DNA of 64,000 bases, taken from the NCBI GenBank assembly GCA_949297765.1, contig CASFTV010000002.1, positions 62,001 through 126,000 on the forward strand. Reading direction: 5' to 3'. Source of the stretch: an uncultured bacterium. Lineage in GTDB: Bacteria > Verrucomicrobiota > Lentisphaeria > Victivallales > UBA1829. Made by a program: the position numbers and the translations under genes. Below the pieces are notes generated by a model. It was not told the DNA's origin. It worked only from the letters and a program-made list of their open reading frames with translations, and ran no database searches. Below are positions 1 through 64,000 of the stretch, piece after piece; position 1 is the first letter of the stretch; the number at the start of each line of letters is the position of its first letter.

Positions 1-68
1 AAAATCCGGAATGACGCAGCCCGCGGAAACGATTCTCCGCAGAAGCAATCCTCTTTCGGCGTTTCGGA

Positions 69-923
69 TCAGCGGATCGCGTTCCGCCGGAATCTCGCGG
101 GGGATTCATGAAAGAAACGGCGGAACATCCGGCTGAAATAATAGATGTTCGGATAACCGGTTTTTTCCGCAATCGCCTTGATCGGCTCGTCCGTTTCCCG
201 CAGCAGAAGTTCGGCTTTTTTCATCCGGGCGCGCAGAACCAGGTCCTGAAACGAGGCGCCGAGCTGGAGCATGCACAGATGGCTCGCCCGTGATTCGGAA
301 ATCCCGAGCGCGTGTCCAAGTCCGGAAAGGGAGATCTTTTCGCAGGCGTGCCGGAGAATGTACTCCCGGATCCGTTCCCTCCGGTTCGGCAGGGGATTTT
401 CCGTCCGGTTCTCCTGAAGCAGACGGGCATGGAAGCCCAGTCCGAGAAGCTGCGTTTCGAGAATCAGATTCTCCTGTTTTTCCCGCGGGAAGAGGGGGAG
501 GTTTTCCCACTCGGAGCGGAACTCCTCCGGCGGTTCGGATCCCCGGAACGGACCCAGATAGAAGATCAGTTCCGGCGTCCCTTCCCACAGAAACGGAACG
601 ATCAGTTCCGTGACCCCTTTCCAGCAGTTGTGGAGAAACGGTTCTCCGGTCCGGAGGCTCTCCTGTTCCACTTCAACGGCGCAGTCGCGCATGCAGGCCC
701 GGTTGTATTTCGGATTCGCGTAGCGTTTCCGTTCGCAGAACTTCGCATGATGGGCGATCCAGCGGGAGAAGAGGTATCCGCCGTTCCGCGAATACCAGCG
801 GCTGTTCATGGCGTGAACCGTCAGCTTCAGGCCGTGGCGATGTTCGAAGAGACGGATGGCCTGTTCGAAAAAATCCATGATGCCGGACTGCGTTGTTTTG
901 TCGAAATATTGAAATTTCAGCAT
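69..923 (-). CDS. AraC-family transcriptional regulator with PocR-type sensor domain
   Basis: DNA-binding regulator, 284 aa. Roughly residues 10-170 resemble the PocR ligand-sensing domain: a Cys-rich stretch (motifs CERKRY, CMRDC, HNCWKG) followed by the VTELIVPF segment. Residues about 185-284 are an AraC-type double helix-turn-helix, ending in the usual AEKTGYPNIYYFSRMFRRFF signature. It is divergent from the FAD oxidoreductase at 1011, its probable target, and the two promoters share their -35 region. The first ATG (923) lies only a few bases after the predicted transcription start and has no Shine-Dalgarno sequence, so translation may be leaderless or may begin at the ATG at 878 (residue 16). 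The family call is firm; the ligand is unknown. Confidence 0.88.
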   Translation of the reverse strand: MLKFQYFDKTTQSGIMDFFEQAIRLFEHRHGLKLTVHAMNSRWYSRNGGYLFSRWIAHHAKFCERKRYANPKYNRACMRDCAVEVEQESLRTGEPFLHNCWKGVTELIVPFLWEGTPELIFYLGPFRGSEPPEEFRSEWENLPLFPREKQENLILETQLLGLGFHARLLQENRTENPLPNRRERIREYILRHACEKISLSGLGHALGISESRASHLCMLQLGASFQDLVLRARMKKAELLLRETDEPIKAIAEKTGYPNIYYFSRMFRRFFHESPARFRRNAIR

Positions 924-932
924 GATTCGATC

Positions 933-960
933 AATATACAGCGTTTTTCTGCATTGTCAA
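933..960 (-). promoter_or_regulatory. Predicted sigma70-type promoter of the PocR-AraC regulator
   Basis: On the minus strand, TTGACA (960-955) is followed by a 16-bp spacer and TATATT (938-933). Transcription would start near 926, three or four bases before the ATG at 923. The -35 box overlaps the -35 of the divergent promoter. Confidence 0.6.
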
Positions 961-982
961 ATCCGTTTTTCCGCAGTATAAT
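954..982 (+). promoter_or_regulatory. Predicted sigma70-type promoter of the FAD oxidoreductase
   Basis: TTGTCA (954-959), 17-bp spacer, perfect TATAAT (977-982). The expected start near 989 lies after the in-frame ATG at 981, which supports using the ATG at 1011. The -35 is shared back-to-back with the divergent regulator promoter. Confidence 0.7.
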
Positions 983-1010
983 GAAAGAAAATCTCAGAGG
1001 AGGTGTTTGG

Positions 1011-2255
1011 ATGAAACAGACAGTCAGACAGGTTCTGGATATTCCGGTTCGCAACGCGTGCGATGTTCTCGTGGTGGGCGCCGGACCCGCGGGAATGGGA
1101 GCGGCAATTTCAGCGGCGCGCAAGGGCGCCAGAGTCACGCTGGTGGAATACGGCGGAAAACTCGGCGGCATGTGGACGCTCGGGCTGCTTTCCCCGTTTT
1201 TCGACAATAAAAAAGAGGGACTGAATCGGGAATTCCGGGAAAAACTCATGGAACGCAGCGCCTGGGGCGGACTCTGGAACATCTCTTTTGATCCGACCGA
1301 GATGGCGCTGCTGATGAACCGGTACGTCATGGAACTTGGAATCGACGTTCTGCTCTGCACCGTCGCCTGCGAACCGTGGATGGAGGACCGGACTGTGCGC
1401 GGAGTGTTTGTTCAGAACAAGTCGGGCCGTCAGCTCATTCTTGCCAAAGTCGTGATCGACTGTACCGGCGACGGCGATATCGCCGCGCGCGCCGGCTGTC
1501 CGTATGTGATCGGCCGCCCCGGCGACGGCGCATTCCAGCCGATGACGATGATGTTCCGGATCGGCGGCGTCCGCACCGAATACCCCTCCGACCGCATTCT
1601 GGACTGGTATACCCTCCTCGAACGGCGTGTCAGGAGCCGGGAGGAGTTCGTCCGGGACGTTCCGTTTACAAATCCCGCCTTGATCAAACTGCCGCGCGAC
1701 GGCGAAGCTCTGGTCCAGTGGACTCACATCCGCCGGAGAAACGGATGCGACGGTGACGACCTCTCCCGCGCGACTCAGGAAGGATTCCGGCAGGTCGAGA
1801 ACGCAATGCGCTATTTCCCCCTGATCCGCGATCTCCTGGGCGATGTTTATCTGATGGAGCTGCCCTCCGTGATCGGCGTCCGCGAGACCCGCCGCATCTC
1901 CGGCGAATACACCGTTTCCGACGACGATGTGAAAAACGGACATCGCCACTCCGATTCCGTCTGCACCGTGTATTTCGGCGTGGATATCCACGAACCGGAT
2001 TCCGAGCAGCAGTCCGGCTATCCCAACCCCGGATTCGACATCCCGTTCCGTTCGCTGGTTCCGCAGAACGCGGAAAACCTGCTGACCGCCGGCCGCTGCA
2101 TCTCCGGATCGTACATGGCTCACGCCGCATACCGCGTCACCGGAGACTGTCTCAAAATGGGGGAGGGCGCCGGAGAAAAAGCCTGCGAATCCATTGAGCG
2201 CGGCATCTCCGTCCGGAAGCTCGCTCTGGACGCGGTCTCCTCCGGACAGGCCTGA
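1011..2255 (+). CDS. FAD-dependent oxidoreductase (FAD_oxidored family)
   Basis: Flavoprotein of 414 aa. The N-terminal Rossmann motif VVGAGPAGMGAA (residues about 17-28) binds the FAD ADP moiety, and an acidic VTLVE follows. The middle has the DCTGDGDIAARAG segment and the C-terminus the second FAD contact (LTAGRCISGSYMAHAAYR), typical of the FAD_oxidored family found in polysaccharide and sugar-acid loci of Bacteroidetes and PVC bacteria. The reading frame stays open upstream to 312, but the start is set at 1011: an AGGAGG sits about 8 bases upstream and the predicted transcript begins near 989. Next is a Gfo/Idh/MocA oxidoreductase in the same direction. The substrate is not evident. Confidence 0.88.
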   Translation: MKQTVRQVLDIPVRNACDVLVVGAGPAGMGAAISAARKGARVTLVEYGGKLGGMWTLGLLSPFFDNKKEGLNREFREKLMERSAWGGLWNISFDPTEMALLMNRYVMELGIDVLLCTVACEPWMEDRTVRGVFVQNKSGRQLILAKVVIDCTGDGDIAARAGCPYVIGRPGDGAFQPMTMMFRIGGVRTEYPSDRILDWYTLLERRVRSREEFVRDVPFTNPALIKLPRDGEALVQWTHIRRRNGCDGDDLSRATQEGFRQVENAMRYFPLIRDLLGDVYLMELPSVIGVRETRRISGEYTVSDDDVKNGHRHSDSVCTVYFGVDIHEPDSEQQSGYPNPGFDIPFRSLVPQNAENLLTAGRCISGSYMAHAAYRVTGDCLKMGEGAGEKACESIERGISVRKLALDAVSSGQA

Positions 2256-2281
2256 ACCGGAAGTCCGGATTCTCCGCATCA

Positions 2282-2319
2282 TGCGGGAGAACGGTTTTGG
2301 GAAAATCCTTTCTCCCGCA
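2282..2319 (+). terminator. Stem-loop after the FAD oxidoreductase
   Basis: Perfect 10-bp arms TGCGGGAGAA (2282-2291) and TTCTCCCGCA (2310-2319) enclose an inner GGTTTT/AAAATCC partial pairing. No T-tract follows; the next promoter begins at 2321. It could terminate weakly or be a protein-binding palindrome. Confidence 0.45.
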
Positions 2320-2320
2320 C

Positions 2321-2349
2321 TTGACGATGTCGCAAAGCGCGGTTACATT
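2321..2349 (+). promoter_or_regulatory. Predicted promoter of the Gfo/Idh/MocA gene
   Basis: TTGACG (2321-2326), 17-bp spacer, TACATT (2344-2349), about 55 bases before the coding start at 2410. Confidence 0.55.
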
Positions 2350-2409
2350 AGCCGGAGAACCGGTTCCGGAACTGCCCCGGACCGGGAAACAAGGAAGGAG
2401 ACTGTTTGA

Positions 2410-3423
2410 ATGAAAAAAAGAATCGCGCTTGCCGGATGCGCTCATATTCATACGCCGGCGTTTGTGAAGATGCTGTCGGAGCGGTCCGCAAATTTCGACA
2501 TCGCCGGAGTCTGGGACCCCGATCCGGACCGGGCAAAGAAAAACGCGGAGGCGTTGAATGCTCCGGTCTGCGCCTCCGATGCGGAAATCTGGAACGACGG
2601 ATCCGTTGATGCGGTCGTTATCTGCTCGGAAACAAAACTGCACGGCGACCTGGTCGGGAAAGCCGTCGCCGCGAAGAAACACATGTTCGTGGAAAAACCG
2701 CTCGGCTTCGCCGCAAAGGACGCTCTGGAAATGGCCGCCCGGATCGAACAGGCCGGACTCCTCTTCCAGACCGGATACTTCCGCCGCGGAGACGCCGTGT
2801 TCCAGTTCCTCCGGGAACAGATCCGCAACGGCGCCTTCGGAACCGTCAGCCGGGTCCGCATGACCAACTGCCACTCCGGGTCGCTCGGCGGCTGGTTCGA
2901 CTCCGAATGGCGCTGGATGGCCGATCCCTCCATCGCCGGCTGCGGCGCATTCGGCGACCTCGGAACCCATGTCCTCGATATCATGATGTGGTTCTTTGGA
3001 AAACCGGAACGGGTCACGGCGGAGATCCGTTCCGTCACCGCCCGCTACGGCGCGGAATGCGATGAAACCGGAGAGGCTATCCTCCAGCTGCCGGGCGGAA
3101 TCATCGGAACTCTCGCCGCAGGATGGGTCGATCTCGCCAATCCCGTCCCCTGCCAGATCAGCGGAACAGAAGGTCACGCCGTCGTCATCAACGGAGAACT
3201 CTTCTTCAAAAGCTCCCGCGTCGAGGGCGCCGACGGAAAGTCCCCGTGGACAAAACTGCCCGAAAGCAAACCCCATGCGTTCATCCGTTTCCTGAATGCC
3301 CTGCTCGGTGCGGAGGAGGAGCTCGTCTCCCCGCGCGAGGCCGCGGAACGAAGCATCGTCATGGAGGCCCTCTACGCGGCAAACCGGGAAAAATGCTGGA
3401 AAAAAACCGGCCTGCTGAACTGA
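2410..3423 (+). CDS. Gfo/Idh/MocA-family oxidoreductase
   Basis: NAD(P)-dependent sugar or inositol dehydrogenase-like protein of 337 aa, the family's usual length. The N-terminal Rossmann domain carries the conserved EKPLGF motif (MFVEKPLGFAAKDALEMA, about residue 95). The C-terminal substrate domain has the GAFGDLGTHVLDIMMWF helix with the family's conserved Asp and His. The dinucleotide loop reads AGCAHIHTPAF rather than the classic GxGxxG, as in several Lentisphaerae/Planctomycetes paralogs. The start at 2410 is preceded by AAGGAGA. The neighbouring AraC regulator and FAD oxidoreductase suggest a small sugar or polyol redox unit; the substrate cannot be assigned. Confidence 0.88.
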   Translation: MKKRIALAGCAHIHTPAFVKMLSERSANFDIAGVWDPDPDRAKKNAEALNAPVCASDAEIWNDGSVDAVVICSETKLHGDLVGKAVAAKKHMFVEKPLGFAAKDALEMAARIEQAGLLFQTGYFRRGDAVFQFLREQIRNGAFGTVSRVRMTNCHSGSLGGWFDSEWRWMADPSIAGCGAFGDLGTHVLDIMMWFFGKPERVTAEIRSVTARYGAECDETGEAILQLPGGIIGTLAAGWVDLANPVPCQISGTEGHAVVINGELFFKSSRVEGADGKSPWTKLPESKPHAFIRFLNALLGAEEELVSPREAAERSIVMEALYAANREKCWKKTGLLN

Positions 3424-3429
3424 AAATCC

Positions 3430-3472
3430 CCGGCGGAAGACGGAGGAAATAATAAAGCCCCTCTTCCGCCGG
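3430..3472 (+). other. Stem-loop between Gfo/Idh/MocA and AraC genes
   Basis: Arms CCGGCGGAAG (3430-3439) and CTTCCGCCGG (3463-3472) enclose a loop holding a GGAGG (3442-3446) that is not followed by a nearby start codon. There is no T-tract. It may attenuate between the two genes or affect translation of the downstream regulator, which lacks its own ribosome-binding site. Confidence 0.35.
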
Positions 3473-3489
3473 ATTCCCGATTCCCTTTC

Positions 3490-4380
3490 ATGGCAATCAA
3501 GAAAAATATCATTCCTCACTATAAACTCCCTCGCGCAGGAAAAGAACGCGGATCAACGAAATCGGCAACCGTGGTCGGGGCAAAACTGGATTATCCGGAC
3601 TATTATTCCCTGCCCGTTTTCCCCGCATTCGTCGACCACGGACTCTATACCAGCGGAAACTGGTACGAACATATCAGCTACCGCCTGGTGGCGTTTGAAA
3701 TCCCTCTGGATGGAAATATGCGCTTCCAGCAGCGCGATATGACAACAATCGCCAACCCCGGCACCGTCTACCTCATGCATCGCGGAGAAAATTCCCGCCT
3801 CGAATCGGGCCCCTCCGGAAGATGCCGGAAACTGGCCCTCTGCGTCGGCGGCGCTTCCATCTCCTCCATCATGGCAGATACCGGACTGGCCAACCATGTC
3901 GCCATCAATGTGACAAACTTGAAAAAACTTGTCGACCTGATTCAGTCCATCGAATACGCCATACGATCAAACGAAATCCACCACGCATGCGGACTGACAT
4001 ATGAATTCCTGCTCGAACTGGCATCCAATCTTCAACACGAACTCCCCGAAAAAATGACCGCCATCATCGAAAGTATGAAAATCGGAATCCCGCAAAAACT
4101 CGCCCTCGATGATTTTATCTCGGAATTCCATGTCAGCCGCTCCACCCTGCACCGGCTTTTTAAACGTTTTTTGAACACAACGCCGAAAGAATATTACAGA
4201 AAACTGAAACTCGAATTCGCCCGCAGTCTCCTGAACGATTCTCATTATCCTGTTAAAACGATCGCCGAACGAAGCGGCTTCTCCTCCCCGGTTCAATTCA
4301 CTCACGCTTTCCGGAGAACCTATCAGATGTCCCCGCTCGCCTATCGGGAAAAAAGAAAAAAGGAAGATTCTTTTTCCTGA
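3490..4380 (+). CDS. AraC-family transcriptional regulator
   Basis: DNA-binding regulator of 296 aa. Residues about 40-130 form a cupin-like arabinose-binding domain (YSLPVFPAFVDHGLYTSGN at its front). Residues about 190-290 contain two helix-turn-helix motifs with FHVSRSTLHRLFKRF and AERSGFSSPVQFTHAFRRTY. No Shine-Dalgarno sits before the ATG at 3490; the nearest GGAGG is about 44 bases upstream inside a hairpin, so translation may depend on the preceding gene. The frame is continuous with the preceding oxidoreductase apart from its TGA stop. It probably controls the local genes, possibly including the hydrolase at 4854. Confidence 0.87.
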   Translation: MAIKKNIIPHYKLPRAGKERGSTKSATVVGAKLDYPDYYSLPVFPAFVDHGLYTSGNWYEHISYRLVAFEIPLDGNMRFQQRDMTTIANPGTVYLMHRGENSRLESGPSGRCRKLALCVGGASISSIMADTGLANHVAINVTNLKKLVDLIQSIEYAIRSNEIHHACGLTYEFLLELASNLQHELPEKMTAIIESMKIGIPQKLALDDFISEFHVSRSTLHRLFKRFLNTTPKEYYRKLKLEFARSLLNDSHYPVKTIAERSGFSSPVQFTHAFRRTYQMSPLAYREKRKKEDSFS

Positions 4381-4388
4381 TGGTCTGA

Positions 4389-4690
4389 GTTGGTGGCTTC
4401 TCGCCCCCAACACCCCTCGGCAGGACCGAAGGCCCTGCACCCGCGCAAAAAATTCAATTTTTTGCGCCCGTTGTTTCGACTCCTGTCGACCGAGGGGGGA
4501 GACCAGTGGTTTCCCCCCTGGACCCCCTTATCCTTAAAGGGAGCAGGGAGTGCAGAGGGCGAACCGTCCGGTTTGCCCTTTGCCCGGCAATGCCGGAAAA
4601 AAAAAGAAAGCCGAAATTTGAAATTTCGGCGCCGGGTGCAGGGCCCGTTTGGGTCCTGCCGAGGGGTGTTGGGGGCGAGAAGCCACCAAC
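4389..4690. mobile_element. 302-bp MITE-like element with long terminal inverted repeats
   Basis: The left end starts GTTGGTGGCTTCTCGCCCCC and the right end is its exact reverse complement. The match is perfect over 39 bp (4389-4427 versus 4652-4690) and continues imperfectly through a shared GGGCCCTGCACCCG-like block. Inside are three more hairpins: 12-bp arms at 4443-4467 (GCGCAAAAAATT), 8-bp arms at 4493-4519 (AGGGGGGA) and 9-bp arms at 4611-4629 (CCGAAATTT). There is no credible coding potential: open frames here are Pro/Arg-rich palindrome translations. No clear target-site duplication is visible. It fills most of the 4381-4853 gap. It could be a non-autonomous transposable or REP-like unit or a large structured RNA; no second copy was recognised in this window. 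Confidence 0.6.
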
Positions 4691-4853
4691 ATAGACGTGT
4701 GCAGAAGGAGATCATTTTTCAGAAGATGACACAAAAAATCAACTTTTTAGAATATTTTCGCAACTGTTTCATTTTTCTTCCACTTCCTTTCGGGCGGATT
4801 TCATATTAAAATAAAAAGAAAGAAATCAGGAATCCTAACAGAAAGAGGGAATG

Positions 4854-7800
4854 ATGAAGAGGACGCTGGTGACATTGCTTTTATTGGCATTGGTTTCTTC
4901 CGGAGCGCAGAATCTGCTGAATGAAGGGAGTCTGAAGGGGAAGCTGCCGCGGGGGATTGAGATGACGCTGGGGAAGGGGGGGGCCGGATTTCCGGGTGAC
5001 AGGGGGGAACCGGATGATGCGTTACCGGATTGCGCTTCCGGAGAAAGCGAAGAGTCTGAATCTGACGATGCAGGTTCGTACGGACGGGTGTATCCGGGGG
5101 GATGCGGAGTGGAAGAATGCGCGTCTGGATTTGCAGTTTATCGGCAGGGACGGGAAGCGGGTAGGTCCGTGGCTGAAGACGTTTGCCTTTACGGGGACGC
5201 ATGGCTGGGTATTCTGCGAGCGGGAGTATGCGATTCCGGCGGATGCCGTGTTCATTGATGTGATTCCGGCGAATTACGGGAAGGCGGGGACGATTGAACT
5301 GAAGCAGGTCCGTCTGGTTCCCGACACGGCGTTGGAGGGGACGGATCTTCCTTTGCCGGATGGTTTGTCCGAAGAGGCTGTTTTCTCATTGAAAGATGCG
5401 GAGCGGATCTCGACCCGGACTCGTGATAAAGTGACGCTGAACGGGTTGTGGCAGTTTCTTCCGGTGTTCAAGGGAACGGCGGCGGAAACGGTTCCATGTG
5501 CAGGCTCCGGCTGGGGATGGTTCAAAGTGCCGGCTTCGTTTCCGGAGCTGACGCAGAGAGCGATGGGGCCGGGAGCCAACAACAATATCGTCTATCTTCC
5601 CGGGAAAATCCGTCAGATGGCGAAAAAGGAGAAGATCCGGGAGGCGTGGTACCGTAGGAAAGTCACGCTTCCGAAGGAGTGGGAGGGGCGGCGGGTCCGG
5701 CTTCTGGTCGATATGCTCCAGAGTGTCGGCACGGTCTATGTTGACGGCCGAAAGGCCGGTACGCTTGTGTATCCCGGCGGTGCGCTGGATCTGACGGGAC
5801 GTCTTCTTCCGGGAAGGACGCATGAGCTTTCCATTTTTGTTTCCGCGAAACCGGCGGCGCTTTCCACGTTCATGGGAGAGACGCGCATGTATCAGTCGTT
5901 CCGGGATCTGAACAACCGCGGACTCTGCGGCGATATTGAGCTGGAGGCGATTCCGGCCAAAGCCGGAATTTCCGATGTCCTTGTCATTTCGTCTGTTGCA
6001 GAGAAAACGATCACGTTTGATACCGGTTTTCTGAATCTTCCGGACGGGTCATACCGCTTGAAGGCGGTTGTTTCGGATGTCTCCGGGACGAAGAAAATCT
6101 TTCAATCCAAAATTTTTTCCGGATCGGGGAAACGAGTTTCGTTTTCTTCCGCATGGAGTGATCCGAAGCTCTGGGATATAGACACGCCGCAGAATCTTTA
6201 TACGCTCCGTCTGGAGCTTCTCTCTGCGGACGGAGATCTTCTGGACGCATTTTATCCGGAGGAGTTTGGTTTCCGCGAATTCCAGTTGCGCGGTCGTCAT
6301 TTCTATCTGAACGGCAAAAAGCTGCAGCTCCACGCTGCCGCGGTCACCAACACGCGCTATCCGGCGAAGGGCACGGATGAGATGCTCGCGCACATGCTTC
6401 AAGTCTACAAAAAATTCCATATCAATTTCCTTCTGGAAGCCATCTACGATTTCGCTCCCGGGACCTGCTGTTACAATGCGGCGTACTGGCGCGCGACCTC
6501 GAAAGCCGGCATCCTGACCTCCATGTCCATGCCGCATGTGAAGAACTTCAATTTTGATCTGAAAAATCCGGCCCATGCGGCGGAATACCGACGCATTGCG
6601 GAACACCAGATCCGGCGCTATCAGAACATTCCCGGAATCATCCTGTTCGCCACCAGCCACAATGCGATGGGGTATGCCGATCAGCAGAATCCGGAGCGCA
6701 TCGGCACGTCCTCCTCCGGGAAAACCGGTCTGACTCCGTTCAGCCGGAACCGAAGGAATCAGGCGCTGCTGGCGGAGGCAATTCTGCACCAGATTGATCC
6801 ATCCCGTCCGGTCTATCATCACAGCAGCGGGAATCTCGGAACGATTTTCAGCATCAACTGCTATCTCAACTGGGCCCCCGTGCAGGAGCGGAGCGACTGG
6901 CTTGAACTGTGGGAAAAACAGGGCGACCTGCCGCTCTTCTTTGTCGAATACGGTCCGCCGCACAAAGGCAGCTACACCAGCGAGCGCGGACCGCAGTTCC
7001 TCTGGGCGGGCAGTTATTCAAACGTGCATTGTCTCTGGTTCAACGAGTTCAACGCCGCCTGTCTCGGCGAAAAAGCCTATCGTTCCGATCCGGCCAAGGA
7101 AAAATTCTACCGTTTTGAAGAAAGCCGGGTGAAGGGAAACCGGAAGAACAAGCCCCTCATGGTTCAGATTCCCTTCAATTTTCCGGACAGTCATGAGGTG
7201 CGGAGCCATTTCCTCCGGCGGAATCTGTTCGACTTCCGGGCCAGAGGGCTTTCGGGAATCATCCTCTGGGATTTTGAGTCGCTGTTCCGGAAACTGGAGA
7301 AATCCCGGTCGGCGGTGCCGAATCCCGACCGTTTCCGGAATCTCAAGCGCTCCGCGATCGTGAACGACATCATCTGCATCAAGGACGGCGGTTCCACCTG
7401 CGACTGGTTCTGGCCCAACGATCCCTTGCACCGGTATGCGGTCACGCCGACCGGAGATACCGTCCGTGCCGCATGGCGTCCCCTGACCGCCCGCATCAAA
7501 GGGAAGCTCGGCGAATTCACAGAACAGTCCCATACATTCCGTCCCGGCGAAACGGTCCGCAAGAGCCTCGTGATTCTCAACGATACAAGACAAACGCAGA
7601 CCGTCCGCTGCACCTGGCAGGTTCCCGGACTCGTGGAAAAACAGACGAAATCGGTTTCCGTCCCTCCCGGCGAACGAGTGGATCTTCCCGTCGAATTCGA
7701 TCTGCCCGCTTCTTCTGCCGGCGAACAGAACATCCTCGCGGAATTCCTCTATGCGGACGGATCTTCGGAAAAGGATTCCTTCGCGTTTACGATTCTTCCG

Positions 7801-9540
7801 GAAAAACGAGTCCGTCTTTCTTCGACGGTCGGCGTGATGGATCCGGAGGGTTCGGCGCGCACTCTGCTGAAACGGCTCGGCGTGAGTGCGCGGACTGTCG
7901 GAAAAGAGAGCGATCTTGCCGGAGTCGATCTTCTGATTCTCGGGCGCAAGGCTCTTTCCTCTCTTCCGTTCCCGCTGGACAGGCATCTGGAGAAGGGACT
8001 GAAACTGCTGGTGCTGGAGCAGAGTTCCGAATCTCTGAACCGGATCGGTTTCCGGACCAATGAAATCGGACTGCGCCGGATGTTCCCGGTCAGCGGATTT
8101 TCCGGCGACGTTCTCCGCGACTGGAGAGGAAAAGCGACTCTGCTGCCGCAGTATATGCCGCCGCAGAAGCTGCCGTCCTATCCGATGACCGACTGGTCCG
8201 GATTCATGAACCGGCGCATCTGGCGGGCGGGAAACCGCGGAACCGTCGCCTCCGTTCTTCCGGAGAAACCGGCCATCGGCAATTTCCTGCCGCTGTATCA
8301 GGGCGGATTCGATCTTCAGTATGCGCCGCTGATGGAGTTCCGGGAGAAAAAAGCGGTGATTTTGTTCTGTCAGCTGGATCTCTCTGGGCGGACAGAGGAG
8401 GAGGGCGAAGCAAACAATCTTCTGGCCTCCCTTCTGGAGCGTCTGGAGAAGATGGAGAGCCGTCCGGCAAGAAAAGTCTGGTACACCGGAAACGACGCGC
8501 TCCGGAAACAGCTGGATGCCTTGCGGATCCCGGCGGAAAAAGTGGCGGAAAATCTCTCCTCCGGCGATCTTCTCGTCATCGGCCCGGAAGGGAAAATCCC
8601 GGAAAATCTGACGGAACTGCTCCGGGACGGCCTTCATGTGATGACGGTCGGCCTGAGCGGAGCGGAACTGAAACGGATCATTCCCGGAATACAGACGGAA
8701 TCCGGTTCCCATTATTCCGATTTCTCTTCTCTGGCGGTGGCGGAATTTGCCGGACTCTCCAACGCCGATCTGCATTTCCGCTGGGCACAGAATTTTGATG
8801 CGTTTCCCGCGGACTCCTCCGGCGGACGCACCCTCGAGTTCCGGAAGGTCGGATCCGGGAAAGTCGTGATGCTCCAGATCCCCCCGTGGAAGATCGACGG
8901 AAACGAATATGCACTCCGCTCCTCCCGGCGAAGGGCGGATTTCGCAATGAACCGTCTGCTGATGAATCTCGGCGCCGGCTCGGAGAGCGGACTGCTGCGC
9001 ATGTTCCGTCCGGAAAACGGCAATCTCCGCCTTTCCCTTTCCGGAATCTGGAGGGGAAAAGAGGATCCGGAAAAGGCCGGACGGAAGAAAAAATATTACG
9101 CGCCCGCGTTCTCCGCAGAAGGATGGCGGTCGATCCGGGTTCCCGGATCGTTTGAGTCGCAGTTCAAGGCGCTGGAGAAGTATGACGGATGGTTCTGGTA
9201 CCGTCTTGAATTCCAGGTTCCCCGGGCGATGACGGCGCAGGAAACGGTGCTGTCCCTCGGTGCGGTCGATGACGAATCGTGGATCTGGCTCAACGGAAAA
9301 CTGCTCGGCGAAGTCTCCCGGAAAACCAATCCGAAGAACTACTGGAGCACGGAGCGCATCTGCACAATTCCTCCGCATACGCTGAATGTCGGGAAAAACA
9401 CGCTCTGCGTTCTCTGCAACGATCTCGGAAAAGACGGAGGCATTCTGGGGACTCCCGGTCTGCGGCCAGCAAAACCCTTCTCCCTCTATCCGGATTCCCC
9501 GATTGCAAACGACGATCCCTATCGCTATTTCCACTGGTAA
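4854..9540 (+). CDS. Giant GH2-like secreted glycosidase, frameshifted at a G8 tract
   Basis: Glycoside hydrolase family 2-like protein of about 1560 aa if the frame is restored. The signal peptide (MKRTLVTLLLLALVSSGAQN) starts at 4854 after AGAGGGA, but this frame breaks at a run of eight Gs (4976-4983). The body then continues in the +1 frame (open from 4966; a GTG at 4996 is its first start codon) to 9540. Seven Gs would join them as KGGPDFRVTGG. Domains: GH2 sugar-binding jelly roll (LNGLWQFLPVF through VDGRKAGTLVYPGG), Ig-like sandwich, TIM-barrel region (HAAAVTNTRYP; FFVEYGPPH with the expected nucleophile Glu, codon 6946), a class I amidotransferase-like region around 7900-8350, and a second jelly roll (WLNGKLLGEV). 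The usual acid/base Asn-Glu aligns to His-Asn in ATSHNAMG. A pseudopilin gene follows. Confidence 0.8.
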
Positions 9541-9581
9541 CAGAAATTGTCTGATCAAATAAAAATAAGGAGAATTTGCAA

Positions 9582-10343
9582 ATGATGCAACGGTTTGAGA
9601 TGGGAAAAAAGAAACGGACGGCGTGGAGCTTCACCCTTGTGGAACTCCTCGTTGTAATTGCGATCATCGCGATCCTGGCCTCCATGCTTCTTCCGGCTCT
9701 GCGGTCGGCGCGGGCAAAGGGGCTGGATATTCAATGCACGTCGAATCTGAAACAGAATGCGCTGTATGTATTCCAGTATGCAGCGGATGTCTACGAGGGA
9801 CGCATTGTTCCGTGTCATCCGGGAAAGGGAAGCAGCTGGACGCAGTGGCAGTCCCTGCTGGTGAGTGCGTATTTCCGTTCTCACGGAAATACCACGCTGG
9901 ATTACTGGTATGTCAACGAGAAGATTACAAAAAATCGAATGCCGTTCGGCAGCTTTGCCTGCCCCGCCTCCGATGCCCCGGTAAAAAGCGGCGTCGACCG
10001 GCATTACGGACTCAACGCCTGCATTGCGGGATGGTCAAATCAGGTGCCCGACTGTCAGGGATCGCTGATCGATAAGATCAAACAGCCCTCCAATGTCTAT
10101 CTGATGATGGACATCGACAACACCTCCTCAAGTATTCAGTTCGGCGCCATGGGCCGCGACGGCGCCACGTCATGGAGAATCTTCATTTCTCCGCTGTATC
10201 CGATGGGGCGCCATCTCGCCGGAAGCGGGATCAACATGGCCTGGGTTGACGGACACGTCTCCGGCGTGAAGTTCAACGCCATCGCCCCGAGCTACTGGAG
10301 CGGAACCGCCGCTCAGAAAGCGCAGTGGGGCGCTCCGAACTGA
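9582..10343 (+). CDS. Pseudopilin-like protein, prepilin-type N-terminal domain
   Basis: 253-aa protein with a type IV prepilin N-terminus: basic leader ending KKKRTAWS, then [20 protein letters not shown] as the hydrophobic helix containing the invariant Glu at +5. The residue before the cleavage site is Ser, not Gly. The C-terminal half has the PVC-type H-Xn-DG signature ([19 protein letters not shown]), here with 11 residues between His and Asp-Gly rather than 9. Such proteins are massively expanded in Lentisphaerae and Planctomycetes and are thought to belong to a type II secretion or pilus-like envelope structure. The start at 9582 has AAGGAG about 9 bases upstream. It follows the GH2-like gene by 41 bp, likely in one transcript. 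Confidence 0.85.
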
Positions 10344-10501
10344 TCCGGAACACAATCCTGTTTCCGCAACTCTTCTTCCAAACGCCTTGCTCTTCCCGGA
10401 AATGTCGATCCGGATTCGATCCGTTGTTTTCTTCTCCGGGACGCTTCCGCCGCCCTTCCGCATGGTTTGTCTGAAATGGAGGACGGAAATTTTTTTGTTT
10501 C

Positions 10502-10599
10502 TTTGAAAAATTTTACATTTTGATTGTTTCATATGTTTTATTTCCTTTTTATCTTTGCTTTTTTGAGGTTTGGAAAACGAAAATGTAAAATTTTTCAAA
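10502..10599. repeat. Perfect 20-bp inverted repeat pair, likely LacI-type operators
   Basis: TTTGAAAAATTTTACATTTT (10502-10521) is repeated in exact inverted orientation at 10580-10599, with 58 bp between. Each arm is itself almost palindromic: TGAAAAATTTTACA (10504-10517) matches its own reverse complement at 12 of 14 positions. The centre-to-centre distance is 78-80 bp and the right copy ends 7 bases before the -35 box at 10607. This suits two dimer sites bridged by a looped repressor or activator, most simply the LacI-family protein encoded directly downstream. It is unlikely to be a terminator, because the loop is 58 bases. Confidence 0.6.
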
Positions 10600-10606
10600 C
10601 AGGGGG

Positions 10607-10635
10607 TTGACTTTTGGATTGATCTGTTGTATAAT
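10607..10635 (+). promoter_or_regulatory. Near-consensus sigma70-type promoter of the LacI/pseudopilin/hydrolase operon
   Basis: TTGACT (10607-10612), 17-bp spacer, perfect TATAAT (10630-10635), 29 bases before the LacI start codon. It is one of the strongest promoter matches in the window. Confidence 0.75.
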
Positions 10636-10664
10636 GTATAAAGCAAAGGAGATGAAAAACGGAG

Positions 10665-11636
10665 ATGCGGAAAAAACTTACCATTCAGAAAATTGCCGAT
10701 TTCTGCGGCGTGAGCGTGGCAACCGTTTCCCGTGTGTTGAACGGCAAGGACTGCGTCCGTCCGGAAATCCGCCGGAAAATTCTTCATTTTGTTCAGGATT
10801 TCGGATGGGACAGCAACCGGATCCAGTCCCGGCTTCTCCGGAAAACGGAAAAACACGCGGTTGTCGTGGCTTCGCTCGGGCTGCTGGATTCGACCATCTC
10901 CTTCAAGACGCTGGTTTCTCTGCTTCAGTCGGAACTGGGATACAAGGTTTCCGTAACCTTCGGAAGCCGGATGGATGCTCTTGTGGAATGCTGTCAGACT
11001 CTCCCGGAGCTGGTGGTGCTGTACGGAATCAGCGATCTGTTTGCGGAAATTGTGCAGGAGCTGCGGGGAAAAGGGGTTGCCGTCATAGCACTCGGCGAGT
11101 CGTTCGTCCACACCTGTCCGATCGTTTCCGTTGACTACCGGGATGTCGGAAGACGTGCCGCACAGGATCTGAAACAGGCCGGAATCCGGAAAATCGCGTT
11201 TGCCGGGCCTCTCGGCGAACCGGTGCATCCCGTTTCTCCGGAGGCGGTGAATATCCGCTCCATGCATGATCTGATCGCCGGGATCCTGGAGATTTATCCG
11301 GACCTCGCCCCGGAGGATATCGTCAGCGACAACTATGGAAACGACGCCGTCTTCCGCGAAATGTTCTTTAAAAAAAAATATGCCGGATGGATCATTTACG
11401 AAACTCCTCTTCTGACCACGGCCGGATGCGCTCCGGAATCCGTTCTGAACTCCACCCGGATCGTCTCTCTGCTTCCGGATCTCCGGACTCCCGTGCTGCC
11501 GATCGCCTGGCGGACCTACTGCAAAGGAAATGCAATGGCCCGTCTCGGAGAACTGCTGAAAAACACCCGCTATGAGGATATTCCTGCGGATGCGGAATAT
11601 TTTGTTCCCTTCCGCAAACTCGGAGAAGAACCCTGA
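10665..11636 (+). CDS. LacI-family transcriptional regulator
   Basis: 323-aa repressor-type regulator. Residues 1-60 form the LacI helix-turn-helix and hinge helix ([22 protein letters not shown]). The rest is a periplasmic-binding-protein-like effector domain that binds a sugar ligand in characterised relatives. The start at 10665 follows a GGAG; the AAAGGAGAT further upstream overlaps the predicted start of transcription. It is followed after 14 bp by a pseudopilin gene and then the 1483-aa secreted protein, so regulator and targets seem co-transcribed from 10607. The paired palindromes upstream are its most likely binding sites, implying autoregulation of the whole unit. Confidence 0.9.
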
Positions 11637-11650
11637 TCCCAAGGAAAAAG

Positions 11651-12430
11651 ATGAGGAAAACAATGCAAACAAAGAGAATGGTTGAATCGGATGGAAGAAA
11701 GAAATTCACTCTTATAGAACTCCTGATCGTTATTGCAATTATTGCGATTCTTGCGGCAATGCTTCTTCCTGCTCTGAACTCCGCGCGGGAGAAGGCCCGT
11801 GCCGTGAACTGCCTTTCCAATCTGAAGCAGACCGGGACGGCGACTCTTTCGTATGCGGGCGATTTCGACGATCTCGTGATTCCCGCCCGGTATCTGAAGG
11901 ACGGGAGCGCAGCCTTCTGGCCGGGACTTCTTCAGACATTGAAGTATGCAAACTGGAAAACGTTTCTCTGCCCGGAAGGGGAACAGGTCCTCTATACCAA
12001 AGCGACTTCGGACCGCGTTTCCAAGGCTCTCAACTGGCGGAACGGCTCAATGCCGGGAGCGACCGAAAGCAATGTCTGCTGGGAGGTCGGCGCATTTGGA
12101 ATCAACCGGGTGCTGACCTATGATTATGATCAGAATTCCTTGCCGGCCATTCTGCGCTTTACACAGGTGAAACGGAATTCTTCCGTTCTGCTGTTTGCTG
12201 ATTCCGCGCACAAGGACGATCTCACTCCCTGCTATACGGTGCGGAAAGATGCGACGCAGGTGCACCTGGTTTATCCGCGTCATCTGGGGGAACGGGTTTG
12301 CAATGTGCTGTATCTGGACGGTCATGCGGGCAGTGTCCGCTCCTCCATGCAAGGGATGACGGGCGTTCAGCAGTTCTATGCTTCCGGAGGAGCGTTCGAG
12401 GCAAATGCGAACGTCTGGACCGGAAAGTAA
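11651..12430 (+). CDS. Pseudopilin-like protein, prepilin-type N-terminal domain
   Basis: 259-aa protein with a prepilin-like N-terminus: basic leader (ending ESDGRKK), then [20 protein letters not shown] with Glu at +5 and the [12 protein letters not shown] continuation. The residue before the expected cleavage site is Lys rather than the Gly needed by classic prepilin peptidases. The C-terminus carries [20 protein letters not shown], an H-X11-DG variant of the processing-associated motif, identical in spacing to the pseudopilin at 9582. The start at 11651 follows AAGGA by 5 bases; the ATG at 11663 is an alternative. It lies between the LacI gene and the giant secreted protein, repeating the pseudopilin-plus-hydrolase arrangement seen upstream. 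Confidence 0.85.
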
Positions 12431-12482
12431 AAATCGTTGTCGAATATAAAATTCATTCACGAAGAAGGAAAGGTTTGCTGTC

Positions 12483-15400
12483 ATGGAATGTCGTCTGCTC
12501 TGCGCCGCGCTGGTCTGCGCGTCGTTTCTGTGCGTTTCCGGGAAGCCGGAAAAAATCTGGAATGCGATCGTGTTTTCCAAAGGAGGACGCGTCGAGATTT
12601 CCGACGGGACTCGGGAAGGGTTCCGTCTGCTCTGCGAACAGGAGAAGGGAAAAGCGGTCAATGTTCAAGTTTGCGGAACGGTGAATGAATCCGTCCATCC
12701 GGGGCGTGTGCGGATGACCTTTTCCGCTCGCGCCACCGGGAAGGGGAACGGGGCGCTCGGCCTGGTCCTCAGCACAATCGAGAACGGGAAAAGCAAAGGG
12801 TGGTTCGGTCCCCGGATCCCTCTCTCCGATACAGAGTGGAAAAACTGTGAAATCCGTCTTGACGGGGCGTTCGGCCTGAAAACGGATTCCGTCCGGCTCT
12901 GGCAGGTGAAGTTCGGACTCAAAACAACAGGAGGAGATGCCCCTGTCGGAATGGAAATCCGTGATTTCCGGATCGTTCCGGAAGAGAAGGTGGCGTTCTC
13001 TCAGAAAGGAACTCGTATGATTTTCCCGGCTCAGCAGAAGAAAAAAGCTCCCGCAGGAAAAAAGGCGTCGTGGAGGATCATCTCCAGAGGCGACGGCGGA
13101 ACGTATCAGCTGAAGGAAGTTTCGCCGGAGACTTTTTCCGTGGTGCTGAAACGCAATGCGAAAGATGCCCCGGCGCGACTGATGCTGTGTCTGGATTTGA
13201 ACAAGGAATATCATACGCAGAACCGCCTCTTTTTCACCTGCCGTTCGATCAGCGGAAAGCCGATGACGATTCATCCGCTGCTGAGCTGCCGGATCGATGG
13301 GAAAACCGTTCTGAAGTTCGGACCGAAGCTGACGGTCTCCGGAAAGGCGGAAAAACAGTTCATGCTGGGAATCGACTCCGATTTCAAACTCGGAGATACG
13401 GTGCTGAAGTTCCTGCAGCTGAAATTTTCCGTTGATATTTCCGGAGCAAAGCCCGGAGAAGTCGTCGAACTGGACGTCAGCGGAATGCGGATCTGCATGC
13501 CGGAAGAGGCCGGAATGACTTCGGACCGTCCGGAAGTTCTGGTCCTCCCGGGAAAGAACAAGGAGTCTGCAACGCCCTCCGCGGACGCCGTGAAACTCTT
13601 TTTCATGCTCGACAACGAGGATTTTGCCACCGTGTTCTGCGGACGCGGAAATTTCCCGCGAGTGAAAGACCGCTGCCAGTTCCCCGGCTACCGCTCCTTC
13701 CTGCTGGAGACCGTGAAGGATCAGGCAAGACTGGCGGATTCTCCGGAAGAGGCGGATCTGATCGTCTATTCCGGCGCCCGCCCGGATCCGGCAATGGCGA
13801 AGCGGGTTGCCGCTGCCGTCCGGAAGGGAACCCCGCTCTATGTCGCGGCGGCGGTCGCCGATCCGGAAATCGAAACGCTGCTGCCGGTTTCCGTGAAGCC
13901 GCGTACCATCGGGACTCTGCCGGTCCGCCGGAAACTGAAGCCGGCACGGACTGGCGATCCTCTGTTTGAAGGACTCTCCGACGCCGCGTTCGGGCAGTAT
14001 TTTGACGCACGTCCCCGGAAGGGAACGGTCCGGCTTGTTTTTGAGGACGGCTCCCCCGCAATGGTCGAGGGCAGCGCCGGAAAAGGACGGGTGATCTGGT
14101 CCGCGCTGGGGCTCGGTTCGGATGTGATTGCCGGCCGCGCAGCCGAAGATCCCCTGCTGCTCCGGATCGTCTCCGAGACGACCGGAAAAACGCTTCGCGA
14201 ACCGCTCCGCACACCGCCTCCGTCAGAGAACGGCTGGCGGGAGGGAATCTCGGTGGAGAACTTCGGCCGTTTCGGATGGCTGATCGGCGACGGCCTGCTG
14301 GTCGAATCCATGAATGACGTTTTCGATGTCTCCAACGGCGCGGGACAGTACAGTTTCAAATCGCGCCAGACGCCGAAACTCTCCCTCGCGGAGTGGTCGT
14401 TCCGCCCGTTGAAGGGAAAGGCTTCCCCGAAAACGGTGAACTGGGCGTATATGTTCATGGAAACCGGAACATTTGAATATTCCGCCTCCTGCATCATTCC
14501 CGAGGCGTGGAAAGAGGAAAAGGTCAGCTTCACGGTGGAGGGCGGAATCGACGATCTGGCAGAGGTTTTCTTCAACGGACGCTCCATAGGAAAGGTCACG
14601 GAAGACATGCCGGAATACTGGCGGCGTCCCCATCGCTATTCCGTGCCGCGGGAACTGGTGAAGTTCGGCGGGGAAAACCATATCCGGATTGTCGTGGAGA
14701 ATCTGCGCGGAAGCGGCGGAATGGGAAGCTGTCCGGAACTGATCTGCCTGCCGTCGAAAGCGGAACGCTGGACCTTCACCGCAGACCGGATCAATGAACT
14801 CGGAAAAGGCGGCGTCATCGCCGATGCGGATGCGTCGCGCCGGTTCGACACCAGTCTCGCGTTTCCCGGAATCCGCTGGGAGATCTTCGGCAGCCGCATC
14901 GTCATGGGCCTGTTCAACATCGCGGACTATGCCGCAGTTCCGGAAGGAAAAGGACAATGGAACATCGTCGATCTGCGGAAAAGCGAATCCCTGCCGGTCA
15001 ACTGGGCGGAACCGTGGATTCTGCTGTTCCGCGACGGCGAATGCCGGCCGCTTCTGCTGGTCCTCTCGAAAAAACAGGACCGGATCACCGTCTCCAAGGT
15101 CGGAGCCACCGTGAACGGACTCGTATTCGAACGGCGCGGGGGAGTCGGCATGATTCTCCCGCTCTGGCTGAACGGGGCAACGGATGCGGACACCTCTTCC
15201 TGGAAGTCCGGAATTCCGGCGGCAGTCGCGGAGCGCGCCGCTTTCTGGGGGCCGAAGGCATTCTCCTATCCGGTGGCGGAAAAGGAGATGTTCCGCGTCG
15301 ACCGGAACGGAGGACGCGTCGCCATCCGGACCACATACACGCATCGGACAACGCCCAATGACTGGAATCGGAGCTGCCCGCCCTTTGCTCCGGTTTCGCC

Positions 15401-16934
15401 GCTCGCGTTTTTCACAAAAGGTCTTCTGTTCAAGTCGGCTCAGGCGGCAGACTGGAAGCTGGTGACCAATTTCGGAAGCTATGCGGCCCGGGAGAACTCC
15501 GATACCGTGGAATGGTCCCTTCCGCTGCCCGCTCCGGATTTTTCCCTTCTGCCGCGGATTGAGGCGGAACCGGAGGTTCGTGAATTGGCGGTTTCGCTGT
15601 TCCGGAAAGGACTCCTGTTCAACGCGGGCGGGGGAGCAAAAGAGCTCTCGTGGACTCCTGCGTATCCGGTTGGGGAGGCGTTCCCCGACTGCCGGAATGT
15701 GAACGCCCACGGCTGGCTGCACGGGATCAATCAGGTGCTGATCTCGCCGTTCGCTCTGGAGAAAAAGGATCTGGACCAGTTCCTCGCACGGGTCCGGCGC
15801 AAGACCATGGCCCCGGCCGAACTCTACCGCTACAAAAGCGCTCTCCGCTGGAGAGAGGAGCCGTTCAGCGGAATCCGGTACCCGATCTATTTCAACAACC
15901 GCCATCCGCACACGGTCCGGTTTGCGGAAGGATTCGGAAGTTCAATCAACTATGCGGATGCGAACGAGACCGCGCACATGATTCTGTCGACGGCCCAGAT
16001 GCTCGCGGACCGTCACGGACAGCGGGATTTTGTCCGGGCGAACGGCTCCTATCTGCGTTCGGCGGCACGGCTTCTGCTGGTCAGCGACGACTGGGCGTAC
16101 ATGTCGTGCCACTGCCGGGAATCGGGACTCTCCGCCACCATCGACATGCTGAACTGCGAATACGCATCCATGATGAAACTCGCCCGGATCGGTGAGATTC
16201 TGGAGGATGACGCACTCCGCGATCAGGCGCTCTACCGCGGCGCCCGCCGGCTGGTTCCGACGATCGCCCGCATGCTCTTCCGGGAGTATGCCGCAAAGAA
16301 CGGACTGCTCCTTTATCCCGCAAACGTGACGACCGGCGTCGGATTCTCGGAGCTCGGATTCAATTTCCGGAACCGGGGCATGAAGCCGATGTCGGTGGAC
16401 CTCTATGACATGAGTCAGGGAATCCCGCAGGATCTCGTCCCCCTCTACCGGAAATACTGTCCGGAGGCGGAACGCGCCTACTTTGAAAAGCTGGTTTTCC
16501 CCGCCCTGTTCGAAAAGGACGGCAGTTATTTCAGCGATCCGGCGATGCTGGACATTCTTGCACAGGCGTCTCCCGTGGAAGAGGCCGTCCTGCGGAAAGC
16601 TCTGCGGAAATGTATGGAAAAAGCCGCAAAGACCTACTCGTATACCTCCGACTGGCCGGGAATGACGGTGCCCTCCACATTTGGAAAGGTGCTCTTCCGC
16701 CTCTACGGAAAGGTCCGGATTCAGACGGCGAAAGATCTGGAAATCCGGGATTTTGTCTATGATCCCGCAGGAAAGGTTCTCCGTCTGTCGTGCCGTGCCG
16801 GATCGTCCCCGGAACTGGTTCTGGAGAGCGCTCTTTCCCCTGCGGATCCCGCTGTTTCCCGGTCGAAGGATGGACTCATCCGCATTCCGCTCCGCCCGGG
16901 AGAGGAGAAGAATCTGGTCCTCTCCTTCCGCTGA
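12483..16934 (+). CDS. 1483-aa secreted multidomain protein, probable polysaccharide-active, family unknown
   Basis: Large exported protein of unassigned family. Residues 1-20 are a signal peptide (LLCAALVCASFLCVSG). Residues about 20-350 hold two beta-sandwich-like regions. Residues about 370-560 look like a class I amidotransferase-like domain (ADLIVYSGARPDPAM; GKGRVIWSALGLGSDV), as in the trimerisation domains of GH42-type enzymes. Residues about 630-760 form a jelly roll with the GH2-style signature VFFNGRSIGKV. The C-terminal third (about 1080-1400) is helix-rich, with YADANETAHMILSTAQML and ESGLSATIDMLNCEYASM, reminiscent of an (alpha/alpha)-barrel lyase or hydrolase. The start at 12483 follows AAGGAAAGG. 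Catalytic residues cannot be named. Context with LacI and pseudopilin suggests substrate-induced glycan degradation. Confidence 0.75.
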   Translation: MECRLLCAALVCASFLCVSGKPEKIWNAIVFSKGGRVEISDGTREGFRLLCEQEKGKAVNVQVCGTVNESVHPGRVRMTFSARATGKGNGALGLVLSTIENGKSKGWFGPRIPLSDTEWKNCEIRLDGAFGLKTDSVRLWQVKFGLKTTGGDAPVGMEIRDFRIVPEEKVAFSQKGTRMIFPAQQKKKAPAGKKASWRIISRGDGGTYQLKEVSPETFSVVLKRNAKDAPARLMLCLDLNKEYHTQNRLFFTCRSISGKPMTIHPLLSCRIDGKTVLKFGPKLTVSGKAEKQFMLGIDSDFKLGDTVLKFLQLKFSVDISGAKPGEVVELDVSGMRICMPEEAGMTSDRPEVLVLPGKNKESATPSADAVKLFFMLDNEDFATVFCGRGNFPRVKDRCQFPGYRSFLLETVKDQARLADSPEEADLIVYSGARPDPAMAKRVAAAVRKGTPLYVAAAVADPEIETLLPVSVKPRTIGTLPVRRKLKPARTGDPLFEGLSDAAFGQYFDARPRKGTVRLVFEDGSPAMVEGSAGKGRVIWSALGLGSDVIAGRAAEDPLLLRIVSETTGKTLREPLRTPPPSENGWREGISVENFGRFGWLIGDGLLVESMNDVFDVSNGAGQYSFKSRQTPKLSLAEWSFRPLKGKASPKTVNWAYMFMETGTFEYSASCIIPEAWKEEKVSFTVEGGIDDLAEVFFNGRSIGKVTEDMPEYWRRPHRYSVPRELVKFGGENHIRIVVENLRGSGGMGSCPELICLPSKAERWTFTADRINELGKGGVIADADASRRFDTSLAFPGIRWEIFGSRIVMGLFNIADYAAVPEGKGQWNIVDLRKSESLPVNWAEPWILLFRDGECRPLLLVLSKKQDRITVSKVGATVNGLVFERRGGVGMILPLWLNGATDADTSSWKSGIPAAVAERAAFWGPKAFSYPVAEKEMFRVDRNGGRVAIRTTYTHRTTPNDWNRSCPPFAPVSPLAFFTKGLLFKSAQAADWKLVTNFGSYAARENSDTVEWSLPLPAPDFSLLPRIEAEPEVRELAVSLFRKGLLFNAGGGAKELSWTPAYPVGEAFPDCRNVNAHGWLHGINQVLISPFALEKKDLDQFLARVRRKTMAPAELYRYKSALRWREEPFSGIRYPIYFNNRHPHTVRFAEGFGSSINYADANETAHMILSTAQMLADRHGQRDFVRANGSYLRSAARLLLVSDDWAYMSCHCRESGLSATIDMLNCEYASMMKLARIGEILEDDALRDQALYRGARRLVPTIARMLFREYAAKNGLLLYPANVTTGVGFSELGFNFRNRGMKPMSVDLYDMSQGIPQDLVPLYRKYCPEAERAYFEKLVFPALFEKDGSYFSDPAMLDILAQASPVEEAVLRKALRKCMEKAAKTYSYTSDWPGMTVPSTFGKVLFRLYGKVRIQTAKDLEIRDFVYDPAGKVLRLSCRAGSSPELVLESALSPADPAVSRSKDGLIRIPLRPGEEKNLVLSFR

Positions 16935-16950
16935 AAGATCCCCATCGGAA

Positions 16951-16991
16951 AATCCGTCCTCCCGCTTCCCCCTGGAGGTGGAGGACGGATT
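16951..16991 (+). terminator. Rho-independent terminator of the LacI/pseudopilin/hydrolase operon
   Basis: Perfect 12-bp arms AATCCGTCCTCC (16951-16962) and GGAGGACGGATT (16980-16991), then CTTTTTCC. It lies 17 bases after the stop of the 1483-aa protein. Confidence 0.85.
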
Positions 16992-17041
16992 CTTTTTCCC
17001 CGGACGGAAAAGATTTATTTGAATAAATGAACTTTAAGAAC

Positions 17042-17069
17042 TTGCGCGGACGGAAATTTATGATATAGT
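17042..17069 (+). promoter_or_regulatory. Possible promoter of lptD
   Basis: TTGCGC (17042-17047), 16-bp spacer, TATAGT (17064-17069). The -35 is weak. A start near 17076 would exclude the in-frame ATG at 17070 and favours 17121. Confidence 0.35.
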
Positions 17070-17120
17070 ATGAACCAGGTATTTTTGTTAGAGGAACGAT
17101 TTATTGATGGAACCGATCGA

Positions 17121-19808
17121 ATGAAGATGTCTCTGGTCAGGCGCCTGGCGAAGTTGGCCGCGATTGCGCCGCTGTGTCTGCTTCCCGTGTCCGGTGCATG
17201 GGCCGGATCTCTGACGGATGCCGTGCGTACGTCCCGCAGCTCCGTGAGTCCTTCGAAAATGTTTCAGAACACCGGCTCCTTCACCAAGGCGAAAGAGGTG
17301 GACGCCAGCGCCGATGTTTATGAATATGTGGGAGACAACCTCATCGCCCGCGGACATGCCGTGATCAAATACGGCGATATGACCATCACCGCGGACAAGG
17401 CGATCATCAATCTCGAATCCCGCGACCTGGAGGCGACAGGTCATGTCACATTCACCCGCCGCCAGAAAACCGTCAAACTCGTGGATTACGAGGAGTATCA
17501 GGAGCTGCTCGACGACAATACCCTCTCCGTGAAGATCCTCGAATACGTCAAAACTCCCATCGGACTGCGGAGAATCAAGGTCGAAATTGAAAATATTTCG
17601 GCGTATATGAAGGCCGACCGGATCTCCGGAAATCTGGTTTCGGGCCTTTTCCAGTTCCGGAATTTCGCCCTTCAGAACGGTCCCCTGTTCTTCGCCGCCG
17701 CCGAGGCCGAGCGCGCCGTCAACGGAAAAATCACCATCCGCGACGCGAAAATGACCACCTGCGACTATATCATGGATGACCATGCTCACTACGCTTTGAG
17801 CGCATCGAAAGCCATCCTGACTCCGCGGGAATACGAAAGCGGACTGCGGAACTACAATCCCGATCACAACGATCATACCGTTCTGGCGTATAATACGATG
17901 TTCCGCCTGTGGGGCGTTCCGGTTTTCTGGCTCCCCGCACTGTACAAGCCGTTTGATTCCGACAGTTTCGGCGTCGACTTCGATTTCGGTTCGACGTCCG
18001 AATGGGGATACTTCATCCGGGCATCCAAGGGATTCAGCCTCGTCAATACGCCGAAGATGCAGCTCAACGCGGCGGCGATCATCAATTACTATTCGGACCG
18101 CGGACTGGCCTACGGCGGAAAACTGAATTTTCTGACCGATAATTCAAAAACCGAAGTGTTCGGCGTCATGATGCGGGACCGCGACCCGTATGAGAGTTTC
18201 TCGCTTGACCATTCGTCTCAGCGTCACTGGTATAAGGAGCATGCCCGTCTGAAGATTCCCCGGACACGCTATGATTTCAAGGCATCCAATCTGACCCATA
18301 TCACGCCCTCGCTGGATTTCCGCGGTCAGATCGAAGTCCTGAGCGATTACAATTTCCTGGAAGATTATTACGATACCCGCTACCGTGAGAATATTCAGCC
18401 GCCCACCTATGCGGCATTGGAATATCAGATGGAACGCGCATCCGCCGCGCTGCTGACCACGATCCGCGTCAATGACTTCGACAACGTTGTGCAGCGCCTG
18501 CCGGAAGCCCGCTGGGATATGCCGCGTCAGGAGCTGTTCGGCGGACTCTACTACCAGAGCGAAACCTCCGGCGGATATTATGAGATGAAGTGGCGCCATC
18601 TGGACAATCCCGGAAAGTATGGACGGGTGAAAGATTACGGAAGCGCCCGTTTTGATACCGTGCATTTCCTGTATTATCCGATCAATCTGGATTTCCTGAA
18701 CATCATTCCGCGTGTCGGCGGACGCTTCACGGCATATTCCAATTCATCCAAGAACAAGGTGTCGGATGAGGATTTGTCGGATATGTTCGGTGCGAGCGCG
18801 CTGGAGCTCTCCTATTTTTCCAACTCGGTGAGATTCCAGAACTTCAAATCGTCCGGGAAAGCCCGCTTCCGGTTCGCCGGAGAACTCGGCGTTGAGGCGA
18901 ACACCAAGATTTACCGCACCTGGCAGAACGTGCGCAGCTCCATGCTGGAACTGGACGGACTGCGCCATGTGATGATGCCGTATGTGAACTACACCTACAT
19001 CCCGGAACCGACCGAGAATCCCGAATATCTGCTTTACTTCGACGACATCGACCGGATTGATGAACAGAATTTTGTCCGGATCGGCTTGCAGAACACCTTG
19101 CAGACCCGTCGGGGCAACTACGGTTCTGAACAGATCGTGGAGTGGGCGGCTTTGGATACCTACTGGGATTTCCACGGCAACCGCCAGGGAATTTTCGGGC
19201 ATGTGGGAGATCTCGGAATCCGGCTTTCGCTGACGCCGTTCAAGGATCTGACCATTACTTCGGAACTGCTCTGGGACGTCGGGCAGAACAACGAACACAA
19301 TGAAGAGGTGCGCCGCGCCTTCGGACGCAAGGCCGGAAGAGTCGGACTGATGAAGCTGAAGTATCTCAATATGTGGAACACGCGCTTCAGCTACCGGATC
19401 TCCAAAGACTGGCGGATCTACGGATCGTACATCTATTCCGACGCCTACCGCCAGCGCGGAACCTTCTCCATGGGTTCCATGATGACGCAGATCAATGCAA
19501 CGTCCTCCACGCTGTCCGCCGCCTATCCGACCGCACAGGACGTCACACTCGGACTGGATTTTCCGACCTATATTGATCCCCGTCTGAAAGGCGGCGTCAA
19601 ATTCACCTACGACGTGGAGGCCGCATTGATGAAGAACATGGCGTTCTACCTGAAACGCAACTTCCACTGCGTGGACGTGATCCTGGAGGCCGGACGATCC
19701 GAGGAGCGGGATGCCGATCAGGACAAGGATGAATCCTACTATGTGATGTTCTTTGTTTCTCTTTCCACCATGCCGCAGGTCGGATTCGGTCAGAAACAGG
19801 ATTTGTAA
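17121..19808 (+). CDS. lptD: LPS-assembly protein LptD (OstA/LptA-like domain plus beta-barrel)
   Basis: Outer-membrane protein, 895 aa from the ATG at 17121, that inserts lipopolysaccharide into the outer leaflet together with LptE. After a basic signal peptide ending VSGAWA come residues about 50-200 of OstA/LptA-type beta-jellyroll (YVGDNLIARGHAVIKYGDMTITADKAII). A long LptD barrel follows, recognisable by MFRLWGVPVFWLPALYKPF, the alternating aromatic strands (ETSGGYYEMKWRHLDNP) and a hydrophobic C-terminus. The frame is open to 17070, but the signal peptide begins cleanly at 17121. It shows that the host makes LPS or lipooligosaccharide, consistent with the LpxL-type acyltransferase at 32876. 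proS follows after 89 bp. Confidence 0.85.
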   Translation: MKMSLVRRLAKLAAIAPLCLLPVSGAWAGSLTDAVRTSRSSVSPSKMFQNTGSFTKAKEVDASADVYEYVGDNLIARGHAVIKYGDMTITADKAIINLESRDLEATGHVTFTRRQKTVKLVDYEEYQELLDDNTLSVKILEYVKTPIGLRRIKVEIENISAYMKADRISGNLVSGLFQFRNFALQNGPLFFAAAEAERAVNGKITIRDAKMTTCDYIMDDHAHYALSASKAILTPREYESGLRNYNPDHNDHTVLAYNTMFRLWGVPVFWLPALYKPFDSDSFGVDFDFGSTSEWGYFIRASKGFSLVNTPKMQLNAAAIINYYSDRGLAYGGKLNFLTDNSKTEVFGVMMRDRDPYESFSLDHSSQRHWYKEHARLKIPRTRYDFKASNLTHITPSLDFRGQIEVLSDYNFLEDYYDTRYRENIQPPTYAALEYQMERASAALLTTIRVNDFDNVVQRLPEARWDMPRQELFGGLYYQSETSGGYYEMKWRHLDNPGKYGRVKDYGSARFDTVHFLYYPINLDFLNIIPRVGGRFTAYSNSSKNKVSDEDLSDMFGASALELSYFSNSVRFQNFKSSGKARFRFAGELGVEANTKIYRTWQNVRSSMLELDGLRHVMMPYVNYTYIPEPTENPEYLLYFDDIDRIDEQNFVRIGLQNTLQTRRGNYGSEQIVEWAALDTYWDFHGNRQGIFGHVGDLGIRLSLTPFKDLTITSELLWDVGQNNEHNEEVRRAFGRKAGRVGLMKLKYLNMWNTRFSYRISKDWRIYGSYIYSDAYRQRGTFSMGSMMTQINATSSTLSAAYPTAQDVTLGLDFPTYIDPRLKGGVKFTYDVEAALMKNMAFYLKRNFHCVDVILEAGRSEERDADQDKDESYYVMFFVSLSTMPQVGFGQKQDL

Positions 19809-19897
19809 GAAGAGTTTCAAACGGACGGTGCAAGGCCGGGATCCCGCCGGCCGGAACCGCGTTGCATAAAGAATTTCAAACGGAAGGTTTTTCAATC

Positions 19898-21625
19898 ATG
19901 AAAATGTCTCGGATGCTGGGGCGCAGAATCAAGGAAGACCCCAAGGATGCCAAAACAGTCAGCCACAAGTTTTTAATCCGGGGAGGATACATCCGTCCGG
20001 TCTCCTCGGGAATCTACAGCCTTCTGCCGCCGGCGATGAGGATCATTGAGAAGATCGAACAGATCGTCCGGGAGGAGATGAACGCGATCGACGGACAGGA
20101 GGTCCTGATGCCGGTGGTGCTTCCCGCGGATCTCTGGCAGGAATCCGGACGCTTCACCAGCGTCGGACAGGAGCTGCTCCGCTTCAAGGACCGCAACGGA
20201 AAAGACATGCTGCTGGGAATGACGCACGAAGAGGCGATTGTCCATCTTGTCCGGACGGAGGTCACCAGCTACAAGCAGCTGCCGCTGATGGCCTATCAGA
20301 TTCAGACGAAGTACCGCGACGAGGCAAGACCCCGCGCCGGACTGATCCGGGTCCGCGAGTTCACCATGAAGGATGCGTACAGTTTCCATACATCGCAGGA
20401 GTCGCTGGAGGAGTATTACGAGAGAGCGCATCAGGCGTATGTGAACATCTTCCGGAGAGTCGGACTGCGTCATGTGCTTTCGATCAAGGCAAATTCCGGA
20501 ATGATGGGCGGAAATGTTTCTCACGAGTTCATGTCCGTGGCGGACTGCGGGGAGGATACGCTGTTTGTTTCGCCCGACGGAGTCAGCTACAAGGCGAACC
20601 GCGAGATCGCGGTTTCCGCTCTCCAGTTCCAGCGAACCGCCGAGCTGCCGCTCGAAAAGGTCGCGACACCGGATTCCAAAACCATTGAGGAGGTCGCGAA
20701 TTTCCTGAAGGTCAAACCGGAAAATACCGGCAAAGCGGTGTTCTACTCCGATTCCGACGGACGGCTGATCTTTGTCCTGATCCGCGGCGACTTCGAGGTC
20801 AACGAGACAAAACTTCAGAATCTTCTGAAGATCAAGGAGCTGTCGTTTGCGAACGACGAGCAGATCCGCCGGGCGGGAGCCGTTCCGGGATATGCGTCGC
20901 CGGTCGGGATTGATCCTGCAAAGGCGGTGATCGTGGTGGACCGCTCCGTTGAAGGCACCTCCAATCTTGTGGTCGGCGCGAACGAGGCGGGATTCCATTA
21001 CATCAATTTCAATTACGGACGCGACCTCAAGGATGCGCTTGTCGCCGATATCGCGACCGTCCGGGAGGGCGATCCCTGTCCGGTGACCGGCGAACCGCTC
21101 CGCATGGAGCGCGGAATCGAAGTCGGAAACATCTTCCAGCTCGGAACGAAATACTCCGCTCCGATGAAGTGCGAATATCTCGACAAGGACGGAAAATCCC
21201 ATCCGATGATTATGGGATGCTACGGAATCGGAATCGGAAGAACCATGGCGGCTCTGGTGGAAGACTCCCATGACGATTACGGACCGATCTGGCCGATGTC
21301 CGTTGCGCCGTATCAGGTCGAAATCTGCGCGATCACGCCCGACAAGGAGAACGTGATGGAGGTGGCGGATCAGCTGTACCGCGAGCTTGAAAAACGCGGA
21401 GTCGAAGTGCTGTTCGACGACCGCGGCGAAAAGGCCGGATCCATGTTCAGCGACGCCGATCTTCTCGGAATCCCGCTCCGCGCCGTGGTCTCCCCGAAGA
21501 GCATCGCGGCAGGAGCAATGGAGTTCCGTTTCCGCGGCTCCCGCGATTCCGAACTCGTCCCGCTCGAAAAAACCGCAGATTTCCTCGCGGAAAAGGTCCG
21601 GGAAGAGCTCGCAAAATATCAGTGA
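19898..21625 (+). CDS. proS: Prolyl-tRNA synthetase
   Basis: Charges tRNA-Pro with proline. 575 aa, matching bacterial-type ProRS (about 570). Class II motif 1 lies around SSGIYSLLPPAMRIIEKIEQIVREEM and motif 2 around QIQTKYRDEARPRAGLIRVREFTMKDAYSF (first part of each recognised). A YbaK-like editing insertion occupies about 230-390 (GKAVFYSDSDGRLIFVLIRGD). Motif 3 is GCYGIGIGRTMAALVE, and the anticodon-binding domain follows (IWPMSVAPYQVEI). The start at 19898 (MKMSRMLGRRIKED) follows GGAAGG; the frame extends to 19862 without a better start. A YfcE-like gene follows after 10 bp. Confidence 0.95.
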   Translation: MKMSRMLGRRIKEDPKDAKTVSHKFLIRGGYIRPVSSGIYSLLPPAMRIIEKIEQIVREEMNAIDGQEVLMPVVLPADLWQESGRFTSVGQELLRFKDRNGKDMLLGMTHEEAIVHLVRTEVTSYKQLPLMAYQIQTKYRDEARPRAGLIRVREFTMKDAYSFHTSQESLEEYYERAHQAYVNIFRRVGLRHVLSIKANSGMMGGNVSHEFMSVADCGEDTLFVSPDGVSYKANREIAVSALQFQRTAELPLEKVATPDSKTIEEVANFLKVKPENTGKAVFYSDSDGRLIFVLIRGDFEVNETKLQNLLKIKELSFANDEQIRRAGAVPGYASPVGIDPAKAVIVVDRSVEGTSNLVVGANEAGFHYINFNYGRDLKDALVADIATVREGDPCPVTGEPLRMERGIEVGNIFQLGTKYSAPMKCEYLDKDGKSHPMIMGCYGIGIGRTMAALVEDSHDDYGPIWPMSVAPYQVEICAITPDKENVMEVADQLYRELEKRGVEVLFDDRGEKAGSMFSDADLLGIPLRAVVSPKSIAAGAMEFRFRGSRDSELVPLEKTADFLAEKVREELAKYQ

Positions 21626-21635
21626 GACGGCGGAA

Positions 21636-22190
21636 ATGAAAATCCTCTTTTTTTCCGACGTCCACGGCTCGCCGGAGAGTTTGAAGCGGCTCTGGAAACG
21701 GAAGGAGACGCTCTCGCCGGATCAGCTGGTTCTTCTCGGCGACGCTCTCTATCACGGCCCGCGCAACCCGCTCCGGCCCGACTACGCTCCTCCGGAAGTG
21801 GTTCCGCTGCTGAACTCCGAAAAAGAGCGGATCATCGCCGTCCGCGGAAACTGCGACAGCGAAGTGGATCAGATGCTGCTGGAATTCCCGATCATGGCCG
21901 ATTATTCCACGCTCTATGCGGAGGGGTGGAAATTCTTTCTCACCCACGGTCATCTCTGGAATCCCGCGTCGCCGCCTCCGGTTGCCCCGGGGACGGTGCT
22001 CGCGTACGGCCATACGCATCTGCCGCAGCTCGAAACGCTGGAGAACGGGCTGATCGCCTTCAATCCCGGGTCAATCTCCCTGCCGAAAGGGGGAAATCCC
22101 GCTTCGTTCGGCTGGTTCGAGGACGGTATCCTGCGGGTGCTGGAACTGGAATCCGGAAAAGAGATGGCCGTTCTGGAGCTGCACGCCTGA
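21636..22190 (+). CDS. YfcE/MJ0936-family metallophosphodiesterase
   Basis: 184-aa calcineurin-like phosphoesterase. The full set of metal ligands is present: FSDVHG (motif I), LLGDALYHG (motif II), VRGNCDSEVDQ (motif III), LTHGHLW and YGHTHLP. These match YfcE-type phosphodiesterases that act on phosphodiester bonds in a Mn-dependent way. The physiological substrate is unknown. The start at 21636 is 10 bases after the proS stop, so the two are probably cotranscribed; an open frame continues upstream inside proS and is rejected because homology begins at MKILFFSDVHG. Confidence 0.9.
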   Translation: MKILFFSDVHGSPESLKRLWKRKETLSPDQLVLLGDALYHGPRNPLRPDYAPPEVVPLLNSEKERIIAVRGNCDSEVDQMLLEFPIMADYSTLYAEGWKFFLTHGHLWNPASPPPVAPGTVLAYGHTHLPQLETLENGLIAFNPGSISLPKGGNPASFGWFEDGILRVLELESGKEMAVLELHA

Positions 22191-22229
22191 GTCCGCCGGA
22201 AAATCCGCCGCATTTTTCCGGATTCCCCG

Positions 22230-22258
22230 TTGCAAAAAACGGATTGTGTGTTTATATT
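22230..22258 (+). promoter_or_regulatory. Predicted promoter of the SGNH hydrolase gene
   Basis: TTGCAA (22230-22235), 17-bp spacer, TATATT (22253-22258), 44 bases before the ATG at 22303. Confidence 0.5.
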
Positions 22259-22302
22259 CCGGAAAGACCGGGAGAAAGACGGATCGGAAAAGGAGAATCG
22301 GA

Positions 22303-23238
22303 ATGCGGATCGGACTTGCAATGGAATATCTGCGCGGATGTGTGCAGATCGTGCCCGAAGAAGAAGGAATGGAACTTCAGCGGCTTTGTCCCGCGATGAT
22401 GAAGTTCTGCCGGAGCTCGGAACACCGGGAAATCCGGGCAAGATGTCCAAGCGGCGTGCGGATCGTTCTGCGGACGGATTCGCCCGTTCTGCGTCTTCCC
22501 TTCCGCTTCGGTCCCGCGGCAAGACCGCTTTTTGAATTCGGAGTGTTCCTCGACGGGAAAACGATTCCCGTTTCCGCGGAGAATTCGCTGCTGGAGCTGC
22601 ATCTGGACGGCCGGTTTCATACGGTGGAGATCCTTCCGCCTCATCTTGTGGAGTGTTTCTTCGGGGAGCTGGAACTCGCTGACGGCGCCCGGATCGAACC
22701 GCTTCCGAAGCCGGAAAAGAAATTCCTTTTTCTCGGAGATTCCATCATGCAGGGGATGACCGTTGCATCGCCGGCGCAGGTCTATGCGGATCGGCTTGCC
22801 CGCACGCAGAATGCCGATTATTACAATCTCAGCGTCGGCGGAATGACCGCCTTCCGGAAGCTCGGTGCGTTCGCGGCGGAGTATGTCTGGGACACTCTCT
22901 TTCTCTGTTTCGGCGTGAACGATTTCAACTCCGGCCGTCCGGTTCCGGAATTCTCCGGGGAGATGGCCGGAATTCTCGACGCGGTGAAGGGGAGGGGCGG
23001 GATCGTGCTGATCTCGCCGATTCATCAGCCGGGACGGAATGCGGTGAACGGAAACGGCGACTCCTTCCAGGCCTTCCGCGATGCGGTCCGCTCGCTCGCG
23101 GAGAGCCGTCCGGGAGTCCGCTTCATCGACGGAACAAAACTGCTGCCGCACGACACGGTCTGGTTTGTCGACGGCATTCATCCCAATGATGCGGGAGAAG
23201 ATCTCCTGTTTCAAAATCTTCAGAAGGAGCTGTTATGA
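22303..23238 (+). CDS. SGNH/GDSL-family hydrolase (probable carbohydrate esterase)
   Basis: 311-aa esterase-like protein. Residues about 1-135 form a beta-sandwich N-domain, as in CE2-type acetyl esterases. The catalytic domain follows with the four SGNH blocks: FLFLGDSIMQGMT (nucleophile Ser), NLSVGGMTAF (Gly), CFGVNDFNSG (Asn) and the C-terminal DGIHPNDAG (Asp/His). No signal peptide is visible, so action is presumably cytoplasmic, perhaps deacylating imported sugars. The start at 22303 is set by AGGAG about 7 bases upstream. Its stop overlaps the start of the next gene by ATGA, indicating translational coupling. Confidence 0.85.
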   Translation: MRIGLAMEYLRGCVQIVPEEEGMELQRLCPAMMKFCRSSEHREIRARCPSGVRIVLRTDSPVLRLPFRFGPAARPLFEFGVFLDGKTIPVSAENSLLELHLDGRFHTVEILPPHLVECFFGELELADGARIEPLPKPEKKFLFLGDSIMQGMTVASPAQVYADRLARTQNADYYNLSVGGMTAFRKLGAFAAEYVWDTLFLCFGVNDFNSGRPVPEFSGEMAGILDAVKGRGGIVLISPIHQPGRNAVNGNGDSFQAFRDAVRSLAESRPGVRFIDGTKLLPHDTVWFVDGIHPNDAGEDLLFQNLQKELL

Positions 23239-24056
23239 GAAAATCTCTGTTGTATGCGTCCGCCGGAGTCGGCGGCGTCCTGCTGCTCGGACTTGGATTT
23301 CTGCTCGGCCGCGCCGTCCGGGAGTGCCCCGAACCTCTTCCGGAGGCGGAACCGCTGTTCCGCGCCGAACGTGCCCGCCAGAGTGCGGAATATATGACCG
23401 ATCTGGGAATCCAGAGGATGGAGACGCAGAGTGATATGACTCTCTGCGCAGTCTCCGCCGCCATTCTTCGCGAGGCGGAACTGTTCGATGTGTTCCGGAC
23501 CTATCTGGCCTCCCTCCCGGAAACGGAACGCCCGGACGCCGTGCGCCGCCAGATCGAATGGCAGAAGAACTATCGCGCGGAGATTGCCAAACCCTCTCCC
23601 TATGGAGAAGGATCTCTGGCTCCGATGGAACGCGCTCTCACCGCACAGTCCAAATTATGCGACCGGATCGCATGGCTGAGCGCTTCGCCGGAAACCCGCG
23701 CGGCGTATGACCGGATTCGGAATCTGTCGTTTACCGCCCCGGACAAGGTCCGGCGGACACTTTCCGACGGGGAATTCCTCGGCAAATTCCAGGACGGAGA
23801 CCAGGAGGTCTTCAAACTTCTTCCTGAATTCTGTATCTCCGACGGCGCGTATCTGGCCGGTGTCCTGATCTGCAATATTCCCGGACGCGAGTCCTTCCGG
23901 ATGATCTGCATCTGGAAGAACGGGGAACACAAGGAGAAGCTCCGGGTTTCCAAAGTCACCCGTGTTGATTCCCTCCGCTTCCAGGACGGACGGCTGCTGG
24001 TTTCTCATACGAAACCGGACGGGTCGCAGGGAACCATGCGCATCGCTCTCCCGTGA
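23235..24056 (+). CDS. Hypothetical membrane-anchored protein
   Basis: 273 aa with no recognised family. Residues 5-28 form one hydrophobic segment (LLYASAGVGGVLLLGLGFLLG) after two basic residues, giving a type II anchor or uncleaved signal. The remainder is soluble, mixed alpha/beta and charged, with a C-terminal beta-rich part (ISDGAYLAGVLICNIPG; FRMICIWKNGEHKEKLRV). Translation is coupled to the SGNH hydrolase by a 4-bp overlap, so it may act with that enzyme at the inner membrane. No catalytic motif is evident. Confidence 0.7.
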   Translation: MRKSLLYASAGVGGVLLLGLGFLLGRAVRECPEPLPEAEPLFRAERARQSAEYMTDLGIQRMETQSDMTLCAVSAAILREAELFDVFRTYLASLPETERPDAVRRQIEWQKNYRAEIAKPSPYGEGSLAPMERALTAQSKLCDRIAWLSASPETRAAYDRIRNLSFTAPDKVRRTLSDGEFLGKFQDGDQEVFKLLPEFCISDGAYLAGVLICNIPGRESFRMICIWKNGEHKEKLRVSKVTRVDSLRFQDGRLLVSHTKPDGSQGTMRIALP

Positions 24057-24208
24057 CAGCCGGGATCCGCCGATCGGGAAGAGTGTTCCGCCGGGGAAGC
24101 GAAACTGAAAAACTTCTGCCGCTCTCCAGGTGGAAGACGGTCTCTTTTCCCCGTCCGGACAGAACCGAGGGGGCTTTTTTCCCGCTTTCCCGATTGAAAA
24201 TTGCCGGA

Positions 24209-24239
24209 TTGACGGTATATTAAACTGTTTCGCTATATT
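24209..24239 (+). promoter_or_regulatory. Possible promoter of the DUF21/CBS pair
   Basis: TTGACG (24209-24214) and TATATT (24234-24239) with a 19-bp spacer, longer than ideal. The 220-bp gap before the gene holds no other clear structure. Confidence 0.4.
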
Positions 24240-24276
24240 CTTCATTGATTCGGGAGTTGTGCCGCTTGCGGCGGAT

Positions 24277-25584
24277 ATGGACGGTTATGGATTGCTTGCG
24301 CTGGAAATCGTTCTGCTGATTGTGCTGATCTGCGGATCGGGATTCTTCTCCAGCTGCGAAATGGCGTTGTTTTCGCTTGGAAGAGCCAAGGTGATGGCGT
24401 ACAGGGATGATCCCTCCCTGACCAAACGGCGGATTTATTTCCTGCTGGATAATTACAACCGCACGCTGGTGACGATCATTCTTTCCAATATGTTTGTCAA
24501 CAGCTGCATCTCCATGCTGAACGATACGGTGATCCGTCATGCGGGGCTGGAAGGAATCGCCGCGACGGTTGCATCCGCCGTAACGGGCATTCTGCTTCTG
24601 CTGCTCTTCGGCGAGATCACGCCGATGACTCTGGCGTATGTATACTGCGATCCGTGGTCGAAAATTGTGGCGGCGCCGGTCTGTTTCATGCGGACGGTGC
24701 TGTTTCCCGTGGTCTGGTGCGCGGAAAAGGTCTGCGACAGGATTCTGGATCTTCTCGGACGGAAAAAATCAGTTCCGCTGACGCATGAGGAGTTTGATTC
24801 CTATATTGAAACCTGCACCCGCAGCGGAGCGTTTTCCGCCGCCGAACGGGAACTGCTGAAGGAATCTCTGGATTTCTGCATCCGCGAGGTTTCGGAGATC
24901 ATGCAGCCGATCCATTCGCTCGGATTCATCCGCAAGGATTTCTCCGCCCGCCAGATTCAGGAACAGATCTTCCAGATGAAAAAGATGTATTTTCTGGTCG
25001 GAAGCAAGAAAATCGAGACGGCGTCATCCCTGCTTTCCTCCCGGGAGTTCTTCGCCCTTTCCAAACCGGAGCGCGAACAGTGGAGAAGCAGCGGGATTGT
25101 GCGTCCCGCAGCGTTTATCCCGGAACAGACCTCCATTATTCTGGCTCTGCGGAACCTGAACGCGGCAAAGATCTCCGCCGCGCTGGTGACCGATGAATAC
25201 GGCGTCACCGTGGGACTGATTTCGCGGCCGGGAATCTACGCCGCTCTGACCGGCTGTTCAATCGCCGGAGAGAAGAGCGCTCCGACCGAACCGCTGATGT
25301 CCCGCCGGAATGTCTGGCTCTATGAAGGGCTTACGCCCGTCGCGTTCGTCATGGAGGACACCGGATGGAAACCGGAACGCGAATTTGAATCGGCAACGCT
25401 GAACGGGGTCTTCTGCGAACTCGCCGGATCGCTCCCGGAAAAAGGGGACGAAGTGGAGTGCGACGGATTCCGGATCCGGGTCCTGGAGATTCAGGGAAAA
25501 CGGGCGTCCAAACTGGAGTTTTCCAGAATCTTTCCGGAAAATGCCCGGTCGTCCGATCCTCCGGAGGAGGCGGTGATATGCTGA
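24277..25584 (+). CDS. DUF21/CBS/CorC_HlyC membrane protein (CNNM/CorC family)
   Basis: 435-aa transporter-like protein. Residues about 5-165 are the DUF21 domain with several membrane segments and the SGFFSSCEMALFSLGRAKV and LLLFGEITPMTLAYV signatures. A cytosolic CBS pair (about 210-335, TDEYGVTVGLIS) and the C-terminal CorC_HlyC domain (about 350-425, ATLNGVFCELAGSLPEKGDEV) follow. CNNM/CorC relatives handle Mg2+ or Co2+ efflux or Na+-coupled exchange. The start is uncertain: ATG 24277 lacks a good Shine-Dalgarno, while GTG 24259 lies just after GGGAG. The stop overlaps the next gene by 7 bases (ATGCTGA). Confidence 0.85.
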   Translation: MDGYGLLALEIVLLIVLICGSGFFSSCEMALFSLGRAKVMAYRDDPSLTKRRIYFLLDNYNRTLVTIILSNMFVNSCISMLNDTVIRHAGLEGIAATVASAVTGILLLLLFGEITPMTLAYVYCDPWSKIVAAPVCFMRTVLFPVVWCAEKVCDRILDLLGRKKSVPLTHEEFDSYIETCTRSGAFSAAERELLKESLDFCIREVSEIMQPIHSLGFIRKDFSARQIQEQIFQMKKMYFLVGSKKIETASSLLSSREFFALSKPEREQWRSSGIVRPAAFIPEQTSIILALRNLNAAKISAALVTDEYGVTVGLISRPGIYAALTGCSIAGEKSAPTEPLMSRRNVWLYEGLTPVAFVMEDTGWKPEREFESATLNGVFCELAGSLPEKGDEVECDGFRIRVLEIQGKRASKLEFSRIFPENARSSDPPEEAVIC

Positions 25585-26555
25585 GCAGTCTGTGTCTGCT
25601 TCTCTTCTTCATCCTGATGCAGGGGGTGTTCGCCGGACTGGAAACGGGGATGATCTCCATCCGCCGTCCGCGGATCGAACACGCATGCGGTCAGGGCAGC
25701 CGGGCGGCTCGCATGATTCTCTTTTTCATCAGCCGGCCCGGAGTGATGATTTCAACGTGTCTTCTCGGTGTCAACATTTCGGTGGTCTGTGCGTCGCTGG
25801 CGGCGAAGCGGTTCGCGGAGTGCGCGGGTCTCTCCTCGCCGGGAGGGCTGCTTGCAATGACCGCCGTTCTCAGTGTGTCGATGCTGATCTGTGAAATTAT
25901 TCCGAAAAGCTGGTTCCGTCAGGCCCCGTGTGCACGCTGTTCGCTGTTCGTCTGGATTTTGTACGGGACCTTCTTTGTGCTCTACGTTCCCGTTCGGCTG
26001 TTCGATTCCTTCACCGCGTTTCTCAGCCGGAAGATCGCGGGGAAAAGCGATTCCGGAGAGGCAAAATCGGCGGTCATGCGCGAAGATCTGAAACTCTTCC
26101 TGCGGGAGAGTGAAACCGTCGGCGAGCTTCCGCCGGAGGCCGCCTCCCTGCTCGACAACGCCATCGGATTTCATTCCGCAACCATCGCAGGGATCATGAG
26201 GAAAAAAGAGGAGGTTGTCCAGCTCGATTCCACACTCTCCGTCCGGAGTGCGATGGAGCGCTGCTCCCGGGACCGGATTTCCAAATTCCCCGTCCTGGAT
26301 GCGGAAACGGGAAAGTGGATCGGAATCTTCTCCTCCCATCACGCGATCTTTACCTTCCGGGAGGAGGAGTGGGGAGACCGGTCCGTTGCGGACTGCATGC
26401 TTCCTCTTCTGGAAATCCCGGCATCCACTCCGCTCGGAGAAGCCCTCAAACGGACCCGCGGCGCCGAAGCCGCCATGTTCGTGGTCCTGGACTCCGCCGG
26501 AATGCAGAGCGGCATTTTCACATCGTCCGATATCGCCCGGAAACTTTTTGGGTGA
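25578..26555 (+). CDS. Second DUF21/CBS membrane protein, lacking the CorC_HlyC domain
   Basis: 325-aa paralog of the preceding protein. Residues 1-160 are DUF21 with four hydrophobic segments (LCLLLFFILMQGVFAGLE; SVSMLICEIIPKSWF), then a CBS pair (about 205-320, HHAIFTFREEEWG; SSDIARKLF). The chain ends right after the CBS domains, so the C-terminal CorC_HlyC domain is absent. The start at 25578 follows GGAGGAGG and overlaps the upstream stop. The tight coupling suggests a heterodimeric transporter or a regulatory subunit; CNNM/CorC proteins are known to dimerise. Confidence 0.83.
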   Translation: MLSSLCLLLFFILMQGVFAGLETGMISIRRPRIEHACGQGSRAARMILFFISRPGVMISTCLLGVNISVVCASLAAKRFAECAGLSSPGGLLAMTAVLSVSMLICEIIPKSWFRQAPCARCSLFVWILYGTFFVLYVPVRLFDSFTAFLSRKIAGKSDSGEAKSAVMREDLKLFLRESETVGELPPEAASLLDNAIGFHSATIAGIMRKKEEVVQLDSTLSVRSAMERCSRDRISKFPVLDAETGKWIGIFSSHHAIFTFREEEWGDRSVADCMLPLLEIPASTPLGEALKRTRGAEAAMFVVLDSAGMQSGIFTSSDIARKLFG

Positions 26556-26571
26556 AAATCACCGAAAAAAT

Positions 26572-26599
26572 TTGAAATTCCCCCGAAGACGTTTATCTT
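26572..26599 (+). promoter_or_regulatory. Predicted promoter of the Nif11/CoA-transferase unit
   Basis: TTGAAA (26572-26577), 16-bp spacer, TATCTT (26594-26599), about 40 bases before the ATG at 26640. Confidence 0.5.
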
Positions 26600-26639
26600 A
26601 CCTTCTTAAACAGAAATTTAACAATGGGAGTACGTTCGC

Positions 26640-26927
26640 ATGTCCGTTGAAAGCGCACGCGCATTTTGCATGAGACTGATGGCCGATGATGAATTCCGGG
26701 CCGGCCTTGGAAAAGCCGCATCGCCGGAGGCAATCGCCGAAATCATGAAAAAGGAAAATTACGAGTTCTCGCAGCACGATCTCCTGAAAATCGTCTCCGA
26801 ACTGACCGGAAAGAAGATGACCGCGGAGGAGCTGGAAAAAGAGGTGGTCGGCTTCTATCGGGACGAGGTCGCGGCGGATAATCCCGCGGCGGTCGAAAAT
26901 GTGACCAGCTGGTTCCGGAGCCTCTGA
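26640..26927 (+). CDS. Nif11-domain small protein (Nif11-like leader peptide family)
   Basis: 95 aa. The first 55 residues match the Nif11/NHLP leader pattern: MSVESARAFCMRLMADDEFR, then EIMKKENYEFSQHDLLKIV. In other bacteria this domain serves as leader for ribosomally made, modified peptides or occurs alone near nitrogenase genes. Here there is no Gly-Gly or Gly-Ala cleavage site and no Cys/Ser/Thr-rich core; the tail is acidic and helical (TAEELEKEVVGFYRDEV). No modifying enzyme or peptidase-transporter is nearby, so a free-standing Nif11 protein is more likely than a peptide precursor. The start at 26640 follows GGGAG by 9 bases. A CoA-transferase follows after 7 bp, strongly implying a shared transcript. 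Confidence 0.8.
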   Translation: MSVESARAFCMRLMADDEFRAGLGKAASPEAIAEIMKKENYEFSQHDLLKIVSELTGKKMTAEELEKEVVGFYRDEVAADNPAAVENVTSWFRSL

Positions 26928-26934
26928 TTCCGCC

Positions 26935-28269
26935 ATGAGAAAAGTTCCAAAGGTCGTATCCCCCGACGAGGCGGTCAGCGTCATCAAGTCCGGCGATTCC
27001 CTCTACCTGAGCGGTTTCGCCAATTCGCCGGAACTCCTCGTGGAGGCGCTCTGCCGCCGCGGCGACGCAGGCGAACTGAAAGATGTCCGCATCATCCAGC
27101 TCATGACCTTCGGAAAGGCACCCTATACCGAGGAACGCTACGCCGGAATCTTCATCCCGAACGCGTTCTTCGCCGGAGCCAACAACCGCCAGAGCATCCG
27201 CGAGGGAATCAGCGACTATCTGCCGGTCGGGCTCAGCGATACCCAGCAGCTCTACCGCTCCGGTGTCTTCCGCTGCGACGTGGCTCTGATTAAAGTCACA
27301 AAGCCCGATCAGCACGGCTATGTGTCGCTCGGCGTTTCGGTCGACATCACGCTTGCCGCGGTCGAAAATGCGAAAATCGTAATCGCCGTCGTGGACGAGA
27401 AAGCTCCGCGGACCCTCGGCGATTCCCTGATCCCCTACAGCCGCATCGACTACGCTGTCATGGACAACCATCCGCTCATGGAGATCATCAATCCGCCGCC
27501 GACCGAACTGGATATCGCCATCGGCCGCAACTGCGCTTCGCTGATCGACAACGGAGCCTGTCTGCAGATGGGCATCGGATCCATCCCGAACGCAATTCTC
27601 TCCGCTCTCAAGGACCACGCCGATCTCGGAATCCATACCGAAATGTTTTCCGACAACGTGATCCCGCTTGTCGAAGAGGGCATCATCAACGGCGCATGCA
27701 AGCAGATCGACCGGGGAAAACTGGTCACCAGTTTCATGATGGGCTCCCAGCGCTTCTACGATTTCATCGACAACAATCCGCTCGTCCTCATGAAGGATAT
27801 CGGATATACGAACGATCCGTTCATCATCGCGCAGAATGACAATGTCGTCGCGATCAACTCCGCGGTGGAAATTGATCTGACCGGACAGGTCTGCGCCGAT
27901 TCGATCGGTCCGTATATGTACTCCGGCGTCGGCGGCCAGCTTGATTTCATCTACGGCGCTTCCCGTTCCAGAGGCGGAAAGGCGATTATCGCCATCGCTT
28001 CCGAGACCGGAAAAGGCGAAAGCAAAATCACGCCGTATCTCAAACAGGGCGCCGGCGTTGTGACGCCCCGCCATCTGGTTCACTATGTGGTCACGGAATA
28101 CGGTATTGTCAATCTTTATGGAAAAACACTCCAGGAGCGTGCCGCGCTGCTGATCAGCATTGCGCATCCCCGTCACAGGGAGGCTCTGGAAAAGGCGGCG
28201 TTCGAACGGTTCGGCGCAGGATTCCTCCGCCGTCAGGCTTCGCTGAAACGGTCTTCTTCTGCGTTCTGA
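26935..28269 (+). CDS. Acetyl-CoA hydrolase/transferase family protein (4-hydroxybutyrate CoA-transferase-like)
   Basis: 444-aa CoA-transferase that moves CoA between acetyl-CoA and a carboxylate, probably 4-hydroxybutyrate or a related short acid. The N-domain includes IKSGDSLYLSGFANSPE. The conserved LQMGIGSIPNAIL and the catalytic Glu in GIHTEMFSDNV are present, followed by the C-terminal SRGGKAIIAIASE and VVTEYGIVNLYGKTLQERA signatures of the AbfT/Cat2 group. It probably takes part in acetate- or butyrate-forming fermentation; the iron alcohol dehydrogenase at 45844 could be a partner but is not linked. It shares the promoter of the Nif11 gene and ends at a strong hairpin. Confidence 0.88.
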   Translation: MRKVPKVVSPDEAVSVIKSGDSLYLSGFANSPELLVEALCRRGDAGELKDVRIIQLMTFGKAPYTEERYAGIFIPNAFFAGANNRQSIREGISDYLPVGLSDTQQLYRSGVFRCDVALIKVTKPDQHGYVSLGVSVDITLAAVENAKIVIAVVDEKAPRTLGDSLIPYSRIDYAVMDNHPLMEIINPPPTELDIAIGRNCASLIDNGACLQMGIGSIPNAILSALKDHADLGIHTEMFSDNVIPLVEEGIINGACKQIDRGKLVTSFMMGSQRFYDFIDNNPLVLMKDIGYTNDPFIIAQNDNVVAINSAVEIDLTGQVCADSIGPYMYSGVGGQLDFIYGASRSRGGKAIIAIASETGKGESKITPYLKQGAGVVTPRHLVHYVVTEYGIVNLYGKTLQERAALLISIAHPRHREALEKAAFERFGAGFLRRQASLKRSSSAF

Positions 28270-28297
28270 ACCGTTTTTCCCGCATTGAGGGCATAAA

Positions 28298-28332
28298 AAA
28301 ACCGTCCGGCGGCATTCGCTCCGGACGGTTTT
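28298..28332. terminator. Bidirectional rho-independent terminator
   Basis: Arms AAAACCGTCCGG (28298-28309) and CCGGACGGTTTT (28321-28332), flanked by A-tract and T-rich sequence. It sits between the convergent CoA-transferase and isomerase genes and would serve both strands. Confidence 0.85.
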
Positions 28333-28347
28333 CTGCTGTTTCCGGGA

Positions 28348-29232
28348 TCAGAGGGATTTCCGGATGTCGGTCACCAGAGCCATGAGGCGCTTTCCGTACT
28401 CGATATAGTTCTCGTAGGAAAGACGTTCATTGACGTTGGCGTCCGGATCGTGGAAAACCTTGTTCATGTGCGGTTCGATGGAGATGCCTCCGTCGTATCC
28501 GCGGGAGAACGCATCGGTTAGGATGCGGCGCACGTCGCCGTCGCCTTCTCCGCCGAAGGTGAACTTCATGGTTCCGTCCTCCAGGATTCTGCCGTCCTTG
28601 ATGTGGATGTAGATGACAAAGTCCCGGACCTTGCTGTAAAACTCCCAGGAACTCTGCTTTTTCAGGGGAGTTTTGCTGTAGTCGTCGTTGAAGACGGGAT
28701 TTCCCGTGTCGAAGACCAGCCGGAAGGACGGCGAGGAGGCAAGACGGTCGCAGAGACGCAGCGTATGCTCATAGGAGAGTCCGCCCCAGTTCATGCAGTT
28801 CTCGTGGACGCAGACCACGCCCGCGTCCTCCGCCATCCGGACGATGGTCTGAAGGCGTTTCACCACCTCTTCTTCCAGTTCCCAGGCTTTGGGTTTCAGC
28901 TCCTGGGGAACGGCGAAGCTCATGATCCGGATGAGTTTTGTTCCGAGCTTCTGCATGCGGGGGAGGGCGGTGCGGAGTTCCGCATAGGACTTTTCCGGTG
29001 ACTCGGTGATCGGATTGGCCCAGTTCGCAACCGCACTGCCGTAACAGTTGATGGAAACGCCCGCTTCGGAAAGTTTCTCCTGAAGCGTTTCAAACTCCGC
29101 ATCGGAGATGGTCCCGAGATTTTTCCCGAAAAGGGAACGGGCTTCGATGTTGCTCCATCCGAGTTCTTTTGTCGCCTTGATCTGGAGATCAAGAGACGGG
29201 GATGCCTCGTCGGCAAAACCGGTGAAATACAT
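28348..29232 (-). CDS. Sugar phosphate isomerase/epimerase family protein (TIM barrel)
   Basis: 294-aa xylose isomerase-like TIM barrel (AP endonuclease 2 superfamily). It begins YFTGFADEASPSLDLQIKA and shows VCVHENCMNWGG, LVFDTGNPVF, YIHIKDG and ISIEPHM segments, which in the family supply the Glu/His/Asp metal ligands. Likely role is keto-aldose isomerisation or epimerisation of a sugar acid or polyol. Its start overlaps the stop of the upstream isomerase by one base (TAATG), so the two are cotranslated and may perform successive steps. Confidence 0.85.
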   Translation of the reverse strand: MYFTGFADEASPSLDLQIKATKELGWSNIEARSLFGKNLGTISDAEFETLQEKLSEAGVSINCYGSAVANWANPITESPEKSYAELRTALPRMQKLGTKLIRIMSFAVPQELKPKAWELEEEVVKRLQTIVRMAEDAGVVCVHENCMNWGGLSYEHTLRLCDRLASSPSFRLVFDTGNPVFNDDYSKTPLKKQSSWEFYSKVRDFVIYIHIKDGRILEDGTMKFTFGGEGDGDVRRILTDAFSRGYDGGISIEPHMNKVFHDPDANVNERLSYENYIEYGKRLMALVTDIRKSL

Positions 29233-29999
29233 TAGAACAGCTCCGATTTGATGTAATCATAGCTCATCTTGAGAGAGTCGAACGGGCTTGCCGGGCAGAC
29301 ATCCTGCTCGACAATGTACCAGAGACAGCCGGATTCATCGGCCGCCTTGACAATCTCCTTCCATTCGAGATTGCCGTTGCCGATTTCGGTCATCATCGGT
29401 TTGTCTCCGATGTAGGCGGTGTCCTTCATGTGGAGCAGCGGAAGACGGCCCGCCAGTTTCCGGCACCAGGTGACCGGATTGGCTCCGCCGAGCTGAACCC
29501 AGTGCGTATCCGGCTCGCCTTTGAGATTGTCGGCGCAGGAGGCGGAGTAGAGAATGTCGAGCGCGGTCCTGCCATTGTATTTGGCAAATTCAATGTTGTG
29601 GTTGTGATAGCAGAGCGTGATTCCCGCTTCCCGGAGTTTCGCTCCGAGGGTGTCCAGGCGCTTTGCAAGAGCCACCCACGCCTCTTCGCTGTCCGGCCGG
29701 GTGTGCGGCCACGGATAGGCAACATAAGGACATTTCACCGTATGAAGTTTGTCGATCAGGGCGTCGGTTTTTGTGAAGAGATCTTCGCCTCCGTCATGCG
29801 ATGCGCAGCAGACAAGGCCTTCCCCGTCCAGCATTGCGGCCAGTTCCTTCGGATCAATCGGTCCGAGAGCGGAAATCTGGACGGCATCATAACCGATCTT
29901 CTTGACCTTTTTCAGGGTCTCCGCAATATCCTTCGGGGTTTGGGTGTACTCGTGACAGGTGTAAAGCTGGGCGGCAAGGTTCTTCTGTGAAATCTTCAT
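29232..29999 (-). CDS. Sugar phosphate isomerase/epimerase family protein (TIM barrel)
   Basis: 255-aa TIM-barrel isomerase. It starts MKISQKNLAAQLYTCHEYTQ and has CYHNHNIEFAKY (metal-ligand region), DTHWVQLGGANP, PLLHMKDTAY and IVEQDVC, matching the IolE/hydroxypyruvate-isomerase-like group common in PVC sugar loci. A clear AAGGAG precedes the ATG. It is the first gene of a two-gene unit with the isomerase at 28348. The Gfo/Idh/MocA oxidoreductase at 31142 is a frequent partner of this family in inositol or keto-sugar pathways, suggesting a shared substrate. Confidence 0.86.
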   Translation of the reverse strand: MKISQKNLAAQLYTCHEYTQTPKDIAETLKKVKKIGYDAVQISALGPIDPKELAAMLDGEGLVCCASHDGGEDLFTKTDALIDKLHTVKCPYVAYPWPHTRPDSEEAWVALAKRLDTLGAKLREAGITLCYHNHNIEFAKYNGRTALDILYSASCADNLKGEPDTHWVQLGGANPVTWCRKLAGRLPLLHMKDTAYIGDKPMMTEIGNGNLEWKEIVKAADESGCLWYIVEQDVCPASPFDSLKMSYDYIKSELF

Positions 30000-30036
30000 C
30001 TCCGGTCTCCTTGTTTGATTTGGTTCTGGAGTTGGA

Positions 30037-30067
30037 ATAATATTTTCCGGATTCCTTCAAAATTCAA
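30037..30067 (-). promoter_or_regulatory. Possible promoter of the isomerase pair
   Basis: On the minus strand, TTGAAT (30067-30062) and TATTAT (30042-30037) with a long 19-bp spacer; AATATT gives 17 bp. No other signal was seen in the 126-bp gap. Confidence 0.35.
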
Positions 30068-30125
30068 ACAGAAAGAGGAAAAAGAGAGAATTTTTCTTGT
30101 CCTCTTGTCTCTTTTTCACAGGATG

Positions 30126-31049
30126 TCAGACGGCCGGCGGGAGGCGGGGAGGGGTCCTTCCCTTTCCGGATTCCCCGGTGGAAAAGTGGCGGCGGTAGGA
30201 GTCCGGAGAAAATCCGGTCTTCAGCTTGAATCGCCGGCTGAAATGGTAGACGTCCCGGTAGCCGAACTGATCCGCGATCTTCCGGATGGAGACATCCCTG
30301 GAGAGCAGCTGCTCGGCCGCGGAACGGAGTTTGAACTCCTCCACATAGGTCTTCGGAAGCAGCCCGGTATAGTCCAGAAACCGTCTCCGCAGAGCTTCGT
30401 CGGAAAGGGAGGCCAGCTCCGCCAGTTCCGACACGGTCCACCAGTGGCGCGGATCGCTGTGGATCATGCGGATCAGCTCCTCCATCCGGTTGCTCTGCGA
30501 CATCTCCCGCCGGCGGAAATAGAGTTCCGCAAGCAGATTCTGCAGCTGCATGTTCGCCCGGATCTGCGCATCTCTTCCGGGGTCCGAGGCAAGATCGGCA
30601 ATCGGCGGAATCCGGCGGACCGTCCCGAGCTCGTAGACTCCGGAAACCAGAATCCCGGAATCCGCCAGCCTGTCCGCAACGGGACCGCAGAAACGGATCG
30701 CGTCCTCCACATACGGCAGATCGGCGCTCCCTCCGTAGCGGTTGAGCGTCCCCGGCGTGATGAGAATCAGGGAACCCGGTTCCACGTTCCGTTTCCCCTG
30801 TCCTTCAATCCAGACCGTCCCTCCGCCGTCGTAAAGATGCGAGAGAGAGTAAAACTCGAATTTCCGTTCGGGACAGTTCTCAAAGCCTCCCACCGATGCG
30901 CGCAGTCCGAGGGTGGTGTTGATGATCCACAATCCGTATCTCTTCTGAAATTCCGGCATCCGGGCGATCAGATGATGAATGACCGGTCTTCCGGAGGTCC
31001 GGGGGTCGTCAATCAGGATTTTGCTATTGCTCATACGTTTTTTATCCAT
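30126..31049 (-). CDS. AraC-family transcriptional regulator
   Basis: 307-aa regulator. Residues about 30-150 form a cupin-like sensor domain (GGTVWIEGQGKRNVEPGSLILI). The C-terminal 100 residues carry the AraC double helix-turn-helix (LAELASLSDEALRRRFLDYTG; IADQFGYRDVYHFSRRFKLKTG). The ATG at 31049 is preferred because the frame upstream is Phe/Ser-rich noise inside the divergent promoter; ATG 31034 is an alternative and neither has a strong Shine-Dalgarno. It is divergent from the Gfo/Idh/MocA gene at 31142 and adjacent to two isomerases, its likely targets. Confidence 0.87.
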   Translation of the reverse strand: MDKKRMSNSKILIDDPRTSGRPVIHHLIARMPEFQKRYGLWIINTTLGLRASVGGFENCPERKFEFYSLSHLYDGGGTVWIEGQGKRNVEPGSLILITPGTLNRYGGSADLPYVEDAIRFCGPVADRLADSGILVSGVYELGTVRRIPPIADLASDPGRDAQIRANMQLQNLLAELYFRRREMSQSNRMEELIRMIHSDPRHWWTVSELAELASLSDEALRRRFLDYTGLLPKTYVEEFKLRSAAEQLLSRDVSIRKIADQFGYRDVYHFSRRFKLKTGFSPDSYRRHFSTGESGKGRTPPRLPPAV

Positions 31050-31073
31050 TCCAAAATTTCTTTTCCTGTGTAT

Positions 31074-31103
31074 AATATAGAACAGAAAGAACTTTGATGT
31101 CAA
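31074..31103 (-). promoter_or_regulatory. Predicted promoter of the AraC regulator
   Basis: On the minus strand, consensus TTGACA (31103-31098), 18-bp spacer, TATATT (31079-31074). The same segment read on the plus strand holds TATAATATAG (31071-31080), a possible -10 for the divergent oxidoreductase, so the two promoters overlap. Confidence 0.6.
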
Positions 31104-31141
31104 GGTTTTTTTTGAAAAAAAATAAAAAAAGGAACAGAAAA

Positions 31142-32278
31142 ATGGACGGGAAGAAAATCGGAGTTGCCGTGATCGGCAACGGAAGCCGGGCGAAAAATGT
31201 GGTTGCAAATCTGCTGCGGGATTCCGGAAGAATGGTCGAGATCATATCGGTTTACGATCCCGATCCCGCGGTGACGGAAGACGCTCTGGCCGCCTGGAAG
31301 GCTCCCGGGGCGAAACGATGCGGAAACTGTCACGAGGCGGTCAATACGCCCGGGGTGGAGTGGGTGATGGTCTTCTCTCCGAACGTCTATCACAAGGAGG
31401 GGATTCTCGAAGGGTTCGCGGCAGGAAAACATGTGTTTTCGGAAAAACCGCTCGCAACCTCCGTCGCCGACTGCCGCGAGATTTATGAGGCTCACCGGAA
31501 AAGCGGACTCTTCTTCGCTACCGGATTCGTCCTCCGCTATGCTCCGATCTACCGCCGGGTCCGCGAAATCCTGGATTCCGGAATTCTGGGCACCGTCATC
31601 GCGATCGAAGGAAATGAGAACATCCGTCCGGAACACGGGGGGTACATCATGTGCAACTGGCGGCGGCACTCCTCCGAAGCGGGACCCCACATCCTTGAAA
31701 AGTGCTGTCACGATCTGGATTTGATTCTCTGGTTCGCCGGTTCCCTTCCATCGCGGGTCGCCTCGTTCGGCGGACGCTCGTTCTTCCGCGCCTCCAACGG
31801 TTTCCTGATGGAAAAATACGGGAAAAACACCTTCTGCACCTGGCCCGATCCCCATGCGATCGCGACCCCTTTCCACGAGGATACCGATCTGATGGACAAC
31901 TCCGTCTCCATCGCGGAATTCCGCAACGGAATCCGCCTGACCTTCTTTGCGACAATGAGCAATGCCATGCCGGAACGCCGCCTCTATTTCTCCTGTTCGG
32001 AGGGGACAATGTCTGTGGAACTCTACTCCCGGCGCATCCGCTACGCCCGTCTCGGCAGCGATGAAACGGTCGAAGTCTCCTTCGACGGCGACGGCCACGG
32101 CGGCGGCGACTCCCGGATCATGAAGGAACTCTATCAGACCATGTCCGAAGGCGTCCCTCCGAAGTGCAGCGGAAGCGAGGGCCTTGAAAGCGCGGTCTTC
32201 GCACTCGCCTTCGACAAAGCCGCCCGCGAAGGCTGCGTGGTCGATCTGGAGACGGTCTGGAAAGAACTCGGCCGCTGA
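31142..32278 (+). CDS. Gfo/Idh/MocA-family oxidoreductase
   Basis: 378-aa NAD(P)-dependent dehydrogenase-like protein. The Rossmann motif is VAVIGNGSRAKNV, with HVFSEKPLATSV carrying the conserved Lys. The C-domain contains HILEKCCHDLDLILWF, holding the catalytic His/Asp helix, and a long insertion typical of the PVC-type group that acts on sugars or cyclitols. The start at 31142 (MDGKKIGV) follows AAAGGA; the frame reaches 31094 but that stretch is poly-Lys noise. It is divergent from an AraC regulator and near two isomerases, so the four genes may form a small catabolic module. Confidence 0.88.
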   Translation: MDGKKIGVAVIGNGSRAKNVVANLLRDSGRMVEIISVYDPDPAVTEDALAAWKAPGAKRCGNCHEAVNTPGVEWVMVFSPNVYHKEGILEGFAAGKHVFSEKPLATSVADCREIYEAHRKSGLFFATGFVLRYAPIYRRVREILDSGILGTVIAIEGNENIRPEHGGYIMCNWRRHSSEAGPHILEKCCHDLDLILWFAGSLPSRVASFGGRSFFRASNGFLMEKYGKNTFCTWPDPHAIATPFHEDTDLMDNSVSIAEFRNGIRLTFFATMSNAMPERRLYFSCSEGTMSVELYSRRIRYARLGSDETVEVSFDGDGHGGGDSRIMKELYQTMSEGVPPKCSGSEGLESAVFALAFDKAAREGCVVDLETVWKELGR

Positions 32279-32310
32279 TCTTCCCCTCTCTCTTTTTTCT
32301 CCGCATCCTC

Positions 32311-32338
32311 TTGATTTTTCCCCGTCCGCGGATATACT
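32311..32338 (+). promoter_or_regulatory. Predicted promoter of the corrinoid adenosyltransferase gene
   Basis: TTGATT (32311-32316), 16-bp spacer, TATACT (32333-32338). The -10 is enclosed by a 10-bp inverted repeat. Confidence 0.5.
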
Positions 32339-32353
32339 ATCTTCCGCGGACGG
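32322..32353. repeat. Inverted repeat bracketing the cobO -10 box
   Basis: CCGTCCGCGG (32322-32331) and CCGCGGACGG (32344-32353) are perfect reverse complements separated by 12 bases that contain the TATACT box. It has no T-tract, so it is more likely an operator or a transcript-end hairpin of the preceding gene than a full terminator. Confidence 0.5.
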
Positions 32354-32403
32354 AGGGATGCCGTTCTCCCGGTTCCCCGTCCCCGCTGAAGGAGGTGCGG
32401 ATC

Positions 32404-32937
32404 ATGCTGGAGGATCATCAGAAATCGGCCGGACTGCTGCTGAACATCACCGGCAATGGAAAAGGAAAGTCAACCGGTGCTTTCGGCATCACGATCCGCG
32501 CTCTCGGATGGGGCTGGAAGGTCCTGTTCCTGCAGTTTGTCAAGGGAGGCCGCGAAACAGGGGAAATGCGGTTTTTCTCCCGTCTTTCCGATCCCGGTCT
32601 GGAATTCGATCAGCTCGGCGCGGGCGCTTCCTGGGAGCCGGGCGATCATGCCGCGCTGGCGCGGAAAGGATGGCTCCGCGCAAAAGAGGCTCTCCGTTCC
32701 CCGCAATGGAATCTCGCGGTCTTCGACGAACTCAATATCGCGCTGCATTACAACTGGATTCCGCTGGAGGAGGTGCTGGAAGCTCTCCGCACGCGCCGTC
32801 CGGATCTAAATGTGGTGATTACCGGCCGCCATGCGCCTGCGCCGCTGCTGGAAATGAGCGACCTCGTTTCGGAGATCAATGAGATCCGTCATCCTTTCCG
32901 GAAGGGGATTCCCGCCGTCCGGGGGCTGGATTACTGA
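32404..32937 (+). CDS. cobO: Cob(I)yrinic acid a,c-diamide adenosyltransferase
   Basis: 177-aa CobA/CobO/BtuR-type enzyme that transfers the adenosyl group of ATP to cob(I)alamin or its precursors. The P-loop is ITGNGKGKSTGAF (residues about 15-27). The family segments FLQFVKGG, AVFDELNIALHYNWI and VVITGRHAPAPLLEMSDLV follow. The start at 32404 has GGAGG 9 bases upstream. No other cobalamin gene is in the window, so this probably supports corrinoid salvage. Its last 62 bases overlap the 3' end of the acyltransferase gene on the other strand. Confidence 0.9.
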   Translation: MLEDHQKSAGLLLNITGNGKGKSTGAFGITIRALGWGWKVLFLQFVKGGRETGEMRFFSRLSDPGLEFDQLGAGASWEPGDHAALARKGWLRAKEALRSPQWNLAVFDELNIALHYNWIPLEEVLEALRTRRPDLNVVITGRHAPAPLLEMSDLVSEINEIRHPFRKGIPAVRGLDY

Positions 32938-33886
32938 CTCCTCCGGGGGTGGGGACGGCATAGTCCGTTTCCTCCGGCCGGTTGATGTCGAGCCAGCGGC
33001 GCGCGGCCCACATCCATTGGACGGGATCCCGCGCAATGAGTTTCTCCAGCGCCGTGGTGCAGAGCTGGGAGATTGCCTGGACATCCGCGTTCCGGTCGCC
33101 GGTCGGGCGGTATTCGATCAGATCGCCGAGAAGGATCTCGAATTCGAAATCTTCGCTGATCCGGCGGGTGATCTCCGGAAGAATCGGAATCCCGGTCTTC
33201 AGGTGAAGCAGCGCCGGACTGATGTGCGTCCGGCAGGGATGCCCGAAAAAGACGGTTCCGATTCCCTCTTCGCGCGACGCATGCTGATCAATCAGCAGAT
33301 GGGCGATTCCCCCCTTCTTGAGCGTCCGGAGCAGCGGCCGGAGCGATCCCCGTTTCTCCACAATGGTGTGCAGCGGACAGCGCCGGTTCGCATTGATAAG
33401 CTCCCCGATCTCCGGATTGTCGAACGAGCGGACCACCGAACACATCGGAAGACCCGACAGTTCCGGAATCGCGGTCCCGTTGATCTCCCAGTTGCCGTAG
33501 TGTGCGGAGACCAGAATCACGTTGCCGTGCTCCGCTCCTTTCGAAAAAAGACGTTCAACGCTTCTTTCCGGACCGGAAATGCGGATCTTCCGCGGATCGT
33601 AATGCTGATCCTGCGTGACGATTTCCACAAACAGGCGGCTGTATTCCCGCAGCACTTTCCGGGAGTATCCGGCGGCCTCCTTCCGGCTGTGCGCCACGCC
33701 CGCGTGAAGAAGATGCGAGATCGTCCGGCTGCGGTGGCGCGCATCCAGCCAGTAGAAGATCAGAAACACCGCGTGCGCAATCCGGAACGCCGCACGGAGC
33801 GGAAGACGGCGGAACAGATCGTAAAAAAAACGGAACAGCGCATATTCAATCCGTCTCCGCCAGAACGGAATCTCTTTCTTTGCCAT
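32876..33886 (-). CDS. LpxL/HtrB-type lipid A acyltransferase
   Basis: 336-aa membrane-associated acyltransferase of the lauroyl/myristoyl transferase family that adds secondary acyl chains to lipid A. One N-terminal hydrophobic region (AAFRIAHAVFLIFYWLD) is followed by the catalytic HX4E motif in SAHYGNWE and the LLIDQHASREEGIGTVFFGHP and PVQWMWAARRW segments typical of the family. The C-terminal 25 residues are low-complexity (Pro/Gly/Ser) and encoded in DNA overlapping cobO. Together with LptD it supports an LPS-bearing outer membrane. Which LpxL/M position it acylates cannot be told. Confidence 0.88.
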   Translation of the reverse strand: MAKKEIPFWRRRIEYALFRFFYDLFRRLPLRAAFRIAHAVFLIFYWLDARHRSRTISHLLHAGVAHSRKEAAGYSRKVLREYSRLFVEIVTQDQHYDPRKIRISGPERSVERLFSKGAEHGNVILVSAHYGNWEINGTAIPELSGLPMCSVVRSFDNPEIGELINANRRCPLHTIVEKRGSLRPLLRTLKKGGIAHLLIDQHASREEGIGTVFFGHPCRTHISPALLHLKTGIPILPEITRRISEDFEFEILLGDLIEYRPTGDRNADVQAISQLCTTALEKLIARDPVQWMWAARRWLDINRPEETDYAVPTPGGVSNPAPGRRESPSGKDDGSH

Positions 33887-33979
33887 ACGCTCTCCTGCCG
33901 TCTTTCCGAATTGTGAAACCGATAACCGGAAAAGCTACCATAAAATACGGGAAAGTCAAGTTTTTTTCCTCTCAGTTCA

Positions 33980-34007
33980 TTGATTTTTAACAGTTTCGCT
34001 GTAATAG
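33980..34007 (+). promoter_or_regulatory. Predicted promoter of nadE
   Basis: TTGATT (33980-33985), 16-bp spacer, TAATAG (34002-34007), 48 bases before the ATG at 34055. The same gap carries a minus-strand TTGACT that may serve the acyltransferase gene. Confidence 0.45.
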
Positions 34008-34054
34008 TACCTCAAAATGATGAATGAAAACAATCAATTTGCGAGGGTGCTGCA

Positions 34055-35980
34055 ATGCATGGCTTTTACCGGATTTCCGCCTGTGTTCCGCGTCTGAAAG
34101 TTGCGGACGTGCGTTTCAATGTCGAGCAGATCAAACAGCTTGCGGAGGAGGCCGCGTCATCCGCAAGTTCAGCGGTTCTTTTCCCCGAGCTGGCGGTCAC
34201 GGGGTACTCCTGCGCAGACCTCTTTCACAATTCCGCGCTGCTGGACGAGGCGGAACGGGGAATCGCAGAACTGGCCGCGTCGCTGCCGGAAAACACGATC
34301 CATGCTGTCGGCTGTCCCGTCCGTTTCCGCGGACGGCTCTTCAACGCCGCCGTGATTCTCCAGAACGGAGCCGTCCTCGGCGTGGTGCCGAAACTCAATC
34401 TGCCGAACTACCGGGAGTTCTATGAAAAACGCTACTTCTCCTCCGGAAAAGGCCTCCGCGGAGAGGTGTTCCGGTTCGCCGGATTCGATTCGGTGCCGTT
34501 CGGAGAGGATCTGATCTTCGATGTTTCTCCGGAATTCCGGATCGGCATCGAAATCTGCGAGGATATGTGGGTCGTCATTCCGCCGAGCTCCCGCCTTGCC
34601 CTGAACGGAGCCAATCTGATTCTGAACCTTTCCGCGAGCAACGAACTGGTCGGGAAGGCGGATTACCGCCGCGAACTTGTCCGGGGGCAGAGCGCCCGCT
34701 GTGTCGCCGCCTACGCCTATGTGTCGGCCGGCGTTCACGAGTCTACAACCGACACGGTCTGCGGAGGACATGCCGTGATCGCGGAAAACGGATCCGTCCT
34801 GCTCGATTCCGACCGCTTCTTCCGCGACGGCCGGTGCGTGTCCGCCGATGTCGATCTGCGCCGCATCTGCGCGGCGCGCCTTTCGGACAGCCCCTATGCG
34901 AACAGCGTTGAAATGGAGTCCCCGTCCGCCTGCCGGATGATTCCGGCTTCTCCGGTTCCCGAACCGGCGGATCTGCGCAGAACGGTCGAACCGCATCCGT
35001 TTGTCCCCGCCGATGAGGCGGACCGCGACCGCCGCTGCCGGGAGATCTTCTCCATCCAGTCCGCCGGCCTCGCGCGCAGAGTGGAACACACCGCCGCACG
35101 GAAACTGGTGATCGGAATTTCCGGAGGACTGGATTCCACGCTCGCTCTTCTCGTCTGCGTGGAGACCATGAAGCTCCTGAACCGTCCGCCGGAAGATGTG
35201 ATCGCGGTCACAATGCCCGGATTCGGAACCACCGGGCGAACCTACAACAATGCGGTCGGCCTCTGCCGTCTGCTCGGAACCGAACTGAGGGAAATCAGCA
35301 TCCGGGATGCCTGTCTGGAACATTTCCGGAACATCGGACACGATCCGGAAACCCATGACGTCGTCTACGAAAACTCCCAGGCGCGGGAACGGACCCAGAT
35401 CCTTCTCGACATCGCCAACAAGGAAGCCGCGATCGCCGTCGGGACGGGGGATCTTTCCGAATCGGCCATGGGCTGGTGCACCTACAACGGCGACCACATC
35501 TCCATGTACAGCGTGAACTGCTCGGTCCCGAAAACCCTGATCCGGTTTCTGATTACCTGGATCGGCGAACATTCCTCCGACGAAGTCCGCGCAATCCTTC
35601 AGGACATCATCGACACTCCCGTCAGCCCGGAACTCCTCCCCGCCGCAAAGGACGGATCCATCCGCCAGAAAACCGAGGACATCATCGGTCCCTACGAAGT
35701 CCACGATTTCTTCCTCTACCATTTCCTGAAATACGGGGCGGCTCCGGAAAAGATGCTTTTCCTTGCGGAACATGCGTTTGCGGGGACTCATTCTCCGGAC
35801 CGGCTCAGAATCTGGCTGAAGACCTTCCTGCGCCGCTTCTTCTCGCAGCAGTTCAAACGCAGCTGCATGCCGGACGGGCCGAAGGTCGGGACGATCAGCC
35901 TTTCTCCGCGCGGAGACTGGCGAATGCCGTCGGACGCCTCCTCCGCTCTCTGGTTCGAATCTCTGGAGGAAAACTCCTGA
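34055..35980 (+). CDS. nadE: Glutamine-dependent NAD+ synthase
   Basis: 641-aa two-domain enzyme that converts deamido-NAD+ to NAD+ using ammonia from glutamine. Residues 1-280 are the nitrilase-fold glutaminase with its triad: Glu in LFPELAVTGYS, Lys in VPKLNLPNYREFYEKRYF and Cys in IGIEICEDMW. Residues about 330-640 are the synthetase domain with the ATP pyrophosphatase loop ISGGLDSTLALLV and GTGDLSESAMGWCTYNGDHISMY. Length and motifs match the large bacterial form. The start at 34055 has GAGGGTG upstream. It is flanked by convergent and divergent genes, so it is probably transcribed alone. Confidence 0.95.
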   Translation: MHGFYRISACVPRLKVADVRFNVEQIKQLAEEAASSASSAVLFPELAVTGYSCADLFHNSALLDEAERGIAELAASLPENTIHAVGCPVRFRGRLFNAAVILQNGAVLGVVPKLNLPNYREFYEKRYFSSGKGLRGEVFRFAGFDSVPFGEDLIFDVSPEFRIGIEICEDMWVVIPPSSRLALNGANLILNLSASNELVGKADYRRELVRGQSARCVAAYAYVSAGVHESTTDTVCGGHAVIAENGSVLLDSDRFFRDGRCVSADVDLRRICAARLSDSPYANSVEMESPSACRMIPASPVPEPADLRRTVEPHPFVPADEADRDRRCREIFSIQSAGLARRVEHTAARKLVIGISGGLDSTLALLVCVETMKLLNRPPEDVIAVTMPGFGTTGRTYNNAVGLCRLLGTELREISIRDACLEHFRNIGHDPETHDVVYENSQARERTQILLDIANKEAAIAVGTGDLSESAMGWCTYNGDHISMYSVNCSVPKTLIRFLITWIGEHSSDEVRAILQDIIDTPVSPELLPAAKDGSIRQKTEDIIGPYEVHDFFLYHFLKYGAAPEKMLFLAEHAFAGTHSPDRLRIWLKTFLRRFFSQQFKRSCMPDGPKVGTISLSPRGDWRMPSDASSALWFESLEENS

Positions 35981-35990
35981 ATATCCCGTC

Positions 35991-36572
35991 TCACTGCACG
36001 GGAAGAGCCGGATCCGTATAGATCACCAGGCCTTTTGCAAAGGTGCATCCATCCGGAAGCTGGACCCGGTGGGGAATGTTGGCTTTCATGTACAGCGTGT
36101 CTCCGGCCTTCATCTCGTGAAGGCCGGAATTGTCGTAGAGATAGTAATTCAGCCGGCCCTCCAGCAGAAGGAAGAACTCCTCCGTGTCATGAAACATGAA
36201 GTCGCGCGGAGCGCCGGGAGTGTATTCAATGAGAAACGGATCCATCTTCCGCCCGATCTGCTGGTAGGCGAGCGCAAGATAGCGGATTCCGTGGTTTTCG
36301 CCGTTGTCGCGGTGGAGTTCCTCGCCCTCGTCGATGCGTCCGAAGGAGTACTGCGGACCGCTTTCGGCGGATTCGCTGAACAGTCTGCTGACCGGCAGGC
36401 CGAGCGCCTCCGCAATCCGGACGAGCGCCTTCAGCGAGGGCGTCTGCCGGAAATTCTCCACCTGTGAAATGAATCCTTTGCTGAAGGAGCTCTTTTTCGC
36501 AAGCTGTTCGACGGTCATGCCCTGTGCGATGCGCACCTTGCGGATCGTTTGAGAGAGTTCCAGCAGATTCAT
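35991..36572 (-). CDS. XRE-family regulator with C-terminal cupin domain
   Basis: 193-aa regulator. Residues about 5-62 are an XRE-type helix-turn-helix (QGMTVEQLAKKSSFSKGFISQVEN). Residues about 100-190 form a cupin_2 sensor (DTEEFFLLLEGRLNYYLYD; MKAGDTLYMKANIPHRVQL). Proteins of this architecture often control polyamine, amino-acid or osmolyte catabolism. It is the last gene of the glycerol-3-phosphate operon and overlaps the preceding phosphodiesterase by ATGA (36569-36572). It may regulate the operon promoter near 41277, where an imperfect palindrome spans the -10. Confidence 0.88.
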   Translation of the reverse strand: MNLLELSQTIRKVRIAQGMTVEQLAKKSSFSKGFISQVENFRQTPSLKALVRIAEALGLPVSRLFSESAESGPQYSFGRIDEGEELHRDNGENHGIRYLALAYQQIGRKMDPFLIEYTPGAPRDFMFHDTEEFFLLLEGRLNYYLYDNSGLHEMKAGDTLYMKANIPHRVQLPDGCTFAKGLVIYTDPALPVQ

Positions 36573-37330
36573 GTTGTCCTTTCCTGTTCTGTCCGTCTGC
36601 GCAGGCCGGCCGCGCGGTTGCTCGTGATGAAATCGACTCCCGCGGAGAGATAGAAGCGGGCGGTCTCCTCCTCGTCAACGGTCCAGACGTTGAAATCGTA
36701 TCCCGCGTCCTTCACCGTTTTGACGAGTTCCGCCGTATTATACTCCGGTTTCGCTTCCGCGTCAATGCCGTCCGCCCGGATTTTCTTCAATGTTGCGAGA
36801 ATTTTCTCCGGAGAGGGGGAAATCCCGCCGTCCTCCTCTTCCCGGAAGCCGGTCAGCCACTGGACCCTGAGTTCCGGCCGCATCTCCTTGCAGAGACGGA
36901 CAATCTCCGCGTGAAATGAGATCATGACAATCTGTTCAGGAGCAGCGCCGGACCGGTCGATCTCTTCCAGAAAAGCCGGCAGCACGCGCGGATCGTTCTC
37001 TTTGATCTCCGTGAAGCAGAGCCGTCCCGGCCGGAGAACGGAGAGCAGTTCGGAATATTTCGGAATCCGGACTCCGAAATATTCCGCTCTTCCGCAGGAG
37101 GCGTCGAGCTGTTCCAGTTCGGCGAAGGGAGTCCGTTCGATGATCTTCGATTCGCCGCCGCAGGTGCGTTTCGTGTCAGAGTCGTGGCAGCAGACCAGAA
37201 TTCCGTCCGCAGTCAGATGAATATCGGTTTCCACTCCGTCCGTTCCGCGTTCCATCGCCAGGCGGAAGGCCGGAAGAGTGTTCTCCGGCGCATCTTTCGA
37301 TTCGCCCCGATGAGAGATCCAGAGAGCCAT
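36569..37330 (-). CDS. Glycerophosphodiester phosphodiesterase (GDPD family)
   Basis: 253-aa UgpQ-type enzyme that hydrolyses glycerophosphodiesters to glycerol-3-phosphate plus an alcohol. Catalytic residues are visible in ISHRGESKDAPENTLPAF (first His and Glu), GVETDIHLTADGILVCCHD (metal-binding Glu/Asp and second His) and CFTEIKEN; a Trp in FNVWTVDEEE near the end is typical. There is no signal peptide, so action is cytoplasmic. It follows DUF1667 by 41 bp and has AAGGAG before its start. In context it would feed glycerol-3-phosphate to the two FAD proteins upstream in the operon. Confidence 0.9.
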   Translation of the reverse strand: MALWISHRGESKDAPENTLPAFRLAMERGTDGVETDIHLTADGILVCCHDSDTKRTCGGESKIIERTPFAELEQLDASCGRAEYFGVRIPKYSELLSVLRPGRLCFTEIKENDPRVLPAFLEEIDRSGAAPEQIVMISFHAEIVRLCKEMRPELRVQWLTGFREEEDGGISPSPEKILATLKKIRADGIDAEAKPEYNTAELVKTVKDAGYDFNVWTVDEEETARFYLSAGVDFITSNRAAGLRRRTEQERTT

Positions 37331-37371
37331 TTGTACACTCCTTGTTTGTTTTGCGTTTGCTTTTTTATCTG

Positions 37372-37734
37372 TTACGGACAGCTTGCCGTTACAATAACAC
37401 GGATTCCGGTATTGTCAATATTTTCAAGCAGCGTATCGCCGCAGTGAACGGGCGTGCGGACGGTCATGGTGCTGAGACGGTTCAGAAGAGCGGGAATCCC
37501 GGCGCGCGGGAACGGAGCATCGGTTCGGACCGGAAGATACGGCAGATCCGGAGAGTCGGTCCGGACGACCGCCGTGACCGTCCTGCGCGGATCGGTCATC
37601 TCCTGTTCCGCATGGGCGGCTCCGCGCGGACAGCGGTTGCCCGCGACCCGCCATTTTTTCCCCGTTCCTTCGACGCGTTCCACTGTCATGCGGCATCCCC
37701 GCGGACAGACAATGCAGAGAATTTCCCGTTTCAT
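37372..37734 (-). CDS. DUF1667 protein, partner of GlpA/GlpB-like oxidoreductases
   Basis: 120-aa Cys-rich protein. The N-terminal CIVCPRGCRMTV and GNRCPRG motifs supply four cysteines able to bind a metal or Fe-S cluster. The remainder has the DUF1667 pattern TVTAVVRT...LPVRTDAPFPRAGIP. In many anaerobes DUF1667 is encoded directly after a GlpA-like and a NAD(P)/FAD-dependent oxidoreductase and is taken as a third subunit of an anaerobic glycerol-3-phosphate dehydrogenase. Here the coupling is the same: its start overlaps the GlpB-like stop by ATGA. Exact function remains unproven. Confidence 0.87.
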   Translation of the reverse strand: MKREILCIVCPRGCRMTVERVEGTGKKWRVAGNRCPRGAAHAEQEMTDPRRTVTAVVRTDSPDLPYLPVRTDAPFPRAGIPALLNRLSTMTVRTPVHCGDTLLENIDNTGIRVIVTASCP

Positions 37735-38990
37735 TCCGTTTCTCCTTCCTGAAGATGAAAAACCACTTCCCCCTCTCCGCTGAGCTGTTCCGCTTCCACT
37801 TCCGCCGTGATCATCTCCGCGGGCCGGACGAAGGGCATCCGTTTCCGCCAGACGGTGGTTCCGTTGATCTCCGCCCGCAGCCAGCCGTTCTCCGCAACGA
37901 TCAGCGGACGGAAGGAAAAAAGCGTTTTCCGGCCGGGGAAATACCAGCTCGGCACCACATACTTGAGATTCGCGCCCGCTCTCGCCCGGATGCGTGTCCC
38001 GGGTTCCGTTCCCGCCAGACGAGCCGGAATGTTCCGTGCCGCCCGCGCCGCCTCTTCCGAGACAAAGTCCACAAGATCGTGAACATGCAGCACATTCCCC
38101 GCGGAAAAAATTCCCGGAACGGTTGTTTCATAGTTTGCATCGACCATCGCTCCGCCGGTCGCCGGATTCAGCACCACGCCCGCGGAAGAGGCCAGCTCGT
38201 TCTCCGGAATCAGACCCACGGAAAACAGCACGGTGTCGCATTCGATATGGAACCGTTTTTCCGGATTCGGCACTCCGTTTTCAAGCGGAGCTGCATCCAC
38301 TCCTTCGACCCGGTCTTTTCCGCAGATCCGGACGACCGCGTGTTCCAGATACAGCGGAATCGCGAAGTCGTCCAGGCACTGCGCCACATTGCGCGGAAGT
38401 CCCGACGGATGCGGCAGAAGCTCGATCACCGCTTTGACTTCGATCCCGCTCCAGCGCAGACGGCGCGCCATAATCAGTCCGATATCCCCCGATCCGACAA
38501 TGACGGCGGAACGTCCGGGAAGCATCCCCTCCCGGTTCAGCAGTTTCTGTGCAGCTCCCGCCGTGAAGACTCCCGCCGGCCGCGTTCCCGGGATCGCGAG
38601 ACTGGCGCGGGTCCGTTCCCGGCAGCCGGTCGCCAGAAAGATCGCGCGCGCATGGATCTTCCGAACCCCGTCCGCTCCGGAAAGAAGAAGCAGTTCAAAC
38701 GTTCCGTCTTCCCGGATCCGCAGAGAGGTCGCGGAACAGCCGAGCGCGAACACCGCTCCGGACTCCTCCGCTTTCCGTGCGGCCCGTTCCGCATATTCCG
38801 GCCCGGTCAGTTCCTCGTTGAAACAGCGCAGCCCGAATCCATTGTGGATGCACTGGAGCAGAATGCCGCCGGGACGCTTTTCCCGGTCGATGACAAGAGT
38901 CGACAGTCCGGCCGAGGAGGTTTCCGCTGCCGCCGCAAGACCCGCCGCTCCCGCCCCGAGAACGGCGACCGCATACTCTTCCGTTTTCAT
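37731..38990 (-). CDS. NAD(P)/FAD-dependent oxidoreductase (GlpB-like partner)
   Basis: 419-aa pyridine nucleotide-disulphide-type flavoprotein. It begins with an FAD-binding motif (VAVLGAGAAGLAAAAE) and has a second Rossmann site for NAD(P)H (VIVGSGDIGLIMARRL) and a C-terminal FAD contact (VPGIFSAGNVLHVHDLVDF). In three-subunit glycerol-3-phosphate dehydrogenases of anaerobes this subunit probably passes electrons to NAD(P) or the chain. The start at 38990 follows AGGTGA; the frame continues upstream inside the GlpA-like gene without homology. It overlaps neighbours on both sides by ATGA. Confidence 0.88.
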   Translation of the reverse strand: MKTEEYAVAVLGAGAAGLAAAAETSSAGLSTLVIDREKRPGGILLQCIHNGFGLRCFNEELTGPEYAERAARKAEESGAVFALGCSATSLRIREDGTFELLLLSGADGVRKIHARAIFLATGCRERTRASLAIPGTRPAGVFTAGAAQKLLNREGMLPGRSAVIVGSGDIGLIMARRLRWSGIEVKAVIELLPHPSGLPRNVAQCLDDFAIPLYLEHAVVRICGKDRVEGVDAAPLENGVPNPEKRFHIECDTVLFSVGLIPENELASSAGVVLNPATGGAMVDANYETTVPGIFSAGNVLHVHDLVDFVSEEAARAARNIPARLAGTEPGTRIRARAGANLKYVVPSWYFPGRKTLFSFRPLIVAENGWLRAEINGTTVWRKRMPFVRPAEMITAEVEAEQLSGEGEVVFHLQEGETE

Positions 38991-40435
38991 GCTTTCACCT
39001 CCAGATCTCCGAGTTTCCCGACAAGAATCCGGCTTTCTCCGCCCCGTTTGGTCAGCTGCTCCATGGGAATTCCGCTCTCCCTGCTGATGATTTTCAGAAT
39101 TTCCGCCGTGCAGAATCCGCCCTGACAGCGTCCCATTCCGGCGCGGGTAAAGAATTTCACGCCGTCCACGGTTGTATGACCCCGGCGGACCGCTTCGATG
39201 ATTTCCGCTTCCGAGATCGTTTCGCACCGGCAGACGATCCGGGTCCATGCCGGATTTTCCGCATGCAGTTTTTCCAGCTCCTCCGGCGGCAGCGAACGTA
39301 CTTCGCGATGCGGCGAAAGATCGTATTGAATCGTCCGCTTCTCCGTCAGCCGGAGCCCTTCGTTTTTCAGCAGGTCCTTGACATATTCCCCGATCGCGGG
39401 CGAGGCGGTCAGCCCCGGCGACTGGATCCCCGCAACATGGATGAATGCGGGAACCCGCTTCGAGGGCGCAATATAGAAATCTTCGCTGTCGAGAACCGGA
39501 CGAAGCCCCGCGAACGACGCAATGACATCGCCCGGACGGATGCCGTCGATCATGCCGCGGGCAAGATCCAGAATTTTCCGGAAGCGTTCAGTTGTCGTTG
39601 CGGTGTCGTCCTTGTCGTCGACCGGATCCGCCGTCGGACCGATCATGGTGGTCCCCTCCGCAGTAGGAATCACCAGAACCCCCTTGCTGTGTTTCGACGG
39701 AACCGGAAAGATCACATGTTCCGGACGGGCCGCGCTGCAGCGGTCCAGCAGATACTCTTCTCCTTTGCGCGGATGGATTGTGTAGGTTTCCGCACCGCAG
39801 AAGCGGGAGACCTCGTCGGCATGGAGCCCGGCCGCATTCACGAGATACCGCGCCTCAACCTGGTCGCCATCCTCTGAAAACAGAATCCAGCGCCCGTTCC
39901 GGTATTCCCCCCGGACTGCCTTCCAGGAGCACCGCAGACGCACCCCGTTCCTGCGCGCGGACTCCACCAGCGAAAACACATACCGGTACGGTTCAATCGT
40001 TCCTCCGCCGGGCGCGTGAAACCCGCCGACCACATCGCTCCGGAGTTTCGGTTCCAGACGGAGCATCCGGTCCCGTCCGCACATCTCCAGCGTCCGGACT
40101 CCGTTGGCGATTCCCTGCGCATACAGCTTCCGCACAGCCGCCATTTCCTCCTCGCTGAACGCCGCGACAAGAATCCCGCAGCGCCGGAACGGGAATCCAA
40201 GTTCATGCTGGAGTTTCTCGAACATCAGATTGCCCCGGATCTCCAGTTTCGCCTTCAGCGTGCTCACCGGATGATGAAACCCACCGTGGATAATGCCCGA
40301 ATTCGCCTTCGAGACACCGAATCCGACATCCGCTTCCCGTTCGATCAGGAGCGTGTCCAGTTCATAGCGGGAGAGCTGCCATGCAACAGCGCTTCCCGAT
40401 ACTCCTGCTCCGATGACCGCCACATCATAGATCAT
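38987..40435 (-). CDS. GlpA-like FAD-dependent glycerol-3-phosphate dehydrogenase with C-terminal [2Fe-2S] domain
   Basis: 482-aa flavoprotein. The N-terminal DAO/GlpA domain has VAVIGAGVSGSAVAWQLSRY and the KANSGIIHGGFHHP active-site region. The C-terminal 90 residues form a BFD-like iron-sulphur domain with four cysteines in the spacing CxC...CxxxxC (IVCRCETISEAE; GMGRCQGGFC). This layout matches anaerobic glycerol-3-phosphate dehydrogenase GlpA and its Firmicutes relatives, which make dihydroxyacetone phosphate. The start at 40435 (MIYDVAVIGAG) overlaps the HAD gene stop by ATGA; longer upstream frame sequence has no homology. Confidence 0.9.
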   Translation of the reverse strand: MIYDVAVIGAGVSGSAVAWQLSRYELDTLLIEREADVGFGVSKANSGIIHGGFHHPVSTLKAKLEIRGNLMFEKLQHELGFPFRRCGILVAAFSEEEMAAVRKLYAQGIANGVRTLEMCGRDRMLRLEPKLRSDVVGGFHAPGGGTIEPYRYVFSLVESARRNGVRLRCSWKAVRGEYRNGRWILFSEDGDQVEARYLVNAAGLHADEVSRFCGAETYTIHPRKGEEYLLDRCSAARPEHVIFPVPSKHSKGVLVIPTAEGTTMIGPTADPVDDKDDTATTTERFRKILDLARGMIDGIRPGDVIASFAGLRPVLDSEDFYIAPSKRVPAFIHVAGIQSPGLTASPAIGEYVKDLLKNEGLRLTEKRTIQYDLSPHREVRSLPPEELEKLHAENPAWTRIVCRCETISEAEIIEAVRRGHTTVDGVKFFTRAGMGRCQGGFCTAEILKIISRESGIPMEQLTKRGGESRILVGKLGDLEVKA

Positions 40436-41238
40436 TCCATTTCCTCCATCGTTTGAATCCATATTTTCCGCAGTTCGCCAAGATCCGCAACCGTGAGATC
40501 CGGATGGATCCCCTCCACCCGCACCGGATCCGTTTCCGGACCGGCTATGTGACAGGTCATCGCCCCTGCATTCACTCCGAGCGCGATGTCGGTGGAAATC
40601 CGGTCGCCGACCATCAGACATTCCCCGACGGAAACCCCGCGGCGGGCCGCCGCCTCCCGCAGCATGCCCGCATCCGGCTTCCCGAGAATCTGAAGCGTTC
40701 TTCCCGTCGCATATTCCAGGCAGGCCGTAACGGCTCCGCAGTCCACAAGACAGGTCGGGCGGTCGGTCGGACAGCAGGCGTCCGGATGGGTCGCGAATCC
40801 CGGCACTCCCTGCCGCAGGAACCATGCCGCCCGGCAGAGTTTCCCGTAGGTCAGGCGGCGGTCAAATCCAATCATCACCGCCTGCGGCGTCTTCCGGTCG
40901 ATCTCGAACCCCGCCGTCTCAAACGCCTCCACGAGACACGGCATCCCGACCGGGAAAATCCGCCGGATTCCGGGATGCTCCCGTTTTAAAAAGTCAATCG
41001 CATAATCGGTGGAAATATAAAACTCCTCCGGACGGCTCCGGATCCCGAACGATTCCAGACGGGCCGCATACTCCCCCGCTCCGTACGAAGAGTTGTTCGA
41101 CAGAAAGGTCCAGCCGATCCCCCGGCTTTTCAGAAACTCCAGAAACGGAATCGTCGTCGGGAATAATTTCTTCCCGCAGTAGATCGTCCCGTCCATGTCA
41201 AGAAACACCTGACGGATCCTGGAAAGAGTGTGTTTCAT
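40432..41238 (-). CDS. HAD-superfamily IIA phosphatase (NagD/PGP-like)
   Basis: 268-aa haloacid dehalogenase-like hydrolase. Motif I FLDMDGTIYCG holds the nucleophile and acid Asp, motif II is TFLSNNSS, the C2 cap occupies about 85-185, motif III is the Lys in LGKPD, and motif IV is MVGDRISTDIALG. Relatives dephosphorylate NMP, phosphoglycolate or glycerol phosphate. As first gene of the glycerol-3-phosphate operon, glycerol-1- or -3-phosphatase activity is an attractive guess, since the operon has no glycerol kinase. An AAGGA precedes the start. Confidence 0.87.
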   Translation of the reverse strand: MKHTLSRIRQVFLDMDGTIYCGKKLFPTTIPFLEFLKSRGIGWTFLSNNSSYGAGEYAARLESFGIRSRPEEFYISTDYAIDFLKREHPGIRRIFPVGMPCLVEAFETAGFEIDRKTPQAVMIGFDRRLTYGKLCRAAWFLRQGVPGFATHPDACCPTDRPTCLVDCGAVTACLEYATGRTLQILGKPDAGMLREAAARRGVSVGECLMVGDRISTDIALGVNAGAMTCHIAGPETDPVRVEGIHPDLTVADLGELRKIWIQTMEEME

Positions 41239-41261
41239 CCGATGTCCTTTGCCGGTTGTTT

Positions 41262-41290
41262 ACTTATTTGTTTATTAAAATAAAACAAGT
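41262..41290. promoter_or_regulatory. Imperfect palindrome over the operon -10 box
   Basis: The 29-bp stretch from ACTTATTTG to AACAAGT has 14-bp arms around a central T, matching at 10 of 14 positions, and covers the -10 of the minus-strand operon promoter. It is a plausible operator for the cupin-XRE regulator encoded at the operon end. Confidence 0.3.
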
Positions 41291-41304
41291 ATGTATAAAA
41301 TCAA
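41277..41304 (-). promoter_or_regulatory. Predicted promoter of the glycerol-3-phosphate operon
   Basis: On the minus strand, TTGATT (41304-41299), 16-bp spacer, TATTTT (41282-41277). A start near 41270 gives a leader of about 30 bases before the HAD gene. Confidence 0.5.
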
Positions 41305-41373
41305 GTCCGCGGCGGGAAAAAAAAGGAAAAAAACTTTCGGGACGCAAAAGCAGCTTCTTTTCCTGATCCGCGC

Positions 41374-41402
41374 TTGAAAAAAGAGGGAATCCGGAGTATT
41401 TT
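41374..41402 (+). promoter_or_regulatory. Predicted promoter of dapL
   Basis: TTGAAA (41374-41379), 17-bp spacer, TATTTT (41397-41402), about 46 bases before the ATG at 41448. Confidence 0.55.
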
Positions 41403-41447
41403 ACAGATCAATTATAGAACCCTTCCAAAACGACAAGGAATCATCAA

Positions 41448-42686
41448 ATGACGGAAAGTTTTCTTCAGAAAGCCTTTGCACAGCGCATCGGCGGCGAAAC
41501 CTTCGGCAAGGATACCAAAATCTATAAATTTGAAAAGATCAAACGCGCGAAACGCGAGGCGATGGCAAAGAATCCGGGCGTGAAACTGATCGACATGGGC
41601 GTCGGAGAACCCGATGACATGGCGTTTCCCGCCGTCGTCAAGGCACTGCAGGAAGAGTGCGCGAAATGGGAAAACCGCATCTACGCCGACAACGGAGTCG
41701 CGGAATTCCGTGAGGCGGCGGCACGCTATATGAAGTCCCTCTACGGAGTCGAACTGGATCCCGTGACCGAGATCTGCCATGCGATCGGCAGCAAGTCCGC
41801 GCTGACCCTGCTTCCGGCCTGCTTCATCAATCCGGGAGATGTGACGGTCATCACGATTCCGGGCTATCCCGTTCTCGGAACCTGGACCGAATATCTCGGC
41901 GGAGAGGTCGTGAAACTTCCGCTGCTGGAGGAAAACGGATATCTGCCGGATCTCGAATCCCTCACCGCGGATCAGCGCAGACGCGCAAAACTGCTCTACC
42001 TCAACTATCCGAACAATCCCACCGGCGCTTCCGCCACCGTTGAATTTTTCACGAAGGCGGTGGAGTTCGCGAAAAAGAATGAACTGCTCATCGTCAGCGA
42101 TGCGGCATACGCTCCGCTGAACTTTGTCGGCAAACCGCTGAGCATCCTTTCCATTCCGGGCGCGAAAGAGGTCGCCGTGGAGCTGCACAGCATGTCGAAG
42201 GGATTCAATATGACCGGATGGCGTCTCAGCTGGGTCTGCGGGAATCCGCTGGCGGTCAAGGCGTTCGCCACCGTCAAGGACAACGCCGACAGCGGTCAGT
42301 TCATCGCCATTCAGAAAGCCGCCATCGCCGCTCTCGACGATCAGGAATCCATCACCCCGATGATCAGCGCCAAATATGAGCGCCGTCTCAAGAGCATGGT
42401 GGAAACCCTCCGGAAACTCGGATTCAATGCGAAGGTTCCGGCCGGTTCCTTCTATCTCTATGTGAAGGCCCCGAAGAGCGCGTCCGACGGAACCGTTTTC
42501 GCCTCCGGAGAGGATTTCAGCCAGTGGCTGATTAAAAATAAACTCATCAGCGCGGTTCCCTGGGACGATGTGGGGCCGTACATCCGCTTCGGCGCGACCT
42601 TTGTCGCCCGCGGCGGCCAGAAGGAGGAGGAAGAGGTCCTTGCGGAATTCGCAAGACGTCTCTCCGACGCGAAATTCACGTTCTGA
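41448..42686 (+). CDS. dapL: LL-diaminopimelate aminotransferase
   Basis: 412-aa PLP-dependent fold-type I aminotransferase that converts tetrahydrodipicolinate directly to LL-diaminopimelate, for lysine and peptidoglycan. Visible motifs: LIDMGVGEPDDMAFPAVV at the N-terminus, GSKSALTLLP, YLNYPNNPTGA, SDAAYAPLNF and the PLP Lys in LHSMSKGFNMTGWRLSW. The DapL route is characteristic of Chlamydiae, Lentisphaerae and other PVC members, some anaerobes and plants. It lies 62 bp upstream of the kinase-like gene; the two may or may not be cotranscribed. Confidence 0.9.
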   Translation: MTESFLQKAFAQRIGGETFGKDTKIYKFEKIKRAKREAMAKNPGVKLIDMGVGEPDDMAFPAVVKALQEECAKWENRIYADNGVAEFREAAARYMKSLYGVELDPVTEICHAIGSKSALTLLPACFINPGDVTVITIPGYPVLGTWTEYLGGEVVKLPLLEENGYLPDLESLTADQRRRAKLLYLNYPNNPTGASATVEFFTKAVEFAKKNELLIVSDAAYAPLNFVGKPLSILSIPGAKEVAVELHSMSKGFNMTGWRLSWVCGNPLAVKAFATVKDNADSGQFIAIQKAAIAALDDQESITPMISAKYERRLKSMVETLRKLGFNAKVPAGSFYLYVKAPKSASDGTVFASGEDFSQWLIKNKLISAVPWDDVGPYIRFGATFVARGGQKEEEEVLAEFARRLSDAKFTF

Positions 42687-42748
42687 GTCCACGGTAGGAA
42701 TCGCCGGACGGCTCCCCGCCTCCGGTCTTCCCCCTGAAACGAGGCCGT

Positions 42749-45715
42749 ATGGAGGATGACACCAGACAGATGCCGGAACCGCCCGGAGATACGCTGGCCG
42801 GAATGGACACCGTTCCGGTCGATGTCGATGCTCTTTTCTCCGGTACGGATACCCAGGAGCAGACTACGCCGATCCGTCCGGAAAATCTCGAACTTACGGC
42901 CGACGATCTGCTCTCCTCCCTGACCCGCAAACCGCAGGATAAATATAAATTCCGCCGGAGCATCGGGCAGGGAGGCATGAAAGTCGTCATCCAGGTCAAG
43001 GACCGCGACACCACCCGCGACATCGCGATGGCGATGCTCCCGAACGCCGGAAACCGGCCGAAGGAGGAGATCCTCCGATTCATTGAGGAAGCGCGGATCA
43101 CGGCAAGTCTGGAACATCCGAACATTGTTCCGGTGCACGATATCGGCGTCGACAATTACGGATCGCCCTACTTCACCATGAAGCTGATTCGCGGAGAGAC
43201 CCTGGCTTCCGTTCTCCGGAAACTTCACGACGGCGATCCGGAGTATCTTGAAAACTATCCGCTCGACAAACTGCTCCGCATCTTCCTGAAGGTCTGCAAC
43301 GGAGTCGCCTTTGCCCACTCGAAAGGAGTGCTGCACCTGGACCTGAAGCCGGAGAACGTGCAGCTCGGCGACTACGGTGAAGTGATTCTGATGGACTGGG
43401 GACTGGCCCGTCTGGTCTCCGTCCCCGAACAGAATACCGATGCGCCTCCCGATCCCGCAATCCCGTGGACGGACAACCGGACCTGCGACGGCGTCCGCAA
43501 GGGAACCCCCGGCTACATGGCCCCGGAACAGGCCGCCGGAAAAAACAGCCAGAAAAGTTTCCGGACCGACGTCTATTCGCTCGGAGCCATTCTCTACTCC
43601 ATTCTGACCTACTGCAATCCGCTGGAGGGGAACGATGTGAAGAAATTGCTGGCCGCGACCGTCCGGGGCGCAATCGTTCCTCCGTCGCAGCGGGTTCCGG
43701 GCCGTCTCATTCCCGCCGGTCTGGAGGCGGTGGTCCTCAAGGCAATGGCGCTTCAGCCGGAAAAGCGGTATTCCGGCGCAAAGGAACTCCGCAACGAGGT
43801 TCTTGCCTATCTCAGCGGCCATGCAACCCATGCGGAACGGGCAACCTGGATGAAAAAGGCTTTTCTTCTGATGCGGCGTCACCGGATCACCTCCATTGCG
43901 GTCGCGGTCGCGCTCCTGCTGGGGCTCGGAACGGGCATTTACGCCGCGATCGACTACGATCTCCAGCATGGCGACTGGATCTCCGTCTATGATGCGGATT
44001 TCCGGAAGGAGGATCTTTCGGAGAGTTTCTCCTGCTATGACGCGTATCTGAAGGAGGAGAGAAAAATCTGGACCAGAACTCCCGACGGACTGAAGGTCCA
44101 GCCGGGGGAATGGCTCTGGCTGACGGATCCTAAAATCAAAGAGAATGTCCGCGTGGTGATGGCTTTTTCCACGACCTCCTCGGGGGGAGGGATCGACATC
44201 TGCATCAACGCGCGCCGTCTGCCGGTCCGCACCTGGCGCGATTTTCCCTGCGGATACGGCGCCCGGATCAGCGGAACCGCAAACGGAATGGATCAGATTT
44301 TGAAAAATGAGTCGCAGAGTTCCGCTCCGGAGATGATTTCCGCTTCTCCGGCGGGAACGGACCGGTCCGGAAAACGGATCCATACGGTTGAATTCATCCG
44401 CCGCAGCGACCGTCTGTCTCTCAAAATCGACGGAATGGAGATTTCGGCAACCGATTTGTTTCCGTTCGCGGGACGCGATTATGCGTCGATCGGAGTCCGT
44501 TCGTTTGATTCGTCGATCCGGATCCGGAGTCTGCGGGTCTGCCGCCTGACGCTGCCGCAGAAGTCGAGCCCGGTCGTCGCGGGAGACTCGCTGGTGGAGA
44601 CCCGGCATTTCGCCGACGCGATCGAAAAGTACCTGACCATTGCGGACGACTATGTGCGCGGCCCGGTTGCCGAAGAGGCGCTCGCAAAGGCCTATGTGAC
44701 GGCGGCGTCGCATGTGAGCGATCCTCAGAAACGCTCGCAGATCCTGATCGGCGTCAAGCGGCGGATCGCGTCGCGTTTCAACACGTTCGCATACCGGACG
44801 AAACTTCTGGAGATCGACGCGCTGATGCTCTGGAAGGATGAAAATTACAAATCGTCGCTTTCGATCGTGAACGACATTCTTTCGCGCAGCCCGAACAGCG
44901 GGATCATGAAGAGCATTCTTCAGCTGCCGCACACACGGCTCCCGGAGTATCTGCTGCCGGAATTTCTGGATCTTGTCGCCCGGACGCGGGATCTGACGCG
45001 CCTGAATCTTTCCAGTTACGGCATCCGGAATCTGGCTCCGCTGGCCGGGATGCGCCTGACCTATCTGAACTGCTCCGGAAACAATCTTTCCGCTCTGACC
45101 GGGCTGGAAGGAATGCCGCTGGAATATCTGGACTGTTCGGAAAACAGGATTGCTTCTCTGGAGCCGCTGCGGGGAATGCCGCTCAAGGTGGTGGCGTGCC
45201 AGATCAACCAGATTTCCGATCTTTCTCCGCTCGACACCGCCACCCTGAAGGATCTGAACTGCGCGTGGAACCTGATCCGTTCGCTGGATTCGCTCCGCAG
45301 CGTTTCTCTGGAACGGCTGGTCTGCCGCGGAAACGGAATCGAAAATCTCGCTCCGCTGCGGGGAATGCCGCTGAAAAATCTGGATGCCGGGATGAATCCG
45401 CTGGACTCGCTGGCGGTGCTCAAGGAGCTGCCTCTGGAATGGCTTCTGCTGGATGCCACGCCGGTGGAATCGCTGGAGTCGCTCCGCAGGATGCCGCTGC
45501 GGCTGCTGTCGATTGCGAACTGTTCGAACATCAAGGATTTTTCTCCGCTTCTCGGACTGCACGCTCTGGAGGTGCTGATTATTCCCCGCGGGATGGATGC
45601 TTCGATCCTCGCGGAACTGCGCCGCCGTTCCGGTCTCGTGATCCTCAACGCCGGCGAGAATGACGCCTACGGCGATCCCGACGGGTATCTCTCCCGTTCC
45701 CCTCGGAAAGAATGA
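42749..45715 (+). CDS. Membrane Ser/Thr kinase-like protein with C-terminal leucine-rich repeats
   Basis: 988-aa protein. Residues about 66-365 are a Hanks-type kinase domain: Gly loop IGQGGMKVV, catalytic loop HLDLKPEN (Asp198), Mg-binding DWG (Asp216) and APE-like MAPEQAAG. The strand beta3 motif that normally reads VAIK is IAMAML, so the ATP-anchoring Lys is replaced by Ala95. A single membrane span lies near 380-403 (SIAVAVALLLGLGTGIYAAI). A beta-sandwich-like region (about 410-600), a helical TPR-like stretch (about 610-740) and eight or nine 21-22-residue leucine-rich repeats (about 750-960, for example MPLEYLDCSENRIASLEPLRG) follow. Topology suggests a cytoplasmic kinase-like domain and exported LRRs. 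It may be a pseudokinase or use a displaced Lys. Confidence 0.87.
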   Translation: MEDDTRQMPEPPGDTLAGMDTVPVDVDALFSGTDTQEQTTPIRPENLELTADDLLSSLTRKPQDKYKFRRSIGQGGMKVVIQVKDRDTTRDIAMAMLPNAGNRPKEEILRFIEEARITASLEHPNIVPVHDIGVDNYGSPYFTMKLIRGETLASVLRKLHDGDPEYLENYPLDKLLRIFLKVCNGVAFAHSKGVLHLDLKPENVQLGDYGEVILMDWGLARLVSVPEQNTDAPPDPAIPWTDNRTCDGVRKGTPGYMAPEQAAGKNSQKSFRTDVYSLGAILYSILTYCNPLEGNDVKKLLAATVRGAIVPPSQRVPGRLIPAGLEAVVLKAMALQPEKRYSGAKELRNEVLAYLSGHATHAERATWMKKAFLLMRRHRITSIAVAVALLLGLGTGIYAAIDYDLQHGDWISVYDADFRKEDLSESFSCYDAYLKEERKIWTRTPDGLKVQPGEWLWLTDPKIKENVRVVMAFSTTSSGGGIDICINARRLPVRTWRDFPCGYGARISGTANGMDQILKNESQSSAPEMISASPAGTDRSGKRIHTVEFIRRSDRLSLKIDGMEISATDLFPFAGRDYASIGVRSFDSSIRIRSLRVCRLTLPQKSSPVVAGDSLVETRHFADAIEKYLTIADDYVRGPVAEEALAKAYVTAASHVSDPQKRSQILIGVKRRIASRFNTFAYRTKLLEIDALMLWKDENYKSSLSIVNDILSRSPNSGIMKSILQLPHTRLPEYLLPEFLDLVARTRDLTRLNLSSYGIRNLAPLAGMRLTYLNCSGNNLSALTGLEGMPLEYLDCSENRIASLEPLRGMPLKVVACQINQISDLSPLDTATLKDLNCAWNLIRSLDSLRSVSLERLVCRGNGIENLAPLRGMPLKNLDAGMNPLDSLAVLKELPLEWLLLDATPVESLESLRRMPLRLLSIANCSNIKDFSPLLGLHALEVLIIPRGMDASILAELRRRSGLVILNAGENDAYGDPDGYLSRSPRKE

Positions 45716-45746
45716 GTCCGGAAAGAGGACTTCTCCGGCGGCCGAT

Positions 45747-45774
45747 TTGAAATTCTGAAAAATTGCGTTATACT
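45747..45774 (+). promoter_or_regulatory. Predicted promoter of the iron alcohol dehydrogenase gene
   Basis: TTGAAA (45747-45752), 16-bp spacer, TATACT (45769-45774), leaving a leader of about 60 bases with a small CCCGC/GCGGG hairpin. Confidence 0.6.
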
Positions 45775-45843
45775 CTTTCCGGGAGGGAACCCGCGGATGC
45801 GGGGGCGTGTCCATATCGGAAATCAACCCGGAAGGAGGATCTT

Positions 45844-47058
45844 ATGTTTCAGAACAGTTTGGACATCGGAAAAGTGACGGAACTCCGCTTGAAAACTCTC
45901 GTTTATTTCGGATGCGGCGCCATTGCGAAAATCAGGGAGATCGCCGAACAGCTGGAAAAACGCGGAATCCGGAAGATTCTTGTCGTGACCGGCCGGGGGG
46001 CGTACAAAAGAACCGGCGCGTGGGATCATGTGGTCCCGGCGCTCGCCGAACATAAAATTGAGTTTGTGCTGTTCGACAGAGTTTCGCCCAATCCGACCAC
46101 GGCGCAGATTGACGAAGCCGTCGCGCTGGGAAAGAGTGCCGGAGCTCAGGCGGTTCTCTGCATCGGCGGAGGAAGCGCGATCGACGCGGGAAAAAGCGCC
46201 GCGATTCTGCTGGCGAATCCGCAGTACACGGCGGCGGATCTTTATGGATATCGGTTCACGCCGGAGACCGCTCTGCCGATCATTGCCGTCAACCTGACCC
46301 ACGGGACGGGGACCGAGGCGGACCGCGTCGCGGTGGCCACAATCCTGGAAAACGAATACAAGCCGGCCATCGCATACGACTGCATCTATCCGACCTGGTC
46401 CATCGACGATCCCGCGCTGATGACCGGACTGTCCGAAAAACAGACCCGTTTCGTCAGCATTGATGCGGTGAATCACTGCGTCGAGGCGGTCACAAGCGTG
46501 ATTGCAAGTCCGCTTTCGATTTCGCTCGGTCGCGAAGCGGTGGCGCTCGTTGCGCAGTATCTTCCCGCGGTGCTGAAGGATCCGAATGATCTGACCGCCC
46601 GGTACTATCTGCTGTATGCGTCGCTGCTGGCGGGCGTCTCGTTCGACAACGGAATGCTTCACTACACCCATGCGCTGGAGCACCCGCTGAGCGCGGTCAA
46701 GCCGGATCTGACCCACGGACTCGGCCTGTCCATGCTGCTTCCGGCCGTGGTCGAACACATCTATCCGGTGCGCCCGGTGGTGCTGGCGGATGTCCTCGCT
46801 CCTCTGGTTCCCGGACTCAAGGGCGATCCGGCGGAGGCGGAAGCGGCCGCAAAAGGTGTCGAACGCTGGCTCGTAAGCGTCGGCGCCCCGGAAAAGCTCT
46901 CCGACGAAGGTTTCTCCGAGGCGGATGTGGAGAAACTGGTCGATCTGGCGTTTACCACGCCGTCGCTCGGATTCCTGCTCTCGCTGGCTCCGAACAAGGC
47001 GGATCGTGAGGCCGTGAGGAAAATCTACAGCAACTCGCTGAAGCCGCTGAACGCATAA
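45844..47058 (+). CDS. Iron-containing alcohol dehydrogenase
   Basis: 404-aa family III alcohol dehydrogenase. The dinucleotide-binding part shows LCIGGGSAIDAGKSAA. Iron ligands lie in SIDAVNHCVEAV (Asp/His) and LHYTHALEHPLSAVKPDLTHG (two His). The NLTHGTGTEADRVAV segment is typical of the group. Probable role is NAD(P)H-linked reduction of an aldehyde to an alcohol in fermentation, or 4-hydroxybutyrate metabolism with the CoA-transferase at 26935 (unlinked, so a guess). The start at 45844 has AAGGAGGA immediately upstream; the frame is open to 45763, but that sequence is the promoter/leader. Confidence 0.9.
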   Translation: MFQNSLDIGKVTELRLKTLVYFGCGAIAKIREIAEQLEKRGIRKILVVTGRGAYKRTGAWDHVVPALAEHKIEFVLFDRVSPNPTTAQIDEAVALGKSAGAQAVLCIGGGSAIDAGKSAAILLANPQYTAADLYGYRFTPETALPIIAVNLTHGTGTEADRVAVATILENEYKPAIAYDCIYPTWSIDDPALMTGLSEKQTRFVSIDAVNHCVEAVTSVIASPLSISLGREAVALVAQYLPAVLKDPNDLTARYYLLYASLLAGVSFDNGMLHYTHALEHPLSAVKPDLTHGLGLSMLLPAVVEHIYPVRPVVLADVLAPLVPGLKGDPAEAEAAAKGVERWLVSVGAPEKLSDEGFSEADVEKLVDLAFTTPSLGFLLSLAPNKADREAVRKIYSNSLKPLNA

Positions 47059-47082
47059 CGGATCTTCCGCTTCTGCGCGGAG

Positions 47083-47109
47083 ACGGCCGTCCATGTTCCG
47101 GACGGCCGT
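47083..47109. terminator. Hairpin terminator between alcohol dehydrogenase and LacI genes
   Basis: Arms ACGGCCGTCC (47083-47092) and GGACGGCCGT (47100-47109) with a 7-base loop, followed by TCCATTTT. It lies between convergent genes and can serve both. Confidence 0.75.
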
Positions 47110-47115
47110 TCCATT

Positions 47116-48066
47116 TTAAAAGGTGTGGAACGCGGCCGGGGGAACCGGGACAATCTGCGGAGCAACCCGTTCTCCGTTGAGCTGACGGAGAATCAGATCC
47201 GCCGCAGTTTCCGCGATTTTTCGGAAATCCTGAATACAGAGGAAAATCGGTCCGAATGCGTTCCGGTGGTCGGGCAGCGTATGGTCGAAGGCCGCCGTGA
47301 GAAAGCCCGGGGGCAGGGCCGGAACAAGCGGATGAAAATCGTTGGTGCCGTTGGAAAACACCGCCGGTTTCCGGATGGCGTGTTCCCGCAGAAAACGCGG
47401 AACTGTTTCGGGGGCGGGAGAGGCGAGAAAAGGGATGTCCCGGAGTTTCAGCTCCCGGAGAAGATGTTCCTTCCGGTCGCGGGAGACCGTGTTGTGTGCA
47501 TGATAGCAGAGAATGGCTCCATCCATGCCGGCGGATTCCGCAAGATCACAGAGTCCGCGCATGGCGATGGCGTTGTCCGTTGTGACGGCGGGGAGGGGAT
47601 AGCCGCTGAACCAGCGGTCCAGACACACTCGGGGACAGCGGATCGAATCCAGAACGGTCCGGGTTTCCGGAGTCAGGAAGGCATCGCCCGGAGTGAAGAG
47701 AATGGCACCGTCGCAGATCTTCTGCGTCAGAATGCTCAGACGCGCCGGATAGAGCTCGTTTGCGTTCGGCGCATAGGAGAGGATCATCAGCGTGTAGCCG
47801 TGTTCCGCAAAGATCTCGTTGAGGCAGACCGCCGCTTCCCGTTCCACCTGGAATTCCAGAGATCCCATCAGCAGCGCGATGATCCGGGTTTTCCCGTCCG
47901 CGAGATTCCGGGCGTTGAGATTGGGAACGTATCCGTGTTCCGCCGCGAGAGCGGCAATCTGCTTCCGCGTGGCCTCCCGGACGCGCGGATCGTTCCGCAG
48001 CGCCCGCGAGACTGTGGATGGATTCCGTCCCGCGAGCTTCGCCAGATCGTGGATCGTGAGACTCAT
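47116..48066 (-). CDS. LacI-family transcriptional regulator of the alpha-mannosidase operon
   Basis: 316-aa regulator. The N-terminal helix-turn-helix and hinge are TIHDLAKLAGRNPSTVSRALRNDPRV and EHGYVPNLNARNL. The remainder is a sugar-binding periplasmic-protein-like domain (IIALLMGSLEFQVEREAAVCL). The start at 48066 overlaps the mannosidase stop by ATGA; upstream frame sequence lies inside that gene and is rejected. Two CG-centred palindromes at 51171-51208 upstream of the mannosidase fit a LacI-type operator, so it probably represses its own operon until a mannose-containing ligand appears. Confidence 0.9.
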   Translation of the reverse strand: MSLTIHDLAKLAGRNPSTVSRALRNDPRVREATRKQIAALAAEHGYVPNLNARNLADGKTRIIALLMGSLEFQVEREAAVCLNEIFAEHGYTLMILSYAPNANELYPARLSILTQKICDGAILFTPGDAFLTPETRTVLDSIRCPRVCLDRWFSGYPLPAVTTDNAIAMRGLCDLAESAGMDGAILCYHAHNTVSRDRKEHLLRELKLRDIPFLASPAPETVPRFLREHAIRKPAVFSNGTNDFHPLVPALPPGFLTAAFDHTLPDHRNAFGPIFLCIQDFRKIAETAADLILRQLNGERVAPQIVPVPPAAFHTF

Positions 48067-51000
48067 GATTTCAGCTTGAAGGTCTTGATCTCGAACGGCT
48101 TGAAGGAAAGTTCGACGTCTCCGTCCGCGGACGGCAGCTCCGCTTCCTCGGTCCATTCGAGAAGATTGGTCTCAACGACCCGCAGATTCCTGTCGCGCAG
48201 ATGGAGAACGCCTTTCGCCGCCGCTCCTCTGGTTTCGACCGCGCGGATCACCAGGCACTCCTCCTTTTCCGCCTTTTTGACAATTTCCAGCGTGATGGAA
48301 TCGGAATCGATGGAACAGGGCGGAAGCGCTCCTTTCGCCGCATTGTCGAACACCCGCGGCTTCCGGTTCAGAAGTGCCGCCTGGCGCATGACATTCGAAT
48401 CCACAAGAGAGCCCTTGTGCGGAAGCAGGGAGTAGGTGAATTCGTGATGACCCTGGTCGGCAAAACTGTCCGGCGCGGTGGTCGAGCGGAGAAGTGCAAG
48501 GTCCAGAACACCGTCCTTGACCTTGTGTCCGTATTTGCAGTCGTTCAGGAGGGCGACGCCGTGACGGTCGTCGGAGATGTCGGCATAGCGCTGACCGGCA
48601 ACTTCGAACTGCGCCATATCCCAGCTGGTGTTGTTGTGCATGGTGCGGCGGACATAGCCGTACTGAATGTCGAACGAGGCGCTGTCGGTGAATACGTTGA
48701 CCGGGAACGCCGTCCGGAGCATCCGGTGCGTTTCGTGCCACTCGACTTCCGTTTTGAAGTCCAGACGCGTTCCGGAGGATTCCAGAACCACGGTCTGGCG
48801 GATGGTCGAAGCGGAGAGGGCAAGTTCGAACTCCAGAATGGAGCGAAGCGGTCCGCAAACCGTTTTCCGCGCCCGCACGGAGGTCGGATGGAGCGGCTCC
48901 TGACGCGGATAGTAGACATCCACATCCCAGGCATCCCAGCAGACCGGATTGTCCACATAGAGCGAGAGTTCATTGCCGCTCTCCCCGGGTTTGAGAATGG
49001 ATTCTCCGGTCGTCTTGTCGATTGCCTCAAGCAGGCGGGCGTCCGGAGAGAAGGTGTAGCGGACCTCGTCGTTTTCCAGAACAAGATCGCCGGAGCCGGT
49101 TTCCGCCGGACAGGCGCGTTCCGAACCCTTCTTCAGAAGCGTCACGGAACTCTTCGGCAGGAAAACCCGGACTTCCGTGCGTCCGTTTTCGTGCTGGACC
49201 GGAAGCTCGGCGCCGGATTCGTCCAGAACGGTGCAGTTGTTCCAGGATTCCGGAAGTTCGACAAGCGTGTCGTAATCGTAGGAAAGGGTGTTCAGGAGAA
49301 GCGCATGGTCCGCGGTTTTCGGGAACAGCTGTTCCGCTGCCCGGGCGATCAGCGATTCACAGAGCGCGGCCAGCTGCGCGTGCTCCTTCTCGGTCGTCTC
49401 GTAGACCAGCGTGATCGACGAGCCGGGAATGATGTCGTGGAACTGGTTCAGCAGAAGGAGCTTCCATGCGCCGTCCAGCTCCTTCGCCGGATAGAGGGCG
49501 GGAGGAAGCATCGAACAGAGAAATTCCGTTTCGGCAAGAAGCTGTTCGCACTTGCGGTTGTTGCGCTTGGTCCGCGACTGCGTGGTGAGCGTGCCGCGGT
49601 GGAGTTCCAGATAGAGTTCGCCTTTCCAGACGGGAAGTTCCGCCCGGGATTTCTCCAGACATTCGAAGAAGTGATCGGCTCGGTCGAATTTGAGATGCGG
49701 ACAGGTGTCGAGCGAGGCTTCACGCTTTCCGATTTCGACCAGTTCCGTGAACGGCCCGCCGCCGCCGTCGCCGATTCCGTAAAGACTCATGAAATCGGAA
49801 AGGCTGTCGCCTTCGGTGTAGCGGTTCTGGGCTTTCACCAGCTCTTTCGGAAGAAGCATGGAGTTGTAGGTATCCTCCGGCGGGAAGTGGGTCAGGACCT
49901 CGCTTCCGTCGATGCCTCTCCAGCGGAAGCTCTGGTACGGGAAGCGGTTGAACTGGCTCCATGAAAGTTTCTGGGTCAGGAAGAAATCGCACGCCGATTT
50001 CCGGATGATCTGGGGGAGGGCGGCGGAATAGCCGAACACATCGGGAATCCAGAGATTCTTTACGTCGAACCCGAACTCGTCCATGAAGAAATTCTTTCCG
50101 TGGAGGAACTGACGGACCATGGATTCCCCGCTGATGAGGTTGCAGTCCGCTTCGACCCACATGCCTCCCTGAATTTCCCACCGTCCCGATGCAACGGCAT
50201 CCTTGAGCTTCCGGTAGAGGGTCGGATAGTGCTCCTTCACAAACGCGTAGTGCTGCGCGGCGGAGGCTCCGAAGACATAATCGGGATATTCTTCCATCAG
50301 CGCAAGCTGGGAGCTGAAGGTCCGGGCGCATTTGCGGATCGTCTCCCGGACCGGCCAGAGCCAGCCGGTGTCGATGTGGGCATGGCCGACCGCATGGGCG
50401 GTCATCATCGAGCCGGAGGGGGCGACATCGAAGATCTGTTTCAGCACGGCGCGGGCGGCCGCGGCGTTGGAGGGCGTATCGTTGTAGGCATCCGCCGCCT
50501 TGCTGATGAGAAACAGAAAACGGCTCCGGCGGAAGTCGTTTTCCGGAAGCCCTTCGATCAGCGAGCAGAGAACCAGAAGATCCAGGTAGAGATGCCAGAC
50601 CTCCCGTTCAAAAACGGCAAGCGAACAGTCGACAAGCGTTCCGGTGAAGTGGCCGCGGGGATGCTGCCTGCGCAGCTCCTTCTCCTCTTCAAAGACCAGT
50701 CCGAACAGACGGTTCGCCGCACCCTCGATCCAGAATTCGAGCGTTTCCCCTGCGGCGCGGGGGCCTTTGAGAAGATAACGGTTTTTTGTGTATTTGTCGG
50801 AAAATCCGCTGGCGTTGGTCAGACCGTAGACCGGGGTGCCTTCCGCGTCGAAAATCAGGGCTTCCCCGCCGAAGTTCGCCAGAAGAGCGATCTCCCGTCC
50901 CGCAAAACGCTCCGGAACGGTTCCCGTGATGTGGAACCAGGCGCTTTCCCAGTCCTCGCCCCATTTCTCTCCTTTGCTCAGCGGCTTGTAGGGGAGGGCG

Positions 51001-51143
51001 AGACGATCCTGAAACTGTACCGGATCCTTGCTGTGCGCGTATTCGCACGTCAGGTCGATGCGGTCCGAATAGATCTCCTGTCTGACCCGGTCGCGGAACA
51101 CCGTCGCCCGGCGCCAGTAAAACTCGATTTCCTTGGGAAACAT
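48063..51143 (-). CDS. Glycoside hydrolase family 38 alpha-mannosidase
   Basis: 1026-aa cytoplasmic alpha-mannosidase-like enzyme. Residues about 1-215 form an N-terminal beta domain (DWESAWFHITGTVP). The GH38 catalytic domain (about 250-510) has the zinc ligands in AVGHAHIDTGWLWPVRET and the nucleophile Asp in NLWIPDVFGYSAALPQI. A middle helical domain and the C-terminal beta-sandwiches (about 640-1026, ending LSFKPFEIKTFKLKS) follow. There is no signal peptide. The ATG at 51143 is chosen over an upstream one because AAAGG precedes it and earlier codons overlap the operators. It is cotranscribed with the LacI gene and probably trims alpha-mannosides from imported N-glycan-type oligosaccharides. 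Confidence 0.92.
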   Translation of the reverse strand: MFPKEIEFYWRRATVFRDRVRQEIYSDRIDLTCEYAHSKDPVQFQDRLALPYKPLSKGEKWGEDWESAWFHITGTVPERFAGREIALLANFGGEALIFDAEGTPVYGLTNASGFSDKYTKNRYLLKGPRAAGETLEFWIEGAANRLFGLVFEEEKELRRQHPRGHFTGTLVDCSLAVFEREVWHLYLDLLVLCSLIEGLPENDFRRSRFLFLISKAADAYNDTPSNAAAARAVLKQIFDVAPSGSMMTAHAVGHAHIDTGWLWPVRETIRKCARTFSSQLALMEEYPDYVFGASAAQHYAFVKEHYPTLYRKLKDAVASGRWEIQGGMWVEADCNLISGESMVRQFLHGKNFFMDEFGFDVKNLWIPDVFGYSAALPQIIRKSACDFFLTQKLSWSQFNRFPYQSFRWRGIDGSEVLTHFPPEDTYNSMLLPKELVKAQNRYTEGDSLSDFMSLYGIGDGGGGPFTELVEIGKREASLDTCPHLKFDRADHFFECLEKSRAELPVWKGELYLELHRGTLTTQSRTKRNNRKCEQLLAETEFLCSMLPPALYPAKELDGAWKLLLLNQFHDIIPGSSITLVYETTEKEHAQLAALCESLIARAAEQLFPKTADHALLLNTLSYDYDTLVELPESWNNCTVLDESGAELPVQHENGRTEVRVFLPKSSVTLLKKGSERACPAETGSGDLVLENDEVRYTFSPDARLLEAIDKTTGESILKPGESGNELSLYVDNPVCWDAWDVDVYYPRQEPLHPTSVRARKTVCGPLRSILEFELALSASTIRQTVVLESSGTRLDFKTEVEWHETHRMLRTAFPVNVFTDSASFDIQYGYVRRTMHNNTSWDMAQFEVAGQRYADISDDRHGVALLNDCKYGHKVKDGVLDLALLRSTTAPDSFADQGHHEFTYSLLPHKGSLVDSNVMRQAALLNRKPRVFDNAAKGALPPCSIDSDSITLEIVKKAEKEECLVIRAVETRGAAAKGVLHLRDRNLRVVETNLLEWTEEAELPSADGDVELSFKPFEIKTFKLKS

Positions 51144-51170
51144 GGTGAAAAACCTTTCGTTTGTTGTTAA

Positions 51171-51186
51171 ATGCAATCGGTTGCAT
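51171..51186. promoter_or_regulatory. LacI-type operator, promoter-distal copy
   Basis: ATGCAATCGGTTGCAT is a near-perfect palindrome centred on CG (one mismatched pair), the classic LacI-family operator shape. It lies downstream of the -10 box of the mannosidase promoter. Confidence 0.7.
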
Positions 51187-51190
51187 TGTT

Positions 51191-51218
51191 AAAATACAAC
51201 CGGTTGCAAAAAAGTCAA
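51191..51218 (-). promoter_or_regulatory. Predicted promoter of the alpha-mannosidase/LacI operon
   Basis: On the minus strand, TTGACT (51218-51213), 16-bp spacer, TATTTT (51196-51191). The second operator occupies the spacer, so bound repressor would block RNA polymerase. Confidence 0.6.
51195..51208. promoter_or_regulatory. LacI-type operator inside the promoter spacer
   Basis: TACAACCGGTTGCA is a CG-centred palindrome with one mismatched pair. Its centre is 23 bp from that of the operator at 51171, about two helical turns, allowing two dimers on one DNA face. Confidence 0.7.
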
Positions 51219-51390
51219 GAAGGGAAGAAAAAAAAGAGGAAACAAACCGTTTGGAAGAGAAGGGGAAAAAGAGGATTTTCCGGGAAGTGAATGAAAAATC
51301 ACAATTTTTTTACAAATCACGGGTTTTTTTTGAAAACTGTGCTATATTAACACGAATATGCGAATTTTTCATTACTAACATGGAGTTGAA

Positions 51391-53262
51391 ATGCATACAT
51401 TCAGAACGCATACATGCGGCGGATTGAGAAAGTCCGATGTCGGGACAAAGGCAAAACTCGCAGGCTGGATCCACAGCGTGCGCGATCACGGCGGCGTGAT
51501 TTTCATTGATCTGCGCGACCACTACGGGAAGACTCAGGTGGTTGTCAATCCCAAAATGGAGTTCTATCAGGAGCTGGAGAAATGGCGGGTGGAGACGGTG
51601 GTCTCCTTTACCGGAAATGTCGTTGCAAGAACGCCGGAGACCGTCAATCCGAAGCTCGCCACCGGAGAGATCGAGCTGGTCGCCGAGGAGATGGAAGTGC
51701 TCGGAGAGACCGAACAGATCCCGTTCCAGGTTGCCAAGGATGAACAGGCTCCCGAAGCTCTCCGCCTCGAATACCGCTTCCTCGACCTGCGGAGAGAGGC
51801 CCTGCATGACAATATCGTCCTGCGTTCCAAAGTCATTCAGACCATCCGCGAGAAGATGTGGTCGATGGGATTCCTTGAGTATCAGACGCCGATTCTGACC
51901 AGCAGTTCGCCGGAGGGCGCGCGCGACTATCTGGTTCCGAGCCGCGTCCACCCCGGCCAGTTCTACGCGCTGCCGCAGAGCCCCCAGCAGTTCAAGCAGC
52001 TGCTGATGGTGGCCGGATTCGACAAGTATTTCCAGGTCGCCCCCTGCTTCCGCGATGAGGACGCCCGCGCCGACCGCTCTCCCGGAGAGTTCTATCAGCT
52101 CGATATCGAAATGAGTTTCGCCACACAGGAGGATGTCTTCCGGGTCTGTGAGGATCTGCTGATGGAGGTCTTCTCCAAATATTCGAACAAGAAGCTGACT
52201 CCGGCTCCGTTCCCCCGGATTCCCTTCCGCGAGGCAATGGAAAAATACGGAACCGACAAGCCCGATCTGCGCAATCCGCTGTTTATGATTGATCTTTCGG
52301 AATTCTTCCGCGATGCAGGCTTCAAAGCCTTCTCGTCGACGGTTGCCGCAGGCGGAGTTGTCAAAGGCATGCGCGTTCCGGGGATCGTCGGTGTGCAGCC
52401 CCGCACCTTCTACGACAAGATGGAGGCATTCGCCAAGGAGAACGGCGCCAAGGGTCTCGGCTATATCATGTGGACCCGCGAAGGCGAGATCAAAGGGCCG
52501 ATCGCAAAATTCCTCACACCGGAAAAACTCACGGAGCTTGCCCGGATCGCGGAAATCGAAAACGGCGACGCCCTCTTCTTCATGTGCGATACCCGCGCAA
52601 AAGCCAATGAACTCGGCGGAAAGGTCCGCGCGCAGTTCGGCGAAAAACTCGGACTCGTTCATCCGGATGAATTCAATTTCTGCTGGATTGTCGACTTCCC
52701 GTTCTTCGAGAAGGACGAGGAGACCGGCGCGATCATCTTCTCGCACAACCCGTTCTCCATGCCGCAGGGCGGAATGGAGGCGCTTCAGACAAAGCCGCCG
52801 CTGGAGGTCCTTGCTTATCAGTACGACATTGTCTGCAACGGAATCGAACTTTCCTCCGGCGCGGTCCGGAACCATCTTCCGGAGCTGATGTACAAGGCGT
52901 TCGAAATGACCGGCTACAGCCGCGAAACGGTGGACAGCAAATTCGGCGGAATGATCAAGGCGTTCAAGCTGGGTGCTCCCCCGCACGCCGGAGTGGCTCC
53001 CGGAATCGACCGCATGGTCATGCTGCTGACCGACTCCCCGAACATCCGGGAGGTGATCGCCTTCCCGTTCAATCAGCAGGCGCAGGATCTGATGATGAAT
53101 GCGCCGTCCGAAGTCGATATGAAACAGCTCCGCGAACTGCGGATTGTCCCGCTGCCGCATGAACTCAAGTATGAGGAGACGTTCAAGCGTCTGATGGCGG
53201 ACGCTGAACGGATCCGTGCTGCGGAGGAAGCGGCGCAGATCGCGGCAAAATCGGAGCAGTGA
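51391..53262 (+). CDS. aspS: Aspartyl-tRNA synthetase
   Basis: 623-aa class IIb synthetase of the bacterial type (about 590 aa) that charges tRNA-Asp, or Asp and Asn tRNAs if non-discriminating. The N-terminal OB-fold anticodon-binding domain is [35 protein letters not shown] (first part recognised). The class II core has [47 protein letters not shown] (motif 2 Arg) and motif 3 [17 protein letters not shown]-type insertion is present near 290-420. The C-terminus has a short charged tail. The ATG at 51391 follows TGGAG. A lytic transglycosylase follows after 10 bp. Confidence 0.95.
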
Positions 53263-53272
53263 AAGGATTCCG

Positions 53273-53899
53273 ATGGCCCGGAGATACGGCAGTCGCTACA
53301 CCCGAAAATCGCATACGCTGATTCTGATTCTGGTGTCGGCTGCCGCTCTGCTGGCCGCGTTTGCCGTCTGGAAGGTATATTCCTCGATCCGGGAGTACCA
53401 GGTTTCGCGGGATGCCTATGACGGGATCATTCTGGAGACCGCCGACCGCTACGGAATCGATCCGGCGCTGGTGAAGGCGGTGATCTGGCGGGAGAGCCGG
53501 TTCCGTCCGTATGTCCGCGGAAAGGCCGGAGAGATCGGACTGATGCAGATCATGCCCGACAAGGCCGTGGTGGACTGGGCAAAACGTTTCCGCGTTCCGG
53601 TCCCGAACCGGGGTGCGCTGTTCACTCCGCGGCTCAATATCGAGATCGGAACCTGGTATCTTGGAAACGCCCTGCGCCGATGGGCGGCGTATCAGGACAG
53701 ACTGCCCCTCGCTCTCTGTGAATACAACGCGGGAATCCGCCGCGCCAATGCCTGGAAACCCGCGGATAAAAACGGACGTGTCCGGGACCGGATCACGATC
53801 GCTTCCACGCGATCCTATGTGGATGCCGTGCTTGCCCGGTATGAGGAATATAAGAAAAACTGGCAGAAAAAATATCCCCTGAAAGGAACCCGCCGATGA
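53273..53899 (+). CDS. Lytic transglycosylase (SLT domain), membrane-anchored
   Basis: 208-aa peptidoglycan-cleaving enzyme. Residues about 13-34 form an N-terminal membrane anchor (TLILILVSAAALLAAFAVW). The Slt70-like catalytic domain follows: ADRYGIDPALVKAVIWRESRF with the catalytic Glu in RESRFRP, GEIGLMQIMP, and LALCEYNAGI, the conserved Ala-Tyr-Asn-type motif. It acts in the periplasm, forming 1,6-anhydromuramyl ends. The start at 53273 follows AAAGGA. Its stop overlaps the DUF3047 gene by ATGA. Confidence 0.9.
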   Translation: MARRYGSRYTRKSHTLILILVSAAALLAAFAVWKVYSSIREYQVSRDAYDGIILETADRYGIDPALVKAVIWRESRFRPYVRGKAGEIGLMQIMPDKAVVDWAKRFRVPVPNRGALFTPRLNIEIGTWYLGNALRRWAAYQDRLPLALCEYNAGIRRANAWKPADKNGRVRDRITIASTRSYVDAVLARYEEYKKNWQKKYPLKGTRR

Positions 53900-54591
53900 A
53901 AAAAGAACTGTTGTGTCTCTGTTTTGCCGCTCTGACTGTTTGTCCGCTCTTTTCGGAGGAGGGGCTCCGGCTGACGTTCTCTCCGGACCGCTATTCCAAA
54001 TCCGACCGTCTTCCGGAGGGCTGGGAGCTGAAAGGCAAACTCTTCACGTCGAAACCGGTATATGAGATCGTTTATGACAAGGAGCTGAAAACCAATGTGC
54101 TCCGGGTTACGGCCGACCGCGGATCCGGTGCGATCCTTTACGATATCACGGGCGTGCTTCAGAAATATCCGATCATGCGCTGGAAATGGAGAGTCGATCA
54201 GCTGCCGAAAGGGGGAGACGGACGGAACCCGGATGCGGATGATCAGGCGGTGGCGATTTATGTCGGTGTCGGGCGCGTTTCCACGAACAGCGTTTCCTAC
54301 CGCTGGGATGCCGAAACCCCGAAGCAGACGCGCGGAAATGTCAAATACGGCGCCGGTATGGTGAAGGTTGACTGGATCACTCTGCGCAACAAGGAGGACA
54401 AGGTCGGCGTCTGGCATGTGGACCAGGTGAACGCCGCGGAGGATCTGAAGCGGATTTGCGGCGGAACCCTTCCGGACCGCGATGTGGCGCTCAGCATCTG
54501 CTCGAACAGCCAGTATACGAAATCGAAAATCGCGGCGGAGGTCGCCTATATCGAATTCCTGCCGCTGAAGGACGGAAAAGACGGAAAATGA
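53896..54591 (+). CDS. DUF3047 periplasmic protein
   Basis: 231 aa with an N-terminal signal peptide (LLCLCFAALTVCPLFS). The mature part matches DUF3047: VLRVTADRGSGAILYDI, YPIMRWKWRVDQLPKG, DDQAVAIYVGVGRV and RDVALSICSNSQYTKS. It is predicted to be an all-beta, jelly-roll-like domain; biochemical function is unknown. It sits between a lytic transglycosylase and a LarC fragment gene, joined to both by ATGA overlaps, so it belongs to a cell-envelope or housekeeping operon headed by aspS. Confidence 0.85.
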   Translation: MKKELLCLCFAALTVCPLFSEEGLRLTFSPDRYSKSDRLPEGWELKGKLFTSKPVYEIVYDKELKTNVLRVTADRGSGAILYDITGVLQKYPIMRWKWRVDQLPKGGDGRNPDADDQAVAIYVGVGRVSTNSVSYRWDAETPKQTRGNVKYGAGMVKVDWITLRNKEDKVGVWHVDQVNAAEDLKRICGGTLPDRDVALSICSNSQYTKSKIAAEVAYIEFLPLKDGKDGK

Positions 54592-55013
54592 AAACCGACG
54601 TCTGCGCCCTTCTGGAAACCAATCTGGACGATGTCACGCCCGAACTGCTCGGCCATGTGCAGGGACTCCTGATGGAGGCGGGCGCACTCGATGTCTGGAT
54701 TACGCCGATCCTGATGAAGAAGGGGCGCCCCGCGCAGATGCTCAGCGTCCTTGTGAAGGAGGAACGGCTCGATGAGTTTGCGCTCCGGATCTGCCGGGAG
54801 ACCGGAAGCCTCGGAGTCCGCGTCCGCCGGATCGAACGGAGAATTCTCGACCGCTCCGTCGAAACGCGCGAGACCGAATTCGGCCCGATCCGCTTCAAAA
54901 CCGGATCCAGCAACGGCGAATCCGTCTCCGGAAAACCGGAGTATGAAGACTGCGTCGCCGCCGCCCGCCGGACAGGTCTTCCGCTGAAAGATCTGCTGAA
55001 GCGGTTGTCATGA
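54588..55013 (+). CDS. Stand-alone LarC C-terminal domain protein (LarC2-like)
   Basis: 141 aa matching only the C-terminal part of the nickel-insertion CTP-dependent cyclometallase LarC (DUF111): ETNLDDVTPELLGHVQGLLMEAG, ALDVWITPILMKKGRPAQML and GVRVRRIERRIL. Full LarC is about 400 aa or is split into LarC1 and LarC2, joined by programmed frameshifting in Lactobacillus plantarum. Here no LarC1-like coding sequence precedes it: the upstream frame belongs to DUF3047 and is read to its own stop. larA, larB and larE are absent. It overlaps both neighbours by ATGA, so it is a normally translated operon member, not obvious debris. Confidence 0.82.
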   Translation: MKTDVCALLETNLDDVTPELLGHVQGLLMEAGALDVWITPILMKKGRPAQMLSVLVKEERLDEFALRICRETGSLGVRVRRIERRILDRSVETRETEFGPIRFKTGSSNGESVSGKPEYEDCVAAARRTGLPLKDLLKRLS

Positions 55014-56089
55014 ATCTCTATGTTCACGTTCCGTTCTGCAACGGGAAATGCGCCTACTGCTCGTTCTACTCCGAGCCCCGCTTTTCGCTTCCGCTCTGGA
55101 ATGCGTGGATGAAACGGATCGAGGCGGATCTGGAAAACGTTTCCGAACCGGTTGCCACGCTCTATCTGGGCGGAGGAACACCGACCCTTGCACCGGAAGA
55201 CGAACTGGAACGCCTCTTCCGGATGCTGCGGCGGAAACTGGTTTTCACAGAAAACTCCGAACGTTCGATCGAATGCAATCCGGAAACCGTGACACCGGAG
55301 AAGGCCGCGCTTCTGGCGGAATTCTTCAACCGGGTCAGCATGGGGGCCCAGACGTTTTCTCCGGAATTCCTGAAGGCGATCGGCCGGACCTCCATTGATC
55401 CGGACAGGATCGGTTCGGCGTTTGAAAAACTGCGCCGGGCGGGGTGCCGCAACATCGGACTGGATCTCATTCACGCGCTGCCGGGACAGACTCCCGCCCA
55501 GTTCGGAGAAGATCTCCGCCGTGTTGCGGCGCTTGCTCCTGAACATCTTTCGGTCTACACGCTGACCCTGGAAGAGGGAACCCCGCTTGCCGCCCGTCAC
55601 GATCTTGCCATCCCCTCCGACGAAACGGCCGCGGAAGAGTGGCGGATGCTCGACCGCTTCGATCCGGTCCGCTATCCCCGCTACGAGGTTTCCAACTACG
55701 CCGCACCGGAGTACGAATGCCGGCACAATCAGGCGGTCTGGCACGGGGAGCCCTATCTGGGACTCGGTCCCTCCGCCACCTCGTTCGACGGCGTGAACCG
55801 CCGGACCGAAGTTGCGGATCTGCATCGCTGGCTTGCCGGGGATCCTCCGGAAATCGACGAAATCCCGCGCGAAAACCGTCTCCGGGAGATCTTTGTGATG
55901 GGACTTCGCACAGTCCGCGGATGGAAAAGCGGAGAGTTCGAAACGGCAACAGGATCCTCCCTGGATTTCCTGCGTCCCCAGCTGGAATCGCTCGCGGATC
56001 GGGGACTTCTGGAGTGTTCCGGCGGGGCTGTCCGGGCAAGTGCAGGAGGTCTTCTCTTCTGGAACGACGTCGCCCTGGAGCTGATCTGA
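55010..56089 (+). CDS. hemW: Radical SAM protein HemW
   Basis: 359-aa radical SAM enzyme of the HemN-like group, now regarded as a heme chaperone (HemW) rather than a coproporphyrinogen oxidase. The cluster motif is CNGKCAYCSF (CxxxCxxC) in LYVHVPFCNGKCAYCSFYSE. GGGTPT (residues about 50-55), ECNPETVT, the RVSMGAQTF strand and HNQAVWHGEPYLGLGPSATSF follow. It lacks the longer N-terminal extension of true HemN (about 450 aa), which supports HemW. It is the last gene of the aspS operon and overlaps LarC2 by ATGA. Confidence 0.9.
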   Translation: MNLYVHVPFCNGKCAYCSFYSEPRFSLPLWNAWMKRIEADLENVSEPVATLYLGGGTPTLAPEDELERLFRMLRRKLVFTENSERSIECNPETVTPEKAALLAEFFNRVSMGAQTFSPEFLKAIGRTSIDPDRIGSAFEKLRRAGCRNIGLDLIHALPGQTPAQFGEDLRRVAALAPEHLSVYTLTLEEGTPLAARHDLAIPSDETAAEEWRMLDRFDPVRYPRYEVSNYAAPEYECRHNQAVWHGEPYLGLGPSATSFDGVNRRTEVADLHRWLAGDPPEIDEIPRENRLREIFVMGLRTVRGWKSGEFETATGSSLDFLRPQLESLADRGLLECSGGAVRASAGGLLFWNDVALELI

Positions 56090-56104
56090 CGGGGCCGGCA
56101 TCCG

Positions 56105-56818
56105 TCAGTAGCCGGTCCAGACCTCCCGGATCCGGAACGCCGTCGGGAAAAGATCGAAGAACGGCGCGGACGGCCCCGGCACATACACCGGATCGGAAAG
56201 AACCGGAACCGGCGAGGGGACAAAGGGAAGAATCCGCTTCTCCCTCGGCCATGCACAGAGATTCGCCAGTTCGATCAGGAGCGGAAGACGGTCCGGGGAA
56301 TCCTTGTCGAGCGAGTCGAACAGCGCGTTGACCAGCTGAAACTGGATCTCGAACGCATAGCGGATCGTATTGTTTCCGGAAAGACGCAGATCCGGCCGGT
56401 TGCGGCGCGCAAGATGCAGAAGATGTCTGCCGCTGTTCCAGAGAATCGGCTGGAGAGATTCCTCCACGGAGTCGTCCGCATGGACGGAAAGATCTTCGGG
56501 AAGATCGTTCAGACGCAGAAGACGTTTCCTGCATTCCGGATCGCTGTTCGCCCGGAAATACAGATAGCGGATTTCCGCGATCAGCTCCTGCTCCTTTCTC
56601 CGGCGGAATGCGAGGTCCGCCTCTTTTTTCCGGAGTTCTTCCCGGATCTCCGTTTCCAGCTTGCGCACCAGCGGATCGACCGGCCGGACCGGCGGAGAAA
56701 GAAGACGGTCCGCCCTGCCGGGATCCTCCAGCGCCGCATCAATGCAGGCGGAAAGCGAAAGATATGCCTCCTGCGCCGAGAGGGCGACCCCTAGAATGAG
56801 CAGCGGAAGCACCTTCAT
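56105..56818 (-). CDS. Hypothetical exported protein
   Basis: 237 aa, no recognised family. It has a short signal peptide (MKVLPLLILGVALSA), then a charged helical stretch likely to form a coiled coil (about 45-80: KLETEIREELRKKEADLAFRR), and a mixed C-terminal half with Pro-rich FVPSPVPVLSDPVYVPGPS. The start at 56818 lies 2 bases after the murA stop, so translation is probably coupled. The earlier in-frame sequence lies inside murA and is excluded. Its place after prc and murA suggests an envelope role. Confidence 0.72.
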   Translation of the reverse strand: MKVLPLLILGVALSAQEAYLSLSACIDAALEDPGRADRLLSPPVRPVDPLVRKLETEIREELRKKEADLAFRRRKEQELIAEIRYLYFRANSDPECRKRLLRLNDLPEDLSVHADDSVEESLQPILWNSGRHLLHLARRNRPDLRLSGNNTIRYAFEIQFQLVNALFDSLDKDSPDRLPLLIELANLCAWPREKRILPFVPSPVPVLSDPVYVPGPSAPFFDLFPTAFRIREVWTGY

Positions 56819-56820
56819 CG

Positions 56821-58110
56821 TCAGAGTTCCGCCAGAGAATTTCGGATGCCGAGGGCGGTCAGTTTTTCCGGAAGATTTTCGTAGCCGCGGAAGACAATTT
56901 CCGCATGATGGATGACCGAGGTCCCGTGCGCACAGGCTCCGGCGATCATCATCGCCATGCCCGCCCGGATATCGGGGCTGGACATCGTGACTCCGCGCAG
57001 TTTCGCCGGGCCGGAAATCACCACACGGTGCGGATCGCATACAATCGCATTTGCGCCCATTGCGATGATGCGGTCCACAAAGTAGATGCGGCTTTCGAAC
57101 ATTTTCTCAAAAAAGAGCACCGAACCGCGCGCCTGCGTGGCTGCCACGATCATGCAGCTCATCATGTCGCTCGGAAACTGAGGCCACGGACCGTCGGAAA
57201 CGGTCGGGATCGCATTTCCGAAGTCGGGACGGATGCGCATCGTCCGGGCTTTCATGTGAATCCGGTTCGGCTCCAGGCGGAAGGTCAGCCCGAAGCGTTC
57301 GAAGATCCGCCGCGTCATCCAGTAGTGGCGCGGGGAGAGAATGCCGTTGATCTCAATCTCCCCTCCGGTCGCCGCGCAGAGCGCCAGGAAGCTCGCCGCC
57401 TCAATGTGATCGCCCTCCACCGTATGTTCGGCTCCGTGGAGTTTTTCCCGTCCGCGGATGACCAGTGTATTGGTTCCCGTTCCTTCGATTTGCGCTCCCA
57501 TCTTGACCAGAAGGCCGGCCAGCTGTTCGATGTGCGGTTCGGCGGCGGCGTTGCGCAGAATGGTTGTCGCGGGGGTGAGGGCGGCGGTGGTCATGATGTG
57601 TTCGGTCGCGGTGACGCTGGCTTCGTCGAGAAACAGATCAATGCCCGATGCGGCACGCCGCGCCGTCCGGTGAAAGACAAACGGGATGTCTTCGGATTCA
57701 ATCTGGATGCCGAGTTTGCGCAGACCGTAAAAATGGGCGTCGAGCCGGCGCCGTCCGATGACATCTCCTCCGGGCGGCCAGAGTTCGGCCCGGCCGGTGC
57801 GCACCGCCACCGGACCCGCAAACAGAAGCGACGTGCGCAGCGCGGAACAGATGTCCCGCGGAAGACGGTTTGTTTTCAGCGATTCCGCCTTGAGAATCAC
57901 GGTCTTTTTTTCCCGTTTGACCGATGCGCCCAGCTCCGCCGCCAGGTGGAGCATGTTCTCCACGTCGATAATTTCCGGCACATTGTGGAGGATCACTTCC
58001 TCGTCGGTGAGCATGGCGGCGGCGATCATCGGGAGGACGGCGTTCTTGTTGCCGCCCGCCGTGACGGTTCCGCAGGTTCTGCAGGGGCCTTCAATGAGCA
58101 GACTGAGCAT
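56821..58110 (-). CDS. murA: UDP-N-acetylglucosamine 1-carboxyvinyltransferase MurA with Asp in the Cys115 position
   Basis: 429-aa first committed enzyme of peptidoglycan synthesis, transferring enolpyruvate from PEP to UDP-GlcNAc. The EPSP-synthase fold is recognisable: GGNKNAVLPM (Lys22, Asn23), SLLFAGPVAVRTGRAEL, the flexible active-site loop PPGGDVIGRRRLDAH, and FPSDMMSCMIVAATQARGSV. In the loop Escherichia coli has Cys115; here the aligned residue is Asp116. Asp at this position occurs in Chlamydiae, Mycobacterium and Borrelia and gives intrinsic fosfomycin resistance. The gene starts 9 bases after the prc stop and is followed by a coupled exported protein. Confidence 0.93.
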   Translation of the reverse strand: MLSLLIEGPCRTCGTVTAGGNKNAVLPMIAAAMLTDEEVILHNVPEIIDVENMLHLAAELGASVKREKKTVILKAESLKTNRLPRDICSALRTSLLFAGPVAVRTGRAELWPPGGDVIGRRRLDAHFYGLRKLGIQIESEDIPFVFHRTARRAASGIDLFLDEASVTATEHIMTTAALTPATTILRNAAAEPHIEQLAGLLVKMGAQIEGTGTNTLVIRGREKLHGAEHTVEGDHIEAASFLALCAATGGEIEINGILSPRHYWMTRRIFERFGLTFRLEPNRIHMKARTMRIRPDFGNAIPTVSDGPWPQFPSDMMSCMIVAATQARGSVLFFEKMFESRIYFVDRIIAMGANAIVCDPHRVVISGPAKLRGVTMSSPDIRAGMAMMIAGACAHGTSVIHHAEIVFRGYENLPEKLTALGIRNSLAEL

Positions 58111-58119
58111 GATCCGCCG

Positions 58120-60306
58120 TCACCGTTTCTGCTTGAGCGGCTGATGGCCCGCAACCGTCCGCCCGCTCTGGCGACGGCCCTCTTTTTTCAGCGAGATGTA
58201 GTCGTTCATGATATTCAGCGTCTCTTCCAGATAGAGATCCTTTCTGGTGTTTTTCCTGTCGCCGGAGAGCGTATCCAGATGGAGAAGTTTGTTCTGCTCC
58301 TCGTAGATGTCCTTTTCGCGGAGATACTCTTTCCAGCGCTGTTCCAGATTGAGAGTCACTGTTTTTTTCCCTTTGTTCTTCATCAGGTAGGCGATGTCGC
58401 GTTTGAGCATGGTGAAATCGCGGCTGTTGCGGACGCGCTCATCGGAACGCTTCCGGAGTTCCGCGATTGTATCGGCGATCGCCGGTTCATACTGCGTGTG
58501 CGCCACTTCGCGGATCGCATCCCAGGAGATGGCATTTTCCAGCTTGTCTTCGCCGGTTTCCATCGTGTCTGTGAAGGTCGGGAAGGCAATGTCCGGCGTG
58601 ACGCCCTTCAGCTGGGTCGATTCCCCGTTGATCCGGTAGAACTTCGCATTGGTCAGCTTGATGGAACCGGCGGGGAAGTTGTACCCGAGATACCGCAGAT
58701 AGTTGCCGAGATCGGCAACCGTCTGCACAGAACCTTTTCCGTGTGTTTTCCGGTCTCCGACGATCACGCCGCGTTTGTAATCCTTGATTGCGCCGGAGAA
58801 GATCTCCGAGGCGGACGCGCTGAGGCGGTTGGTCATCACCAGCAGCGGACCGGCGTATTCCACGGAGGGGTCCTCGTCCTGGTAGACGGAAACCCGTCCC
58901 GAGGAGTCGCGGATCTGCACCACCGGACCCTCCTTGATGAAAAGACCGGTGAGCGAAACCGCCTCCTGAAGACTGCCGCCGCCGTTGGAACGCAGATCAA
59001 TCACCAGACCGTCGAGGGGACCCTTTTTCTTGAAGGAGTCGATCAGTTTCCGGACGTCGCGCGTGGAGCTTTTGTAGTCCGGATCGCCCGAGCTCGCCGC
59101 CTGAAAGTCCGCGTAGAACGAGGGAAGGGTGATGACGCCGATGTTGAATGTCTCTCCCGCGGCGTTCCGGATGGTGCGGATTTCGCCTTTCGCCTCGGAT
59201 TCCTTCAGCTCCACCTTGTTGCGGGTCAGCTCTATTGTGACAGGGACCGCCTTTGCGCCTTTCACTCCTTCCAGAATCGTCAGTTTGACTCTGGTTCCGG
59301 GTGTTCCGCGGATCATGGAAACCACTTTGGTCAGCGGCATGTCGATCACGTCCACTGCATCGCCGTTCTCCTGCGCGACGGCGATGATGCGGTCCTCCGC
59401 CTTCAGACGTTTGTCAAGATCGGCGGGACCGCCGGGAATGATCTGGACAATCTTCGTATAGCCGTCCTCGCTGGTGAGCACCGCGCCGATTCCCACAAGG
59501 GAAAGTTGCATGCCGATATTGAAATCCTCTTCGCTGCGGGGCGCCATGTAGCTCGTGTGCGGATCAAAAAGACGGGCAAGACTGTTGAGATACAGCTCCA
59601 GAACTTCAATCGGTTCCAGATTCCGGTTGTACTGCACAAACTGGCTGACGCGTTTGCGGATCCGCTCCTCCGGCGATTTCCGCGGAAGAGAGGCTTCCTT
59701 CTTCTCTTTTTTCTGCTCCTTCTCCCGGATGCGGTCCTGAAGAATGATCGAAATAAGGTCGTTTTTCAGTTTCTGACGCCAGATCGTGTACAGTTCCTCC
59801 CGGTTTTTGGCCCAGTCGGATTTGGTCCGGTCGAAAAGATAGAGATCGTTGGTCTGAAAATCCGCGGCGGTGAAGTTCTGGGTTTTGACAAAGCGTTCGT
59901 ATTCCTCCAGATTGCAGAGGTACTCGTTGAAGATGGCAAACGCCATGGTGACGTCGCCCGTCGCGGCCAGCGAGGGCAGAAGGGCGTTCTGGCGGAGTCT
60001 CCAGTAGTCGATCTGCTCCTGTGTGAAGTAGAGTTTGAACGGATCAAGCGTCTTCAGATAGGAGTCGAAGAGCTTCCGGGAGTTCTCCTGTGAAATATCC
60101 CGTTTCACATAGTGCAGCTTGGAGAGCATGGACGTTGTCAGATTGGCAATGACCCGCATCTCCTCGGTCTGTGCCGCGGAACGGCTCTTCCCGGGCCGCT
60201 TCGGCTCCGCGGCGGAGGTCTCCCCCGCTCCCGGCGCGGAGAAAAGAACTGTTGAACAGAAAACGGCAAAAAGGAGAAGAATGGATTTTTTCCTCAGATG
60301 TGTCAT
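58120..60306 (-). CDS. prc: Carboxyl-terminal processing protease Prc (S41 family)
   Basis: 728-aa periplasmic tail-specific protease that degrades or trims envelope proteins and cell-wall enzymes. It has a signal peptide (LLLFAVFCSTVLFSAPG), an N-terminal helical domain (SKLHYVKRDISQENSRKLFDSYLKTLDP, first part recognised), a PDZ domain (about 240-325, LVGIGAVLTSEDGYTKIVQIIPGGPA) and the S41 catalytic domain with LDGLVIDLRSNGGGSLQEA, Ser in NRLSASASEIFSGAI and Lys in KTHGKGSVQ. The C-terminal 150 residues are charged, as in Prc of proteobacteria (682 aa). GGGAG lies 9 bases before the ATG. It heads the prc-murA operon. The 213-bp divergent gap upstream shows only weak promoter-like sequences. 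Confidence 0.93.
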   Translation of the reverse strand: MTHLRKKSILLLFAVFCSTVLFSAPGAGETSAAEPKRPGKSRSAAQTEEMRVIANLTTSMLSKLHYVKRDISQENSRKLFDSYLKTLDPFKLYFTQEQIDYWRLRQNALLPSLAATGDVTMAFAIFNEYLCNLEEYERFVKTQNFTAADFQTNDLYLFDRTKSDWAKNREELYTIWRQKLKNDLISIILQDRIREKEQKKEKKEASLPRKSPEERIRKRVSQFVQYNRNLEPIEVLELYLNSLARLFDPHTSYMAPRSEEDFNIGMQLSLVGIGAVLTSEDGYTKIVQIIPGGPADLDKRLKAEDRIIAVAQENGDAVDVIDMPLTKVVSMIRGTPGTRVKLTILEGVKGAKAVPVTIELTRNKVELKESEAKGEIRTIRNAAGETFNIGVITLPSFYADFQAASSGDPDYKSSTRDVRKLIDSFKKKGPLDGLVIDLRSNGGGSLQEAVSLTGLFIKEGPVVQIRDSSGRVSVYQDEDPSVEYAGPLLVMTNRLSASASEIFSGAIKDYKRGVIVGDRKTHGKGSVQTVADLGNYLRYLGYNFPAGSIKLTNAKFYRINGESTQLKGVTPDIAFPTFTDTMETGEDKLENAISWDAIREVAHTQYEPAIADTIAELRKRSDERVRNSRDFTMLKRDIAYLMKNKGKKTVTLNLEQRWKEYLREKDIYEEQNKLLHLDTLSGDRKNTRKDLYLEETLNIMNDYISLKKEGRRQSGRTVAGHQPLKQKR

Positions 60307-60519
60307 AACGGATGTCTCCCAAAAATGCTGATTGCAGTGATTTTTCGTTGTTCAGTCCGTTACTGACAGCCTCCGACGGCGGAATGTTCCGGAAAATCTG
60401 AACATCGAAGAAATATACCTGCATTTTCCTCGATATTCCAGCCGCTTTCCCGGTTTTTTCACTTGTATTTTCGGACGAAGTCGTTAAATTGTTGAAAAAA
60501 AACAGCGGGACGAAGAACG

Positions 60520-62433
60520 ATGACGATACAAACAGGTGTGCGGATCAAAACAGGCGGATTCCCTCCGCTGTGGCGCTGGACGGAGGATCTGGGAGAACTG
60601 TGCGAATCCGGCGTGACCCGTCTCGCCTGTCCGATCCCGTGGTGCCTTTCGGAACGCGCGCCGGGAATGTTCGATTTCTCCCTTTTCGACGACTATCTGC
60701 GCATCGCGGAACAGAAGGGAATGCGGATGATCCTGACTCCCGTGCTCGAAGCACCCGCATGGATCGGGGAATTCTGCTTCGAAGACGCCCGCAGCCGCGC
60801 CGCCGTGACGGCGTTTTTCCGCGCTCTCGCAGGCCGCTTCGGAGAGGAATCGTATCTGGAGGCATGGAATCTGGAATCTCTTTCGCTTCCGGAGAGCCGG
60901 AGTCCGGCCACGCTCGAGCTTTACCGGAAATACCTGGAATCGGTATTCCTTTCCGTGGAATCGCTGAACGCCCGCTGGAAGAGAAACTATTTCTCGTTCG
61001 AGCTGATTCCGCCGGAGACACCGGAGTGCCTGCCGGATTCCGCGGAAACGATGTCGTTTCTCCGTTTTCACCGTCTGCGGGAGGCCGGCTTCTTCAAGGA
61101 GATCGCGACCATCCTGCTGGAGAACGGCCGTCCCGACATCTCCCTTCTGCTGCCGCCCCGCATGAGCGGACTCCTGCCGGAAAAACGGCTCGACATCGCC
61201 GTTCCGGTGGAGCAGGACGAGGCGTATGCGGAAAAAATAGCCGTTCTTGCCTCGTCCGCGGAGACCTTCCGCCGGGAAGGGGTCTGCGTGATGGAACGCT
61301 CGCCCGAATTTCACGCGGACGCGCCCGACGTGCTGACTCCCGACCGGCTCTACCGCTTCCTCTGGAACGCCACCGCCTACGGCGCAAAACGGATCATCCT
61401 CGGCGAGTGGGACAAGGATGCCCTCTTCAATCAGCTCACATCCGACGATTTCTTTTTCCAGGACCGGATGAATGTTCTCCGCCGTTTCCGGAAGGAGACG
61501 GAAAAAGCCTCCGCCCTGCTGGAGAACTGGATTCCGGAAGGCGGATCGGTCGCCGTGTTCCGGAGCCGGATCTCCGAACGTCTGCTTCAGGTGAAAGGAT
61601 TTTATCTGCGTTCGGCGCTTGCTTCGTTCCGCGGATGGGTCCGTTCTCTGACCTTTTCCTCCACGCCGTTCACGGTCTGTTCGGAGGATTCTCTGGACGA
61701 GCTGGAGAACAAGCATCTGCTGATTCTGCCCGGATCCCCGGTCGTGACGGACGCCGCGGCGGAAAAGATCCTTGATTTTGTTCACGGAGGCGGGGTCCTG
61801 CTCTGTGAACCGGAATGCGGATCGTGGAGTCCGACCGGTGCCGCCCTGCGCCCGGATTCCCGCTTCATCGCGGAGGCGACCGGCGTGGAAGAGATGGCCC
61901 GGATGAAACCGGGACTTGCCGTAATGAAATTCAAGTCCAACAAAAAAATCTGTACGCTGAAGCCGGGAGAGTGCGTGGTGCCCCTGCGCGTGATCCGGAA
62001 ATATACGGAGGTCCTGATCCCCTTCCGGAACGGGACCGCGCTTGCGGAGAGCATCCCGTACGGGAAAGGAAAGATTCTGCTGTTCGGCGCCTTTATCGGT
62101 GCATCGGCCGCATCGGCCCGGGATCCCGGACTGGAGGATTTTCTGAACACTCTGCTGAACGCCGTGGCTCCGAAGATCAATCTGATCAGCCGGAACTGCC
62201 GCGCTGTGACCGGCTTCTCCGGAAAAAACCGGGTCCTGTTCCTGTTCGGATCGGAACCGGTGGAGAAAATAGAAATCCATTTCCGGAAGACCTTCTGGAA
62301 GAAACAGGCATTGCGCGATCTGATCTCAGGCCGGCGCATCGCTGTTTCCACGGACGGAAATATCCGGAAACTCAAATTCACTCCGGATCCCTCCGGCGTG
62401 GCGGTGCTGACGGAGGACGGCGCGGGCGGATGA
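60520..62433 (+). CDS. GH42-like glycoside hydrolase (beta-galactosidase-type)
   Basis: 637-aa cytoplasmic protein, no signal peptide. Residues about 10-340 form a TIM barrel resembling GH42/GH35: GVTRLACPIPWCLSERAPGMFDFSLFDDYL at the front (first part recognised), MILTPVLEAPAWIGEF, and the nucleophile-type segment CVMERSPEF. Residues about 355-530 are a class I amidotransferase-like trimerisation domain (HLLILPGSPVVTDAAAEKIL; HGGGVLLCEPE), then a small C-terminal beta domain. The acid/base Asn-Glu pair is not clear: the matching strand reads LEAWNLESLS. Activity on a beta-galactoside or other sugar is therefore uncertain. The ATG at 60520 follows GGGACGA. Confidence 0.8.
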   Translation: MTIQTGVRIKTGGFPPLWRWTEDLGELCESGVTRLACPIPWCLSERAPGMFDFSLFDDYLRIAEQKGMRMILTPVLEAPAWIGEFCFEDARSRAAVTAFFRALAGRFGEESYLEAWNLESLSLPESRSPATLELYRKYLESVFLSVESLNARWKRNYFSFELIPPETPECLPDSAETMSFLRFHRLREAGFFKEIATILLENGRPDISLLLPPRMSGLLPEKRLDIAVPVEQDEAYAEKIAVLASSAETFRREGVCVMERSPEFHADAPDVLTPDRLYRFLWNATAYGAKRIILGEWDKDALFNQLTSDDFFFQDRMNVLRRFRKETEKASALLENWIPEGGSVAVFRSRISERLLQVKGFYLRSALASFRGWVRSLTFSSTPFTVCSEDSLDELENKHLLILPGSPVVTDAAAEKILDFVHGGGVLLCEPECGSWSPTGAALRPDSRFIAEATGVEEMARMKPGLAVMKFKSNKKICTLKPGECVVPLRVIRKYTEVLIPFRNGTALAESIPYGKGKILLFGAFIGASAASARDPGLEDFLNTLLNAVAPKINLISRNCRAVTGFSGKNRVLFLFGSEPVEKIEIHFRKTFWKKQALRDLISGRRIAVSTDGNIRKLKFTPDPSGVAVLTEDGAGG

Positions 62434-62505
62434 TTCCGCTCCCTCCCGCGGAACCGGGCAGAAGAGATGAACTATGAAAAACGATTTTGAAGGAGCACAA
62501 GAACA

Positions 62506-63867
62506 ATGAGCAATGACGCATTCCTGATTCTGTTTATGATCCTGATTACGCTGATGGCGGTGATGCCGCTGTTCCTGCGCCGGTTCAAGATACCTCAGGT
62601 GATTTCTCTTCTGATTGTCGGAATGCTGATCGGGCCGAATGGATTCGACCTGATCGGGAAGCTGGCGCCGGTGCTTTCGTTCCTCGGGGGCAACCAGAAG
62701 ATGATCGAAGACAACTCCTTCACGCTGATCAATTCGCTCGGATCGCTCGGACTGCTGTTCCTGATGACGCTCGCCGGAATGGAGGCCGACTTCAAATTGA
62801 TCCGAACCTCGAAGCGCCCGGTGGTGGCGTTGAGCATCCTGACGTTTCTGGTGCCGGCGGTTTCGGGATTCCTGGTGTACGGATTTTTCCGTGCGGAGGA
62901 TTTTCCGGGGAAACTGCTGTATGCGTCGCTGTTCGCCTCGCACTCGGTGGGCATCGTGTTTCCGATCATCCGGGAGCTGAAGATCACGAAGACGATTTTC
63001 GGATCGGCGGTGCTGATCTCCACCGTGATTACGGATGTGGCGAGCATCGTGCTTCTGGCGGTCAGCGTGCAGATGAAGAAGGTTTCCGTGGAAACGGCGG
63101 GTCTGCAGAAAACGCTTTCGCTGTTTGATTATATTGATCCTTCCATTTTCGGGAGCTTCTTCACCGTGGTGTTTCTGTTGCTGGTGCTTGTGTATTTTGC
63201 GCTGGTTCTGTATTTTGTCCCGAAGGTCGGAGGACTCATTTTCCGTTCTCTGAACAACGGCGAGGACATGATTATGACCTGTTTCATTTTCCTGATTCTG
63301 GCGGTGGTGCTGGCCGGCGAGTTTCTCGGGATCAATCTTGTGGTCGGCGCATTTCTTGCGGGACTCGGACTTTCGCGCGTGATGCAGGATCCGCGCTACA
63401 ACACCGCGCTGGAGGTGTTCCATAAATTCGAAGGAATCGGATACGGTTTCCTGATTCCGTTCCTGTTCATCTCAATCGGAATGAAGACGGATCTCCGGAT
63501 GCTGTTCGACTCGGTGAACAATCTGAGCATTATTCTTCTGACGGTCGGAGGACTGGTCGGGAGCAAGGTGTTTTCGGGATGGCTTGCGCTGCGTCTTTGC
63601 GGTTTCTCCCATCTGAAGGGCCTGTGCGCCGGAGTGATGACCGTTCCGCAGCTTTCCGCCACGCTTGCCGCGGCGGCGATCGGAAAAGATCTCGGAATGC
63701 TCGACAACCATTTCTTCAATGCGATCATCGTGCTTTCGATTGTCACGACTCTTCCCGTTCCGAATCTTGTCCGCTGGCTGATCGAACACTATCATTTGAA
63801 GTTCCATGCGCAGGATGAGGAACATCCGCAGGATCCGCGGCGCGAAATCCAGGACCAGTTTCTCTGA
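62506..63867 (+). CDS. CPA2-family cation:proton antiporter (Kef/NapA-like)
   Basis: 453-aa inner-membrane protein with about 12 hydrophobic segments. Recognisable features: FKIPQVISLLIVGMLIGPNGFDLI (first part typical of Na+/H+ exchanger N-domains), SLGLLFLMTLAGMEADF, and the inverted-repeat half EFLGINLVVGAFLAGLGLSRV. The Asp in STVITDVASIV on the unwound helix is the expected ion-binding residue. A short cytosolic tail lacks a TrkA-N domain, so it is the NapA-like rather than full KefB/C type. It exchanges Na+ or K+ for H+. GAAGGAGC precedes the ATG. A weak A-tract/T-tract hairpin (63908-63927) lies downstream. Confidence 0.9.
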   Translation: MSNDAFLILFMILITLMAVMPLFLRRFKIPQVISLLIVGMLIGPNGFDLIGKLAPVLSFLGGNQKMIEDNSFTLINSLGSLGLLFLMTLAGMEADFKLIRTSKRPVVALSILTFLVPAVSGFLVYGFFRAEDFPGKLLYASLFASHSVGIVFPIIRELKITKTIFGSAVLISTVITDVASIVLLAVSVQMKKVSVETAGLQKTLSLFDYIDPSIFGSFFTVVFLLLVLVYFALVLYFVPKVGGLIFRSLNNGEDMIMTCFIFLILAVVLAGEFLGINLVVGAFLAGLGLSRVMQDPRYNTALEVFHKFEGIGYGFLIPFLFISIGMKTDLRMLFDSVNNLSIILLTVGGLVGSKVFSGWLALRLCGFSHLKGLCAGVMTVPQLSATLAAAAIGKDLGMLDNHFFNAIIVLSIVTTLPVPNLVRWLIEHYHLKFHAQDEEHPQDPRREIQDQFL

Positions 63868-63937
63868 TCTCCGGCCCCGGAACGGACATCTTCCTGCGCA
63901 GACCGTAAAAAAGATCATCTTTTTTTGTCCCGGCCCC

Positions 63938-63966
63938 TTGACGTTTGCGGGTTTGGAGATTATACT
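63938..63966 (+). promoter_or_regulatory. Strong predicted promoter at the right edge
   Basis: TTGACG (63938-63943), 17-bp spacer, TATACT (63961-63966). It reads rightward into a gene beyond the window; no start codon is seen in the last 34 bases. Confidence 0.65.
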
Positions 63967-64000
63967 TCACTGTGAACAATCTCACAAACAATCTTTCAAC

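Follow-up and report, generated by a model that had tools for sequence, protein, structure and literature searches.

What is the element that lies between an AraC-family regulator gene and a glycoside hydrolase family 2 (GH2)-type gene in an uncultured member of the Victivallales, and is it a mobile sequence, a structured RNA, or a member of some known class of repeats? It is a non-coding element of 302 bases at positions 4389-4690 of the window, by which we mean the whole 64,000-nucleotide stretch of DNA that was analysed. The element begins just past the stop codon of the regulator gene (3490-4380, + strand) and ends about 160 bp before the start of the GH2-type gene (4851-9540, + strand). 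The latter appears as two overlapping frames (4851-5258 and 4996-9540) that join close to a G8 tract (about 4979-4986), where a frameshift apparently splits it; either the assembly is in error or the tract is prone to slippage. Three open reading frames cross the element, of 139 aa on the + strand and of 124 and 157 aa on the - strand; all of them run through the hairpins and look spurious. One promoter-like site (4726-4753) is downstream of the element.

The preliminary description of this locus, as a hairpin-rich element with 39-bp terminal inverted repeats, is borne out: the ends (4389-4427 and 4652-4690) are exact reverse complements over 39 bp, and the end motif has no match in the window beyond these two, with none expected from 100 shuffles. 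The element strand has a minimum free energy of -235.6 kcal/mol as against -123.6 +/- 5.9 kcal/mol for shuffled versions (z = -19). The complementarity goes on inwards as a perfect 13-bp match (4431-4443 with 4633-4645) and is weak outwards (94% between 4383-4430 and 4649-4696). When each 54-58-base arm is folded in isolation it forms two hairpins, B and C, with a further hairpin, A, adjoining B. The architecture is accordingly [C'B'A']-core-[ABC], namely two opposed REP-like units with four or five more hairpins between them. Thus, the perfect terminal repeat arises because two near-identical units face each other, and it ends at the loop of hairpin B, the sequence of which is not the same in the two arms.

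On the left arm (- strand), the isolated-arm fold and a profile of 61 units define hairpin C' (4389-4411; GTTGG.GGC-TTCTC-GCC.CCAAC) and hairpin B' (4419-4438; GGCAGGACC-GAA-GGCCCTGC), whose GAA loop is hypervariable between copies, while hairpin A' (4443-4467; GCGCAAAAAATT-C-AATTTTTTGCGC) was delineated by inverted-repeat analysis. The right module (+ strand) comprises hairpin A (4610-4630), recognized by comparison of copies, hairpin B (4638-4659), directly preceded by GGGT (4634-4637), and hairpin C (4668-4690), whose loop GAGAA (4677-4681) fits the pattern G-N-R-N-A; the last two are recovered by the arm fold, the 61-unit profile and a cross-genus alignment. The core contains the hairpins TCGAC-TCCT-GTCGA (4476-4489, from the fold), AGGGGGGAGACC-AGT-GGTTTCCCCCCT (4493-4519, from sequence and fold) and ACCCCCTTATCC...AGGGAGCAGGGAGT (4522-4551, from copy comparison), followed by GCAGAGGGCGAACC-GTCC-GGTTTGCCCTTTGC (4552-4583) and CCGGCAATGCCGG (4584-4596), both from the fold. 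Other copies have 25-95 extra bases within the hairpin at 4522-4551, beside 4535/4536. Three interior hairpins had earlier been described as perfect: this holds for those at 4443-4467 and 4611-4629, whereas the one at 4493-4519 includes one G-T pair as DNA, and those at 4552-4583 and 4584-4596 are two further interior hairpins.

This element is one member of a dispersed family of intergenic hairpin repeats, in which the whole is kept as a unit in three sister species (G001, G002 and G003). A search of 60 relatives recovered 18-36 match pieces from each of these species, which have about 10-30 copies apiece; full-length copies with unrelated flanks are found in all three. Beyond the genus, one of the 60 relatives matched, a genome of another genus (G025) with a single copy; its contig shares a flank with a G002 contig (L083 and L096), and one of the two may be wrongly binned. 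Searches of GTDB genomes with the exact end motif returned 42 stretches, all from four MAGs of uncultured Victivallales/Lentisphaeria. The exact 25-base end motif had no hits in viral contigs, and a viral origin was rejected on this ground. The assemblies are MAGs, and many contigs break inside the element, as is expected of repeats. In the outer right flanks of some copies (L034, L050), the segments CCCCCGAAGCAGG in G002 and CCCCGGC in G003 can pair with CCTGCCGAGGGG of the unit as an alternative to hairpin B, with the pairing varying between these species.

The window's own genome (G000) has one full copy, the rest being solo units: a single one on contig C40 at 19600 and a tandem pair on C19 at 20154-20287. 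Solo units are decayed, but not all of them: the unit at C19:20230 scores level with full copies. Several solo units score 62-64 bits versus 75-85 bits for most arms of full copies. The preliminary description had held that a single-copy state in its genome together with absence from relatives would argue against mobility; the lone full copy in this genome gives a misleading answer here, given the tens of copies in the sister species. A run of TCAACCA repeats directly follows the solo unit on C40 (L007 1079-1120), and a further double-hairpin subfamily, GTCAAGGACTCCGTCCTTGTCGCGGTCCAGCGGCGAGACGCTGG, is found in the same genome on contig C10 at about 82200-82300 (L110).

We then asked how the copies vary. 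Across 61 distinct arm units, a base other than the majority one is found in 1% of cases at paired columns and in 15% at unpaired columns, with hot spots in the hairpin B loop (57-66% at its three bases) and at the fourth loop base of hairpin C (30%); one base position at the outer edge varies in 59%. In the whole right half the variation is 2.1% at paired versus 9.5% at unpaired positions (Mann-Whitney p = 0.007, shared ancestry uncorrected). Within the genus the stems are near-invariant, with 1/110 pairs doubly changed, and since they hardly change, the genus by itself cannot show pairing as such; hence, a cross-genus alignment is needed for covariation. A covariance model of the unit detected relatives in genera g3 and g9 whose stems differ, and we aligned 11 sequences from three genera, hand-chosen among the model hits. 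In hairpins B and C of this set, 94.7% of the cells are paired, 20 cells are double-changed as opposed to 6.8 in shuffles (0/500), and the covariation score is 0.324 as opposed to at most 0.055 for slid structures. These comparative figures show that, across genera, compensatory changes preserve the stems B and C. In all 11 sequences hairpin C has the loop G-N-R-N-A, with a variable fourth base, a sequence pattern that would fit a GNRA-like pentaloop; pentaloops of this type with a looped-out base occur in the boxB RNAs to which N peptides bind (PMC12550061).

At least about ten loci, as judged from flanking genes, are common to two or three species, while the window locus itself was matched in none of the other three species. 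Copies are 96.2% identical within G002 and 95.8% within G003, and orthologous G002-G003 pairs (89-92%) are no closer than any G002-G003 pair (90.2%). Likewise, in a tree of the right half the copies cluster by species and not by locus, with most inner branches weakly supported and one G001 copy pairing with its G002 ortholog. This likeness by species, lacking an excess between orthologs, shows that the family has spread or been homogenised species by species; the pattern would fit both homogenisation within each species and repeated insertion at favoured sites, and the common sites are also compatible with concerted evolution of old insertions instead of ongoing movement. At one locus the orientation of the copy is inverted between G003 and G002. 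Several orthologous sites differ in state: at two loci G002 and G003 have full copies while G001 has only a decayed unit, and the tandem solo units on C19 of G000 occupy an orthologous site that is in a differing state elsewhere. The flanks of the window copy show no target duplication, and at the orthologous loci neither a target duplication nor a clean empty site was readable, the flanks being degenerate inverted repeats or unalignable. The G002 and G003 copies extend outward as degenerate inverted sequence, and no common outer end is definable from the copies compared.

Taken together, these observations make it probable that the element is a REPIN/BIME-like non-autonomous interspersed palindromic repeat, consisting of an inverted doublet of the A-B-C unit with a structured spacer; BIMEs combine alternating palindromic units with other motifs. 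The palindrome would become single-stranded on the lagging strand or at a nick and be recognised by its hairpins, and it would spread either through a transposase acting in trans that the assemblies lack or in which it went unrecognised, or through gene conversion among the copies. Effects on neighbouring genes, such as termination, formation of an mRNA end or insulation, would be secondary. We infer the movement of the element from its dispersal and homogenisation; a role at the RNA level is possible.

In support of this placement, the element is an inverted doublet with a hairpin-forming spacer, dispersed in extragenic space. It also has the terminal inverted repeats of a MITE, but these are the palindromic units themselves, and no autonomous relative with the same ends was found among the retrieved copies, in which the halves are at most about 95 bp apart. 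Of the two readings first offered, a non-autonomous mobile element or a large structured RNA, both gain something from the dispersal of the family and its compensatory stems; a classical TIR transposon copy is not what we find, because the ends are two facing REP-like double hairpins and neither a target duplication nor, among the Y1 and IS110 families looked for, a transposase that could move it was found. As to the mover, the RAYT/Y1 transposase domain (PF01797) is absent in G001 and G002 in a search of 36 family genomes with possible MAG gaps, the G000 version looks like an ordinary IS200-type TnpA and that of G003 is only a contig-end fragment; with the domain thus absent, IS200-type or fragmentary in the genus, we rejected a RAYT as the mover. 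A RAYT gene flanked by the repeat was likewise not found in the genus genomes. The 61-unit consensus has no GTAG or related tag at the hairpin foot, GGGT(G) instead preceding hairpin B, and the element also has no CGTC tag. The preliminary description could name no family; by its architecture the element is best placed with the REP/REPIN-like repeats, among which it would be new as a variant. We keep it apart from the GTAG REPINs, since both tag and RAYT were looked for and neither was found. We rejected an integron attC identity since, by inspection, the ends (GTTGGTG/CACCAAC) do not fit the core motif RYYYAAC/GTTRRRY. A scan of Rfam gave only sub-threshold matches (the highest at 25.2 bits, where the gathering score is 50), and a search of the literature on repeats in Victivallis found nothing relevant.

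The main alternative, though unlikely, is that the element is a structured RNA at gene ends, acting as a bidirectional terminator, a protector of mRNA 3'-ends or a protein-binding site via the hairpin C loop, and kept by selection at set loci. The loci common between species, the many copies 25-60 bp past stop codons, the compensatory changes across genera and the resemblance of the hairpin C loop to protein-bound pentaloops are all consistent with it, as is a terminator-like site on the - strand formed by an A-run (4597-4609) and hairpin A (4610-4630). However, terminator matches number 2 as against 1.4 expected in shuffles, which is no excess, and some copies are upstream of genes. Moreover, the sites are not fixed, since at the orthologous positions G001 and G000 have decayed copies or none, and the homogenisation by species speaks against selection at set loci.

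It is less likely still that A-B-C constitutes a phylum-wide RNA module, seen by a host or element protein via the GNR(N)A loop in its hairpin C, and carried for RNA-level protection or insulation as cargo of unrelated elements, including the doublets of this genus. Related units as such do occur across the phylum: a second model matches 19 of the 137 genomes searched in the order and 24 of the 288 in the phylum, its hits being biased towards the loops used in building it. Genus g3 has tandem arrays of the unit, and in G091 the A-B-C module is found inside a typical MITE, some 290 bp long, whose TIR ends read GGCTSTGTACTAAACA. In G306, an IS110 transposase gene has a B-C-like double hairpin at its 3' end, and this lies within the repeated segment of all six identical IS110-family copies; the base-paired foot of the G306 hairpin B differs from that of the genus element, and the double hairpin may be analogous. 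Each of these IS110 copies (L203-L208) has as its left neighbour a palindromic GGCTGTCTC...GAGACAGCC repeat.

The G091 MITE raises a further possibility, which we regard as improbable, that the genus element represents the interior of a classical TIR MITE moved by a DDE transposase. The MITE end has 93 matches in G091 compared to 0 for a reversed control pattern, one copy is flanked by an exact 8-bp duplication, TTTTGTTG, and the degenerate inverted sequence outward of the G002 and G003 copies is what such a reading might lead one to expect. Nevertheless, neither an outer end nor a target duplication is definable for the element of this genus (g1), and the G091 ends are wholly unlike its own. 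Several copies of this high-copy MITE (L224-L227), which also holds a terminator-like hairpin beside the A-B-C module, are inserted in T-tracts past hairpins. Finally, derivation from or movement by an IS110-family element, prompted by the six G306 copies with their internal double hairpin, is highly improbable and for the genus largely refuted, short of missing contigs, as the IS110 transposase (PF01548) is absent in G000-G003 and the G306 hairpin has its different foot.

The family bears on the question of how REP-like repeats without a RAYT spread and stay uniform: it combines shared sites, species-wise uniformity, near-invariant stems and freely varying loops with no RAYT found, so that long-read genomes could address the question. 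Should hairpin C indeed be a GNRA-like pentaloop, this would also suggest that such repeats act at the RNA level.

Among known systems, MITEs with TIRs and target duplications are similarly small, non-coding and dispersed, with inverted ends, and that of G091 even holds the A-B-C module; the difference is that no target duplication is readable for the genus element. The BIMEs of Escherichia coli are mosaics of palindromic units in alternating orientation with other motifs (PMC2817692). The genus element shares the mosaic of alternating units, but its sequence is unrelated and its spacer hairpins are invariant. For the REPs, CGTC repeats without a dedicated transposase, REP dimers, heterodimers with structured spacers and TIRtrons have been described (PMC3733652). 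The CGTC and GTAG dimers resemble our element in their head-to-head or tail-to-tail arrangement, structured spacers and location between or after genes, and differ in their tags, in place of which it has GGGT before hairpin B. In the REPINs, two GTAG REPs form an inverted doublet that is moved by RAYTs, and REP singlets are more decayed than REPINs (PMC3116915). While the genus element is much longer (302-395 bp), has a three-hairpin unit, is without GTAG or a RAYT found in its genus, and has a copy number (about 10-30) below that of typical REP families, it is likewise an extragenic inverted doublet with a hairpin spacer, present in many copies and accompanied by decayed singlets.

Follow-up and report, generated by a model that had tools for sequence, protein, structure and literature searches.

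Does a kinase-like protein with Ala at the β3 Lys position represent a dead enzyme, or has the ATP-positioning Lys moved to another part of the fold? This question is raised by a gene at positions 42749 to 45715 of the window, the 64,000-nucleotide stretch of contig CASFTV010000002.1 that was analyzed here. We favor, with a probability of about 0.8, a model in which its product is an active PknB-type membrane Ser/Thr kinase whose ATP-positioning Lys has moved from β3 (Ala95) to the start of β2 (Lys78) in a WNK-like manner. The preliminary description of this DNA had offered two options, a pseudokinase or a WNK-like kinase that uses Lys78. The second gains support from family-wide co-substitution, retention of the catalytic set, and a gapless match to the Lys/Cys pair of WNK1; the evidence presented below argues against the first.

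Layout of the membrane kinase and its ATP site

The features of the gene and its product are as follows (window positions).

42749 to 45715, + strand: gene for the 988-amino acid membrane kinase; ATG start, open frame, Pfam Pkinase and LRR_4
42941 to 43819, + strand: protein kinase domain with a PknB-like fold, residues 65–357 (Pfam, sequence, and model)
42980 to 42982, + strand: Lys78, the relocated ATP-site Lys at the position of PKA G55 and WNK1 Lys233 (family counts, gapless WNK1 alignment)
43031 to 43033, + strand: Ala95 at the β3 Lys position (PKA K72; Cys in WNK1; family counts)
43088 to 43090, + strand: Glu114, the αC Glu (PKA E91; Glu in 180/180 K55 domains)
43334 to 43342, + strand: HLD catalytic motif, residues 196–198, with the HRD Arg lost and the Asp kept (Asp in 180/180)
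43394 to 43402, + strand: DWG metal-binding motif, residues 216–218 (Asp in 179/180, Gly in 180/180)
43481 to 43483, + strand: Thr245, activation-loop Thr and possible phosphosite, 8 residues before the GT motif
43883 to 43966, + strand: membrane-spanning helix, residues 379–406 (hydropathy 383–401; model helix 379–406)
43976 to 44548, + strand: predicted exported β-rich (sandwich-like) region, residues 410–600 (strands in the model)
44576 to 44983, + strand: predicted helical repeat-like region, residues 610–745 (helices in the model)
44993 to 45649, + strand: approximately eleven leucine-rich repeat (LRR) strands, residues 749–967 (LRR_4; 21-residue period)

Pfam matched the 988-amino acid open reading frame to Pkinase (amino acids 66–342; E 8e-34) and LRR_4 (E 2.4e-14); it found no PASTA domain in the protein and, at E 0.1, no match for the β-rich region between amino acids 410 and 600. 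Hydropathy analysis delineates a single hydrophobic span that coincides with a helix in the model, in agreement with the membrane span described at the outset. The eight or nine LRRs initially counted become approximately eleven in the full-length model, where strands recur about every 21 residues from 751 to 967 and the best match among LRR proteins is internalin A (1o6v; rmsd of 1.9 over 239 columns, Foldseek). This model was built from 16 full-length sequences and has a mean pLDDT of 73.4; its kinase N-lobe is poor and we therefore used a domain-only model, built from 69 sequences, for the kinase. The kinase domain would be cytoplasmic, whereas the β-rich and LRR parts would be exported and may act as a sensor. 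An aminotransferase-like gene lies just upstream (41448 to 42686 in the window). Within this genus and family, six loci (L018, L248–L251, and L253) have a match to it next to the kinase; two of the six, L018 and L250, are apparently one contig. The loci searched, many with short flanks, contained no match to the downstream dehydrogenase.

Examination of the ATP site bears out the residues as first read. Ala95 occupies the β3 Lys site within IAMAML, while the catalytic Asp198 and the metal-binding Asp216 are retained in HLD and DWG, respectively; the Arg of HRD is replaced with Leu. Lys78, within GQGGMK, lies at the third Gly of the Gly-loop, which corresponds to G55 in PKA and is the position of Lys233 in WNK1. 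The spacing from this Lys to β3 is the same in both proteins, with the non-Lys β3 residue 17 residues on. The Lys78–Ala95 stretch aligns with WNK1 without gaps (10/27 identities), such that Lys falls on Lys and Ala95 falls on a Cys that we take to be Cys250. The protein thus shares two traits with WNKs, a Lys at the third-Gly position in β2 and the absence of a β3 Lys, and differs from them in a third, having HLD in place of HRD. In WNK1, an active kinase, Lys233 from β2 replaces Lys72 (PMC4718504), and K55 is required for catalysis by WNKs (PMC1821047). Lys145 in the hinge was considered as the replacement Lys and rejected; it is found in 111 of 123 K55 members, but also in 23 of 25 close canonical relatives.

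Co-substitution of Lys55 and Lys72 across the family

We aligned 367 kinase domains, comprising all domains from all loci, and removed 60 to obtain 307 distinct domains; of the 60, 18 lacked position 55 or 72, 3 had an incomplete C-lobe, 2 were short, and 37 were duplicates. Lys72 (PKA numbering) is absent from 182 of these, and 180 of the 182 have Lys55; residue 72 in the 180 is Ala (177), Thr (2), or Val (1) and never Lys. Conversely, none of the 125 domains with Lys72 has Lys55, position 55 being occupied by Gly, Ala, Ser, Asn, or Val. Lys72 is therefore found in 0/180 K55 domains vs 125/127 others (Fisher p ~1e-85, a value that ignores relatedness), and no half-swapped form was seen among the 307 distinct domains. 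The two domains with neither Lys, L013 and L099, have Val at position 55 and His or Arg at position 72; each sits on a very long branch, and other motifs of L013 are degenerate as well. The loci were gathered mostly with K55-based profiles and the K55 fraction is not a census; the evidence lies in the mutual exclusion of the two Lys residues and in the intact motifs rather than in the proportion. The invariance of Lys78 within K55-only alignments follows from how their members were selected and was left out of the evidence.

The remaining catalytic residues are retained in the K55 set, even though pairwise identity falls to 30% (median of 42% in a sample of 3000 pairs). Glu91, His164, Asp166, Asn171, and Gly186 are each present in 180/180 domains and Asp184 in 179, the exception being a Glu. 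The HRD Arg position contains Leu in 167, Arg in 6, Phe in 4, and Met in 3 domains, so that Arg is lost in 174/180. Under a rule that asks for one residue in at least 80% of one group and at most 25% of the other, eight columns set the 123 K55 members apart from 25 close non-K55 relatives, including those of residues 78, 95, and 197. A hydrophobic span lies 290–362 residues past the start of the kinase domain in 122 of the 123 members; the sequence of the remaining one stops short at the edge of its contig or locus. The lengths of the 106 uncut members, measured from the kinase start, vary widely: 47 fall within 400 residues and contain little past the membrane span, 43 extend to 401–720, and 16 exceed 720. 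Pfam LRRs were detected in 3/9 K55 relatives scanned, and the other 6 had no match beyond the kinase. Given this variable outer part and the constant kinase–TM unit, the LRRs do not define the family. The swap itself, its fixation across the family, the other catalytic residues left intact, and the membrane-type span past the kinase can all be read directly from these sequences.

These results bear on three alternatives. The most serious, which we nevertheless consider unlikely, is that the proteins constitute a conserved family of pseudokinases that bind ATP or partners and signal without phosphoryl transfer. The usual sequence rule calls a pseudokinase when at least one of the β3 Lys, HRD Asp, and DFG Asp is missing (PMC12599244), and the protein falls under it through the β3 Lys only; loss of the HRD Arg in 174/180 members points in the same direction. 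However, a domain freed from catalysis would be expected to drift at its catalytic residues, whereas nearly all of them persist in 180 divergent members, and Lys55 accompanies the loss of Lys72 in 180/182 cases. A far less probable alternative holds that the fold was repurposed for AMPylation or glutamylation, reactions for which the kinase-fold proteins SelO and SidJ provide precedents (PMC12599244), and that the relocated Lys reflects an altered nucleotide pose. Against it, the motifs that remain, among them the Glu of APE, an Asp at 274, and an Arg at 340, match those of ordinary kinases. Finally, misalignment, sequencing error, or local mutation is refuted by the family alignment, which shows the K/A pair in 177 distinct domains spread over many genomes, and by gapless alignment to WNK1 and PknB.

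The Lys swap is real and is not an isolated mutation. The preliminary description had noted that orthologs with a normal β3 Lys would point to such a mutation, but the 18 loci of the same genus or family that were read from the top matches are all K55/A72; they represent 17 places, since two lie on one contig. It had also counted the filling of the site by another Lys as an objection; Lys78 can fill it, which speaks against a pseudokinase and leaves the finding in place. The swap, combined with intact motifs across a large family, indicates that these proteins are probably active kinases.

Likeness to known kinases and proposed mechanism

PknB-type kinases are arranged in the order kinase, TM, exported part, and the target family shares this arrangement. 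The kinase-domain model (pLDDT 91.8) most closely resembles PknB (5u94; VIA Z 32.9, rmsd of 1.8, 256 residues aligned). PknB likewise ranked first in a sequence search with the whole domain, and no WNK appeared among the best 60 matches listed. The PknB/PknA-type Ser/Thr kinases are thus the closest in both sequence and fold; PknB differs in having a β3 Lys and HRD, where the target has Ala95 and HLD. An N-lobe query returned WNK1 after PknA and PknE and thinly above PknB (28.5 vs 27.6 bits), and a 36-residue query gave weak matches only, none to a WNK. The best 50 structural matches listed contain no WNK chain, an observation that carries no weight on WNK likeness. Whole-domain similarity points to PknB, so the parallel with WNKs is confined to the ATP site. 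There, both have a Lys at the third-Gly position, a non-Lys β3 residue, and the αC Glu and catalytic Asp residues; the target family differs in being bacterial, membrane-anchored, and closest to PknB over the whole domain, with Ala in β3 and the HRD Arg lost in 174/180 members, whereas WNK1 retains HRD with R348 (PMC1821047). The likeness appears to reflect convergence of a single site in an otherwise PknB-type kinase, not membership in the WNK family.

Other kinase-like families provide partial parallels. In the CAK-chloro subfamily, the positive charge was proposed to have moved from position 72 to 55 (R55/M72) (PMC1821047). This is a different kinase-like family in which the αC Glu is replaced with Phe, unlike the K55 set with Glu in 180/180. 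A study of bacterial pseudokinases defines seven families (ActPs1–3, GLW, CP1, DYD, and DLHK) and describes ones with an altered ATP-site Lys; as characterized there, none pairs a third-Gly Lys and β3 Ala with intact Asp motifs, and the main text contains no name beginning with Lentisphaer-, Planctomyc-, or Verrucomicrob- (PMC12599244). The likeness to plant receptor kinases drawn in the preliminary description holds as an analogy only. In plant LRR receptor kinases, as in the target protein, a single membrane span separates the LRRs from the kinase; here the order is reversed (kinase at 65–357, TM at 379–406, LRRs at 749–967), and only part of the K55 family has LRRs.

How might such an enzyme work? 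Lys78 most likely would contact the ATP phosphates and the αC Glu114 in place of the usual Lys, and Asp198, Asn203, and Asp216 would carry out ordinary phosphoryl transfer. We infer from the conserved residues that members of the K55 family bind ATP and have kinase activity. The HRD Arg usually reads the activation-loop phosphosite, which distinguishes RD from non-RD kinases; by analogy, replacement of this Arg with Leu has probably altered control by the phosphorylated activation loop. The position of Thr245 contains Thr in 87/123 and Asp or Glu in 14/123 K55 members, and Thr in 71/104 others; this pattern is consistent with a regulatory phosphosite common to kinases inside and outside the K55 family. 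The moved Lys has been proposed to allow halide binding in WNKs (PMC4718504), and chloride and water take part in WNK inhibition (PMC11588334). It is tempting, if rather doubtful, to speculate that the space left by the Lys permits regulation by halide or water in the bacterial proteins as well, such that they would serve as chloride or osmotic sensors, present in dozens per genome in some lineages.

A 2007 survey considered WNKs the sole functional family of eukaryotic-type kinases that lacks K72 (PMC1821047). The K55/A72 proteins apparently represent a second relocation of the catalytic Lys, convergent with that in WNKs and found in bacteria. Our searches of open-access papers listed no description of a bacterial K55/A72 family by title or abstract opening. 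A kinome study of PVC bacteria specifies K, D, and D sites for a functional kinase domain (PMC11032199); this rule would discard the K55/A72 family and constitutes a blind spot, inasmuch as proteins called dead by standard rules are probably working enzymes. The family has at least 180 distinct natural sequences as well as close unswapped relatives, which makes it possible to study how a residue essential for catalysis can change place while function is kept, and whether the move of the Lys itself creates ion sensitivity.

Origin and distribution of the swap

Columns 55, 72, and 165 were left out of both trees that we constructed. The quick tree contains 152 rows thinned by identity (69/123 K55 and 83/104 other domains). 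All 69 K55 rows lie on one side of a single branch (SH-aLRT 91), and one K55 change is needed vs 50.2 expected for shuffled labels. The K55 group adjoins two G55/K72 kinases, L067 and L068, that already have HLD (SH-aLRT 90 for the join); these possibly represent the pre-swap state, and L067 has WD40 repeats (Pfam). The careful tree contains 100 rows, of which 58 are drawn from 62 K55 representatives (of 177 full ones) and 42 from 124 others. It also needs one K55 change (support 56/61), a result obtained in 58% of 200 bootstrap trees (range 1–2), with the bootstrap not settled and the exact sister not fixed. A single origin, weakly supported, is the best reading of these trees, and two origins are possible. 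The order suggested is HRD to HLD first and the swap second. HRD is kept in 6/180 K55 members, including L137 and L172 of family f76, which lies outside the class.

Genome-level searches covered one phylum. K55/A72 kinases are present in families f1, f3–f8, f13, and f24 of the class and, outside the class in the same phylum, in families f36 and f76; they were not seen in loci read from f2, f9–f12, and f14–f23, for which part of the matches were read. The genus g10, from the window's own family, may be without them: the top match in each of its 13 genomes has an E-value of just 1e-34 to 1e-58, and in G103, the sole g10 genome read, that match (L082) is G55/K72. From each outside family we took one to three genomes, 73 in total; 41 of these matched at E 1e-40, and 3/30 outside-family loci with motifs read are of the K/A type (L135–L137). 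G012, a genome of two contigs and 5.5 Mb from another family of the class, has 57 K55 domains among 69 distinct kinase domains read (L265–L352). Apart from the HRD-Arg site, one A72V and one D184E are the only departures at key positions in these 57, an expansion that does not look like decay.

A contig scan matched 77 stretches, 7 of which encode kinase relatives. Four of the 7, one from a Victivallales record and three from Lentisphaeria records, are K/A; the relatives in Pseudoxanthomonas, Tabrizicola, and Lachnospiraceae are not. Plasmid kinases matched in 309 records, the best 15 of the 309 reaching at most 35.9% identity. A loose DNA pattern for both motifs was discarded; it matched 353/387 genomes, and a backward control matched many as well.

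The target genome encodes a second kinase (G000:C1:46020-46994) that shares the Lys55, Ala72, and HLD changes. Three other kinase-like genes were observed in the same genome. L013 (G000:C11:51704-52273) is degenerate, with His at the β3 position and HGE and HFG motifs. L011 (G000:C21:6592-7344) is likewise degenerate, with HGA for HxD and EFG for DxG, and adjoins L012 (G000:C21:4996-5577), a kinase with Arg at the β3 position; the two are a candidate pseudokinase pair.
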